Positions 1-43,890 of a stretch of 43,890 bases of DNA are shown piece by piece. Position numbers and translations under genes: made by a program. The stretch's first letter is position 1. Every line of letters starts with the position of its first letter. The DNA lies in IMG/VR virus record IMGVR_UViG_3300036791_000819, positions 1 through 43,890 of that record; one strand, 5' to 3'. The stretch is from a virus. The notes under the pieces were generated by a model, which saw only the letters and a program-made list of their open reading frames with translations, did not search any database and was not told where the DNA came from.

Positions 1-216
1 TCGCTAAAAAAGTTTTCCATTGTAAAAGTTTTATGTTGCTTTACTCATGCACTCTTTCTTAGCATATCTCTATACTCTTTTGCAACACTTTATTGTTTTA
101 TTGTTCGGCTCGTCTTCTCCCGCATCTCTCCCACGAGCCACAGAGGGCGACTGCTCGATGCGTTTGTCACCTAATTATTTTCTTTGTGGGACTACATCCC
201 AATGATTTATATGGCT
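1..216. other. AT-rich non-coding left end
   Basis: This stretch is clearly more AT-rich than the rest of the window and holds no ORF I would call a gene. On the minus strand there are only very short ATG frames. If the molecule is circular it joins the iteron region at the right end, giving about 540 bp of non-coding DNA between the gene ending at 217 and the clamp-loader gene starting near 43564. A small dyad (GGGA/TCCC around 190-201) lies downstream of the leftward gene but has no clear U-tract. Confidence 0.5.
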
Positions 217-528
217 TCAGTTCTCTCGACGAGAGGGATACATCGTTTTACTCGCATCGAAAGGCTCCTGAGTGCCTTCCTTGGCCGCATCATACACCTT
301 CACCAGTTGCGCGACCGCCCCAAATTCGCCATCAACGGGCAGCGCCACCACACAGGACACCAAAACCCGCCCCGGAGTCACATAACCGTGAGGAACCCGG
401 TCGGGTGCGCGTAGAGCCACCTTACCCGGCTCCTGAAGCTCCGCCACGAAGCCAATGATGCTCGAAACCGGCAATTCCACCAGAACCTTGTCGCCCGCCG
501 CCAAAACGTTCCCGATCCGGTCTTTCAC
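217..528 (-). CDS. small hypothetical beta-rich phage protein, 103 aa
   Basis: I do not recognise the family. The GTG start at 528 is chosen because it forms a GTGA overlap with the stop of the upstream 56-residue gene and has GGAGGGGG just before it. A longer TTG-initiated form from 543 is possible. The protein is rich in Val, Leu and Gly with a hydrophobic alternating pattern (VLVELPV, VLVSCVVALPV), suggesting a small beta-barrel. It is the last gene of a three-gene leftward unit led by a winged-helix protein. Confidence 0.6.
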   Translation of the reverse strand: MKDRIGNVLAAGDKVLVELPVSSIIGFVAELQEPGKVALRAPDRVPHGYVTPGRVLVSCVVALPVDGEFGAVAQLVKVYDAAKEGTQEPFDASKTMYPSRREN

Positions 529-695
529 TCCCCCTCCATCCAATTCTCTCTTCGTCTTCGTGGCTCTACGGTGTGCAGTTCATAAAATTCGATCAGGGTT
601 AGGAGAACTTCTGGGTCTACGGCGACAAACTTAATCTCCTTGGCTATGGCAAAGTCAGCCTGTAGCTCCAACTTTTGCAGTTCCTCGGGGTTCAC
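525..695 (-). CDS. small hypothetical acidic/helical protein, 56 aa
   Basis: A short frame read from a GTG at 695. It overlaps the TGA of the upstream 227-residue gene (GTGA) and ends in a TGA overlapping the GTG of the next gene. The GGAGG at 703-699 gives a good ribosome binding site. The sequence is charged and probably helical, with a basic RRRR stretch near the C-terminus (about residues 46-49). No homologue is recognised. The tight overlaps on both sides are the main support. Confidence 0.55.
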   Translation of the reverse strand: MNPEELQKLELQADFAIAKEIKFVAVDPEVLLTLIEFYELHTVEPRRRRENWMEGE

Positions 696-1375
696 TTCGC
701 CTCCAACCGCGCTTTTTCGCGCTCCCGATCACGTTGCCACCATGCCGCCGCAACCTCGGCATCATCGGGGGTTTTCGGCCCAGTATACATGCCCAAACAG
801 GCCGCAGCCGCCCGTTTCGTGCGCTCCACCGCCTTGCTCAACATCAACTCACCACGTTTTTCGTACCGGCGAAGCATCCGCTCATGGTCTCGCTCATCCT
901 GCATCCGCCTAAGAGCATCCTTAAGCGCGGCAATCGACCGCTCCGCTGTAGTGGTTTTTAAGAGCTTTCTATTCTTTTCTGCGGTGGTTTTGACGCCCAC
1001 CCCCCCCTGAAAGACTAAACCTAGTAATTTGTAAAGGTTAGGGGCGTTTCGATTACTCGAAATTTGCCGCTCAATAGTCTCCAGAACACCCTTCCGCTCC
1101 ATGCTCCGCAAAATACGTTGCGTCTGCCGCCTTGACCGATGGATGATCGAGCCCAGGACACGCACACAACACTCAACAATGCCATGTAAAGCACGTTGGG
1201 CAAGGCTAATCAGGATGCGGTACAACCGTTCCTCGATAGGCGTCAACACTTCCCCGATGTTGTGGGGAACGGGAGTGAAGGCGAAGGAGACCCGCGCCAG
1301 CCGGGGCGAAGGAGTAACGAAAGATTCACAGGCTAGGGAGTTGACATCGGAGAGGGTGTTTGATAGCGTTTTCAT
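692..1375 (-). CDS. winged-helix DNA-binding protein, 227 aa
   Basis: Residues about 44-118 look like a winged helix-turn-helix: a helical segment, then SRRQTQRILRSMERKGVLET as the recognition-helix region, then a short wing ending in NLYKL. This arrangement occurs in phage replication initiators and MarR-like regulators. The C-terminal half (about 140-227) is highly charged, with likely coiled-coil character. The ATG at 1375 has GGAGG about 11 nt upstream. It heads a leftward three-gene unit downstream of a stem-loop-rich leader. A role in replication initiation or early regulation is inferred from fold and place only. Confidence 0.7.
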   Translation of the reverse strand: MKTLSNTLSDVNSLACESFVTPSPRLARVSFAFTPVPHNIGEVLTPIEERLYRILISLAQRALHGIVECCVRVLGSIIHRSRRQTQRILRSMERKGVLETIERQISSNRNAPNLYKLLGLVFQGGVGVKTTAEKNRKLLKTTTAERSIAALKDALRRMQDERDHERMLRRYEKRGELMLSKAVERTKRAAAACLGMYTGPKTPDDAEVAAAWWQRDREREKARLEAK

Positions 1376-1451
1376 ATTGTCCGGCCTCCACCGGGCAACA
1401 AAATTCCTGTACCAGCGTTTTGACCGCGCTAGGAGTTTTGTTGGGAGAACT

Positions 1452-1788
1452 AAAAAAGTAATTCAAGAGAGACTAGGTGTTCGGCCTAGTCTCTTTCTAC
1501 GTTAAGGGTCGAAGCGGCTTGAGGGAACTCTGGGATTTCCTTCCAGAGAGAACTCACAGCCGCTTTTACTGCGGGGCGCTGGACTTTGTGGCGCACACAA
1601 GCGCCGGGAGAAAATCAATCTCAAATTTTGCACGTTTTGTAGAACGTCCTGCATTGGGCATCACCTTCAAATGAGCTTGAGGGTCGGCGGGGGAAGGCTC
1701 ATCTCCCCCCGCCATTGCGTTGAGGATCAGTCAACGTTTGGCCCTTCAATTCGTGTCGAAAGGGCGGCGAGCCACCAAAGACACTGAA
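1452..1788 (-). ncRNA. candidate structured non-coding RNA, about 335 nt
   Basis: A transcript from the promoter at 1824-1795 would run left through a GC-rich hairpin (1713-1686, GGCGGGGG/CCCCCGCC), a small hairpin ACGTT/AACGT (1647-1632), a two-part stem (1605-1575, GGCGCT/AGCGCC outside TTGTG/CACAA) and a longer two-part stem (1565-1512, AAGCGGCT/AGCCGCTT outside CTCTGG/CCAGAG). It would then meet a 10-bp perfect stem (1496-1466) followed by T6 at 1457-1452. The stems are read directly; that this is a discrete RNA is inference. It could instead be a structured leader of the winged-helix gene at 1375. Confidence 0.4.
1466..1496 (-). terminator. 10-bp perfect stem-loop, terminator or attenuator candidate
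   Basis: The arms AGAGACTAGG and CCTAGTCTCT are perfectly complementary around a 7-nt loop. On the minus strand a T6 tract follows about 9 nt after the stem (1457-1452). On the plus strand the stem is followed only by TTCT. It lies between the structured region and the winged-helix gene starting at 1375, so it could end a short RNA or attenuate transcription into that operon. Confidence 0.5.
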
Positions 1789-1794
1789 GCAAAG

Positions 1795-1824
1795 ACTATA
1801 CGCAGGTTGCAGATTTTTAAGCAA
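1795..1824 (-). promoter_or_regulatory. sigma70-type promoter, leftward
   Basis: On the minus strand TTGCTT (1824-1819) and TATAGT (1800-1795) are separated by 18 nt. Transcription would start near 1788 and read left through the stem-loop region toward the gene at 1375. Confidence 0.5.
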
Positions 1825-1874
1825 GTTCACTTAAAGTTGGGGTTGATGGTTTTGGTTCCTCTTCCTACCAAAAA

Positions 1875-1894
1875 GAGGGGGATTGCTCCCCCTC
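1875..1894. terminator. bidirectional intrinsic terminator
   Basis: A perfect 8-bp stem GAGGGGGA/TCCCCCTC encloses a 4-nt loop. On the minus strand it is followed by a T5 tract and on the plus strand by GGTTTT. It sits just after the stop of the 35-residue gene (1899) and ends the leftward operon that starts at 3388. Confidence 0.8.
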
Positions 1895-1898
1895 GGTT

Positions 1899-2006
1899 TT
1901 AGCCGCCAGCCATGTCAATTGGAGAGTCGGCGGTGCCGCCCCCACTCCAAGAGAAGTCCCCACCGCTCAAATCAGCGATGAAGAAAATCACATTGAGAAA
2001 ATACAT
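1899..2006 (-). CDS. 35-aa glycine-rich small protein
   Basis: Not recognised. A near-perfect Shine-Dalgarno, GAAAGGAGG, sits 6 nt before the ATG at 2006 and is one of the best in the window. The product starts with a short hydrophobic segment (YFLNVIFFIADL), then a Gly/Ser-rich tail (SGGDFSWSGGG) ending MAGG. It is the last gene of the leftward operon and lies directly before the terminator at 1894-1875. It may be a small membrane-associated or bacteriocin-like peptide, but nothing in the sequence proves this. Confidence 0.6.
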   Translation of the reverse strand: MYFLNVIFFIADLSGGDFSWSGGGTADSPIDMAGG

Positions 2007-2047
2007 AGGGAACCTCCTTTCTAAAACGCCCCCGGTCGGAGCGAATC

Positions 2048-2434
2048 TCATCGGACGAAAAAGAAAATCGTGTAGGAGAGCGCAAATCCGAAACAGGAAA
2101 TCAGCACGAGTAGGAGTGTGATGAACCCCGGCCCGGATGGTGGCCCCGATCTGGAGGACCGTTTCGGCTTCGGCATGGTCTCCGCGACCCGTATCACCTT
2201 AGCAAACGACATCCGCAGATGGGTTGGCACTTCCATTAAGGAACTCTTGTGCAGGGTCAGATTATGCCCGAAGCGCAAGACCCCACGACAGCCGATACAA
2301 ACCGTGAAATCGCCTTCCTGCGGTTGATCCTGCCCGGTCAGGTTGGTAACGGCATCCAGCGTATAAGAACAAAACGGGCAGACCCGTAAAGGTGTCTGCC
2401 CGGTGTAGCCGTCCCGCGTGAAGGGGTTTCTCAT
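2048..2434 (-). CDS. zinc-ribbon protein with C-terminal membrane segment, 128 aa
   Basis: Two CxxC pairs (CPFC at residues about 19-22, CIGC at about 46-49) form a plausible zinc ribbon. A hydrophobic segment of about 20 residues (FITLLLVLISCFGFALSYTI) near the C-terminus would anchor the protein in the inner membrane with the ribbon in the cytoplasm. The ATG at 2434 overlaps the TGA of the upstream gene (ATGA). The function is unknown. Confidence 0.7.
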   Translation of the reverse strand: MRNPFTRDGYTGQTPLRVCPFCSYTLDAVTNLTGQDQPQEGDFTVCIGCRGVLRFGHNLTLHKSSLMEVPTHLRMSFAKVIRVAETMPKPKRSSRSGPPSGPGFITLLLVLISCFGFALSYTIFFFVR

Positions 2435-2730
2435 CTCTCCTCCTCCGGCCCTTCCTCCGGCCCGTCAAGCTCCAACCTAGTGTCAACCAAAACTACATCT
2501 CCCGCAATCACATCCCGCCGCCCGTACTGGTACATCCGGGTTGCGGCAATATTCAACGGCTTGCGCTTCAACTTCCCTTCCTCATCGAGAACCAGATACC
2601 GGCCATCGTGAGTGTTGACCACTTCGACGTAGCCGCCAACCAATATTTGTAGCTCGTTGACATTCCAGTGAACTCCATTCGGCGGTTGCAAATTCTCCTC
2701 CGATCCATCAGCGCGTAACAACTTCGCCAT
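2431..2730 (-). CDS. DUF3846-like small phage protein, 99 aa
   Basis: The pattern of a leading LLRADG, a central LQILVGGYVEVV, a Y(L)VLDEEGK turn, LNIAAT and a late DVIAGDVVLVD segment matches my memory of DUF3846, a small domain of unknown function common in phages and plasmids. The ATG at 2730 is two bases after the upstream stop, and AAGG lies about 10 nt before it. It ends in an acidic tail (EEGPEEER) and overlaps the next gene by 4 nt. Confidence 0.7.
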   Translation of the reverse strand: MAKLLRADGSEENLQPPNGVHWNVNELQILVGGYVEVVNTHDGRYLVLDEEGKLKRKPLNIAATRMYQYGRRDVIAGDVVLVDTRLELDGPEEGPEEER

Positions 2731-2731
2731 C

Positions 2732-2923
2732 TTAGTTAACCTTCCCTTCCGACACCTTTTTAAAAATCTGGTCGTCCGTCATTGCGACGATTCCGAACTT
2801 GAATCCAAGCGCAAAACAGGCTTTGAAATCCTCAGACTTCTCTTCGCCAGTTTCTTTCTCCATCTCCTCAAATACAGATTTAATCATCTGGTCCACTTCT
2901 TTTTCTGACGGAGCCTTCCTCAT
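2732..2923 (-). CDS. small acidic helical protein, 63 aa
   Basis: Not recognised. It is strongly charged (KEVDQMIKSVFEEMEKETGEEK) and probably helical. The ATG at 2923 is preferred because GGAGG lies about 7 nt upstream. The preceding GTG at 2926 is also in frame and overlaps the upstream TGA. It sits in the middle of a six-gene leftward operon of small proteins. Confidence 0.6.
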   Translation of the reverse strand: MRKAPSEKEVDQMIKSVFEEMEKETGEEKSEDFKACFALGFKFGIVAMTDDQIFKKVSEGKVN

Positions 2924-3132
2924 CACTCGCCTCCAGTCTCGCCCGGTGCCGCAGGAACCAATAGTTCGTTGACTAGCTCTGCGATGCGGACAGCGTTATC
3001 CACGCCGCCGCCGCGCAACACGCCAAGCAGATAGAACAGTTCATGCCGCGGGTCTTTCGGTTGCGGCTGTAAGGCCGCGTTGTTGTTGTTGGAGGGACGT
3101 GTATCCCTCGCCGGTGTGCTTGTCTTTGCCAA
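2923..3132 (-). CDS. small hypothetical protein, 69 aa, TTG start
   Basis: Not recognised. The start is a TTG at 3132, directly after the stop of the RHH-like gene, with GGGGGA as ribosome binding site. The first 27 residues are polar and Asn/Pro-rich, so probably disordered. The rest (HELFYLLGVLRGGG...IAELVNELL) is helical and hydrophobic. The stop overlaps the start of the next gene. Confidence 0.6.
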   Translation of the reverse strand: MAKTSTPARDTRPSNNNNAALQPQPKDPRHELFYLLGVLRGGGVDNAVRIAELVNELLVPAAPGETGGE

Positions 3133-3133
3133 G

Positions 3134-3388
3134 TTATTCCCCCTTTACTTTCTGCTTTGCCGCCTCAGCCCGCTTGAGCACCTTCGCAGCTTCCCGCGTC
3201 AAGATTTTGCTGGCCCAACCGTTGAAGGAGATACCTTCCACCTTCGCCGCGTCGTGCAGTTTGTTGTTATCGGTTGCCAAAAGGCGAATCGACTGGACAA
3301 TTACGCCGGTACGCCGCCGTGACCGCCTTCCGATTCCCTTTATGTAACTATTCGAGCGAATTTCCTTTGCTTCTCGCTTGATTGCCAT
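3134..3388 (-). CDS. ribbon-helix-helix-like DNA-binding protein, 84 aa
   Basis: A basic N-terminus is followed by a short beta-strand-like stretch (TGVIVQSIRLLAT) and two helices ending FNGWASKILTREAAKVLK. This resembles the strand-helix-turn-helix layout of Arc/MetJ-type proteins. As first gene of the leftward operon, back to back with the rightward HNH gene, it is well placed to regulate the divergent region, but that is inference. The ATG at 3388 is the only good start. Confidence 0.55.
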   Translation of the reverse strand: MAIKREAKEIRSNSYIKGIGRRSRRRTGVIVQSIRLLATDNNKLHDAAKVEGISFNGWASKILTREAAKVLKRAEAAKQKVKGE

Positions 3389-3425
3389 ATACTCTACTTT
3401 GAGGGTACAGTGAAGTTTATGTCAA
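3367..3425. promoter_or_regulatory. divergent promoter region (weak assignment)
   Basis: About 20 bp separate the two divergent start codons (3388 leftward, 3410 rightward), so both promoters must overlap coding DNA. Leftward, a perfect TTGACA lies at 3425-3420 but no good -10 is found 16-18 nt away. Rightward, TTGCTT (3367-3372) and TACTCT (3390-3395) are 17 nt apart. Either assignment is tentative. Confidence 0.3.
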
Positions 3426-3984
3426 GTAGAAATAAGAAGCGATGGACTCAAGAAGAGATTGACCTGCTAAGACTGCATTACCCGACTTCACCCCGTAAAA
3501 AAATCAGCGAACTGCTGAAAAGAGGCTATGAAGGCATCAAGAGCGCCGCCCAAAAGTACGGAATCGAACGCCCAAGGAGGAAGGGACCGCTTTTCTACAG
3601 CAACGGAAAACCGAGATACAGAGTGCTCAAAAATGGATGCTGGCAGTGGATAGCGGGAGTGAACAAAAAGGTTACCCAACCGCGAAAGGAAAAGACACAA
3701 CGCTTGCTTATCGCCAAATCTACATCGATGCAAACGGCCCCATTCCCGATGGATTCGACGTTGACCACACTTGCAGATATCGCCGCTGCGTCAATCTCAA
3801 ACACTTGGAGGCTGTGACCCACAAAGAGAACGTTCGGAGAAATAACCGTACCAAACTGACTAAGGCGAAGGCGGAGAAAATTAAAATGGCACCCTCATCC
3901 GTTGCCCACAGTCAACTAGCAAAGAAATATGGAGTCAGTTACAACGTGATTTATGCCGTCAGAACCGGGGAGAGTTGGCTATGA
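3410..3984 (+). pseudogene. HNH homing endonuclease interrupted by a -1 frameshift
   Basis: Frame one gives a Myb/SANT-like helix-turn-helix (KRWTQEEIDLLRLHYP, residues about 10-55) and the opening of an HNH domain (GCWQWIAGVN). The reading frame must then slip -1 at the A5 run 3665-3669 to continue as KKGYPTAKG, reach the HNH core (DGFDVDHTCRYRRCVNLKHL) and end in a second helix-turn-helix (SQLAKKYGVSYNVIYAV). The joined product would be about 191 aa. The local sequence C-AAA-AAG-G is also a plausible ribosomal slippery site. GTG 3410 follows GAGGG; ATG 3419 is the alternative. Such free-standing endonucleases cut target DNA and spread between phages. Confidence 0.75.
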
Positions 3985-4400
3985 ATAACGTCATCGAAGA
4001 CGTGGTTTCCTTTGTCGTTCCGTTGGTTGTTCCCTCTGGAAATCATTATAAGAAACCGTGTCGCTACACCGGGAGAGATGGATACTCCCACATGGGTTTC
4101 AAGATCACCGCCGAGGCCAAGGCGTACAAAGATGCTGTCGCCATCTTCGCCCAAGGCCGCACCGTGGCCCCGCCCGATGCCAAGAAGAAAAAAACCGCCT
4201 ATGACGTTCACATGACAGTTGTGCTTGGCCCCCGGCAGAAGGGGGATGAGGACAACTTTCATAAGGTGGGACTCGACGCCCTCCAGTGGGCCGGAGTCAT
4301 CCACTCCGACGCCTACGCGCACTGTGTCTGTGATGTAGTACGTAACGACCGTGGCAATTCCCGCACTGTATACACCGTAACCAGAAAGAAGGACAAATGA
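3981..4400 (+). CDS. rusA: RusA-like Holliday junction resolvase, 139 aa
   Basis: The early VPSGNHYKKP motif, the GDEDNFHKVGLDALQWAGV segment and the following HSDAYAH match the RusA family layout, in which Asp residues of the DxDN...D motif bind metal and cleave four-way junctions. The length fits (RusA is about 120 aa). The ATG at 3981 overlaps the stop of the HNH gene (ATGA); a TTG two codons earlier is less likely. In phages RusA resolves recombination intermediates or branched DNA before packaging, and it lies a few small genes upstream of the terminase. Confidence 0.85.
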   Translation: MNNVIEDVVSFVVPLVVPSGNHYKKPCRYTGRDGYSHMGFKITAEAKAYKDAVAIFAQGRTVAPPDAKKKKTAYDVHMTVVLGPRQKGDEDNFHKVGLDALQWAGVIHSDAYAHCVCDVVRNDRGNSRTVYTVTRKKDK

Positions 4401-4579
4401 CGATTGAAGAACGCATGGCCGCAGTAGAAGAAAACATGGTGAAACTGAGCGCGGCACTAGCCCAGTTAGCAGAGGAGCAAACCAAAACCGAAAAGATGGT
4501 GCGCGGCATGGGCCGCTATGCGATGGCGATTGCCCACGATCACGAAGCAAGAATTTTCAAACTAGAGAACGAGGACTAA
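4397..4579 (+). CDS. small coiled-coil protein, 60 aa
   Basis: ATGA overlap with the resolvase stop. The sequence is a heptad-rich helix (EERMAAVEENMVKLSAALAQ continuing to EEQTKTEKM), predicted to form a coiled coil. It resembles the short tag-along proteins common in phage operons, and no specific function is recognised. Confidence 0.65.
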   Translation: MTIEERMAAVEENMVKLSAALAQLAEEQTKTEKMVRGMGRYAMAIAHDHEARIFKLENED

Positions 4580-4947
4580 TGAGAGTCGATAACTACAGCA
4601 ACGTAACCCCGCATTGCGTCATGTGCGGCAACGTCATCCCCGCCGACCGTCCCAAGCACGCCATCACCTGTACCAAGGAGTGCAGCGACCTGCGCAAAAA
4701 CTGGCGACGCAGCAAACAGGATGTGCGGGAGTGCCGGTATTGCCGCCGCCCCGCTTCGCTTGCCGAGCGCACCCGCTACCAGCGCTGGCGAAGAGCGGAA
4801 GAGAAGAACCCGCCGCCCGACGCCGAACTCTCCCCGGAGGAGCTTGCTGAGCGGGAGTATCGTAAAATCCACCCGCCCCAAAAACGCGGCAGGAAGGCCA
4901 AGGCCGCGCCGATAGAGGCCGATGACTCTCTCGTAGCCAGTGACTAA
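4579..4947 (+). CDS. zinc-finger-like basic protein, 122 aa
   Basis: Two cysteine clusters are visible: CVMCGNVI with CTKEC at residues about 13-34, and CRYCRRP at about 52-58. They suggest a zinc-binding DNA- or RNA-contacting protein. The middle is very basic, and the C-terminal part is Pro/Glu/Ala-rich with a KRGRKAKA patch. The ATG overlaps the previous stop (TAATG). A copy of the ATAACTACA 9-mer lies at codons 4-7 of this gene. Confidence 0.65.
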   Translation: MRVDNYSNVTPHCVMCGNVIPADRPKHAITCTKECSDLRKNWRRSKQDVRECRYCRRPASLAERTRYQRWRRAEEKNPPPDAELSPEELAEREYRKIHPPQKRGRKAKAAPIEADDSLVASD

Positions 4948-4999
4948 GGCAATTCGCTTGGCACCCCGCCCCAACGCCAGCAAAGACAGGAGTAAAACC

Positions 5000-5194
5000 G
5001 TGAGCGTTCACTGGGAAGTAGAGATTCGTTCCCGCTTCAACGGAACATGGATTTCCCCCTTCATGCCGATGCAGGAAGAGGCCGAGGCTAGAGCGCTGAT
5101 GGCGCAACTGTGCCATAGCAAGAGGTTGGTCAAGGTAGACTCGATCCGAAAAGTTGAAATAGAGGAGCTACATGAAGAAAAAAGACCGCACTAG
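5000..5194 (+). CDS. small hypothetical protein, 64 aa
   Basis: Not recognised. The GTG at 5000 is preferred because AGGAG lies 8 nt upstream; an in-frame GTG at 4940 would add 20 residues. The product has a beta-like start (SVHWEVEIRSRFNGTW) and a helical end rich in Glu and Arg. It overlaps the next gene by 23 nt. Confidence 0.55.
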   Translation: MSVHWEVEIRSRFNGTWISPFMPMQEEAEARALMAQLCHSKRLVKVDSIRKVEIEELHEEKRPH

Positions 5195-5423
5195 TGAAGA
5201 GAAACAGTTCGATGCTAAACTCAAAACCGCCGTGATGAAGCTGGGGCCTAATCCTCCAGCCAACACACAGCCAATCCCCTTCCCCTATGTTCTCGTTTGG
5301 GACAGGTTAGGTCGCAAGGGGCAGCGGGTAAAGATCATCCGCCAATCTATCAGGACAGCGCAGATCAGGTTCGAGGACGGGTTTTCGACCGTCATCGACA
5401 GAAAAGCCCTGCGGCGCGTCTAG
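5172..5423 (+). CDS. small hypothetical protein, 83 aa
   Basis: Not recognised. It has a lysine-rich N-terminus, a proline-rich middle (NPPANTQPIPFPY) and a beta-rich basic second half (RVKIIRQSIRTAQIRFEDGFS) that looks like a small SH3-type barrel. The ATG at 5172 lies inside the end of the previous gene, with GGAG about 7 nt before it. Confidence 0.6.
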   Translation: MKKKDRTSEEKQFDAKLKTAVMKLGPNPPANTQPIPFPYVLVWDRLGRKGQRVKIIRQSIRTAQIRFEDGFSTVIDRKALRRV

Positions 5424-5453
5424 AGCGCGTCCGGGGCGACCCGGAGGCGTGTC

Positions 5454-5609
5454 ATGCTGCTCGTTGTCGATATCCTGCTCGTCAACTTCATCGTTATCCC
5501 GCTCTGCGACCTCATGTTCAACGAGAAGGTTCGCGTTCCCATCAAAATCATCATCCTGTGTCTCACCTTCATCTGGGTCATGTACTGGCTCATCAAGGGA
5601 GGAGTGTAG
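5454..5609 (+). CDS. small two-segment membrane protein, 51 aa (holin candidate)
   Basis: The frame starts at an ATG with GGAGG 7 nt upstream. Two hydrophobic segments (VVDILLVNFIVIPL, residues about 4-17, and IKIIILCLTFIWVMYWLI, about 31-48) are separated by a short charged loop (NEKVRVP), typical of a small holin or inner-membrane protein. Holin function is a guess from size and topology; the lysin candidate is far away at 25.0 kb. The stop overlaps a copy of the 9-mer. Confidence 0.6.
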   Translation: MLLVVDILLVNFIVIPLCDLMFNEKVRVPIKIIILCLTFIWVMYWLIKGGV

Positions 5610-5611
5610 TT

Positions 5612-5791
5612 ATGCCGGGAAAAAAGGGAAAGAAAAACGTGGGAGCCAACATCCGCGAATTTACCAAGGGGCCGACCTTCAAAAAAACGGCCGCAAAAAA
5701 AGGCCGCAAGCGTGCCCTGAAACAAGCCGTCGCCGTGGGGATGCGACAGGCCGGAGTAGCCAAGAAAAAAGCCAAAAAGAAAAAGAGGTAG
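5612..5791 (+). CDS. lysine-rich DUF6496-like protein, 59 aa
   Basis: Very basic, with the order KKGKKN, IREFTKG, KKGRKRALKQAVAVGMRQAG and a KKKAKKKKR tail. This fits my memory of DUF6496, small lysine-rich phage proteins of unknown role, plausibly DNA-binding. The ATG begins within the sequence TGTAGTTATG, so a copy of the 9-mer overlaps the start codon. Confidence 0.7.
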   Translation: MPGKKGKKNVGANIREFTKGPTFKKTAAKKGRKRALKQAVAVGMRQAGVAKKKAKKKKR

Positions 5792-5795
5792 ACCG

Positions 5796-6128
5796 ATGGA
5801 CTCACCCGCCGAATCCGCCGCCAAAGTTCTCAGCAGCAAGGGCGAGAAACTGCACACTCACGAAATGCACATCCGCCGCTCCGACAATAAGGGCTTCATC
5901 GCCAAGCATGACCTAGCCAACAAGCACGGCGCACCGCCACGCGATGGGCAAAAATCTAGTAAGGAACACACCCACCCCGGCATGAAAGAGCTTCTAGCCG
6001 ACGTGCAACAGCACATGCAGCAACCGACCGAACCGGGTGAACCAGAGGAGCCGGAGCCGGAGCCGGGGCAGACCCCGCCCGGAACACCACAGCCAGGACA
6101 AACCCCACCGGGAACACCGGGAGCGTAG
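5796..6128 (+). CDS. hypothetical protein with proline/glutamate tail, 110 aa
   Basis: The N-terminal 70 residues are polar and His-rich (HTHEMHIRRSDNKGF, KHDLANKHGAPP), resembling a conserved phage protein that often lies just upstream of terminase. The last 40 residues are repetitive (PEPEPEPG, then two GQTPPGTP units), encoded by short direct repeats at about 6045-6122. The stop directly precedes the terminase ATG, so it may be a terminase-associated protein. I do not recognise a small-terminase fold. Confidence 0.6.
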   Translation: MDSPAESAAKVLSSKGEKLHTHEMHIRRSDNKGFIAKHDLANKHGAPPRDGQKSSKEHTHPGMKELLADVQQHMQQPTEPGEPEEPEPEPGQTPPGTPQPGQTPPGTPGA

Positions 6129-7862
6129 ATGCAACATTTCAACTGGCGGAGGCTCCGCGATCCCACCGCCGAGCGCGGCGACAATCAGGCGTGGCGAACG
6201 GAGCTAGCCGATATCGTCCTACACGATGACGCGGTGAAGGAGGACGGGCGGCGATGCTGCAAGACCAACCTACTCGCGCTCAGTTATGTGTTGGGATATT
6301 GCCTAGTAGACGAAACCGTTCACCATGATGCCATCCAGTTTTTCCCCGAGATTGACCCGGCCCAGACAGTTGCCGAACTCTACATCGGACGCAAGCGGAG
6401 ACGCACTCTGCTGTACCCGCGCAACACCTACAAAACTACACTCGATAACGTCTACTGCGTACAACTCATCCTGCATTACTACATGACCATCGCCATCCTG
6501 ATTATGAGCGGAGGCAAAGAACTAGCCTTCGCGTTTGTCGATCAGGTAGCCAGCTTTTTCGTCAACCCCAGCCACCGACCGCGGACCCTGTTTCAAGCCC
6601 TCTTTCCCGAACTCTGCGTACCCCGCCCGTCAAAGATTCCGGGCCAATTCACCTGCCAGCTTCGCCAGCACGATCCGAAGATCATCGAGCCGCTGATATG
6701 GGCGAACTCCATCGACTCGAACGTTACCGGATGGCACCCCGACGTGTTGATTTACGACGACATCAACACCAACCGCAACTCGCGCAAGTTCGAGGGGCGG
6801 GTAGCCATCACCAAGGCGTACAAACTCACCCGCAAAATCCTGAAGCCGACCGGCTTTGAAATCAAGATTGGGACACCCTATGGGTTGGGTGACACCTTCA
6901 GCGATGAGGTTCTGACCGCGAGGCCGGGAACCTATCACCGCGTCTTCAAACCCGCGCTCCGGTTGTTGAACGGGGAGCGCCTTGACCCCAACGGATTCCC
7001 CGAACCGCACGAACTTGAGCTTCTGTTTCCCGCCATCCTCAGCTACGACTTTCTCCGCGAGGAGTATGAGGCCGATTATGAATTTTTTATGAGCCAGTAC
7101 ATGCTCGACAGCTACGGGGCCGCCGAACTGGTGTTCACGGAAGCCCAGATGCTAGCCGCGATGGTGGACGAAGGCGACCTCCCGATGGAGGGACAACGAT
7201 TTCTCCACTTTCGGGTTCCCTGCCGGAGCCTCAACTGGCTGACGACTTCCGGCGCGGTTGGCATCTTGCAGCGGAATCGCATGTATATCGCGGAGACTTT
7301 GCAGGGCCACTACAAGCCTTCGGCGCTGGCCAAGATCATCCACGATACGGCGCGGCGCAATGGACTGCACACCATCTCCATCGAGGAATCGCCGGGAGCA
7401 CGGCTGATGCAACCGGCAATCAATAACTACAGTTTGACAACGGGCTGGCACATCAACATCACATGGACGGAGTTTCAAGGCGACGCCGGAGAACGCGACA
7501 CCCGCATCCGCCATCTGGAGCCGTTGCTGGCATCCTCCCGCCTCTTCTTCTCCACCGCGCTCAAAACCAAACCGCTCATCGAAGGCTTTGTCCAATACGG
7601 CATGAACGATGACGATGGGTTGCCGGATGTGGTCTCCCGCGTAGCCGATCACCTGCCAGTGAGCATCCGCGCCGAGGAGCTTGCCGAGGAAACCCTTGCG
7701 TGGGAGATGATGCGGGAACGCGATAAGTTCAATCTCATCTACGGACGTGGCCAGTATTCCCCGCCCGAGCCGGAGCCGGAAGACATCGAGCCGATGACCA
7801 GCTTCGAGGAACGCCCTTTCACCGATCAGGGGCTAGAAGTCATCATGCCGGGACTGGAATAG
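6129..7862 (+). CDS. terL: terminase large subunit, 577 aa
   Basis: This ATP-driven DNA packaging motor and headful/cos nuclease works at the portal vertex. A Walker A-like loop, LLYPRNTYKTT (residues 94-104), has the K-T-T of large terminases in a variant phosphate-binding loop. A Walker B-like strand, VLIYDD, lies near residues 206-211. The C-terminal part (from about 360) would hold the RNase H-like nuclease, with acidic residues in YIAETLQGH and in GLPDVVSRVADHL. Length and position before portal fit. The ATG follows the previous stop immediately. I could not identify the small subunit with confidence. Confidence 0.88.
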   Translation: MQHFNWRRLRDPTAERGDNQAWRTELADIVLHDDAVKEDGRRCCKTNLLALSYVLGYCLVDETVHHDAIQFFPEIDPAQTVAELYIGRKRRRTLLYPRNTYKTTLDNVYCVQLILHYYMTIAILIMSGGKELAFAFVDQVASFFVNPSHRPRTLFQALFPELCVPRPSKIPGQFTCQLRQHDPKIIEPLIWANSIDSNVTGWHPDVLIYDDINTNRNSRKFEGRVAITKAYKLTRKILKPTGFEIKIGTPYGLGDTFSDEVLTARPGTYHRVFKPALRLLNGERLDPNGFPEPHELELLFPAILSYDFLREEYEADYEFFMSQYMLDSYGAAELVFTEAQMLAAMVDEGDLPMEGQRFLHFRVPCRSLNWLTTSGAVGILQRNRMYIAETLQGHYKPSALAKIIHDTARRNGLHTISIEESPGARLMQPAINNYSLTTGWHINITWTEFQGDAGERDTRIRHLEPLLASSRLFFSTALKTKPLIEGFVQYGMNDDDGLPDVVSRVADHLPVSIRAEELAEETLAWEMMRERDKFNLIYGRGQYSPPEPEPEDIEPMTSFEERPFTDQGLEVIMPGLE

Positions 7863-8093
7863 CTTTTCGCCTAGCCTTCGCCTAGGACTTTATGCACAGG
7901 CGAGCCGGGTTGCAGAATGTTGCACTTAGGCTTTATTATCCCCGAACTTGCGCTAGCGCAATGAGCGTCATCTTCCAGTCTGAGCAACGCACCTCACAAG
8001 GGTGCCATTAAACAACGGAAGTGGCCGGATCGAACGCAACCCGACCCAGAACCCGTTTCGAGAGAACATTAACGGTTTTCAGGGTAAGGGGCC
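7863..8093 (+). promoter_or_regulatory. terminase-portal intergenic region with promoter and palindrome
   Basis: This gap of 231 bp is the longest in the late block. It holds a short hairpin CCTAG/CTAGG (7870-7886) after the terminase stop, and a sigma70-like promoter TTGCAG (7910-7915), 18 nt, TATTAT (7934-7939). A perfect 14-bp palindrome, TTGCGCTAGCGCAA (7948-7961), lies about where transcription would start. It probably carries the promoter and operator of the structural genes. No ORF is seen in it. Confidence 0.5.
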
Positions 8094-10214
8094 ATGGCCA
8101 CGTCTGCCGTTCTGGAGATGAAGAGTAACCCCCACGCCCCGGTATTACCGGGCGACGTGACGACCTCCACCGACCCGACTATCCCGCCCAAGTATACCGA
8201 TGCCGCCGTCATCAGCATTGTAGTGCAGGACTACGAACGCGCCTCCGCATGGCAGAATGACCGGCGCTGGCCGCTGCAATGGACGGAGAGCGACATCCTC
8301 TACCAATCGCCTCGAACCTTGAGCACGTTTGAAGGGTCCACCGTCACTCGGTCGAACGTTTCCAGATTCACGGTTGCCAAGCAAACCAACTCTCTCGCGC
8401 CAGCTATAACCGGCGCGATTTTTTCGGATACAACCCCGTTTCTGGTGCGGCCCCGCCCCGCTACCCATCAGGACACAGTACGGGCATGGACAGACCTTAT
8501 CTCCGAACTGATAGACGAAATCAATTTCAAACAAGAGTGTAGTTATGGGATTCAGGGCATGGTGAACTCCGGCACCGTCATCTTCAAAATGGGATGGGAG
8601 ACGGAGACCAAACTGGAGACTCACTACCGGAGAAAGAAAGCTCCGCCGCAGGTGCCGATGCCGCTAGGCCGACCCATGACCGTGTTTACCGAGGAGTCAG
8701 ACGAATTTGAAGCGGTCGAGGAAGAGGTAACCCGCAACCGTCCCACCTTCGAGAAGTGCGAACTGGGTGAAGTCTTCATTGACCCGAAGTGGAAGAACCC
8801 CAACCAGCTATGGAAAGCGAAGTTCATCGTCCACCGCAACTATCTTAACTACGACGACCTCACCAAGCTCCGCGAAAATCCTGACTACGACATCCCCAGC
8901 GACGAAATCCTCCGCCACATCTTTATGTCGGACGAGGAGCAGACCGAACCTATCGACGGCACCGAAGAGGCGATGACGGTCAATACCAGCGTCCATCACG
9001 CCGCCCGCGAGGATACCGACTGGACAGAAGACCCGTTGCTAAAACCGATGCAGGTATTGGAATGGTTCGACAAGACCCAAGTGCGGGTTGTCCTGCAACA
9101 GAAGGTCGTCATCCGCAACGGCAAACACAAGATGCCGGAGAAGCCCTTTCTCAGCGCCAACTATTGGGACATCGAAAACAGCGGTTACGGCATGGGAGTG
9201 GGTCGCATCTCCGGCGCGGATCAACGCGTCGAGCAGGGGATGATTAACGCCATCCTCGACATTTTGGCCTTCGCGGTGCAACCCGAGTACGCCATTGCGC
9301 GAGGGGCCAATGTGCCCACTCAGGACCAGCGGCGAAGGCTAGGCGGCATCCGCATGGTGGACGGCACCGACGCCACCAAAGCCATCGCGCTCGTTCCCCA
9401 GCCGATCGTACCGCCCGATGGCTGGAGAGCGATTCAAGCGGTAGTAGGTTCGAGCGAAGGCGCAACCGGCGCGGATCAGGCAACCGTACAGGGTGTTCTC
9501 CCCGGTCGAGGCAGCAGCGTGGGGCATTCCGGTACGGGGGCCGGGATGCTCCAAGCTGCATCGAGCGGACGACTGCAAAGCCCGGTTGAACGCTTCATCG
9601 ACGGAGTGTTTTTGCCGTTCTTAAGTTTTATGTTCCAGATGGTGAAGGAGCGGATGCCGATACAGGAAATCCGCGACCGCATAGGCGAGCGCACCCGCGA
9701 CCTTGTAACCGACTTTGGCGATTTCATGGCGACCAACGTTAAGTTTGAAACGCTTGCCGGAACCAAACTCGCAGCGCGGAACCGCATGGCTCAGGCGTTG
9801 CCCTTCCTACTCGAAGTCTTCGGCAACCAAGCGCTGATTCAGCAACTCTCGCAGGTTGGCTACAAGGTCAACGTGATGGAGCTAGTCAAGATGGTTCTGG
9901 ATATGTCGGAGTGGAAGAACCGCGCCGACCTTGTTGTTCTCATGACGCCACAGGAAATGCAAACCATGATGCAGCAAAACCCAATGGCGATTAAGGCACA
10001 GGCCAGTGCCGCCGAGCTACAGCAGAAACACCAAAACGATATGGACTTGGAAGACAAAAAAATCGCCGGTCGCATCGCCACCAAGAGCGTAGGCGCAACC
10101 CACCAAGCCCTCATCGAGTCCCCGCTCGAACGCGCATCCAGTTTTGCCGAGCGCACCGCCGACGAGCGCCAGATGCAAGCCAGCCAGTTCTACGGAACGT
10201 CAGGAGGAGGCTAA
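8094..10214 (+). CDS. portal protein, 706 aa
   Basis: The portal forms the dodecameric ring through which terminase threads DNA. The call rests on size (podovirus portals are about 500-750 aa), position after terminase and composition. The N-terminal region is rich in Trp and Tyr (YERASAWQNDRRWPLQWTESD). A long conserved-looking core (SANYWDIENSGYGMGVGRI, then ADQRVEQGMINAILDIL) resembles the phage portal segment in which one helix lines the channel. The C-terminal 100 residues are Gln-rich and helical, as in the portal crown/barrel. The ATG has AAGGGG upstream. Confidence 0.8.
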   Translation: MATSAVLEMKSNPHAPVLPGDVTTSTDPTIPPKYTDAAVISIVVQDYERASAWQNDRRWPLQWTESDILYQSPRTLSTFEGSTVTRSNVSRFTVAKQTNSLAPAITGAIFSDTTPFLVRPRPATHQDTVRAWTDLISELIDEINFKQECSYGIQGMVNSGTVIFKMGWETETKLETHYRRKKAPPQVPMPLGRPMTVFTEESDEFEAVEEEVTRNRPTFEKCELGEVFIDPKWKNPNQLWKAKFIVHRNYLNYDDLTKLRENPDYDIPSDEILRHIFMSDEEQTEPIDGTEEAMTVNTSVHHAAREDTDWTEDPLLKPMQVLEWFDKTQVRVVLQQKVVIRNGKHKMPEKPFLSANYWDIENSGYGMGVGRISGADQRVEQGMINAILDILAFAVQPEYAIARGANVPTQDQRRRLGGIRMVDGTDATKAIALVPQPIVPPDGWRAIQAVVGSSEGATGADQATVQGVLPGRGSSVGHSGTGAGMLQAASSGRLQSPVERFIDGVFLPFLSFMFQMVKERMPIQEIRDRIGERTRDLVTDFGDFMATNVKFETLAGTKLAARNRMAQALPFLLEVFGNQALIQQLSQVGYKVNVMELVKMVLDMSEWKNRADLVVLMTPQEMQTMMQQNPMAIKAQASAAELQQKHQNDMDLEDKKIAGRIATKSVGATHQALIESPLERASSFAERTADERQMQASQFYGTSGGG

Positions 10215-10625
10215 ATGGACAGCGCAAAATTCATGGTCATCCCGCCGCGCTACCAACGCGCTTTAGAGATGCTGCGAGCGCAGAGGCTACACGATCCATT
10301 AGGCGCAATCGGCAAGGGCGCAATGCGCGACGAAGACGACACCTTAACGCTGGAGCAGATCGTAGAGCCGCTATTCGACCGCGGCCTGATTGAAGACCTC
10401 ACATGGACTGACCACGGCGAACGCGGCAAATACTTTGTTCGTCTCACCCAGCTAGGCGATATCTGTCTCAGCCTTGGATACATGCTCCGCGAGACGCGCA
10501 AAGTCACGCTGGCGGAGATGCGGTTTTTAGCCGCACAACCCGACAGAATAACTACACTGCCACCCGGCACCGCCGAACGACTGGCGCAGCACGACGCCAG
10601 CGAAGAGAAAGAAGCCATCGCATGA
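10215..10625 (+). CDS. hypothetical protein between portal and capsid, 136 aa
   Basis: Not recognised. Residues about 45-105 (LEQIVEPLFDRGLIEDLTWT, then KYFVRLTQLGDICLSLG) look like a small winged-helix fold. The start is directly after the portal stop and the end overlaps the next gene (ATGA). Its place suggests a head-assembly accessory role. A 9-mer copy lies at 10548-10556 inside it. Confidence 0.6.
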   Translation: MDSAKFMVIPPRYQRALEMLRAQRLHDPLGAIGKGAMRDEDDTLTLEQIVEPLFDRGLIEDLTWTDHGERGKYFVRLTQLGDICLSLGYMLRETRKVTLAEMRFLAAQPDRITTLPPGTAERLAQHDASEEKEAIA

Positions 10626-11020
10626 CCAGCGCCATCCGCACCGAGCGGCGATTCGGAGTCACAGCGGAACTAACTCCGCTGCAACGCCGCAATCTGTATC
10701 AGGTGCGCAACAGCGAGGCATGGGCGGATGTGCTCGATGTGATGGAAATGTGCTGTATCGAAGTCGAAACCCAACTCATCAACACCAACGCCGACCGCGA
10801 GGCCGAGGTACTTGCTAACCATAAGATGGCCAAAGCCGCATGGCAAATCTTCACCCACCTGCAACAAAAACTTGACGACGAAATCTCCCTCTACTTGAAC
10901 ACCCTAACCAAGCCATCCCTGATGCCGGAAGTAACCGAAGAGGAACAGCTAATTGAGAACATCCTTGACCCGACACGCGGAATGTCGCGGGAAGCACAAC
11001 CCGAACGAGGAGAGCAGTAA
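10622..11020 (+). CDS. hypothetical head-region protein, 132 aa
   Basis: Not recognised. It is largely helical and acidic towards the C-terminus, with one CC pair (VMEMCCIEVE). It overlaps the previous gene by 4 nt and its TAATG overlaps the next start. Co-transcription with portal and scaffold suggests a virion or assembly function. Confidence 0.6.
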   Translation: MTSAIRTERRFGVTAELTPLQRRNLYQVRNSEAWADVLDVMEMCCIEVETQLINTNADREAEVLANHKMAKAAWQIFTHLQQKLDDEISLYLNTLTKPSLMPEVTEEEQLIENILDPTRGMSREAQPERGEQ

Positions 11021-11844
11021 TGAAATACCTATGGCTCAACGATGGCGAACCCGATGAAAACGGCGAGTACATCGCCGTCATCGAAAATGCGGCAGGGGCA
11101 AGAATCTCCACCTTCAAAGGGAAAACTTACAAGGAGGTTGCGGACGCGCTGTTGCACTCCCAAGCCAACGCCAACCGCGAGATCAGCCGTCTGCGACGGC
11201 CCGATCATGCGAGGGTACCCCAACCGCTCAAAGCCGAAACCAAAGAGCTAACCAGCGCTGACAAACTCCGTCTCTCGACGGACATTACCGACCCGGACAA
11301 AGTTGTAGAGGCAGTGACGGAAATCGTAACTCACGCGCAGGGCGCACCCCCGCGTGAAATAACTACACGACTCGCGACCATGACCGACGCGCAGCGTGAC
11401 CAGTATTACCGGGATGAAGCCGTAGCCTTCGTGCAAGCCACGCCTGACTATTATCCCGTCCAACAAAACCGCGACAAACTCTTCGCCGCTCTGAAAGACA
11501 GCCAGCTAGACCTCACCCGCAACAACCTTGCGTTGGTCTACCAAACGCTTGCCGATCAGGGCGAACTCATCGCTTGGCCGAGTGAGCCGACCGATGGAAA
11601 ACCGAACGGACAGATGCGCGAAGCTGAATCTTCGCCGGAGCCTAATCCTCCCTCTCCTACGAACACCAGACCACGGAGCGTATCGACAGGGATTCGGAGC
11701 AGTGATGCATCCGCCACCGCACCCCCGCCGCCTATGCCCAAGAAGATCACACGCGCAGACATCGAGCGCATGTCAAGGGCGGAGTATCAGGAGCGATTGC
11801 GAGACCCGGCCTTCAGACGAGCGGTTGATGCCCTAGGCGCGTGA
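11020..11844 (+). CDS. putative scaffolding protein, 274 aa
   Basis: The assignment is by position (between portal and capsid) and shape. The protein is polar, with a long helical middle (VVEAVTEIVTHAQG; YQTLADQGELIAWP), then a Pro/Ser-rich linker (residues about 205-243). It ends in a compact charged helix (ADIERMSRAEYQERLRDPAF) like the coat-binding C-terminal helix of scaffolding proteins. No sequence family is recognised. Alternatives are a head decoration or head-tail connector accessory protein. Confidence 0.5.
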   Translation: MKYLWLNDGEPDENGEYIAVIENAAGARISTFKGKTYKEVADALLHSQANANREISRLRRPDHARVPQPLKAETKELTSADKLRLSTDITDPDKVVEAVTEIVTHAQGAPPREITTRLATMTDAQRDQYYRDEAVAFVQATPDYYPVQQNRDKLFAALKDSQLDLTRNNLALVYQTLADQGELIAWPSEPTDGKPNGQMREAESSPEPNPPSPTNTRPRSVSTGIRSSDASATAPPPPMPKKITRADIERMSRAEYQERLRDPAFRRAVDALGA

Positions 11845-11867
11845 CTTCCCACGAGGGGGATAGTCAC

Positions 11868-13019
11868 ATGCGAAGCACATCGAAAGCTGCCGAGTACGGC
11901 AGGAAGTTTGCAACAAACGTGGTTATTCCGTTGGTAGAGTTTGCCGCCGCCGTTGGCGGACAACTCTTCTTCTGGACCCATAGCGTGGCGCAATATCGCG
12001 TCCACGGAGCGTTGGCGGTTGGCGTCTCGCCAGCATCCAACTTGACCACCAACCTGCCGCAAAGTGTAATTACTTCGTTCGACAAGGTTTTCATTGAAAA
12101 CTTAAAAGCTAACACGCCATGGGTCCGATGCACGGCACGGCGGACATTAGATGAGAACTCGGGAAATAAATTGGTTCTCTTCATGTATCAAAACCTAGCC
12201 GCTCCAGCCTCACCGCCGACGCAAGCCCCGGAAGGAACAATCCAAACCGGCTTGACGGTTTCGGTAGTGCAGAACACATCCACCATCGGCAACTACGCCG
12301 ATTACGCGAATATCTCAACCTACGCCATACAAACCGCCATTGACCCCGCCCTTGAAGCGCTGGGTGTGCAGATGGCTTATCGCTTGGCACAAGTCGTCAA
12401 CATCATCATTCAGGCCACCGCCGACGGAGCCAGCGTAGTTGACGCACTGGTAAATCACGTCCCACTGGGAACCAACCTTGTCGCCCAGGACATCACTTCG
12501 ATGGTGCAGTCTTTGGGTGCCGTCAATGCCTTGCCCTTCGCGAACGGACGCTTTACCGGAGTCATCCATCCCTTCATCGTGGGCGACATTTTGATTTCCA
12601 CCCAACCCAACGGCATCACCGACGTTTTGAAAAGAACCGCGGAAGGGCAGGAGAAGTTGCGCGAACTGCCCGCGCCGGATGGCGATGAAGTAACCGTCAT
12701 CGACTGGGGCGGATGCAGTTTCCATCAATCCACGTTGGTCAAACTGACAGTTGGAGCCCCGAATAAACTCCGCACTTACGTCGTCGGTAGAGACGGCGTA
12801 ATTGGCATTTCCTTCGGAGCCAAGGAGAACACGCAGATTGGAGACGGCGACTGGAGAAACTTGAACGTATGGGTACGGCGCTTAACCGAACCGAGCGGAT
12901 ACGACCCCTCCCGCATGATTGGAGGCTTCGCTTCGTACAACACCATGTACACCGCGACCCTTCCGCCAGACCCGGTACAACGCATCCGCTACTGCGACGC
13001 CGCCAGCGCCATTACCTAA
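11868..13019 (+). CDS. major capsid protein, 383 aa
   Basis: The first in-frame ATG with a good ribosome binding site (GAGGGGGAT) is at 11868; an upstream GTG at 11841 has none. The sequence is beta-rich, with a helix-like NYADYANISTYAIQTAID segment followed by a long helix (ALEALGVQMAYRLAQVVNII). This resembles the spine region of N4 gp56-type capsid proteins with the HK97 fold. It is followed by a strong hairpin region, as often found after capsid genes. Family membership needs a profile search. Confidence 0.75.
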   Translation: MRSTSKAAEYGRKFATNVVIPLVEFAAAVGGQLFFWTHSVAQYRVHGALAVGVSPASNLTTNLPQSVITSFDKVFIENLKANTPWVRCTARRTLDENSGNKLVLFMYQNLAAPASPPTQAPEGTIQTGLTVSVVQNTSTIGNYADYANISTYAIQTAIDPALEALGVQMAYRLAQVVNIIIQATADGASVVDALVNHVPLGTNLVAQDITSMVQSLGAVNALPFANGRFTGVIHPFIVGDILISTQPNGITDVLKRTAEGQEKLRELPAPDGDEVTVIDWGGCSFHQSTLVKLTVGAPNKLRTYVVGRDGVIGISFGAKENTQIGDGDWRNLNVWVRRLTEPSGYDPSRMIGGFASYNTMYTATLPPDPVQRIRYCDAASAIT

Positions 13020-13025
13020 AAAGCT

Positions 13026-13097
13026 GGAGCGGGGGGATTGTGCCACAGAGCGACGCAATCGGGGAAGAGAGGGACACCCTTCCCTCTTTCCCGCTCC
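13026..13097 (+). promoter_or_regulatory. post-capsid competing hairpins
   Basis: An outer stem GGAGCGGG (13026-13033)/CCCGCTCC (13090-13097) and an inner stem GGGAAGAGAGGG (13062-13073)/CCCTCTTTCCC (13082-13092, one bulge) share the bases 13090-13092, so the two foldings partly exclude each other. There is no U-tract. Its place after the capsid gene suggests mRNA 3' stabilisation or partial termination that keeps capsid expression high. Confidence 0.5.
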
Positions 13098-13122
13098 ATT
13101 CACAACCGAACCGGAGGACATT

Positions 13123-13626
13123 ATGGCACCACTCGATAGAGCCAAGATCACGGCAGACCTAGAGCAATTGCAACTAGAGGAGACGCAGGAGCGGGTAGCC
13201 GAAATGCGCCTCAACAAAGCAAGGCGTATCCAACGCGCTGCCACCCGCGACCGCGATATCATGCGCGACCTCGCACTAACTAAGGCGCGGCAGGATTCAT
13301 GCTGGCACAAGAAGGGCGGCAAAGGTGTGGAGATGCTGTTGCGCGGCAACGACCATAACTTTGCCGTCATCAAGCACCAGCTTTGCCATGGCCCCATCAT
13401 CATCGTCTGCCAGCGCTGCGGAAAAGTTGTTGAGCCGCCCGACCCCGCGCTTAACGCGAGGAAAGCCACAGTAGAGCAGAAGGCGGAGTACAAGCGCCTC
13501 TATGACGAGTATCTAGTTTGGCTCAACCTGCCCACCGACAACCAAATGAGCGGCACTCAGCTTTTCGTCATTGGAGCGCCACCACTACCCCCCACGAACG
13601 TAGCCGAACCACCGGCAGCAGCCTAA
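13123..13626 (+). CDS. hypothetical protein with Cys/His zinc-like cluster, 167 aa
   Basis: The ATG at 13123 has GGAGG about 6 nt upstream. The N-terminal 55 residues form a charged helix. A CWHKKGG motif, then HQLCHGPIIIVCQRCGKVV (residues about 60-104) supply a possible zinc site. The C-terminal tail is Pro/Ala-rich. The same layout is seen in small conserved proteins next to capsid genes in metagenomic phages, but I cannot name a function. Confidence 0.65.
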   Translation: MAPLDRAKITADLEQLQLEETQERVAEMRLNKARRIQRAATRDRDIMRDLALTKARQDSCWHKKGGKGVEMLLRGNDHNFAVIKHQLCHGPIIIVCQRCGKVVEPPDPALNARKATVEQKAEYKRLYDEYLVWLNLPTDNQMSGTQLFVIGAPPLPPTNVAEPPAAA

Positions 13627-13630
13627 CCCT

Positions 13631-13972
13631 ATGGCGAAACGGCAATACCTCCGCCAAAAAAACCCGACCAAGAAAGCGAGACCGATCATGGCACCAGCAA
13701 AAAAACCAACAGACGTAAAGACCGACGAACCGATGAGCCTGAAAGACCGCCGCGCCGAACTCATCGCACAGGCCGAGGACAACCAAGCCGCCAACGATGA
13801 AGCCTATGACAAGCAGGTGGAGGCAAACAAGGAATTTGCCGCCAACATGGAAAAGGCGAAAGACCCCGAGGAAGCTGAAAAAGCCGATGCCGCCGCCGCT
13901 AAGAAGGCAACCCCGAAGTATACCCCCAGCCCCACCACCCCGGACTTCAAACAGGGGCAAGCGGCAGGGTAA
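13631..13972 (+). CDS. charged, Ala/Lys-rich small protein, 113 aa
   Basis: Not recognised. It has a basic N-terminus and a coiled-coil-like middle (KDRRAELIAQAEDNQAANDE onward), with low complexity at the end. The start is uncertain: ATG 13631 gives 113 aa but has a poor ribosome binding site, and ATG 13688 would give 94 aa. Confidence 0.5.
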   Translation: MAKRQYLRQKNPTKKARPIMAPAKKPTDVKTDEPMSLKDRRAELIAQAEDNQAANDEAYDKQVEANKEFAANMEKAKDPEEAEKADAAAAKKATPKYTPSPTTPDFKQGQAAG

Positions 13973-13995
13973 GGCAATAACTTGAGGAGTGCGCG

Positions 13996-14982
13996 ATGGG
14001 GAACAGCAATGTCAAGTTGATGGATATTGTGGATGAGGTTGCCGTGATGGGCGACCTCACCCCGGTTCTCAAATCCACCGGAGGCTACGCCGCACAACCC
14101 GCACTCTCCATCGGCAATACCGTGATGGGAGAGATGCTGAGTGTGCGGTTTCCGTGGAAATGGAACCGGGCCAAGGTTCCCGCCTTCATCCTCACTCCGC
14201 TGCAACAGGACTACGCCAGCATCACCGGCAACACCATCGGATGGCTCGAAAACGGTGTCCGCATCGACATCAACAATACGCAGGTGCCGCCGCCATCATG
14301 GAAGGTTGCCGCCGTCCGCGACATCGAGATTGATAACTCGATTGGAGGCTTCCCCGGCGAAGTGTGTTGGTATCCGAACAACCAGCTTGAATACGGCAAA
14401 TGGCCGGGGCCGGGAGTCGTCTACAGCAATCCCGTAGGTCTATCGGTCAGCAACAACAACAAGTGGACGAACATTCTCGACGCAGCAGGAAACATTCTGG
14501 TGTTGACCCAGTACGGCACCACCGGAGCCAACGCACCCGGCACCGCCGCAGGAGCCGCGCCGGGTGTAGTTATTCCCGATGGCAGTTGCGAATGGATAGT
14601 AGCCGACCCCAACGCGCAAGGCTTCCGTTTTCTTCCCCGGCCACCGTCAGGCGGAAACGTTTGGCTTATGCGCATCTTCGCGCAGATGAAACCGCCGCCG
14701 CGCTTCATCAATCTAGGACAGTTCATCGACCCCATCCCCGACGAGTACAGCAAATGGTTCATCGACGGCTTCATTGCCTATAGCCATCGCTACTCTTCTA
14801 ATCCCGCCGTGCTCGCCCGCTTCGACAAGATGAAACTGGCATGGCTGGACTCCGTAGCCGCCGCCGCACGGCAGGGCGACCGCGAAGACGAGGCCAAAGG
14901 CTTCTTCCCCGATCAGGCCATAGCCTCACCGAGCTTCATTCAGGAACAAGGGCCATATCCGTATCGCTGGGGATGGAGGTAG
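13996..14982 (+). CDS. tail-adaptor/tail-tube-like protein A, 328 aa
   Basis: It lies between the capsid group and the large tail protein, where head-tail adaptors and tube proteins are encoded. An N-terminal VMGEMLSVRFPWKWNR motif and a C-terminal IPDEYSKWFIDGF motif recur in the next gene, so the two are probably paralogues. A Gly/Ala-rich loop region (about 175-205) looks inserted relative to the partner. GAGG before the ATG at 13996 supports the start. The role in head-tail joining is inferred. Confidence 0.6.
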   Translation: MGNSNVKLMDIVDEVAVMGDLTPVLKSTGGYAAQPALSIGNTVMGEMLSVRFPWKWNRAKVPAFILTPLQQDYASITGNTIGWLENGVRIDINNTQVPPPSWKVAAVRDIEIDNSIGGFPGEVCWYPNNQLEYGKWPGPGVVYSNPVGLSVSNNNKWTNILDAAGNILVLTQYGTTGANAPGTAAGAAPGVVIPDGSCEWIVADPNAQGFRFLPRPPSGGNVWLMRIFAQMKPPPRFINLGQFIDPIPDEYSKWFIDGFIAYSHRYSSNPAVLARFDKMKLAWLDSVAAAARQGDREDEAKGFFPDQAIASPSFIQEQGPYPYRWGWR

Positions 14983-14986
14983 AGCG

Positions 14987-15715
14987 ATGGTGACGCGCAA
15001 CATTCAATCGAGCATCCTGTTTGCGCTGCCCTTCATCGGCTACCAGCCCGCCAACATCTCTAACGGCGAACCCGCGCTTACCGCTGCAAATTTGGTTAAG
15101 CAGACCGTCCTAGGCGCACCGTTCAAGTGGCCATGGAACCGGGTGAACTTTGAACTCAACATCCCCACCGTGGATGCCTTTGGCGACGCGGATATAGTAC
15201 AGGATTACGTCATCAGCGCTACCCGCTTCGCCTTCCTCGAAAAAGCGTGGCTGACCAATACCAATACCGGCGAAGTGAAAGAGCTTCCCATCGTCTCCAG
15301 CCTTGCCGCTGAAAGTGCAGTTATGCGGCCACAGAGCATCGCCGTACAAGCGCAGGACGACGACGGCATGACCCTGCGAATCAATTCCCTGCCCGACCGC
15401 GCTTACCTGCTTAACGGCTTTTACCAGCAGACTCCAACGCAAGTTACTTCCGTGGCATCGTCTTGGGGACCGATACCGGACAACCTTAGTTACATCTACG
15501 ACTGGGGTTTTTTGGGGATGCTGGCAATGATTACCAAGGATGTTCGACAGGCGGTTTTTCAACAAAAATTCGTCTCCCATCTGCTGGGAGCGCAGGACGG
15601 ACTAACCGCGACCCAACGCAACATCTTCATCGGGGAATGGCTCGCCTTGATGGGTGAAGTGGGACGCAACCAATTAGGCACCCAGCAAGGCGTACAGGCG
15701 AGGAGCGCAACCTAA
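14987..15715 (+). CDS. tail-adaptor/tail-tube-like protein B, 242 aa
   Basis: It shares with the upstream protein the FKWPWNR motif (residues about 43-49) and the PIPDNLSYIYDWGF motif (about 163-176), at matching relative positions, but lacks the long loop. It is probably a diverged tandem duplicate used as a second ring of the tail or connector. The stop overlaps the next start (TAATG). Confidence 0.6.
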   Translation: MVTRNIQSSILFALPFIGYQPANISNGEPALTAANLVKQTVLGAPFKWPWNRVNFELNIPTVDAFGDADIVQDYVISATRFAFLEKAWLTNTNTGEVKELPIVSSLAAESAVMRPQSIAVQAQDDDGMTLRINSLPDRAYLLNGFYQQTPTQVTSVASSWGPIPDNLSYIYDWGFLGMLAMITKDVRQAVFQQKFVSHLLGAQDGLTATQRNIFIGEWLALMGEVGRNQLGTQQGVQARSAT

Positions 15716-18249
15716 TGGCAGGGCCGCTACAGATCGAGGGAGCGCAGAGCGCACCGAGCGACTATGCCCCATTGCACGTCAACCGGATGGTCACCGGGTA
15801 TTGGACGAATACCAATCCGCTCCGCGATGCAGCCACCGAAATGTTTGTAGAAAAGTTCTATGGCGGCAGACAGGACCGCATAGCAGCGGGGTTGAACGCG
15901 GAGCTTAGTTCCAAGCTAACGCTCCGCCGCCGCCCCGGATTGTCAGTTTATAACTCGCAAATATTTCAGGGCATCTATCGCTTCTACGGTTGGAATACCT
16001 TCACTACGACTACAGAACACGTGCGCCTGATAGCCGATACCGTGTCCGATGTCTACGACGCCACCGGGCCGAATACCAAAGTATCGTTATGGCACAAAAC
16101 TTTTGGCGCAGGACCGTCCTTTTTTCTAGGCGTGGGAAACAACCTCTACTTCACCAACCACGTTGAGAATAAGCAATACAACAACGACACCGGAACGGTG
16201 AGCAATTGGGGCATCCAAACCCCCACCGCCGCGCCGACCGTGACCCAAACCGCGAGGCCCAACCCTTATCCCGCATGGCAAGCCGACACCTGCTACAGCA
16301 CCAACGACATCTATGGACTCGCCATCGAGGACAGCAATAACAACATCCAGCGAGTTATTACCTTCGGCATCACCGGCACCATGGAGCCGACGTGGAACGC
16401 AACCTATTTAGGCAACACCACAGACGGCGGAGTGACGTGGCAAAACATGGGGCCGTCAGGCTGGACAGCGGGACATAACTACGTGGCCGGAGACCCGATT
16501 ATAGGCAGGATATTGGACCCGGTTAGCGGACTCACTATCGGGCAACTCTTCTGGTGCATCCACTCCGGCACCAGCGGCAGCAGCGAACCAACATGGTATG
16601 GAGGCACCGGCACCCTCATCAACGATAACGGAGTCATCTGGAAAAACGCGGGCAACCTGCTCTATTGGTCGAGCGATATCGGCGCAGCCTGCCCCATCGT
16701 CGGCACCGCCACCATCCTTGACCCGAACGGATATTTGCAGACCATCTCGCAAGCGGGCAAGAGCAGCAGCTTTGGCTCCGTTCCCGACTGGCAAACCCAA
16801 CTTGGAGCCTACACCACGGACGGCGCAATCACCTGGGTCAACGCGGGCAGCTTTGCCAGCGGCACTACCGCCCCTTGGCTGTACGGCTATGCCTACAAAA
16901 ACAACGCCACGAAAGACATCGGCAATATGTCTCCGCCGAGCCTTCCCATCAGCGTAGCCAAGGGCGGCGAAGTCATCGTGCAGGGCGCAGGTTCCGCCGA
17001 TCCACAAAACAGCAACGTCGTGCTCTACCGCACCTTGCAGGGAGGCTCGACTTTTTACCTGCTGGATGAGATTGCGAACCCCGGATCAGGTGCATGGACG
17101 TACACCGACACCCATTCCGACTCCGATCTCACCATTGAGATTCAGGCGCAGGTAGCCGGAGAGGGGACGCCGTTACCCATCGGCGCGTCGTGTCTGGAGT
17201 ACCACGTTGGCCGCATCTTCGCGGGCGTTGGCAACGTCGTGTACGTCTCATCGGGGCCGGATGCCGTTGTTGCCGGATCGAGCGGGAACGCGGGCTTCAA
17301 TATCAGCTTCACCGCGCAGAGTAAAGTCACCCGTTTTTGGGTCAGTTCACTTGGCGTCGTCGTATTCACGATACGCGACGCTTACATCATCCTTGGCAAC
17401 GGCACCGATGCCGACCCGCTCTACATGGTGAAGTACATCGAGAACTTGCCGCTGTTGAACTATGACGCCTTTGCCGTCTTCCTTACCACCCCCTATCTGC
17501 TGACAGGACACAGGGTAGTTAACGCGCTCGACCCCAGCGCCGGAATCATCGAAGCCAGTTTTCCCATTGCCGATCAGATAGCCGCGCTCGACCCCACCAG
17601 CGCCTTCCTCACCTTCCATCACGGGCCGAGCGGAGAGACCGCGCTCTACGTGGCCAACACCGAACTTTGGTACAGGATGGCTCCGACCTCCGCGCCGGAG
17701 ACAGGTTTGAATTGGAATCCACCCGCCGTCATCGCCAACGGCACCACGATTGTACAGAGTGTCGAAACCGCCCCCGGAACCATGACCCTGCTAGTAGGAC
17801 CCCCCGGAGGGATAACCGGAGCGGGGCCAATTCTGATGCGCGATACCACCGTCAATACCGACAACGGAGCCACCTATCCCGCCTATGCCGATGTGGGAAA
17901 TATCGTCTTGGCGCACACCGGACAACTGGCCGGATTAGCGTGGATTGCGCTCGAATCTGAGGCCAACGGAACCGCTACCGAAGTGTCCGTCATGCTGGAC
18001 GAAACCAAGGAAAAAACAGGCTCGCAATCGGCCAAATTTACCCCCGTCCCGCGCACCCGGCAAGACCCCCCAAATGCACCCCCGAGCGAGACCATTTTGA
18101 GCAACCGGCACAGCCTCTTGCAAGACCAAAAACCAGTATGGTGCAAGAGTATAAAAATGCGCTTCCAATGGCCCGCAGAAGACGCCGCAAACGAGCTTGA
18201 TACCTACGCTATTTTCGGGCAGGTTTGGGCAGAGCAGAGGAGCCAATAA
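15715..18249 (+). CDS. large tail structural protein with three tandem Trp-rich modules, 844 aa
   Basis: Position and length resemble podovirus tail tubular protein B or a tail-knob protein. Residues about 187-378 contain three consecutive modules of 60-65 residues. Each runs from a W/Y-rich start through an EPTW (or VPDW) motif and a DG/DNG turn to a final WxNxG. These modules resemble carbohydrate-interacting inserts in phage tail proteins. The rest is beta-rich with many Thr, Gly and Asn, as in tail-tube and nozzle proteins. The start overlaps the previous stop. Confidence 0.65.
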   Translation: MAGPLQIEGAQSAPSDYAPLHVNRMVTGYWTNTNPLRDAATEMFVEKFYGGRQDRIAAGLNAELSSKLTLRRRPGLSVYNSQIFQGIYRFYGWNTFTTTTEHVRLIADTVSDVYDATGPNTKVSLWHKTFGAGPSFFLGVGNNLYFTNHVENKQYNNDTGTVSNWGIQTPTAAPTVTQTARPNPYPAWQADTCYSTNDIYGLAIEDSNNNIQRVITFGITGTMEPTWNATYLGNTTDGGVTWQNMGPSGWTAGHNYVAGDPIIGRILDPVSGLTIGQLFWCIHSGTSGSSEPTWYGGTGTLINDNGVIWKNAGNLLYWSSDIGAACPIVGTATILDPNGYLQTISQAGKSSSFGSVPDWQTQLGAYTTDGAITWVNAGSFASGTTAPWLYGYAYKNNATKDIGNMSPPSLPISVAKGGEVIVQGAGSADPQNSNVVLYRTLQGGSTFYLLDEIANPGSGAWTYTDTHSDSDLTIEIQAQVAGEGTPLPIGASCLEYHVGRIFAGVGNVVYVSSGPDAVVAGSSGNAGFNISFTAQSKVTRFWVSSLGVVVFTIRDAYIILGNGTDADPLYMVKYIENLPLLNYDAFAVFLTTPYLLTGHRVVNALDPSAGIIEASFPIADQIAALDPTSAFLTFHHGPSGETALYVANTELWYRMAPTSAPETGLNWNPPAVIANGTTIVQSVETAPGTMTLLVGPPGGITGAGPILMRDTTVNTDNGATYPAYADVGNIVLAHTGQLAGLAWIALESEANGTATEVSVMLDETKEKTGSQSAKFTPVPRTRQDPPNAPPSETILSNRHSLLQDQKPVWCKSIKMRFQWPAEDAANELDTYAIFGQVWAEQRSQ

Positions 18250-18489
18250 ATGGCCACGTTGCGACAAGCCGCGAGAGTCAACATGCAGGGTTACCAACCC
18301 CTGCCACCGGCGCGTGTTGCCACGCCGCAAATCCCGCCCCCGGAGAAGGCTCCAACCCGCCACCCCAACATGCTTGCCTCGATGCCCCTGATGGCGACCA
18401 CGGCAGATGCTTTTCAACGCCAGTTTTACGGCGGATCAAAGGTGCCAACCTATCGCACTTTGCCGGTCAAGAAGGGAAGCGGAACATGA
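18250..18489 (+). CDS. small proline-rich protein, 79 aa
   Basis: Not recognised. It has a basic start, a central proline-rich segment (PPARVATPQIPPPEKAP) and an aromatic C-terminus (AFQRQFYGGSKVPTYR). It lies one base after the large tail protein stop, and its own stop overlaps the next ATG (ATGA). It may be a minor virion or tail-assembly protein. Confidence 0.55.
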   Translation: MATLRQAARVNMQGYQPLPPARVATPQIPPPEKAPTRHPNMLASMPLMATTADAFQRQFYGGSKVPTYRTLPVKKGSGT

Positions 18490-18989
18490 GCGAGATATTC
18501 CACTTCGACAACTACGTAGTACGCCCGGTCAGTGAACGCGACCGCGTCTATCTGGAGACCTTGATAGAGGCCGACCAGTACCACCACGACCAGATGAACG
18601 CCGACTACTTTCTCAAACTCCGACCGGGGGAAGACGCATGGGCTTTAGAAGATGAGCGGGGCAAAGTCCTCTTCTACTTCAAGACTCAGACCGCCGTGCG
18701 CTTGAGCATTCAATTCACCGAGGCCGAGACCAGCGCCGACAAGACGCGCAACCGCATTGCGCTGCTCAAGGGACTGGCTTGGATCGAGGCCCGACTATCC
18801 GCCAACAGCTTCCGCGAAATCCTGTTTGAAACCCAAGGCCCGGAACTAACCGCTATGGCGAAAAGGCGAATGGGATTCAGGGAGGTTTCGGGACTGGCGA
18901 GGGACATTGGACTACCTTTGGCACCGAATCAGCCGCGTATAGAGCGTTGGGACGCAGCCCCACAAATATCTCAGGGAGAGCGAGGATAG
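18486..18989 (+). CDS. GNAT-acetyltransferase-like protein, 167 aa
   Basis: The layout of an N-terminal strand, two helices, a central VLFYFKTQTAVRLSIQF strand pair, a long helix (RIALLKGLAWIEARL) and a late FETQGPELTAMAKRRMGF segment resembles the GNAT fold, where the last part carries the acceptor-side strand and helix. The acetyl-CoA pyrophosphate loop is not clear, so it may be a non-catalytic structural relative. Such proteins are often found among phage tail genes. The ATG at 18486 is set by the overlap with the previous stop. Confidence 0.5.
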   Translation: MSEIFHFDNYVVRPVSERDRVYLETLIEADQYHHDQMNADYFLKLRPGEDAWALEDERGKVLFYFKTQTAVRLSIQFTEAETSADKTRNRIALLKGLAWIEARLSANSFREILFETQGPELTAMAKRRMGFREVSGLARDIGLPLAPNQPRIERWDAAPQISQGERG

Positions 18990-18993
18990 CCAT

Positions 18994-19884
18994 ATGTGCG
19001 GCGCTACCCAACAGCAAAAACAGATATCCGACGAGCAGAACGCGTTCTATCAGCAACTCACGGATCAATACAAAACTATCTTCGGCCAGTCACAGGCGAT
19101 CACCGGAGCCTTGACCAGCGCCTATCTCCCCATCCTCAAAGCGGGGCCGTCACAAACCGGCTTCGCGCCGGGAGAGGAAAACGCGCTTCGCACCCAAGCC
19201 ACGGAGAATATCGGGCAGAACTATGCACAGGCGCAACGGGCCACCGCGCAGGTTCTCGCCGCGCAGGGCGGAGGCAATACCCTGCTACCCTCCAGCATCA
19301 CCAGCAACATCCTTGCTCAGAACACCAATCAAGCCGCCCAGCAACGCGCTCAGGCCATGAACTCCATTACTCAGGCCAACTACGCGCAGGGCTACCAGAA
19401 CTGGGGGCAGGCGGCAGGCGTTCTAGGTTCCACCGCAGGACTTGTTGACCCTACCAAGTTCGGCGGGTTGACCAGCACTGCGGGAGGCGCGGCCATGCAG
19501 GGAGCTACCGACATCGCCAACGCCGCCAACAGCCCTTGGAACGCCGCCTTCGGTGCGCTGGGTTCCATCGGCGGAGCCGCCGCTGGAAATTGGGCGGGAG
19601 GCATAGGCGCGGCAACAAAAGGGATAGGGAACCAACTTCCGCCATGCTGGATAGCCGCCGAACTCTTCGGCGGGTGGGATGAGCCGCGAACCGTGCTCGT
19701 GCGCCACTGGCTAACCCATGATTTCAGCCAGCGATGGATAGGCCGACAACTACTCAAAATCTACGTGAAATATGGGGAGCGAACAGCGGCAATGATTCAC
19801 CGATATCCGGCACTCCGCATGGTCTTTGCCCCGCCGTTTAACCTCGCTCTACGTCAGGCTCAAGGAGTCGATTATGCCCGATGA
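18994..19884 (+). CDS. internal virion protein with CFI-box-like C-terminus, 296 aa
   Basis: Residues 1-215 are Ala/Gln/Gly-rich and helical, with an MCG start. This is like the small internal core proteins of T7-type phages that are ejected and line the channel across the envelope. The last 75 residues (from PPCWIAAELFGGWDEPR, about 216 on) form a compact Arg-rich module resembling the CFI-box C-terminal domain (C[FW]IA.E.....PR....R.WL). Its role is unknown. The gene end overlaps the next gene by 11 nt. Confidence 0.6.
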   Translation: MCGATQQQKQISDEQNAFYQQLTDQYKTIFGQSQAITGALTSAYLPILKAGPSQTGFAPGEENALRTQATENIGQNYAQAQRATAQVLAAQGGGNTLLPSSITSNILAQNTNQAAQQRAQAMNSITQANYAQGYQNWGQAAGVLGSTAGLVDPTKFGGLTSTAGGAAMQGATDIANAANSPWNAAFGALGSIGGAAAGNWAGGIGAATKGIGNQLPPCWIAAELFGGWDEPRTVLVRHWLTHDFSQRWIGRQLLKIYVKYGERTAAMIHRYPALRMVFAPPFNLALRQAQGVDYAR

Positions 19885-21817
19885 CACCGCCGCCGATGTA
19901 CTCGCTCCGAACGCCCCGCCGCCGATTGTGCCGGACAGCGATATGCCCAATACCGGGATGCCGCCCAATCCGCCCCCGGTTAGCCCCCAATCCGCAGACG
20001 CTTCAACGGTTCTAAGCGCAGACCAGAGACAACCCTACTTCGCCCCCAATACCACCCCCGCCCACCAAGACCCCGAGATGGTTGCAGGAGCAGCGCACCA
20101 GTCATGGTTAGCCCACGTGATGGATAAGGTTGGCAGCATCCTTGGAGGGGATACCACGCTGCATGTAACCAAGCACCCGGACGGCAGTGTGGACGTGACC
20201 CACGACCCTTCCACGGAAGGGGAGAAATGGGGCCGCGTAGCCGCCGCCGCACTGGGGGGAGCCTCAAGGGGTTTGGCGGTAGGCCAAGGGCCGGGAGGCC
20301 CAGCCCGCGCCGCCGCCGCAGGTATCCAGACCGGACTACAGCAACCGCAGCAACGGTTAGACCAAGCCAATCAGGAGGCATCCGTCGAGCAGCAACGCAT
20401 CCAGAGTCACGCCAATCTGGTACTGACCCAGCAGCGATCCGTGGCACAAGCGTTTCAGAACAAGATGGCGAACGTTGCCGCCACCCAAGCCCAAATCGAC
20501 CAAGCGAACGCGGAGAACGAACGCTTTTCCAACGCCCCCGGAGCGGAGAGCGCTGGCACCTACGGGGATATGGATGAAGTATCCAAATCACCCAACGTAG
20601 CGTTCATCCTGCAACACCATCCGGGCGGCACCCTGCGGACTGTACCGATCTTTGACAAGGAGCACAACGTTAGCGGAGTCCGCGCCTATGTGATCGATAA
20701 GGCATGGGCCGACCAGCGAAACGACAAGCCGGTAACGTATCTGGAAGCGAAAGCTGCCGACACACCGGGGGGGAAACCCACGTTTGAAACCAAGACCATC
20801 CCCGCTGGAGCGCACCTAAACAGCGAAATAGACACCATTCTCAACAAGCAAAACGCCGATAACCTCAAGGTCAACGCGGACTATGCCAAGGCACAGGAAA
20901 CCGCCAAGAAGGAAGCCAGTGAAGAGGACTTGCGGAAGCAGCAGATTGCTACCGGGAAAGCCACCGCTTCAAAGGATTATGCGGAAGCAGCAGCGGCAGT
21001 AGCGAAAGCCAACGTACTAAAAGGAGGACTGCAAGCAGCCGGAGCCGCCAGCCAAGGATTACACGGAGATGACTACTTGCAAGCGTCTGGAATCGACCAA
21101 AGCGCATGGCAACAGATTAAGGCCACAGCCAACGGCGACATTAAGATTCCGACCGCAACCCGCAGCCCGCAAAACCAAGCCTTCCGCAATGCCGTAATGA
21201 ACTACGACCCCACCTTCACAGACGCTCGCTATACCGCAAAACAGGACTTCAAAACCAAGGGAGATGCGACCAGCGTACAGGGACTTTCGACAGCATTGGA
21301 GCACTTGGATAATGCGTTGTCGCACTCCGCGCAGGTAGGATTCTCCCCCTCGCTACTCACCGGAAGAACCATGTCAGGAGCCGCCGCCGACTACAACCAA
21401 GACATAAAACTTTTCACCGAAGAAGCCGGGAAACTGGTAGCCAACAAAGCCATCACTCAAGGCGAGTACGAAGACCTCAAAAAAGATATGGCCTCCCCGG
21501 TTCAGAGCATCCGCGACCATGCGCTTAGAGAGACGGTCAATTTGATGGGCGGTAGAGTCCGATCCTTAGTGCAGAAGTACAAGACCGCGACCGGGCAAGA
21601 GATGAATCCGCAGGAGTATTTCGATCCGGCCACACAGCAGCGGGTACAGAAGTACGCGTTGATGAACCAGCAGCCAACCGCCGCGCAGCCAACGCAGCCA
21701 ACCGCAGCACAGCCACAACAAAACGTTGTCCCAGCCGGTAAGCATAGCGTCCGCGTCAACAATCAGGTAGTCGGATATGCCGACGATGCGAAGGGAACCA
21801 ACTACCATGCCTTCTAA
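19874..21817 (+). CDS. internal virion/ejection protein, 647 aa
   Basis: The ATG at 19874 has AAGGAG 7 nt upstream and is preferred over in-frame codons inside the previous gene. The first 60 residues are Pro/Asp-rich and probably disordered. Most of the rest is Ala/Gln/Lys-rich helix (for example [20 protein letters not shown]), suited to a long helical bundle in the capsid core. The C-terminal part (about 500-600) contains [15 protein letters not shown] and the end is Gln/Pro-rich. Ejection function is inferred from position and composition. Confidence 0.6.
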
Positions 21818-24350
21818 TCTGCCAGCCGGAGCCACCATCGACAGCACTCCAACGCAACTGCCAGCCGGAGCCAGCATCGACGCGCAGCCAACACAACTGC
21901 CAGCCGGGGCCAACATCGACGCGCAGCCATCGGCACCGCCAACCTACGGGCAGCGAGTCTATCAGCAGTTGAGCACCGACCCTGTAACGGGAATGAGTAT
22001 CGGCGCGGGCAAAGGCGCGATCAACACCGTTGCAGGACTTGGAGAACTGGTTAATAAATATGTGGTTGCCCCCCAAGCACCGGGAGCCACCGCCACCACA
22101 CAGAAGGTTTCCGACAGACTCAAACAGGCAACCGACTGGCTACGCTCTTACGGTCATCCTCACGGCATCAGCGAACACATAGGCGACTTTGCCGAAGGCG
22201 CAGGGGAGGTTCTTTTGCCGGAGACTTGGGCAGGGAAAGCCGCCGAAGTACCCGAAGCCATCAACGCCGGAGACCGGCTGATGCAGCTTGCCAAAAACAT
22301 GAAGGTACTCACGCAAAATCCCGGTTTGCAGATGCTTGCCAAAGTGGGATTAGTCACGCTGAAAAACTCGGCGCAAACTTTTGCCAAGACCGGAGGCGAC
22401 GTAGAAGCTACAAGAAACGCCGCGCTGACATCAGCCGCGCTAGGAACCGCAGGAGAGTTTATCGGTCAGGGCGCGAAATATGTCAGCGGAGCACTCAGGC
22501 CGACGACCGAAGCAATCGAAGGCGAGACTATGCCCGTACTCGCCAGCCAGAGAGCGAACGCCCCACTCATCACCAAGGCAATCCCGAAAGTAGAAACCTT
22601 GGCGAAGATCGAAGCCGCGCAGCAGAGCGTACCCGACAAGGCAATCAAAAACGGAGCGCAACGCGCTATCAAAAATGTTCTCGACAAGGTAAACGAAACC
22701 CGCCAGATTCAAGGCCCGGTAGAGGAATCAGGGGTACAGCCAGGGCAATACAAATTCAGCGTAGACCGCTACGACCCGCGCACCGACTACGAACCGATAG
22801 GCCGCACCCAGCAACAGCTTGGCCCGGCAGCAGCAGCCATCCCCGAACGCGTGGCAGGAGAACCGACAACGGTATCCGATGCGGCATTACGAGCGCGGCA
22901 ACTCGGAGCTACCGCCGCCACCGTGCCGGAGCAAAGTTTCACCGGGCCAGCATCAAGCGCAGCAACGAAGTTTGAAACTACCGATCCCAACGTTGCCCAG
23001 AAGATGCTCACCGAAGCCCAGACCATCGCGGAAAATCCCGACATCGGGCCACGACTCAGAGGCAGAGTAGAGCAGCGCATCGAAGACCTCACCAATCAGC
23101 TAGACGAGTATCACAGCGCACGAGCCACCGCCCCGAACTTCAAACCCATCGATACCGCTTCGGCTATTGCGGACACGACTGATTACCGCACCGCTGGAGA
23201 CCTCATGCAGAACAGTGTTGCGGATGTTTATAAGCGCATGGCGCAAGCCACCGATGGAGAATCGGCAATCCTTCAGCAACAGCCGCGATGGAAGTCAGCA
23301 CAGCGTCTTGACGAACTCTTCAACGAGCACCAAGGCAAATTTTCCAGAACTGAGTGGGATGCCACCAATGAAGCCTATCGCAAGGGCTTCGTTGCGAAGG
23401 AACTGCATAACGCGATTCAGAAAGGATTCAACATCTCACCGGAAACCGAAGCGGCAACCGCAGACCTCGCCACCGGGCCGCGCCGCTTTACCGGCAGCAC
23501 CAAGATAGGCAACGACCTAGACAAAGTGATTGACGAAAACCCCGACGATGTACGCGACATGATAGGCGATCAGGGTATCCGCAGCTTGCGACGCATGAAT
23601 GCTCTTTTCAAAGGACCGGAGACCTCCGGCCCCATTCAGGAATTGTTACGAAATACCGCCGCCGTCATGCGAAGGCACTACGGAGGACTAGGCGGATTCA
23701 TCGGCTATACCGCCGCCCCTCTGCTTGGAGCGAGCCACCTAACCGGACTGACCGGAGGTGCAGCCGCAGGATACGCGCTACAAAAAACCGTAAACATGAT
23801 GGCGACCAATCCGGCGATTGCCGATCGCGTGGCCTATGCCGTCAACAACAAGATTAGTTCGCGCATCGCCGCCCCGCTTATCGCTTCGATGATGCTCAAG
23901 GTGACAGGACAACAGGAACCGCAGCCACCGCCGCAGGACACTGAAGTTGTACCAGCGAACCCGCAGCGCGGTATTCAATCTGTCACACTGCCAACGCAGC
24001 AGCCGCAGCCGCAAATGATGGCAACCCCCAATCCCGAAGGACTCACCGAGCCGGGAAACATCAATATCAACGATAGGCCGGTAGTTAAAAACGCCGATGG
24101 CAGCAGCAGCACGGTACGGACGATCAGCATAGGCACGGACAAGGGAGAAACATTAATTCCAACCGTGAGCGACGGAGCGGACGGCAAGCCCCCGCACGTG
24201 ATGACGAACAAAGAGGCGATTAACTATTACAAAAACACCGGGCAACATTTAGGCGTGTTCAAGACCCCCGAGCAAGCTACCGCCTATGCCCAACAACTCC
24301 ACGAACAACAGGCAGGGATGAAAGAGAAGAACGGAAGGACAGCGCCATAA
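21807..24350 (+). CDS. large internal virion/ejection protein, 847 aa
   Basis: The N-terminus has three tandem LPAGA(T/S/N)ID units (residues about 5-38) encoded by 42-bp direct repeats at about 21820-21930. A helical, Ala-rich body follows, with a hydrophobic stretch near 620-650 ([20 protein letters not shown]) that could insert in membrane during ejection. The C-terminal 75 residues ([34 protein letters not shown]) match a small domain common at the ends of phage virion proteins. ATG 21807 is chosen by its overlap with the previous stop. Confidence 0.65.
21820..21930 (+). repeat. three 42-bp tandem repeats in an ejection protein gene
   Basis: Each unit encodes LPAGA(T/S/N)ID plus a short linker (xxPTQ). 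DNA identity between units is high, indicating recent duplication or slippage at the 5' end of the 847-residue virion protein gene. Confidence 0.75.
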
Positions 24351-25048
24351 TGCCAGAAGCAGGGGAAATCAAATCGAACCTCAAGCGGGTTGAGTGTAGT
24401 TATGACGCCGAGCTACCCACGCCCGTAGTTGCGGAGCCGCTACCCTACACCGACACGAGCAGCGCCGAACTCATCGACGCGGAGCAAAAGTTGTGGGAGG
24501 AGAACTATCGCGCACGAATGCCCTACCACTGGCAGGGGCAGGAGCGATGGATAGGCCGGGAGAATGAAGAGATGCGTCTCGTCAACATCCTTCACCCTCA
24601 CGCCGTCTTTCAAAAGCTACGAGATGCCGGAGTGGATTGCAGTATTGAGCCGGCGATTGACTGGGTGTGGGACATCGACCACAAGACCGGACTCACCGTA
24701 CCGCTACAGCGAACGCGCAACGCCGCCCGGTTCTGGCTACACGATGTAGTTATCAAAGACCGCGTAGGCATCAGCGGATGGGTGTGGCGCAACGGCAGAC
24801 GCACCGCGCAATACATCACCTATCTGCAATACCCGCAGGGGCCGGAGTGGAGCTTGATGAAGTTCGATGACTTCGACGTTCCTACCTATGAACGCTATCG
24901 CGGATGGCGCACCGCGCTACTCCGCCTGATTCAAGAGGGAGTAGTTAGCGAGGACGAAGTAGACCGCGCCTTCGGAGCCGTGACAGAGAACGCAGCCAGT
25001 GAACTTTACCTTGAGCAGTTGGCAGAGTTTCGCAAGGGGAACCGATGA
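24350..25048 (+). CDS. hypothetical late protein, 232 aa
   Basis: Not recognised. It is Trp- and Tyr-rich (WEENYRARMPYHWQGQERWI; WVWDIDHKTG), mixed alpha/beta, with no membrane segment. The start overlaps the previous stop (TAATG) and the end overlaps the lysin-like gene. Two copies of the 9-mer lie in it (24395 and 24745). It may be a virion protein or a lysis accessory. Confidence 0.55.
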   Translation: MPEAGEIKSNLKRVECSYDAELPTPVVAEPLPYTDTSSAELIDAEQKLWEENYRARMPYHWQGQERWIGRENEEMRLVNILHPHAVFQKLRDAGVDCSIEPAIDWVWDIDHKTGLTVPLQRTRNAARFWLHDVVIKDRVGISGWVWRNGRRTAQYITYLQYPQGPEWSLMKFDDFDVPTYERYRGWRTALLRLIQEGVVSEDEVDRAFGAVTENAASELYLEQLAEFRKGNR

Positions 25049-25476
25049 CATACGAAAACTACATCAAGGGCCGATTGGTGGAGTATGCAGTGCATGAGGC
25101 ATACCACTACGGAGGAACCGATTGCATGTTGGCAGTTGCCCAAGTCATCGCCAACCGAGTGAACGCGGGATGGGGAGAATGGAAGAACGTACTCGACAGA
25201 GCGCATCTCTACATCGGAACCGAAGTCAACATTAACGCGCCAATCGACCCGAAAGACTACACCTTCCGCCGCATCCTCAGCCAGATTGATGAGGTTTATC
25301 TTGGCACCGCAGACAGCAGCAGCGTCAACGTCACTGACGACCGGGGAAAGCTAGTCTCGCTCTACTACGCCGACCTCAGCAATCTAACCCGCGACTGGTT
25401 CCACACCACCATCACCGATCACATCGACCGGCATCCGCGCCTAGCCACTGTGGGGCCGCTAACGTTTTTTGCATAA
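25045..25476 (+). CDS. cell-wall hydrolase-like endolysin candidate, 143 aa
   Basis: The early segment VEYAVHEAYHYGG followed by CMLAVAQVIANRVNAGWGEW resembles SleB-type cell-wall hydrolases, in which a Glu in the first helix is catalytic and AVAQVxxNRV is the conserved second helix. The length is close to that of the bare catalytic domain. There is no signal peptide, so a holin or virion association would be needed for it to reach peptidoglycan. ATGA overlap with the upstream gene. Confidence 0.65.
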   Translation: MTYENYIKGRLVEYAVHEAYHYGGTDCMLAVAQVIANRVNAGWGEWKNVLDRAHLYIGTEVNINAPIDPKDYTFRRILSQIDEVYLGTADSSSVNVTDDRGKLVSLYYADLSNLTRDWFHTTITDHIDRHPRLATVGPLTFFA

Positions 25477-25491
25477 CCCGGAGTCATCCCA

Positions 25492-26160
25492 ATGGCGACC
25501 ATCACAGGCACACTTAAAACGTTTTATGAAGGTGACGTGGATGCAATCGCGACGATGGACATTATGCTGTGCAACTACGGAGCACAGGTGCCGCGCAGCA
25601 AGGGGCTGGCATTGCTTGCCGACGTTACGACCAAGGCGGTGAAGGTAGATCCGACCGCCGCCACATTCAGCATCACCCTCGACGGCAACGATGTGATTCA
25701 ACCCGCCGACACTTACTACACCATCACCATCAAGGACGGCAACGGCGACACCATCCAAGTCAATGCCTATGTCTTCCTCGACAGCCAGACGTACAACCTC
25801 AACACCGTGCAGCCGTTTGACCCTGCCTTACCCTTGATGCCGTTGCCGCCGCTGATTGTCAATGAAATGTTGACCGTGCCAGCCAGCGACCTGATGACCT
25901 TCGACGGCTCCAACTACACCACCTTCAAAACCGTCCTCCATAGTGACGTGCTACATGCGACTTGGAGCGGCATGGTTCCCGGAAATCTCTACACCTTCAT
26001 CATCCTCGAAGACGGAACCGGAGGATGGCAGTTCACTTGGGGGGCTACCGTACACAACGGAACCATGATTAAGCACGACCCCAACGCACAGACCGTGCAA
26101 ACCTTCGTGGCTGATACCGATGGGCAACTCTACGCCATCAGCGGAGGCGCGTACTCATGA
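25492..26160 (+). CDS. beta-rich tail protein, 222 aa
   Basis: The N-terminal half resembles the Ig-like domain that often opens phage tail-fibre proteins (ITGTLKTFYEGD; then a TYYTITIKDGNGDTI segment). The C-terminal half (about 150-215) has MVPGNLYTFIILEDGTGGWQF, which recurs in the next small gene. It is probably a tail-tip or fibre-attachment protein just upstream of the spike gene. Confidence 0.6.
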   Translation: MATITGTLKTFYEGDVDAIATMDIMLCNYGAQVPRSKGLALLADVTTKAVKVDPTAATFSITLDGNDVIQPADTYYTITIKDGNGDTIQVNAYVFLDSQTYNLNTVQPFDPALPLMPLPPLIVNEMLTVPASDLMTFDGSNYTTFKTVLHSDVLHATWSGMVPGNLYTFIILEDGTGGWQFTWGATVHNGTMIKHDPNAQTVQTFVADTDGQLYAISGGAYS

Positions 26161-26459
26161 CCAAGCGACCATACATGCTCTTAAGCTCATCCTCTCCCAT
26201 CATCTTCGATGGCACTTTGGCGCAGTGTTTTTTCGTGCATCTTCACAACAACGTGTCTACCGCGAAGGTGCGGAATGTAGCCCCCGGAGTTACCTATACC
26301 TTCGTGTTCGAGCAGGACAGTAAGGGAGGCCGCGCGTTCTTGTGGCCCCCGGAATGCCGCAACCCCTCCGACGTAGGACGCGACCCTAACCGAATTTCCG
26401 TGCATAACTACATCGGCAACGATGGCGGGTACTTGGACGCCACTATGCCGAGAACTTGA
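26157..26459 (+). CDS. small beta-rich tail protein, 100 aa
   Basis: It contains VAPGVTYTFVFEQDSKGGRAF, which aligns with the C-terminal domain of the preceding protein, so it looks like a stand-alone copy of that domain. ATGA overlap at the start. The tail-spike gene begins 12 bp after its stop. Confidence 0.6.
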   Translation: MTKRPYMLLSSSSPIIFDGTLAQCFFVHLHNNVSTAKVRNVAPGVTYTFVFEQDSKGGRAFLWPPECRNPSDVGRDPNRISVHNYIGNDGGYLDATMPRT

Positions 26460-26471
26460 AAAGGAGCAGTC

Positions 26472-29400
26472 ATGGCGACAGCGACGACGTTAGGCCCAAT
26501 CGGAATCAACCAGATCAACAACGTCTTCTATGTTGCCGATGAAGGCGGTTTCCCCAATATCCAAGCGGCAGTGGATTATGCGCAGCGATACAACGCGGGA
26601 GTAGGCCATATCGTTATCGTGCATGGCTACACCGGAAGCGAAGCCATGAGCAGCATTGTGCGCGGAGCCAGCGGAATCTACATCAACGACACGCGCTCCA
26701 CTTTAATGCAGAACTGGGAATGGAACTCCACCGAAGCCGTTTTCGTGCCCGCGGATTTTCAGCAATTATCCAGCGGGCAGTTCGGAGGCTTACTCAAAGG
26801 CTATGGTTTTGTGCCTCTGGATTTAACCGCGTCTCATACCTCCATCGGCACCGGCCACGACAATACAATTCCAGCGGTAAGCCTTATCAAAGCCAACAAC
26901 CCTGTCGATCAAAAACTATGGGTCATGGCGGCAGGGCCGACCAGTCTGTATTTCAGCGCAGCGGACGATTCAGGGCAAGACCACACTTGGATGCAGGTAA
27001 TGCGAACCGCAGCGGGCGCAGCCAGTAGCGTTATTGTCACCCCGCCAATGCAGGTAGGCGCACTTAGCAGCCAAGGTTCACCCGTCCGCACCTTCGCCAA
27101 CTCATCGGACGGAGGCGGAGGCGGAGGAACCGGAGGCGTCAACCCCGGCACTCAGGGGCAGTTATCGTTTTATGGAGAGGATGGGCCGCTTATCTCACCC
27201 TCACTCATCACCACCGATGTCGCAACCCAGTCAAACCTCACCATCCCCGCGCTTGTCACATCGGCGCAAGCGACCACAAACTATAGCACTTTTGCCGACC
27301 GCACCTCCGCAAACTGGGGATACACGCAAGAGCACGCCAATATGTCTGTCGGAGGCGCGGGCATCAACGTTGGCAGCCCTTGGAGCGTGAACTCAATCGG
27401 CTACGACACAATAGTGAGCGCACAGCGCGGCATCTCGCAAATCCGCGCTGCCCGAATGGATCGTTATGCTATAGGCGACACGGCGGGTCTTTACTATTAC
27501 GTCTACACCGATGGCGGAGCCGCCGCAGGGTCCGATGAAGGCGTGACTTTGCTATCGGGTCATGCGCGGGAAAACGCCGGATACTTCCACGGCACCGTCA
27601 AGACCACGACCGGATACGGCGATCAGGCACCAACCTATAACTTCACTTCCGGCAACCCGCACACCACCGATGGCGCATTCATGCTCAACATCAGCCTAGG
27701 GCAACTTGCCGGGAACTGGAACGGTGCGAGTGTCGTGACTTATATGGACACCGGCGCAGGGGCGACCTCCACTTTTCTTAATCAACTCCCCGTCACTAGT
27801 CTTGTCGTGACCGCAGCAGCGTGGAGCAGCACGATTAACTATGCAGCGGGCAACATTGTTTCGTCAGGCGGAAGCAACTACGTTAGTCTGACCTTCGGCA
27901 ACCATGGCTTTACCCCGGCTTCATCGCCCACCAAATGGGCGGTACTTCCGAGCGGACAGCTACCCATCAGCACCGCGATTGGAGTAGTGGATTCATCCTC
28001 GCTGCCCATCCCGCTCAACAACGCCCCGACCACGCAGCCAATTAGCCGAACGCTTAAGGTGAACTTGGTAAAAATCGGCGGAGCCTTCCCCGGCTTCGCA
28101 GTCAACGATGTTGTAACGGTTGCGGGTCTGAATTATCCCGAGCAAACCATCATCAGCGCAGCGTCTACCACAGGCACACAGCAGACGCTAACGATGAAAC
28201 TACGAAATCTCAACAATCAAGCCATACTCTTCAAGGGCGGAATCCAAGGCCAATACATCTCGATGGATGCCAACCTTGCATTTTCCGGCATGAGGAGTAG
28301 CTATTATGCCCTTGGCAGCCAAACCGGAACCGACCTCATCTATGCATTGAACGTGAACGGCAACGTAGCCGGGAACACTTTGCCGCAACTAACCTGTGAA
28401 GCCGCGACCGCGAGCGGGGCAGGGTCAGGTTTTCATCTCTATCCGGGCGCGGAGGTTATCTGCAACCCAACCATTAACTATGACGGAACCTTGGAGCAAA
28501 ACGGTGTGCGCTGGCAAGTAGGTGACACCGTAGAAAACCCCCACTACCCGGCCTTCACCGGAGCAGCAATCGGAATGAATAAATACCAGCAGACCCCTTG
28601 CCCCAACTCAGGAGCGACCAGTGGTTTTGCAATAGAACTGAGCGGGCCCGGATTCGCAGGACGCCCAGCCGCCGCGATATTCATCCGTTCGGAATCGCCC
28701 TCCACATGGTTCTATGGCGATGGCGGACCAGTGCAAGCCCCGCAAGCCATACAGCTAGTCGGCTACTACTCTTCAGGACTCAACATGAGCAATGGGCCAC
28801 AGCCGGAGGGAGCTTGCCTATGGATACAAGCCCCATCCTCACCCACGACCAACCCGAATGCCCCCGTCAATCTCGTTCATATTGACTACAACTCAAGCGG
28901 CAACCTAACTTACTATCCCGCAGCCGGTAACCTCGGAACGTGGCTCTTCAGCGGAAGTTCAACCATATCGGCACAAGCGGCATCGTTCAACAGTGGCCAG
29001 TTCCAACTTTACGGAGCCTATGACCACAGCGTAATAATTTTCAACCCGCAGGATGGCAGCGGCGCGGGAAACCCGCGACAAATCTACTCACACGCCTACC
29101 CTCCAGACTTTGCCACCTTCTACGACACTAACCATGATGGCGCACACATATTCCGCAGCGCCCCCTATGGCGGCACGGTGTATACCATCATGTCTTGCGA
29201 CCAAAACGGGTTGACGGTTGCGCTAGGCGGGATCACGGCACCCACGCTCACGGCACCCACCAGCCTAACCACGCCCTTAATAGCTCTGACCAACAGCGCA
29301 GCAAGCGGCGGTGCAGCCGTCATACAGTTCAGCGCGACAGGAACAGGCCTCTTTCAGCTTGGCCTATGGGGAGCGGGCAACAGCGATGGACTGGCGGGAA

Positions 29401-29981
29401 TCCTTGGATTATTCAACAACGCCAAGGGCAATTTTGTATGGAGCACCAACCCCACCGGCGACGTTTTTTTCAATGTGCCTTTGACCAATGTTATAGCGGG
29501 AACCGGCGCAACCACGTCCATCACGGCAGCGGGTGTACTCACCGTGCCCACGATAGACACAACCTATCTAACCGTTGCAACCGACTTCGCAACACCCTAC
29601 GTTGGCGTGACTAATACCACGGTTGGCTCCGGCCCCGGTATCGATTTCACCGCAGCAGGAACCGATGTCTTCAGGTTTTACCTCTGGGGAACCGGCAACG
29701 GCGGCGGAACACCGGGAGCCTTTGCGCTGTATGACGCGACACGTGGCGGCATCATCTGGAACACCAACGCCAACGGCGATATGTTTTTCAATACGCCCAT
29801 CAGCGGTACCAGCAACGTTGCGGCGGGAGTAGGCGCACTAGCGCGGATCACGGCAGCGGGCTTGATCGACGCCACCGCTTACAGCGTGGCGGGTGTAGCC
29901 GGAGTAGCCAGCGGGAGCTTTACTACAGCGGACAGCAAGACCGTCACCGTCACCCACGGTTTAATCACCGCCATTGTTTAG
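26472..29981 (+). CDS. tail spike/fibre, 1169 aa
   Basis: This is the likely host-recognition protein and the longest gene of the window. Residues about 1-110 (FPNIQAAVDYAQRYNAG, HIVIVHG) look like the start of a beta-helix spike. Residues about 449-495 (WSSTINYAAGNIVSSGG to KWAVLP) form a small carbohydrate-binding-like module. Residues about 936-1020 and 1040-1130 are two copies of a Gly-rich repeat with FxLWGxGNxxG and ITAAG motifs. The end (FTTADSKTVTVTHGLITAIV) is typical of phage fibre C-termini. AAAGGAG precedes the ATG. Confidence 0.8.
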   Translation: MATATTLGPIGINQINNVFYVADEGGFPNIQAAVDYAQRYNAGVGHIVIVHGYTGSEAMSSIVRGASGIYINDTRSTLMQNWEWNSTEAVFVPADFQQLSSGQFGGLLKGYGFVPLDLTASHTSIGTGHDNTIPAVSLIKANNPVDQKLWVMAAGPTSLYFSAADDSGQDHTWMQVMRTAAGAASSVIVTPPMQVGALSSQGSPVRTFANSSDGGGGGGTGGVNPGTQGQLSFYGEDGPLISPSLITTDVATQSNLTIPALVTSAQATTNYSTFADRTSANWGYTQEHANMSVGGAGINVGSPWSVNSIGYDTIVSAQRGISQIRAARMDRYAIGDTAGLYYYVYTDGGAAAGSDEGVTLLSGHARENAGYFHGTVKTTTGYGDQAPTYNFTSGNPHTTDGAFMLNISLGQLAGNWNGASVVTYMDTGAGATSTFLNQLPVTSLVVTAAAWSSTINYAAGNIVSSGGSNYVSLTFGNHGFTPASSPTKWAVLPSGQLPISTAIGVVDSSSLPIPLNNAPTTQPISRTLKVNLVKIGGAFPGFAVNDVVTVAGLNYPEQTIISAASTTGTQQTLTMKLRNLNNQAILFKGGIQGQYISMDANLAFSGMRSSYYALGSQTGTDLIYALNVNGNVAGNTLPQLTCEAATASGAGSGFHLYPGAEVICNPTINYDGTLEQNGVRWQVGDTVENPHYPAFTGAAIGMNKYQQTPCPNSGATSGFAIELSGPGFAGRPAAAIFIRSESPSTWFYGDGGPVQAPQAIQLVGYYSSGLNMSNGPQPEGACLWIQAPSSPTTNPNAPVNLVHIDYNSSGNLTYYPAAGNLGTWLFSGSSTISAQAASFNSGQFQLYGAYDHSVIIFNPQDGSGAGNPRQIYSHAYPPDFATFYDTNHDGAHIFRSAPYGGTVYTIMSCDQNGLTVALGGITAPTLTAPTSLTTPLIALTNSAASGGAAVIQFSATGTGLFQLGLWGAGNSDGLAGILGLFNNAKGNFVWSTNPTGDVFFNVPLTNVIAGTGATTSITAAGVLTVPTIDTTYLTVATDFATPYVGVTNTTVGSGPGIDFTAAGTDVFRFYLWGTGNGGGTPGAFALYDATRGGIIWNTNANGDMFFNTPISGTSNVAAGVGALARITAAGLIDATAYSVAGVAGVASGSFTTADSKTVTVTHGLITAIV

Positions 29982-29989
29982 GAGACAAC

Positions 29990-30199
29990 ATGCAAGCAAC
30001 CCTCAGCGAACTCGAAATGACCAAGCTGGAAAACTTCGCGCTGAAACACACCAATCTGCAACAGGCAATACAGGCCAACCTCGGAGCCAGAGCCAAATAC
30101 ATTGCCGACATCGAGGCCGCGCATCCGGGTTGCCGCTTCAACGAACAGACCGGACAGCTTGTAGAACTAACCCCGGAAGCCGCCGCCGTCGAAGCGTAG
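29990..30199 (+). CDS. small helical protein after the spike, 69 aa
   Basis: Starts 8 bp after the spike stop with TAGGAG upstream. It is a helical, Ala/Leu-rich sequence (LENFALKHTNLQQAIQANLG). By position it could be a chaperone or trimerisation helper for the spike, but no family is recognised. It is the last gene before the late terminator. Confidence 0.6.
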   Translation: MQATLSELEMTKLENFALKHTNLQQAIQANLGARAKYIADIEAAHPGCRFNEQTGQLVELTPEAAAVEA

Positions 30200-30245
30200 T
30201 AAAATCAGAACACCGGTTTGTCTGCATTTGTTTTGCCCATTGTTT

Positions 30246-30296
30246 GCCCGCCCCCCTGAAGACTTGCCAAGGAGTCTTAAGGGAGCGGGCTTTTTT
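30246..30296 (+). terminator. strong intrinsic terminator of the late operon
   Basis: A two-part stem has outer arms GCCCGC (30246-30251)/GCGGGC (30285-30290) and inner arms AAGACT/AGTCTT, followed by T6 (30291-30296). The T-tract overlaps the stop codon of the convergent leftward gene. Confidence 0.85.
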
Positions 30297-30639
30297 ATTT
30301 GCGCTTCTTCGTGAAGGTGGGTTTATATCCACTGGCCATGCGATTACGCATCGCCGCTCGACTGGCATTCGAGCGCCGCCGCTTGGTGAGCGAGCCGCTT
30401 TGTGAAGCAATCGCACTCGCCACCTTCGGCGGCAACACCAGCCGGGTAAGCCCGGACTCATCCGCGCACTCCACAAAGATGTAATCGCCGTTCTCCTCAT
30501 GGCGCACGGTCTGAACGATGAAGGTCTCGGCGCGGCCCGTCAACGCCTGTACGACTTTCACGGTTGAAGGTTTGGTGGAGATGCAAACATCGATGAGGCC
30601 GCCGTACATCCGATCATACTTGCTAATTTGATTGTCCAT
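30295..30639 (-). CDS. basic hypothetical protein, 114 aa, possible regulator
   Basis: The ATG at 30639 has AGGAGTT about 10 nt upstream and a strong leftward promoter about 60 bp further up. The middle is beta-rich (TFIVQTVRHEENGDYIFVEC; TRLVLPPKVASAIA) and the C-terminal 40 residues are very basic (KKRRRSNASRAAMRNRM). It is the only leftward gene between 3.4 and 39.5 kb. The pattern is familiar from uncharacterised bacterial proteins. A nucleic-acid-binding regulatory role is plausible but inferred. Confidence 0.65.
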   Translation of the reverse strand: MDNQISKYDRMYGGLIDVCISTKPSTVKVVQALTGRAETFIVQTVRHEENGDYIFVECADESGLTRLVLPPKVASAIASQSGSLTKRRRSNASRAAMRNRMASGYKPTFTKKRK

Positions 30640-30682
30640 TTGTGATAGAGAACTCCTGAGTGAGATATAGACAGTATCCTGT

Positions 30683-30748
30683 CGGAATCCATTATATCAC
30701 AGGGGAATCCGTTGCGTCAACCGGGCGATTTTCTTGACAACGGAATCT
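30683..30748. promoter_or_regulatory. three GGAATC operator-like repeats in a divergent promoter region
   Basis: CGGAATCC (30683-30690), GGAATCC (30704-30710) and CGGAATCT (30741-30748) lie in the same direction, with starts 20 and then 38 bp apart. The first falls near the leftward transcription start, the second inside the leftward promoter spacer, and the third inside the rightward promoter spacer. A bound repressor could control both promoters. Confidence 0.5.
30691..30720 (-). promoter_or_regulatory. strong sigma70 promoter, leftward
   Basis: On the minus strand TTGACG (30720-30715), 18 nt, and a perfect TATAAT (30696-30691). It drives the 114-residue gene. Confidence 0.75.
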
Positions 30749-30761
30749 AGTGGAGTATCGT
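30734..30761 (+). promoter_or_regulatory. sigma70 promoter, rightward
   Basis: TTGACA (30734-30739), 16 nt, TATCGT (30756-30761). The predicted start point (about 30768) touches the ATG at 30769, so the first mRNA may be leaderless. Confidence 0.55.
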
Positions 30762-30768
30762 GGATGCT

Positions 30769-31014
30769 ATGACTAAAACCAAGATCAATTTTTACTGCCC
30801 CTCTGCCACCGTCAAAATCATCGATAAGATGGCCAAAGACGATCACCGCGACCGTACTTCGATGCTCAACAAAATCGTGGACGACTACATTACCGCACAA
30901 CACCCCACACCCAGCAACGGCACCGCGCCCAAGCGCAAGCGCCCAGCAATCGCAGGAGACGGCCCAACCGCAGAACGGATGCGTCAGGCCAGCAGAGAAG
31001 CAGGGCAGCGATGA
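30769..31014 (+). CDS. ribbon-helix-helix protein, 81 aa
   Basis: A basic strand KINFYCPSATVKIIDKMAK is followed by a second helix (RTSMLNKIVDDYITAQH), matching the ribbon-helix-helix fold of dimeric phage repressors (Arc, CopG). The C-terminal tail is basic and Pro-rich. ATG 30769 is chosen. GTG 30760 has GGAG upstream but overlaps the -10 element. It is the first gene after the divergent promoters, so autoregulation through the GGAATC repeats is a reasonable hypothesis. Confidence 0.65.
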   Translation: MTKTKINFYCPSATVKIIDKMAKDDHRDRTSMLNKIVDDYITAQHPTPSNGTAPKRKRPAIAGDGPTAERMRQASREAGQR

Positions 31015-31214
31015 CTAACCTACAGCTATTCCTCGCCATCGGCATCCCCTCCACCCTTGTCATTCTGTCTTGGCTATCGAACCGGCAAGACTTCCGCGAC
31101 CTATCCGCGAAGGTAGACCGCCACTACGAGAACTTCAACAACCAAGTTACGACCTTGCTAACGACGATTCACAATGTCGATACCCGCGTGGTCAAGCTAG
31201 AGGAGAAAAAATAA
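31011..31214 (+). CDS. small membrane protein with coiled coil, 67 aa
   Basis: An N-terminal hydrophobic segment (LFLAIGIPSTLVILSWL, residues about 5-21) is followed by a coiled coil (AKVDRHYENFNNQVTTLLTT to VVKLEEKK). This architecture is common in phage lysis-region and accessory proteins (spanin-like or holin-partner), but here it lies in the recombination/early region. ATGA overlap with the RHH gene. Confidence 0.65.
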   Translation: MTNLQLFLAIGIPSTLVILSWLSNRQDFRDLSAKVDRHYENFNNQVTTLLTTIHNVDTRVVKLEEKK

Positions 31215-31217
31215 GCC

Positions 31218-32561
31218 ATGCGAATCATTCGTCTGACCTCGGAAAATATCAAGCGCATTAAAGCCATCGACATCAGCCCCAACAAGCACATGAACCGCAT
31301 CAGCGGAGCCAACGGCGAAGGCAAGACCTCCGTACTCGACAGCATCCTATGGTGCCTCACCGGAACCTCTAAGGTGCAAGCGCAACCCGTCCGCAAAGGA
31401 GCAGGGAAGGGCAGGACTGAAGTAGACCTAGGCGACATCGTGGTTAATCGGCGCTTCTACGAAGGCGGGAACCGCAACGGAACCCTCGCTATCGAGAGCA
31501 AAACCAACCGCACCCGCTACCAGTCACCGCAAGCTCTACTCGATGGCTTCATGGGCAAAGTCAGCTTCGATCCGCTGGAGTTTTTGCGGATGAAGCCAGA
31601 GCAGCAATCTGAAGTGTTGCGCGGACTGGTAAAGCTGGACATCGACGTTGACGCGCTCGATGCCGCCAACAAAGCCGACTACCTCCGCCGCAGGGAGGCC
31701 AAGAAGGAACGCGATGCGCTGCAAATCCGCCGCGATGCCTTTGGTGTTCCCAGCGGCCTACCCTCAGAGCCGATTGACGAGAGCGCACTCGTGAAGGAAT
31801 TGCAAGAGGCCAGCGCCTATAACGCGGGCATCGAAGCTGAGCGGATACGCCGGAAGAACATCGAGAACACCCACGCCCAGCAGGTGCAAGCCATCGCAGA
31901 CAAGCGCAAGGAACTGGAGAACCTGAAGGCCGAGATAGCCAACCTTGAGGCCAACGCGAAACAGAGGGTTATCACGATGGCAGGCTGGAAGCCACTGGAG
32001 GAGCCGAAGAACGCGGAGGAGCTTGCCCAGCAGATCACCCACGCCCGTACTACCAACGCAGGCATCGAACGCCGCCGCCAGAGGGAAGGCTACGACGACG
32101 AGATTAACGCACTCGACAAGGAGATTGAAACGCTCAGCGACGCGCTAGACCAGCGCACCGCCATCCGCGCCAAGGCCATCAGCGAAGCGGAATTTCCCGT
32201 CCCCGGCCTAGCCTTTGGCGACAACGAAGTGTTCTATAACAACTTGCCCTTTGACCAAGCCTCAAACGCCGAGCAGATCAAGGCGAGCGTGGCTATCGGG
32301 ATGGCTTCAAACCCGGAGCTTCGCGTAATGCTCATCAAAGACGGGAGTCTATTGGATACCAAGAGCGTCAACGTGATTGCGGAGATGTGTGTCGAACAGG
32401 ACTTCCAAGTGTTCATGGAAGTGACCGATACTTCCGGTAAGGTTGGTGTCTACATCGAAGACGGAGAAGTGGTACGCGTCAACCCGGAGCCGGAGCCGAA
32501 GCCGAAGCCGACCAAGGCGAAGCGCAAGAAAGCCGAACCAGCACCAGCCCACGCGTCCTAG
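31218..32561 (+). CDS. SMC/RecF-like AAA ATPase, 447 aa
   Basis: The N-terminal SENIKRIKAIDI strand and the Walker A GANGEGKTS (residues about 31-39) are typical of RecF, SbcC and SMC heads. A central coiled coil (about 195-240 and 270-320) separates it from a C-terminal lobe with ASNAEQIKASVAIGMASNPE (signature-like) and VMLIKDGSLLD (Walker B region). It is much shorter than SMC proteins, like phage recombination ATPases. The C-terminal 30 residues are a PEPEPKPKPTKAKRKK low-complexity tail. It probably works on DNA ends in recombination or replication. Confidence 0.8.
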   Translation: MRIIRLTSENIKRIKAIDISPNKHMNRISGANGEGKTSVLDSILWCLTGTSKVQAQPVRKGAGKGRTEVDLGDIVVNRRFYEGGNRNGTLAIESKTNRTRYQSPQALLDGFMGKVSFDPLEFLRMKPEQQSEVLRGLVKLDIDVDALDAANKADYLRRREAKKERDALQIRRDAFGVPSGLPSEPIDESALVKELQEASAYNAGIEAERIRRKNIENTHAQQVQAIADKRKELENLKAEIANLEANAKQRVITMAGWKPLEEPKNAEELAQQITHARTTNAGIERRRQREGYDDEINALDKEIETLSDALDQRTAIRAKAISEAEFPVPGLAFGDNEVFYNNLPFDQASNAEQIKASVAIGMASNPELRVMLIKDGSLLDTKSVNVIAEMCVEQDFQVFMEVTDTSGKVGVYIEDGEVVRVNPEPEPKPKPTKAKRKKAEPAPAHAS

Positions 32562-32570
32562 AGGAGCAAG

Positions 32571-33197
32571 ATGGACAACGAACCAATAACAGGCCAGAGC
32601 GGAGCCGAGGAACCGGAGTGGGGCAATCGCCTCACCCCGGATGGTTCCGTTGTGTGGGAGCAGATGGGATGGCAACCCACACGGCCTAACAAATTCTACC
32701 CAGACGGCAAGCCGATCCTAGACGACGAGCTTATGGATGCGACGATGAAATGGGCGCTGCTGCTGGAGCAGCGCGACACGAACCGCATCGTAGGACAGAC
32801 CCGGACGCTCTACGGCGAGAAGCTGTCAACGGTTTGGCTTGGTCTCGACCACAGTTTCGGCACCGGCCCCCCGCTCATCTTCGAGACCATGCTTTTTGCC
32901 CCCACCAAGGACAAGAAGGCGAAGCTGGCATACATACTCGCGGTTGCCGCGAAGACCGTCACGCTGGACGAGGAAGCGGCCCACGACCACGAACAGGCGT
33001 ACATCAAGAAGCACTATCCCCACGACCAGCTACAACTCCGCTACTCCACCCGCCGCGAGGCTGAAGACTCGCACGAACGCTTGAAACTGCAATGCCTCAT
33101 CCCGCCGCGATGGAGGCACTTTATCCTTGGCCGAATCTGCGGCGATTCAACTTGGCTAGACTACGACGACGAGGTTAGAGAAGAATGGTGGAAGTAA
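32571..33197 (+). CDS. hypothetical protein next to the SMC-like ATPase, 208 aa
   Basis: Not recognised. It contains no nuclease motif I can identify. It has many charged residues, a short LLLEQRDTNRIVGQTRTLYG segment, and a C-terminal WRHFILGRICGDSTWLDYDD. Tight linkage to the ATPase (10 bp, GAGGAG before the ATG) suggests a shared pathway, perhaps as an effector subunit. Confidence 0.6.
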   Translation: MDNEPITGQSGAEEPEWGNRLTPDGSVVWEQMGWQPTRPNKFYPDGKPILDDELMDATMKWALLLEQRDTNRIVGQTRTLYGEKLSTVWLGLDHSFGTGPPLIFETMLFAPTKDKKAKLAYILAVAAKTVTLDEEAAHDHEQAYIKKHYPHDQLQLRYSTRREAEDSHERLKLQCLIPPRWRHFILGRICGDSTWLDYDDEVREEWWK

Positions 33198-33304
33198 CTA
33201 CACTGCTAGACAAACTGATAATGATTGCCAAGCTCCTGCCCCCAGAGATGCCCGAAGGAGAACACCGCTACGAGATGAACGTGATACCGGAATGGTGGCA
33301 CTGA
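33185..33304 (+). CDS. tiny hypothetical protein, 39 aa
   Basis: Starts inside the end of the upstream gene in another frame. Its TGA overlaps the next ATG (TGATG). The sequence is helical at first (TTLLDKLIMIAKLLPPEMPE) and ends in VIPEWWH. A relative of the 9-mer (GTAACTACA) lies within its first codons. The coupled overlaps support translation; function is unknown. Confidence 0.45.
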   Translation: MVEVTTLLDKLIMIAKLLPPEMPEGEHRYEMNVIPEWWH

Positions 33305-33462
33305 TGCAGCCGACCGACCGAGTACGCAACATCAAGGAGCCGCAGGTTGAGGCCACTATCGTTTTCATTGACGCTGAATTTGTGACCGTACTGGTAGACG
33401 GCTACGCAGCTTCCAACAGCTATGCGCGTGACCGATTCGAGCAGGAGTGGGAGATAATCTGA
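33304..33462 (+). CDS. small hypothetical protein, 52 aa
   Basis: Linked to both neighbours by TGATG overlaps. It is an acidic, beta-rich sequence (VEATIVFIDAEFVTVLVDGY) with a helical C-terminus. Not recognised. Confidence 0.5.
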   Translation: MQPTDRVRNIKEPQVEATIVFIDAEFVTVLVDGYAASNSYARDRFEQEWEII

Positions 33463-33779
33463 TGCCGTTTCCAACCACACTTCGAGCGATGCAGGAGACC
33501 GGATACCAGCGGCAGAACTACGCCCGCTGTAAAGGCTGTCACCGGCCTATCGAATGGTGGAGTACCCCGAGCGGCAAGGCAATCCCGATGGAGCCGATGC
33601 CGCAGGACGACAGCCCCACCGTGAGCCATTGGGCCACTTGCCCCAACTTGGAGGATTTCAGGAGGAGAAAAAAACCATGCAGCAGCAGCAGCCAGCAGGA
33701 CGACTCGCTACCACTCTTTCCCTCATCCGCGCCGCCGCAACTCGCCGTGAAGAACACCGAGAAAAAACGCAGCGACTAA
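33462..33779 (+). CDS. zinc-ribbon-like phage protein, 105 aa
   Basis: CKGCHRPIEWWSTPSGKAIP, then PMPQDD and HWATCPNLEDF, match a conserved small phage family in which CxxC and a later HxxxC bind zinc. The C-terminal part after the zinc site is polar and probably disordered. The start overlaps the previous stop (TGATG). The 3' third overlaps another frame that has its own ribosome binding site. Confidence 0.7.
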   Translation: MPFPTTLRAMQETGYQRQNYARCKGCHRPIEWWSTPSGKAIPMEPMPQDDSPTVSHWATCPNLEDFRRRKKPCSSSSQQDDSLPLFPSSAPPQLAVKNTEKKRSD

Positions 33780-33865
33780 CGCTAGACGCGCTGGAAGCGG
33801 CCAGCCTAAAGCGAGACCGAGATGGAGACAACCCGTTCCCACGACGGCCACGAACAGGAGCTTAA
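33677..33865 (+). CDS. small basic protein in an overlapping frame, 62 aa
   Basis: An ATG with AGGAGGAG about 9 nt upstream opens a frame that overlaps the last 103 nt of the zinc-ribbon gene. The product is basic and helical (LIRAAATRREEHREKTQRLT) with a Pro/Arg-rich end. The excellent ribosome binding site is the main support. Confidence 0.45.
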   Translation: MQQQQPAGRLATTLSLIRAAATRREEHREKTQRLTLDALEAASLKRDRDGDNPFPRRPRTGA

Positions 33866-33921
33866 TAACTACGGCCATGCGAAGCATGACGGAGATTCTA
33901 AACCGCAAAAAAAGGAGAACG

Positions 33922-34320
33922 ATGAAAGGACAATTCAAGTGTGACCAACCCGGATGCAGCGCGGAGTATAACGATAAGGCCCACCTAGGCATTCACCGCC
34001 GCGCAGCGCACGGTATAGCAGGACAATCCGCCAACGCGATCAAACACCGAGAGCTACGCCATGCCGCCAAAGCCGCCCAAGCCGCCGAAGCCAAGCCCAC
34101 CAAACGCAAATACACCAAAAGGAGCAACTCACTTGCGACCATCCCCCAAGAAACTAACGGCCACGTCAACCACAGCAACGGGCAAACCCAAGCCCTTTCT
34201 CGTCGCTTCCACGCCGAAGCCGCCCTCGCCGTTGCCTACGGGCGATTCCAAGCGTTATGCGCGAGCGTTTGCTTTGAATACGACTTTGGCTCCGCGCAGT
34301 TTTGCCGCCCGGTTCATTGA
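33922..34320 (+). CDS. C2H2 zinc-finger protein, 132 aa, possibly frameshifted at the end
   Basis: Residues about 4-28 (FKCDQPGCSAEYNDKAHLGI, then HRRAAH) form one C2H2 finger. A basic linker follows (KPTKRKYTKR) and a helical domain (AEAALAVAYGRFQALC). The frame stops at CRPVH. Skipping one T in the T4 run at 34300-34303 would instead give FAARFIELINNGETLR and a stop at 34351, which looks like a more natural end. ATG 33922 has AAAGGAG upstream. Likely a DNA- or RNA-binding accessory protein. Confidence 0.65.
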   Translation: MKGQFKCDQPGCSAEYNDKAHLGIHRRAAHGIAGQSANAIKHRELRHAAKAAQAAEAKPTKRKYTKRSNSLATIPQETNGHVNHSNGQTQALSRRFHAEAALAVAYGRFQALCASVCFEYDFGSAQFCRPVH

Positions 34321-34334
34321 ACTCATCAATAACG

Positions 34335-34472
34335 GTGAGACGCTACGGTAATCGCTTGGGAATCCCGATTGTCTGCGAGACCTGCGGAGTGAAGCCGCCG
34401 TACTTCATCCCACCGTGGAACCGCTGGCGATGGATGACGTTTCACGAGAAGACACACAGGGGAGGAAAATGA
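34335..34472 (+). CDS. tiny zinc-binding-like protein, 45 aa, GTG start
   Basis: It contains CETCG and later HEKTH, a possible zinc knuckle, and an aromatic middle (YFIPPWNRWRWMTF). The GTG at 34335 has no clear ribosome binding site and may depend on coupling to the upstream frame. The TGA overlaps the next ATG (ATGA). Confidence 0.45.
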   Translation: MRRYGNRLGIPIVCETCGVKPPYFIPPWNRWRWMTFHEKTHRGGK

Positions 34473-34792
34473 GCGGCCCCGGCGAAACCCACGTTTTCGT
34501 GGATGGCATCGTAGCCCGACGCAACCACGAGCCGTACGTCCGTCTCAACGTCAATGGAGAGGTTGCGCAACTCTCCATTGCAGAGGCTCACAACATTGCG
34601 AAAGACCTGTTGACGATGGCGGCACGAACCGAGGCCGATGCAATGATCCTGCGATTCTTCAAGGGTCATGATTTGCCCGACCAAGCCGCCGCCGAGCTAA
34701 TGGTGGACTTTCGCAGCTTCCGAATGCAGCAGGACAACGCGCCGGTAGAGACCAAAATCGTAGACCCGGACAGCGGGGAGTCTGTAAGATGA
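34469..34792 (+). CDS. hypothetical protein, 107 aa
   Basis: ATG 34469 has GGGGAGGA upstream and overlaps the previous stop. The N-terminal half is beta-rich (THVFVDGIVARRNHEPYVRL) and the C-terminal half helical (AEAHNIAKDLLTMAARTEAD). Not recognised; similar small proteins are common in early phage operons. Confidence 0.6.
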   Translation: MSGPGETHVFVDGIVARRNHEPYVRLNVNGEVAQLSIAEAHNIAKDLLTMAARTEADAMILRFFKGHDLPDQAAAELMVDFRSFRMQQDNAPVETKIVDPDSGESVR

Positions 34793-35013
34793 TGACCCAA
34801 GACGAACACATCGAATGGTGCAAGAAGCGCGCACTCGAATACCTCGACTCAGGCGACACCAGAAACGCCTTTACCTCGATGTTGAGCGATATATGCAAGC
34901 ACCCGGATTGTGAGAACCACCCCGGCCTACTGATAGGAGCAGGGTTTATGATGCTCCCCGGCTGGATTGACAACCCGGTAGAAGTCCGCCGCTGGATTGT
35001 GGGGTTTCGATGA
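34789..35013 (+). CDS. conserved small phage protein, 74 aa
   Basis: The pattern W(C)KKRALEYLDSGD followed by AFTSMLSDICKHP matches a small helical protein I have seen repeatedly in phages and prophages, with no known function. ATG 34789 overlaps the previous stop; the adjacent ATG 34792 is also possible. The stop overlaps the next start. Confidence 0.65.
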   Translation: MMTQDEHIEWCKKRALEYLDSGDTRNAFTSMLSDICKHPDCENHPGLLIGAGFMMLPGWIDNPVEVRRWIVGFR

Positions 35014-35264
35014 TGGACACGACCGACATAGCCGCCGCCGCACACAAGCCCGATGGCATCGGAGTGTGCAATTGCAGCCGCCACACCGACAAGAAGAAGC
35101 CAAACCGACGATGCCCCAAGTGTCACGGCAGCGGAAAGCTAACCGCTTGCCTTGACTGCGAGGGAAGCGGATGGAACCCAGCAACCAGCGCCGCTTGCCC
35201 GAAGTGCGGAGGCAAAGGCTACATCCCGCCGCCGCAATACCAGATGGATCTTAAGCGAGCCTAG
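35010..35264 (+). CDS. DnaJ-type cysteine-rich zinc protein, 84 aa
   Basis: Three CxxCxGxG-like repeats are visible (CPKCHGSG, CLDCEGSG, CPKCGGKG) plus a CNC, as in the zinc domain of DnaJ but without a J-domain. It may be a small chaperone-like or RNA-binding phage protein. It overlaps the previous gene by 4 nt. Confidence 0.7.
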   Translation: MMDTTDIAAAAHKPDGIGVCNCSRHTDKKKPNRRCPKCHGSGKLTACLDCEGSGWNPATSAACPKCGGKGYIPPPQYQMDLKRA

Positions 35265-35332
35265 AACCATACTCGCCACCGCAACGGCCCTAATAGCCCC
35301 TCACCCGGAAGAACCCCGAAGGGAAGGCTATT

Positions 35333-38065
35333 ATGCGGAGGCCCACCAAATTGCAGTTTCTTATCGGCCTGATTGTCCTAGTGGCCGCCACGAGCCTGTT
35401 CTTCCTAGTGAGGAGACCGAAAGCGCCGGTCGTATGGAGCATCCGGCACGACGGCGGAGACAACGTGCAATGCACCGGCACCGCCAACGCACCCTACCCC
35501 GGCACCGGATCAGGCGTACCGTGCTCATACAACCATCCCTTCCAGATGCTCACTTGGCAAGGGAATTGGGCAGCCTTCGCGCCCGGTGACACGATGGAGT
35601 TTGACGACCCGCCGACCAACACCACGCCCTACTATATAGGCGAGCAAAACAATGGAGTGGGAGGCGACTGGAAGCCGACCGTAGGGGGAATCTGCCCCGG
35701 CCCGAACTCCCCGGCCTCGCAAGGGTCATCCTGCATCTTCCCGGCACTGCCCAACAACGTCACCATCAAGGGCCAGAATTACGGAGCTTGCCATACAGCG
35801 GGCCACACCGGATTAGTCAACCCGACCATCCTAAGCGGAATTAACGGCATCTTCGCCCTATTCCAAGTTGGAGGCACGACCGGAGTAACCATCTCCTGCA
35901 TCGAAATCACGCAGCCGGATAACTGTACCAGCGCAGGAGCGGGCCACGGCCCCGGACAGTGTAGCCAATCGAGTAACTACATCAACTATGCCGGTCTGAT
36001 GCTGGAGTACCAAACCGGACAAGGGCCAGCCAACTTTACGGTGACCGATTTCGCGGTAATCGGTTTGGCAAATCGCGGAATCATGGGCAGCCATCTTAAC
36101 GTTGCCAGTACCGACACATTCACCGCATCCGATGTCTACGTGATAGGCAACGGGCAAGCCGGATGGGACGGCGACGGCGGAGGATGCAACAACGCATGTG
36201 AATCAGTTGGTACAGTCAGCATCGATTATGCCGACATCGAATTAAACGGATGCATGGTTTTCAAACCCTACAACTTCAGTCTCCCGCCGAGAGAAAACCG
36301 CTTTGACTACTGCTATGGCCAGAACACCAGCGGATACGGCGACGGATTCGTGCAGATCGCAGCGGGTGACATGACCATGACCATGAATCACAGCAAATTT
36401 AACTACAACACCCAGGACGGTTTCGACGGAGCGCACTTGAGTGATGACCCGAACACTCATCCGGCCACCAATGTTTACAACTCATGGGCAGAAGGCAACG
36501 CGGGACAGACTTTCAAAATCGGAGCGGGTGCAAACTCCGTAGCCATCAACAACGTTTCTATCGGCAACTGTCGTGTGATAGCTTCCCCCAACACCGCACT
36601 ATTCCCCGCCAATGTGACCGGATGGGTGACGCTCGATGGAGGCGACACATGCCGAGCCGGAGGCGATCAGTGGTCACTCACTTTGCGGCCCAACGCCACA
36701 ATCACAATCGAGAACAATACTTCGGTTGGCTATGGGACCGTGATGTGGGATTTCACCTGTTCTTTGTTTGTTACCGACTGTAACGGAGGCATGTTCATCT
36801 TTAAAAACAACCTCTCAAAAGGCTACCCCGACGCGTCAAATGGCGGGCAATTAGCGGCAGGAATTTACCTGAATACGGGCAGCGCCCGCCGAGGCCAGAA
36901 AGCAGCTAAGACGCAGCCGCCCATCCTAGTCTCCAACGTCAGTATCGATCACAACCTATGGGACACCATGAAACCCGGCACCGCTTGCCCCAACAGTTCA
37001 GTGGATATCAACGGGCAGACCGTGCCCGAAACCAACGCTGTATGTCAAGACCCGCTGCTAGTGGCACAGACGAACGTAGACGCGATTGATCCTCACCTAA
37101 CCAGCGGCAGCCCCGCCATCGGCGCGGGCATCGCTATCAGCGGCATTACCACCGACCACGACGGCAACGCACGGCCCAACCCGCCAGCGCTAGGCGCATT
37201 CGAGCCGGGAGGCTCCGGCCCGCCGACCGTCACCTTAACGTCAATCGTAGTGACGCCCAACCCCGGCAACCTAGGCGTAGCCGCCAACCTCAACATGACC
37301 TGCACGGCGCACTACAGCGACAGTTCACTAGGCGCTTGTGTTTCCCCGGTATGGCAGACCACCGGAGCGCACACCAGCATCAACCAATCAGGTGTAGTTA
37401 CTGGCACCACAGCCGGGAGTGACACCGTAACCGCCAGCATTGCCCCAATCAGCGGCACCGCCACCGTCACCGTCACCGCCAGCCCGCCCACGCTAATCTC
37501 CATCACAGTGACGCCGAACCCCGGCAGCATAGCCGTCAACGCCAACCTCAACATGACCTGCACGGCGCACTATAGCGACAGTTCGACAGGAACATGTGCA
37601 AGCCCGGTATGGCATACCACCGGAGCGCACACCAGCATCAACACTTCATCAGGTGTAGTCACCGGCACCAGCGCCGGGAGCGATACCGTGACCGCCACAA
37701 TCAGCGCAATCAGCGGCAACGCCACGGTGAACGTCACCGCCACCCCCGGAGGCCAGCCGATTGTCATTGGTGGAGTACAGATCACACCCGCCGCCAGCGT
37801 CAGCCTCACCAACCCGCGAGTCGTCAACGGTCACGTGGCCTTCACTGTCAGCACCACCACAACCACTACCGACCTAGCAACGATTGTTTACAAAAACGCC
37901 AATTTGAAATACCTCGTTTGTGGAGTCGTGCCCAATGGTGAAGCTGTGCTGCATGGAGTATCTTGGGCAGCTACCGGTGCGAACAACACGGTAGCAATCA
38001 CGGCCCGCAATGGATTACAACCGGGAGAGACGTTAAGTATCCATGTCGATTGTTGGACGACCTAG
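35333..38065 (+). CDS. membrane-anchored beta-helix/Ig-like surface protein, 910 aa
   Basis: An N-terminal anchor (LQFLIGLIVLVAATSLFFLV, residues about 7-26) follows a basic MRRPTK start. Residues about 60-620 are Asn/Gly/Thr-rich with many Cys and read as a right-handed parallel beta-helix. Residues about 632-715 and 719-805 are two Ig-like (BIG2-type) domains, each with SIxVTPNPG, MTCTAHYSDSS and GVVTGT. A last beta domain ends at 910. The many paired Cys suggest export to the periplasm. AAGGGAAGG precedes the ATG. It lies among early genes, not tail genes, so it may alter the host surface. That role is inference. Confidence 0.7.
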   Translation: MRRPTKLQFLIGLIVLVAATSLFFLVRRPKAPVVWSIRHDGGDNVQCTGTANAPYPGTGSGVPCSYNHPFQMLTWQGNWAAFAPGDTMEFDDPPTNTTPYYIGEQNNGVGGDWKPTVGGICPGPNSPASQGSSCIFPALPNNVTIKGQNYGACHTAGHTGLVNPTILSGINGIFALFQVGGTTGVTISCIEITQPDNCTSAGAGHGPGQCSQSSNYINYAGLMLEYQTGQGPANFTVTDFAVIGLANRGIMGSHLNVASTDTFTASDVYVIGNGQAGWDGDGGGCNNACESVGTVSIDYADIELNGCMVFKPYNFSLPPRENRFDYCYGQNTSGYGDGFVQIAAGDMTMTMNHSKFNYNTQDGFDGAHLSDDPNTHPATNVYNSWAEGNAGQTFKIGAGANSVAINNVSIGNCRVIASPNTALFPANVTGWVTLDGGDTCRAGGDQWSLTLRPNATITIENNTSVGYGTVMWDFTCSLFVTDCNGGMFIFKNNLSKGYPDASNGGQLAAGIYLNTGSARRGQKAAKTQPPILVSNVSIDHNLWDTMKPGTACPNSSVDINGQTVPETNAVCQDPLLVAQTNVDAIDPHLTSGSPAIGAGIAISGITTDHDGNARPNPPALGAFEPGGSGPPTVTLTSIVVTPNPGNLGVAANLNMTCTAHYSDSSLGACVSPVWQTTGAHTSINQSGVVTGTTAGSDTVTASIAPISGTATVTVTASPPTLISITVTPNPGSIAVNANLNMTCTAHYSDSSTGTCASPVWHTTGAHTSINTSSGVVTGTSAGSDTVTATISAISGNATVNVTATPGGQPIVIGGVQITPAASVSLTNPRVVNGHVAFTVSTTTTTTDLATIVYKNANLKYLVCGVVPNGEAVLHGVSWAATGANNTVAITARNGLQPGETLSIHVDCWTT

Positions 38066-38081
38066 GAGGACAAATAACTAC

Positions 38082-38759
38082 ATGAGCACTTGCCCCCATG
38101 CATTGAGACCTGACATCGAGCCGCCGCCCCGTTTCATGCAAAAGCTACCCATTGACAAACGCGGATATCCGATCCCTTGGTTTGTTGACTACTTGAATGG
38201 CGAGCCGGAATTTAGGGCGATGGACAGACGCAAGTTCCGCCACGCCATTAACGATCGATTGTGCTGGGTGTGCGGAAACAAGTTGTTTGGCGAGGAGGTT
38301 TTTGTCATCGGCCCGATGTGCGCCGTCAACCGCATTAGCTCCGAGCCGCCAAGCCATCGCGAATGCGCCATTTATGCCGCCAAAAATTGTCCGTTTCTAT
38401 CCAAGCCGCAGATGCACCGCCGCACCGATGCGGAGATAGAAAAAATCAAAGTGCCAAGCCCCGGAGTCATGGTAGAGCGCAACCCCGGAGTGATGCTGCT
38501 TTGGTACACGCGGCGACACTCGCTACTCACCGTCCACAACCGTCCGCCCGCGGTTGACGGGATATTGTTCCAACTTGGCCGACCGTTCAAGCTGCAATGG
38601 TTTTGCCGAGGCCAGCCCGCGACCCGCGAGGAGATACTAGCCAGCATGGAAAGCGGGTTGCCCCTGCTACGCGAGACCGCCGAGAAGCAGGACGGCCCCG
38701 AAGGAATGGCCCGCCTTGAAACCCAGATCACAGAGGCATACCGACTTATCCCCTCATGA
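38082..38759 (+). CDS. cysteine-rich hypothetical protein, 225 aa
   Basis: ATG 38082 has AGGAGG 13 nt upstream, and the 9-mer ATAACTACA lies between them, ending on the start codon. CWVCGNKLFG, then HRECAIYAAKNCPFL (residues about 60-110) gives a probable zinc site. Similar proteins occur in phages and bacteria without known function. The stop overlaps the next start (ATGA). Confidence 0.65.
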   Translation: MSTCPHALRPDIEPPPRFMQKLPIDKRGYPIPWFVDYLNGEPEFRAMDRRKFRHAINDRLCWVCGNKLFGEEVFVIGPMCAVNRISSEPPSHRECAIYAAKNCPFLSKPQMHRRTDAEIEKIKVPSPGVMVERNPGVMLLWYTRRHSLLTVHNRPPAVDGILFQLGRPFKLQWFCRGQPATREEILASMESGLPLLRETAEKQDGPEGMARLETQITEAYRLIPS

Positions 38760-39001
38760 CGAAAATATGGGTGATTTACGCGCATCCGATTGACTACCCC
38801 GACAGCCCATTTGTGGTACGCGAACACCGCATTGAAAAAGGCCGATCCGTCCCCGAGGCCGCCCACACCGCCGACACGCTAACCCGAGCACGAAGGCTAA
38901 TTCCACCTGGAGCGCAGCGCGTGCCACGTGCAGAAGGCGACGAACCGCAGATAGTTGAATGGTGGTTTGGGAGGCCCGAGAACGAACCGGGTATAGAATA
39001 A
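38756..39001 (+). CDS. conserved small phage protein, 81 aa
   Basis: The order KIWVIYAHPIDYPDSPFVVR, DTLTRARRLIPPG, DEPQIVEWWFG matches a recurrent small phage protein of mixed alpha/beta fold and unknown function. It overlaps the upstream gene by 4 nt and is followed at once by a 9-mer copy and the HNH gene. Confidence 0.7.
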   Translation: MTKIWVIYAHPIDYPDSPFVVREHRIEKGRSVPEAAHTADTLTRARRLIPPGAQRVPRAEGDEPQIVEWWFGRPENEPGIE

Positions 39002-39005
39002 CTAC

Positions 39006-39542
39006 ATGGTTAGCATCCCCCTCCAAGGCAGAAAAGGACGCGGCAAGTTTGCGCTGATCGATGACGAGGACGAGCCGCTAGTCAAAGGAAGACGCTGGAC
39101 ATACCAGAACGGCTACGCGGTAACGCCCAAGTACCCTTCAGGCGTCGAATCGATGCACCGCGTAATCATGCACTGCACCGACCGCAACAAGGTTGTGGAT
39201 CACATCAACGGAGACCGACTCGACAACCGCCGCAGCGTCAACCTCAGAGTAGTTAGCCGCTTGAACAACTGGATGCACAAGACCAAGCGCCTAATCGACA
39301 CGGAGCACGAGGGAATTTTATTCGACCCATACACCGAACGATACCTAGTCAGGTTGTACGGCGATGTGGAGAAGCTACACGGCCAGCGCTACCATGCCGG
39401 AAGCTACAAGACCATCGAGCAGGCAATCAAAGTGCGTGACGCCGAGGTGAAGTACGGAGGCTACAGCACCACCCTCCCGCCCCGAACATGGGACAAACTA
39501 AAAACGCCCAAGGACGCGCCGGAGCCGACCGGACAGCCTTAG
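39006..39542 (+). CDS. HNH homing endonuclease with AP2-like domain, 178 aa
   Basis: The core MHRVIMHCTDRNKVVDHING (residues about 47-75) continues DRLDNRRSVNLRVVS, the H-N-N/H layout of HNH_3-type phage homing endonucleases. The C-terminal part (about 105-150: GILFDPYTERYLVRLY, then KTIEQAIKVRD) looks like an AP2-type DNA-binding domain. The ATG is embedded in ATAACTACATGG, with no clear ribosome binding site. It is the last rightward gene. Confidence 0.85.
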   Translation: MVSIPLQGRKGRGKFALIDDEDEPLVKGRRWTYQNGYAVTPKYPSGVESMHRVIMHCTDRNKVVDHINGDRLDNRRSVNLRVVSRLNNWMHKTKRLIDTEHEGILFDPYTERYLVRLYGDVEKLHGQRYHAGSYKTIEQAIKVRDAEVKYGGYSTTLPPRTWDKLKTPKDAPEPTGQP

Positions 39543-39562
39543 CATCCTCCCAGACGCAACAA

Positions 39563-39587
39563 AGCCTTGAGGCCACGCCCCAAGGCT
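39563..39587. terminator. hairpin between convergent genes
   Basis: The 7-bp arms AGCCTTG/CAAGGCT lie in the gap between the rightward HNH gene and the leftward gene ending at 39620. The T-richness after the stem is weak on both strands, so this is a modest terminator at best. Confidence 0.45.
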
Positions 39588-39619
39588 ATCTTGCAAGCGT
39601 TTAGCGGATGATTGGCGCG

Positions 39620-39928
39620 TCAGTGGCCCCTTTCTCCCGCAGTGTATTCGTTGAGTGCGTTAGCAATCCGCACCGCCATGTTTTTCGAGTCTGCCGTAGC
39701 CACCGGAACACCCTTGTAGACGACCACGCAATCTTTCGCCGTGAAGACCGCCATGCGAAGATCAGGACGAGGGAGAAACCCCCCCGCCTTGAGAGCTTCG
39801 ACAATCGAAGCGCCGGAGCTTACCCACTTGGTTCGACTAAAAACGTGGTACGCGCCGTTGTAGTGAACGAGAGCCGGAGCATACACCCGCGACTCTCGCA
39901 AGACCTGTATTCCTTCCCTGTAATCCAT
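39620..39928 (-). CDS. hypothetical protein, 102 aa
   Basis: The ATG at 39928 overlaps the stop of the upstream gene (TAATG); longer in-frame extensions run into that gene and are rejected. The protein is mixed alpha/beta (YAPALVHYNGAYHVFSRTKW; AVFTAKDCVVVYKGVPVATA). Not recognised. It is the only gene of this arm translated by coupling and not from its own conserved leader. Confidence 0.6.
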   Translation of the reverse strand: MDYREGIQVLRESRVYAPALVHYNGAYHVFSRTKWVSSGASIVEALKAGGFLPRPDLRMAVFTAKDCVVVYKGVPVATADSKNMAVRIANALNEYTAGERGH

Positions 39929-40380
39929 TAATCGATCCCCCAAGGTGCAGCGCCATAACCGGGAAGGTAGTTGATGAGCGAGTCTTTCAGCGCACTGCAA
40001 AACTTCCTCGCTTCAGACTCTTCCCACTCGGAATGTTCACACGACTGGTATTCGTAACAGACGATTGCTTTGATCCCCGCGACCGCCGTTAAATGCTTGC
40101 CGATATGCAGAGCATCAGGGAAGACGTAAGGTACGAGCCAGTAGTGCTCATGAGGCCCCGGCGTGTTGTCTGGATTGGTGAGCGTGTCAGGATAGCGCGA
40201 GTGAATACTGGCAAGGTTTTCCTTCGTCAACAACTCGCCTAATGCGTCCGCTGTCACCGAACGCCCACCAGCGAGACGCGGCACGTACCACGTCTGATTC
40301 GCGGGCAACTCTGCGGGACCATAGAGCGCCAATTGAACGAGAGTATCAATGTGTTTTTTGCTGACCATCCATGCAGACAT
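39928..40380 (-). CDS. conserved hypothetical protein (SKKHID type), 150 aa
   Basis: It begins MSAWMVSKKHIDTLV, a start I recall from a widespread uncharacterised bacterial/phage family. Later features are HEHYWLVPYVFPDALHIGKH and CEHSEWEESEARKFC. The ATG at 40380 has GTAGGAG about 9 nt upstream, directly after the diverged leader copy at 40432-40395. Confidence 0.7.
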   Translation of the reverse strand: MSAWMVSKKHIDTLVQLALYGPAELPANQTWYVPRLAGGRSVTADALGELLTKENLASIHSRYPDTLTNPDNTPGPHEHYWLVPYVFPDALHIGKHLTAVAGIKAIVCYEYQSCEHSEWEESEARKFCSALKDSLINYLPGYGAAPWGID

Positions 40381-40391
40381 TTTATTTTCTC

Positions 40392-40544
40392 CTACCCTTG
40401 AGGGTTGTTTGGGGAGCGTTGCTCCGTTGACGTTGTAGTCGTGGCGAGAAAGCAGATCAGACGCGCCACACCATGAGCAATAGGGAAAAAGAACATCACG
40501 AACAGAATGCAAAAAACTCCGGCCAAATTTTCGATGGGAGGCAT
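40392..40544 (-). CDS. small membrane protein, 50 aa
   Basis: A frame from the ATG at 40544, just after a perfect leader copy with its AAAGG ribosome binding site. A single hydrophobic segment (GVFCILFVMFFFPIA, residues about 9-23) and a Thr-rich tail follow. The last residues (STEQRSP) are encoded by the next leader copy, so coding and regulatory DNA overlap. Confidence 0.6.
   Translation of the reverse strand: MPPIENLAGVFCILFVMFFFPIAHGVARLICFLATTTTSTEQRSPNNPQG
40395..40432 (-). promoter_or_regulatory. start-associated leader, copy 1 (diverged)
   Basis: A diverged copy of the leader found at 40551, 40800, 41010, 41849, 42822 and 43576. The stem GGAGC/GCTCC is intact, the loop is AAC, and the distal part is altered (CCCTCAAGGG). 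It precedes the gene starting at 40380. Confidence 0.65.
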
Positions 40545-40550
40545 TAGGAA

Positions 40551-40585
40551 CCTTTCAGGGTTGGGGAGCGTCGCTCCGTTGACGG
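40551..40585 (-). promoter_or_regulatory. start-associated leader, copy 2
   Basis: A 35-nt conserved block. Reading leftward it has the dyad CCGTCAACGG, an overlapping hairpin GGAGC-GAC-GCTCC, then CCCAACCCTGAAAGG, which supplies the ribosome binding site. The start codon of the 50-residue gene follows 6 nt later (40544). Confidence 0.8.
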
Positions 40586-40588
40586 ACT

Positions 40589-40789
40589 TTATTCGCCCAG
40601 CTTGCGCCGAGCTTCAGCGCTAATCAGAGCGAGAATAAAAGAATGCTCCGGCCCAGCCGGAAGCGCCTTGATACACTCCCACTTTCGAGCGTCGATAATC
40701 CACCAAGAGCCATCGCATCGGCCAGAGACCAACTTAGACGCGTCGTGAAGAATGAGCGCCGCTTGTGCTGTTTCGGAAAGTTCGAGCAT
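40589..40789 (-). CDS. small hypothetical protein, 66 aa
   Basis: The ATG at 40789 follows leader copy 3. The product (MLELSETAQAALILHDASKL, then WWIIDARKWECIKALPAG) is helical with an aromatic centre. Not recognised. The longer frame upstream only reads through the leader and is rejected. Confidence 0.65.
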   Translation of the reverse strand: MLELSETAQAALILHDASKLVSGRCDGSWWIIDARKWECIKALPAGPEHSFILALISAEARRKLGE

Positions 40790-40799
40790 TGGGAGGATT

Positions 40800-40834
40800 C
40801 CTTTCAGGGTTGGGGAGCGTCGCTCCGTTGACGG
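40800..40834 (-). promoter_or_regulatory. start-associated leader, copy 3
   Basis: A perfect copy of the 35-nt block, located between the promoter at 40875-40847 and the ATG at 40789. Confidence 0.8.
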
Positions 40835-40846
40835 TTGAATAACTAC

Positions 40847-40875
40847 ACTATAGCACGGAGCCACAGAGCGGACAA
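40847..40875 (-). promoter_or_regulatory. sigma70 promoter, leftward
   Basis: On the minus strand TTGTCC (40875-40870), 17 nt, TATAGT (40852-40847). The 9-mer TGTAGTTAT (40847-40839) begins at the last base of the -10 element and covers the start point. The leader copy follows directly. Confidence 0.65.
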
Positions 40876-41000
40876 TGGAAAAAATAAGTGTAGGCAAGTT
40901 CAAAGCTGCCGTTTGAAGCAAAGCGGATGATGGAGTGCGGACGGTGGAACATCCGAGCAGTGGCTAAATGTTGCGCGTGGGATTCGATAGCTTCGAGCAT
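40848..41000 (-). CDS. small protein with C-terminal CxxC, 50 aa
   Basis: The ATG at 41000 follows leader copy 4. The sequence is His- and Ala-rich at the start (ESHAQHLATARMFHRPHS) and ends FFHCPLCGSVL, a half zinc-ribbon. The stop TAG lies within the -10 element of the next promoter (TATAGT), so the gene end and promoter overlap. Confidence 0.6.
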   Translation of the reverse strand: MLEAIESHAQHLATARMFHRPHSIIRFASNGSFELAYTYFFHCPLCGSVL

Positions 41001-41009
41001 GAGAGAGAA

Positions 41010-41043
41010 CCTTTCAGGGTTGGGGAGCGCCGCTCCGTTGACG
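41010..41043 (-). promoter_or_regulatory. start-associated leader, copy 4
   Basis: A near-perfect copy. The only change inside the hairpin is in its loop (GGC in place of GAC), leaving the stem intact. Confidence 0.8.
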
Positions 41044-41049
41044 AACCTA

Positions 41050-41079
41050 TTGGGGGAGCCGCAGAACGGCATCCCCCAA
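41050..41079 (-). terminator. strong post-gene hairpin
   Basis: TTGGGGGA (41050-41057)/TCCCCCAA (41072-41079) enclose GCCG/CGGC with one bulged base. It lies between the stop of the 249-residue gene and leader copy 4. No U-tract follows on the minus strand, so RNA processing or stabilisation is as likely as termination. Confidence 0.5.
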
Positions 41080-41087
41080 GGATGAGA

Positions 41088-41837
41088 CTAGGCCACGGCA
41101 TCCGCCGCAGCCCGCGCCGCATCCGCATCCGCCGCCGCATCAGCAGCCCTAGCCAAACAACGCCGGTAATTTTCAACGGAGCAGACCGCAGCTTCGCGCA
41201 AGCGAACGGATTCGACAATCGCGCGACAACCTTCGAGCGTATTCCGCAGCGCGTTATTTTTCGCCCAGTCACCGCCGAAGTACTCCGGCCAACCTTCGCC
41301 ATAGCCAGGATGCGTCTTTTGCGAGTGCGCCCACATCCGCACCGTTTCAGATGCGATATAACGCTCTAGCCCGCCCGCATAGTCGCTCAGGATCACGCGC
41401 AGCATGGATGCACACGAGCCATCCTGATAGCGAGTTACTTCCGTATAGCGAGTGTCATACTGCTTTTTGTGGTTCCCGATTTTCTGGAGAGACTTGGAAT
41501 AGTAGCGACGTTTCGACCAGTCACCATCAGACTCACGCCAAACCACAGACGCCGCAAACGCGATGGCTTCCGTATCAGGGTATGCACGAAACATCGAACC
41601 AACCGCCGCAATCAATTCCGGATTCGAGAGCATAGCCTCAGCAATCGAAGCAAGATAGTCCGTTAAAAAATCGAACGTAACCGACCAACTACCTGAATGT
41701 TGAATCAGCCCGTCGCCGTACGTTTCGAACTGCTGAAAGTAGCCGGACGTTTCAGAGTGTGACGACCATGCGCCAGTATCGTAGGAATAACCGTACTTTG
41801 CCGAATGAGCGATAGAGGGAAATTTGAAGAGTGCCAT
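41088..41837 (-). CDS. hypothetical protein with alanine-rich tail, 249 aa
   Basis: The ATG at 41837 follows leader copy 5 with AAAGGTGG about 9 nt upstream. The body is rich in Ser, Tyr and Trp (SYDTGAWSSHSETSGYFQQF; MWAHSQKTHPGYGEGWPEYF). The C-terminus (AADAAADADAARAAADAVA) is encoded by short GCC/GCA direct repeats at about 41092-41150. Not recognised. Confidence 0.65.
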   Translation of the reverse strand: MALFKFPSIAHSAKYGYSYDTGAWSSHSETSGYFQQFETYGDGLIQHSGSWSVTFDFLTDYLASIAEAMLSNPELIAAVGSMFRAYPDTEAIAFAASVVWRESDGDWSKRRYYSKSLQKIGNHKKQYDTRYTEVTRYQDGSCASMLRVILSDYAGGLERYIASETVRMWAHSQKTHPGYGEGWPEYFGGDWAKNNALRNTLEGCRAIVESVRLREAAVCSVENYRRCLARAADAAADADAARAAADAVA

Positions 41838-41848
41838 GTTTGTATCCA

Positions 41849-41883
41849 CCTTTCAGGGTTGGGGAGCGTCGCTCCGTTGACGG
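41849..41883 (-). promoter_or_regulatory. start-associated leader, copy 5
   Basis: A perfect copy of the block upstream of the 249-residue gene; a 9-bp perfect hairpin (41912-41890) lies immediately before it. Confidence 0.8.
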
Positions 41884-41889
41884 ACTAAA

Positions 41890-41912
41890 GCGAGGAGCTT
41901 ATCGCTCCTCGC
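41890..41912 (-). terminator. 9-bp perfect hairpin after the DUF932-like gene
   Basis: GCGAGGAGC/GCTCCTCGC around a 5-nt loop, followed by TTTAG on the minus strand. A short T run makes partial termination plausible; read-through would feed the next leader. Confidence 0.6.
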
Positions 41913-41930
41913 CTGTAGGACGCGTCGCAA

Positions 41931-42812
41931 CTATGCCGCGACAGTCACGCCTTTCAATTCTGCCATACGCTCCGCCAGCTGCCACAGAGCGCGATTCAAG
42001 CGGACATCCTGATCGATACCGCGAACCTCACGTGTCGTAACCATACGCGCGTTTCGCTCCCCAGGACGACGCGCCGACAACCCGCCTTTGATGGCATTTT
42101 CTTGGACGACGTTTAGAGTGCGGTATAGGTCAGAAGCGGGACGCGACCATGCGCCGTCAGCATCTCTGTCCGCCATGCGACGCGGAGTTAACAACTGCGA
42201 TGCGGTAATGGGAGTGTCAATTTTGCCGTCCGCATCCGCGAAACGGAGCGAGTGCGCAGCTTCCGCGAACGCGTTTTGTTCGCCCGCTGTCAACCGCAGA
42301 TTTGACCAAGTATCGACGGTGGAGAGCGCCTTGCGCGCGTCGTCAATAATCTGGAAACTACCTTCGATGACTTGGTTAATCACATTGCCTTTGTGGGGAA
42401 TGTTCAACTCCCCCATGTTGCGCTCGCAGATGACTAGCCCGTTTGTGCAAATTACACGGAAAATTCCGCTCAGAAGCTTGTAAGCGCTCGTTCCGTCGTG
42501 CGAGTTAATCAACACAACTTCCGGTATGTTTCCGCCCACTTGGATTGCGGACGCGTCCGCATGGCGAAAACGAATCATATGCTTGGTAAATTCGGTTTTG
42601 CCTTCGATGCGCGAACGGCTTTGAACGGCTTTGAACGGAGCGAACCCTTGTGCCATCAAACCTTCGATAACTTCACTTGTGGGGATATAAGCGTAGCGGG
42701 CTGAGCGCGAAGCATGAGGCTGGGTTGCGAACGCGGACGGAACCAGCGAACGGAGCGAGTCGATTGTTTGGGCGTTGCTGAAGTTGGAATTGAAACGAGA
42801 ATTAAAGCGCAT
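41931..42812 (-). CDS. DUF932/phage-plasmid-like protein, 293 aa
   Basis: The features YIPTSEVIEGLMAQGFAPFK, HMIRFRH, PEVVLINSHDGTSAYKLLSG and FRVICTNGLVICE fit the DUF932 family, common on phages and plasmids and of unknown mechanism. The length is near the family's usual 250-350 aa. The ATG at 42812 follows leader copy 6. Earlier in-frame codons read only through the leader and are rejected. A promoter with an internal palindrome lies upstream. Confidence 0.85.
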   Translation of the reverse strand: MRFNSRFNSNFSNAQTIDSLRSLVPSAFATQPHASRSARYAYIPTSEVIEGLMAQGFAPFKAVQSRSRIEGKTEFTKHMIRFRHADASAIQVGGNIPEVVLINSHDGTSAYKLLSGIFRVICTNGLVICERNMGELNIPHKGNVINQVIEGSFQIIDDARKALSTVDTWSNLRLTAGEQNAFAEAAHSLRFADADGKIDTPITASQLLTPRRMADRDADGAWSRPASDLYRTLNVVQENAIKGGLSARRPGERNARMVTTREVRGIDQDVRLNRALWQLAERMAELKGVTVAA

Positions 42813-42821
42813 GGTGGAAAT

Positions 42822-42856
42822 CCTTTCAGGGTTGGGGAGCGTCGCTCCGTTGACGG
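42822..42856 (-). promoter_or_regulatory. start-associated leader, copy 6
   Basis: A perfect copy, located between the promoter at 42907-42878 and the DUF932-like gene. Confidence 0.8.
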
Positions 42857-42877
42857 TTGAATAACTATACTTTGACA

Positions 42878-42907
42878 ATAGTACAGAATGCACGCGTGCA
42901 AATGCAA
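42878..42907 (-). promoter_or_regulatory. leftward promoter with palindromic operator in the spacer
   Basis: On the minus strand TTGCAT (42907-42902), 18 nt, TACTAT (42883-42878). The spacer contains a perfect 12-bp palindrome TGCACGCGTGCA (42889-42900), well placed for a repressor. A one-base variant of the 9-mer (TATAGTTAT, 42869-42861) follows, then leader copy 6. Confidence 0.5.
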
Positions 42908-42915
42908 GGGAAAAA

Positions 42916-43521
42916 TTACATTAGTTCAAACTGCAAAGACATAAGAGACTCACGGACGTTGTTGTTGGAGTCTTTAACAATTCTGCGGAAGTTGGGAGCA
43001 TCGTTCGTTCCGTCACTCTCAGCATTCCAGACTGTTTCGAGCATTGCGGCAATTTGCTCTGCGACTCCCTGCGATGAAAACTTAACCTCAAAACAGCGAG
43101 ACAAAAAACGGGGCTCTAAAGCTGCATCATCATTCATTGTAAAAATTATGATGGTTTCGGCGGGCCTGTCCGTAGAATCCAGAATGGAGAGAAAGGCATC
43201 GCGCGCTGGTTTGCTCATGCTGTCCGCTTCGTCAATTAAGACCAAATGCCAGCCCTTGCCAAACATGGGAGCATAGCGGCAGCGTTCGCGGACGGCTTCA
43301 ACCGCTGCGACGGTGCATTTTTGTGAGGGGATGTGATGCAGTTCTGCCCCTAGTTCTTCCGCAATGGCAAGGGCGAACGTCGTCTTTCCCATTCCTGACG
43401 GGCCAACAAAGCGCCATGCGCTTGCGAACGGCTTACTAATCAGCTTCGCCAGCTTCGCCTTGGGCTTGTCTAACCCTAGGAATCCAGCGATTACATGCGG
43501 ACGGTATTTTTCGGTAAGCAA
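42916..43521 (-). CDS. clamp-loader-like AAA+ ATPase, about 201 aa
   Basis: Residues are numbered from TTG 43521. The opening LLTEKYRPH matches the EKYRP start of RFC and gp44-type clamp loaders. Walker A GPSGMGKTT (about 40-48), Walker B VLIDEAD (about 93-99), sensor-1-like IIIFTMNDDAA and the SRC motif (LSRCFEV) are all present. It lacks the collar domain and is shorter than T4 gp44 (about 320 aa). The start is problematic: leader copy 7 points to ATG 43564, which is out of frame by one base. The in-frame TTG at 43521 has no ribosome binding site. A +1 shift near the T4 run 43551-43554 would restore an N-terminus of about 215 aa. Confidence 0.8.
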   Translation of the reverse strand: MLTEKYRPHVIAGFLGLDKPKAKLAKLISKPFASAWRFVGPSGMGKTTFALAIAEELGAELHHIPSQKCTVAAVEAVRERCRYAPMFGKGWHLVLIDEADSMSKPARDAFLSILDSTDRPAETIIIFTMNDDAALEPRFLSRCFEVKFSSQGVAEQIAAMLETVWNAESDGTNDAPNFRRIVKDSNNNVRESLMSLQFELM

Positions 43522-43575
43522 TGTTTCGGTCGGAAGCGGAGATATCTCGGAAAAGTGTGCTCATTGGGGTTTTAT

Positions 43576-43610
43576 CCTTTCAGGGTTGGGGAGCGTCGCT
43601 CCGTTGACGG
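43576..43610 (-). promoter_or_regulatory. start-associated leader, copy 7
   Basis: A perfect copy upstream of the clamp-loader-like gene. Its AAAGG lies 11 nt before ATG 43564, which opens a frame one base away from the ATPase frame. Confidence 0.8.
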
Positions 43611-43672
43611 TTGAACATATCGAACTATCGAACGGTAGCATCGAATCGTTTGGGACGCAACCCCACAAAGTA

Positions 43673-43705
43673 GCCAACCGACCGCCAACCGACCGCCAAC
43701 CCACG
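43673..43705. repeat. iteron cluster A, three 11-bp repeats
   Basis: Three contiguous 11-bp units: GCCAACCGACC twice and GCCAACCCACG. The same unit with small changes is repeated in cluster B, exactly 80 bp to the right (start to start). Head-to-tail short repeats next to AT-rich DNA are typical of initiator-binding iterons. Confidence 0.65.
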
Positions 43706-43752
43706 GCAGAGCGAAGGTTAGAACCTGCAAAAATAAAGTTTGCAAAGTGAGT

Positions 43753-43785
43753 GCCAACCCACCGCCAACCCACCGCCAAGCCAGC
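43753..43785. repeat. iteron cluster B, three 11-bp repeats
   Basis: Three contiguous units: GCCAACCCACC twice and GCCAAGCCAGC, in the same direction as cluster A. The interval between clusters contains an AT-rich stretch (43729-43745). Confidence 0.65.
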
Positions 43786-43854
43786 AACAAAACACAGAAA
43801 AATAATCTAGCAAGGGTCTCCAAAAAGAATATGAGGCATGGGGCGGGGTATCGT

Positions 43855-43883
43855 TTGACTCAGGCAATGGAAAATGTTATGCT
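43855..43883 (+). promoter_or_regulatory. sigma70 promoter, rightward, at window edge
   Basis: TTGACT (43855-43860), 17 nt, TATGCT (43878-43883). It points out of the window. If the molecule is circular it would enter the AT-rich start of the window, opposite to the leftward genes there, so it could make an antisense or primer RNA. Confidence 0.5.
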
Positions 43884-43890
43884 TCGAGAT

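Follow-up and report, generated by a model that had tools for sequence, protein, structure and literature searches.

To our knowledge, the start-associated repeats of phages have been without an explanation since 2011. In the cluster K phages, SAS is a fixed 13-mer, GGGATAGGAGCCC, that contains the Shine-Dalgarno (SD) sequence and lies 3–9 bp from the start codon, and ESAS are inverted repeats linked to promoters, with a consensus that varies among subclusters (PMC3203893, PMC11373665). Elsewhere, 5′ stem-loops block the access of RppH and RNase E (PMC3997798), and the T7 gene 10 stem-loop, which precedes the ribosome-binding site, increases expression 1.5–3-fold and raises mRNA abundance (PMC6146998; PMC2254391). 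At ribosome standby sites, the initiation rate is influenced by one upstream hairpin flanked by single-stranded RNA close to the SD (PMC3936740); those hairpins are mostly larger and belong to engineered or long natural 5′ UTRs, whereas the leader stems considered here measure 3–13 bp.

An exact pattern search of the whole 43,890-nt viral record analysed here (the window) found seven copies of a 34–35-nt block, all on the minus strand, and no others. The earlier note's claim that a repeated block adjoins seven of the eight leftward ATGs of the right arm is thus borne out. Leader 1 (43576–43610, hairpin 43590–43602) precedes ATG 43564, the start of the clamp-loader AAA+ gene, whose conserved frame (42916–43521) is one frame off from this ATG. 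Leader 2 (42822–42856, hairpin 42836–42848) precedes ATG 42812 of the DUF932 gene (41931–42812), which served as the query for finding relatives, and leader 3 (41849–41883, hairpin 41863–41875) precedes ATG 41837 of a 249-aa gene of unassigned function (41088–41837). Leader 4 (41010–41043, hairpin 41024–41036), for which a competing fold is predicted, stands before ATG 41000 of a 50-aa ORF (40848–41000); leader 5 (40800–40834, hairpin 40814–40826) before ATG 40789 of a 66-aa ORF (40589–40789); and leader 6 (40551–40585, hairpin 40565–40577) before ATG 40544 of a second 50-aa ORF (40392–40544). The diverged leader 7 (40395–40432, hairpin 40413–40425) precedes ATG 40380 of a 150-aa ORF (39928–40380), the last gene with a leader. 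The eighth ATG (39928), which opens a 102-aa ORF (39620–39928), has no block, and its start overlaps the stop of the upstream gene (TAATG). All of these genes are on the minus strand.

Within the window, the pattern GGAGC-N3-GCTCC with at most one mismatch has nine matches against 2.1 expected, a number attained in none of 100 shuffles. The hairpin differs in the loop alone, as had been claimed: in mRNA sense the loop is GAC in five leaders, GGC in leader 4 (at 41036) and AAC in leader 7 (at 40425). The dyad CCGTCAACGG previously ascribed to the block is intact in five of the seven copies and reads TCGTCAACGG and ACGTCAACGG in the other two; similarly, the proposed SD CTGAAAGG is found in six copies and is replaced in leader 7, which uses a separate SD, TAGGAG. 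An Rfam scan of the window returned no match above the gathering threshold. The folding energies of single window leaders are mostly ordinary by z-score, and therefore the structural claim rests on comparison with relatives; because one 5-bp hairpin is weak evidence, the window alone cannot identify the element.

The comparison set consists of the window and 11 relatives (12 uncultured phages, 71 leaders), each relative being linked to the window by a shared terminase (nine tested) or a shared clamp loader. Among named phages, no DNA similar to the window was found, and the nearest named terminase, that of a Tunturiibacter phage, is 25% identical; DUF932 matches in prokaryotes (approximately 40–56% identical) show merely that the gene is widespread. 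The exact block of the window is absent from all 11 relatives and from the other viral contigs searched, yet every relative has a hairpin of its own at the equivalent position, and the DUF932 gene is preceded by a leader in 12 of 12 phages. The search in related phages that the earlier note had proposed therefore finds the same genes without the sequence yet with a compensated hairpin, and its description of the block as phage-specific is right about the sequence only: the structure is common to the whole group. The number of leaders per genome is 3–11. In more distant relatives of the DUF932 or clamp-loader genes, a hairpin precedes 8–50% of starts, with no clear excess.

Like the cluster K SAS, the leader is a repeated element by the start codons of many nonstructural genes (here seven of eight starts). 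However, the leader is not a cluster K SAS: no match to GGGATAGGAGCCC with up to two deviations occurs in the window, and the SD lies inside the SAS motif, whereas here the hairpin is upstream of the SD, ends 20–29 nt from the start and is conserved in structure alone. The likening to SAS in the earlier note thus survives as a functional analogy. The leaders also differ from ESAS, which are 17-bp imperfect inverted repeats with SigA-type hexamers; their arms are 3–13 bp long, and any promoter present is upstream of the hairpin.

The position of the hairpin is tightly constrained. The distance from its 3′ end to the ATG has a median of 25 nt (IQR 22.5–27), with a sharp peak at 20–29 nt. A hairpin ending 18–32 nt before the start was found at 55 of 73 intergenic starts of the arm, which is probably expressed early, compared with 34 of 234 late starts (p = 6e-22; late genes counted in ten of the phages). 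The late genes of the phages themselves make the better control because the same crude hairpin count gave 19–50% in the well-known phages T7, lambda, N4 and TM4. Two phages found later matched the prediction at 12 of 14 starts. Furthermore, the hairpin is followed by a C/A-rich linker (CCAAC, TCAAC, CATAAC and similar), the SD and the start codon, and start codons are predicted to be more open (0.58 vs. 0.43).

When one leader from each phage was aligned with MAFFT, the stems fell out of register, and covariation was therefore counted on structure-anchored arms. Stem pairs 3 and 4 show all four Watson-Crick types plus G-U, and 27 of 28 cells are paired, which none of 20,000 arm shuffles attained. 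The comparison of stem and loop variation suggested earlier thus shows that the relatives change their stems by compensation, and this occurs even within one phage, L036 (GGGCC/GGUCC, GGGGC/GCUCC, GGGAGC/GCUCCC). The distinct hairpins in four of the phages contain 13 G-U pairs and one A-C mismatch in mRNA sense, where the hairpin lists and G-U counts derive partly from searches permitting G-U pairs. A test for hairpins within the repeats gave p values of 0.005–0.18 per phage, which are weak alone, and 8e-5 combined. Loops vary from 3 to 7 nt and stems from 3 to 13 bp (only 3 bp in L012); the loop class changes from phage to phage (GCAA, GAAA/GAGA, UCCG, CUCG and UUCG among others), and no loop is common to the whole group. 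In two other hairpins of these arms, which look like binding sites, the stem changes and the loop is retained.

Many copies follow a promoter or a second hairpin. In L014, 8 of 11 copies lie behind TTGACA-17/18-TACAAT/TACTAT, with the hairpin 2–3 nt after the predicted transcript start; in most of the other phages, the hairpin begins approximately 5–25 nt past it. Promoter-like sequences of the window precede leader 2 (TTGCAT-18-TACTAT, 42878–42907, a layout shared by L023 with TTGCAT-17-TACTAT) and leader 5 (TTGTCC-17-TATAGT, 40847–40875), both on the minus strand. A second strong hairpin lies upstream of 19 of 41 promoterless copies (5.7 expected) and 5 of 30 promoter copies (3.1 expected). 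In the window, the minus-strand hairpin AGGCGAGGAGC-GATAA-GCTCCTCGCTT (41888–41914, fold z −4.24) is stronger than that of leader 3 and lies 12 nt upstream of it. On the same strand, TTGGGGGA..CGGC/TCCCCCAA (41050–41079) before leader 4 has an interrupted stem, was recognised by eye and falls under the scan threshold; the predicted fold GCUCGGC-GCAA-GCUGGGC (40595–40612) before leader 6 lies where the preceding gene ends, and there the scan scores an overlapping hairpin; and a possible long-loop hairpin before leader 7, GTGGCG...CGCCAC (40441–40469), is suggested by sequence and a partial fold and is unscored in the scan.

The repeated leader, characterized by its position, its restriction to one arm, its compensatory stem changes, its loop turnover and its promoter or double-hairpin context, points to an RNA structure and not a sequence signal. 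We believe that it is probably a 5′ stem-loop with an insulated ribosome site, similar to the T7 gene 10 leader and repeated gene by gene, and we assign this reading of the sequences a probability of roughly 0.6. The block would encode a short GC hairpin, an unpaired C/A-rich linker, the SD and the start codon. The hairpin would act by its shape, as a structured upstream edge for the cistron; it would shield the message against decay from the 5′ end and prevent base pairing between upstream RNA and the ribosome-binding site. In promoterless copies, cleavage in the linker between two hairpins would provide the downstream cistron with its own capped 5′ end. The earlier proposal of a control of translation or RNA processing is upheld in outline, given that the hairpin and its start distance are kept, the stems are compensated and second hairpins occur.

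Like the present leaders, those of the T7 gene 10/ompA type place a GC stem-loop ahead of the SD within the 5′ UTR, with an unpaired linker and a strong SD; in the phages compared here the stem-loop is conserved as structure. The T7 gene 10/ompA leaders are thought to act by shape and raise mRNA stability and expression (PMC2254391, PMC6146998, PMC3997798), an effect that the phage leaders may have as well. However, they have been described for single mRNAs, whereas here 3–11 leaders occur per genome, also between cistrons, with a fixed start-codon distance, concerted sequence within a genome and turnover between phages. Several observations count against this reading: the hairpins are mostly farther from the predicted 5′ end than classic 5′-end protectors, the uniformity within genomes is also expected from a phage-specific binding factor, single hairpins are thermodynamically unremarkable, and approximately half of the promoterless copies have no second hairpin.

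The natural compensatory change across this group indicates that a start-associated repeat can be an RNA structure instead of a sequence signal, and the hairpin, linker and SD form a directly testable unit. If the proposed reading is true, the leader would be a natural modular expression cassette of a type that is elsewhere engineered manually into expression vectors. Moreover, uniformity within genomes combined with turnover between them raises the question of what drives the replacement. In a bolder extension, each arm gene would be an independent capped cistron under a genome-wide post-transcriptional layout (a promoter plus hairpin, or a double hairpin cut between, with an open ribosome site after each), and the hairpin alphabet would be replaced as a set, perhaps escaping an RNA-targeting factor of host or rival origin or following a phage-coded one. 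This extension is tentative, and we would sooner doubt it than accept it.

The hairpin could instead be the RNA site of a co-evolving phage-coded protein, such as a translational repressor, an activator or a processing factor. Leader identity is 0.87 inside a genome and 0.63 between orthologous leaders, most genomes carry one almost uniform hairpin, and the hairpins of the window and L008 differ although their terminases are 90% identical, all of which such a protein would explain. However, the copies of L014, L036 and L143 differ from each other in stem and loop, the group lacks a common loop, and the two binding-site-like hairpins of the same arms retain their loop while the stem changes. 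Uniformity could also result from local duplication, as in the 85-nt repeat of L013 and the 44-nt repeat of L010. We regard such a site as unlikely.

A DNA operator role for the dyads, in which a repressor or another transcription factor would bind a site overlapping the ribosome-binding site, is very unlikely. The dyads are palindromic, several copies are close to promoters, and the promoter-linked inverted repeats of cluster K (PMC11373665) offer a precedent. However, their distance is fixed to the start codon and not to the promoter, promoterless copies stand behind second hairpins, and the outer pair of the dyad is disrupted in two of the seven window copies. In addition, one phage can carry different palindromes, the wobbles are G-U and not A-C, and the loops include RNA-type tetraloops. 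The operator doubling as a ribosome-binding site, offered in the earlier note as an alternative, is consequently disfavoured.

Uniformity within genomes and local duplications would also suit short repeats homogenised by recombination, which serve as linkers for module exchange and have no role in expression. Compensatory change and fixed spacing, however, require selection on structure, and because leader sequences are mostly unshared between relatives, they could not serve as common linkers; we consider this explanation highly improbable. The promoters of phage N4 are DNA hairpins with a 5–7-bp stem and a 3-nt loop, with the transcript start just downstream. The 5-bp stem and 3-nt loop of the window are similar, and a constant start-codon distance would be expected of such promoters for a phage RNA polymerase. 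However, the range of loops and stems across the group does not follow the fixed 3-nt-loop geometry, the wobbles are G-U in mRNA sense, and the subset of window proteins that was scanned included no recognisable RNA polymerase; the 910-aa protein of the window gave weak Ig-like matches only. Furthermore, a near-consensus sigma-70 promoter is directly upstream in L014, and therefore the hairpin falls inside the transcript. N4-type promoters are scarcely credible. Attenuators or terminators before each gene, which the often doubled hairpins might suggest, are just as implausible, since none of the seven leader hairpins is terminator-like on the mRNA strand (stem plus U run) and terminator-like sites in this arm are at chance (6 vs. 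5.7 expected). The mRNA of phage T4 contains stable tetraloop hairpins, to which the leaders may be likened because both would be small, stable RNA hairpins lying between genes of a phage.

The 34-35-nt block that precedes the leftward genes of the right arm occurs in seven copies in the window, a complete 43,890-nt IMG/VR record. All copies are on the minus strand, within 40395-43610; the block is absent from the rightward structural genes, the leftward left-end genes and everywhere else. As the earlier note had described, the block stands before seven of the eight leftward right-arm starts (the remaining start overlaps a stop codon), and only the loop of its hairpin varies (GAC in five copies, GGC in one and AAC in one). 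The hairpin is present in all seven copies; the outer dyad ascribed to the block, CCGTCAACGG, is less regular and is intact in 5/7, and the SD CTGAAAGG is intact in 6/7. According to gene calls made with a simple script, the arm encodes a clamp loader, a DUF932 protein and six ORFs for which no family matches were found, and we infer early expression from this gene content and orientation. Folding of the seven leaders produced the 5-bp hairpin in six, with mostly ordinary z-scores; an Rfam search of the window returned no family match, and the identical block sequence had no match in other viral contigs. The window by itself is insufficient to decide what the block is.

A search with the DUF932 protein identified nine phages, with records of 40-44 kb, that have the terminase in common with the window as well (56-90% identity), and most of these relatives carry their own block before their starts, as detected by k-mer counting alone, with structure not used as a criterion. 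The core hairpin is GGAGC(GAC)GCUCC in the window, GGGC(UCCG)GCCC in relative L008, GGCC(CAUAGC)GGCC in L009, GGGU(GCAA)ACCC in L010 and L023, GGGC(GAAA or GAGA)GCCC in L011, GGG(CUAGU)CCC in L012, and GGGC(CUCG, UUUG or UUAG)GCCC in L013. Two held-out phages, L143 and L144, were added by a subsequent search that used the clamp loader, and in these the predicted hairpin is present at 12 of 14 starts; L144 has four copies of GGGCC(NNNC)GGCCC. In the lists compiled after a search for pairing, L036 has three different stems, and the stem differs in most copies of L014 and L143, with UUCG loops in some of the latter. A short C/A-rich linker (CCAAC, TCAAC, CCAAAC, ACAAC, ACACTC or CATAAC) follows the stem, and the SD is next.

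What stays constant across the leaders is the shape, the unpaired linker and how far the hairpin lies from the start codon. Counted from the outermost, pairs 3 and 4 each occur as A-U, U-A, G-C, C-G and G-U, and 27 of 28 cells at these positions are paired; when the 3′ arms were re-dealt 20,000 times, this level was never reached. In the stem-versus-loop comparison suggested in the earlier note, stems change among relatives with pairing kept, and L036 contains a compensatory change inside a single genome. The distinct hairpins of L036, L014, L143 and L144 include 13 G-U pairs versus one A-C in the mRNA sense, a count biased by a search that permitted G-U; this excess agrees with RNA on the mRNA strand, as expected. 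The loops include GNRA and UNCG/YNMG types.

The 3′ end of the hairpin lies a median of 25 nt from the start codon. A hairpin ending 18-32 nt upstream was found at 55/73 arm intergenic starts of the 12 phages versus 34/234 late starts from 10 of the 12 (p=6e-22), and the excess is concentrated at 20-29 nt. The late regions of these same phages are the appropriate control, since unrelated phages with GC-rich genomes give high counts. The predicted openness of the start codon is 0.58 for arm leaders versus 0.43 for late genes. In the distant DUF932 phages L018 and L019, some starts have a small hairpin with a triloop immediately ahead of the SD (e.g., GCGGC-ACA-GCCGC-AAGGAG), following a repeated TTTGATAGGCG motif, which is the same idea in a different layout.

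The block is distinct from the start-associated sequences (SAS) of cluster K mycobacteriophages, which the earlier note cited: the SAS consensus is absent from the window, and the structured part here does not include the SD. The role of SAS is left open in the literature (PMC3203893, PMC11373665, PMC12699233). A binding factor might still lie behind the near uniformity of the hairpin inside most genomes, where the DUF932 leader and its neighbours have a mean identity of 0.87 versus 0.63 for orthologous DUF932 leaders between phages; the window and L008 have different hairpins and terminases that are 90% identical. However, such uniformity requires no binding factor because local leader duplications are seen (85 nt in L013 and 44 nt in L010), and the leader hairpin is unlike a binding site because its loop is not conserved.

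The constant features fit a leader that would cap the ribosome-binding site on its upstream side. We propose that its action resembles that of the T7 gene 10 leader, to whose class it may belong; every functional step of this model is inference. In published experiments, the T7 stem-loop before the SD raises expression in Escherichia coli (PMC2254391), and in Cupriavidus it raises mRNA abundance as well as expression (PMC6146998). Initiation is tuned by hairpins that lie upstream of the SD (PMC3936740), and stem-loops at the 5′ end hinder both RppH and RNase E (PMC3997798). In L014, a near-consensus sigma-70 promoter precedes 8/11 copies, and the hairpin begins 2-3 nt past the predicted transcript start; in other phages, most promoter-linked copies come after a promoter-like pair of TTG-type and TAnnnT-type elements and a TAGTTAT box. 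TAGTTAY density is 0.42 per kb in arms (sense) versus 0.12 in late regions. With copies classified by pattern only, those lacking a recognisable promoter have a second strong hairpin upstream in 19/41 cases (5.7 expected from shuffling), mostly 10-16 nt away, versus 5/30 promoter-linked copies (3.1 expected). Within L014, promoterless copy 4186 has a second hairpin and the promoter copies have none. These promoterless double hairpins suggest that RNA processing may occur between the two. Most promoter-linked copies have a box, GT(A/G)TAGTTATT, in the interval from the promoter to the leader hairpin; it occurs in the window (approximately 42861-42870 and 40839-40848) and at promoter-linked leaders of most relatives.

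Two other arm hairpins have the reverse pattern, a nearly constant loop (TCCAAAGC; GCGTTAT) on variable stems, and look like candidate binding sites. The first, a putative RNA-binding site, lies directly 3′ of the DUF932 gene, with an 8-nt TCCAAAGC/T loop and a compensated stem (L009 2140, L010 2202, L011 1882, L012 2274, L013 2376, L016 5872 and L023 1878); it was not found in the window, and L144 has a similar tcccaagt loop before the leader at 1974. The second, ACCGC-stem-GCG(T)TAT-type loop-stem-SD, precedes one or two genes at the arm end, with the loop largely kept and the stem compensated (L009 4146, L010 3040 and 3340, L011 3342, L012 2957, L013 near 3862 and L036 2137), and is a possible autoregulatory site.

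On the minus strand of the window, the leader ATG at 43564 starts a 42-aa ORF one frame off the conserved clamp-loader frame, which starts near 43521 (LLTEKYRP...); this offset may reflect an error in the assembly, frameshifting or the use of a different start, with no preference among the three. Repeats such as GGTTGGCGGT occupy 43675-43770 at the outer arm end, and other short repeats are found in the same place in L009, L010, L011 and L013.
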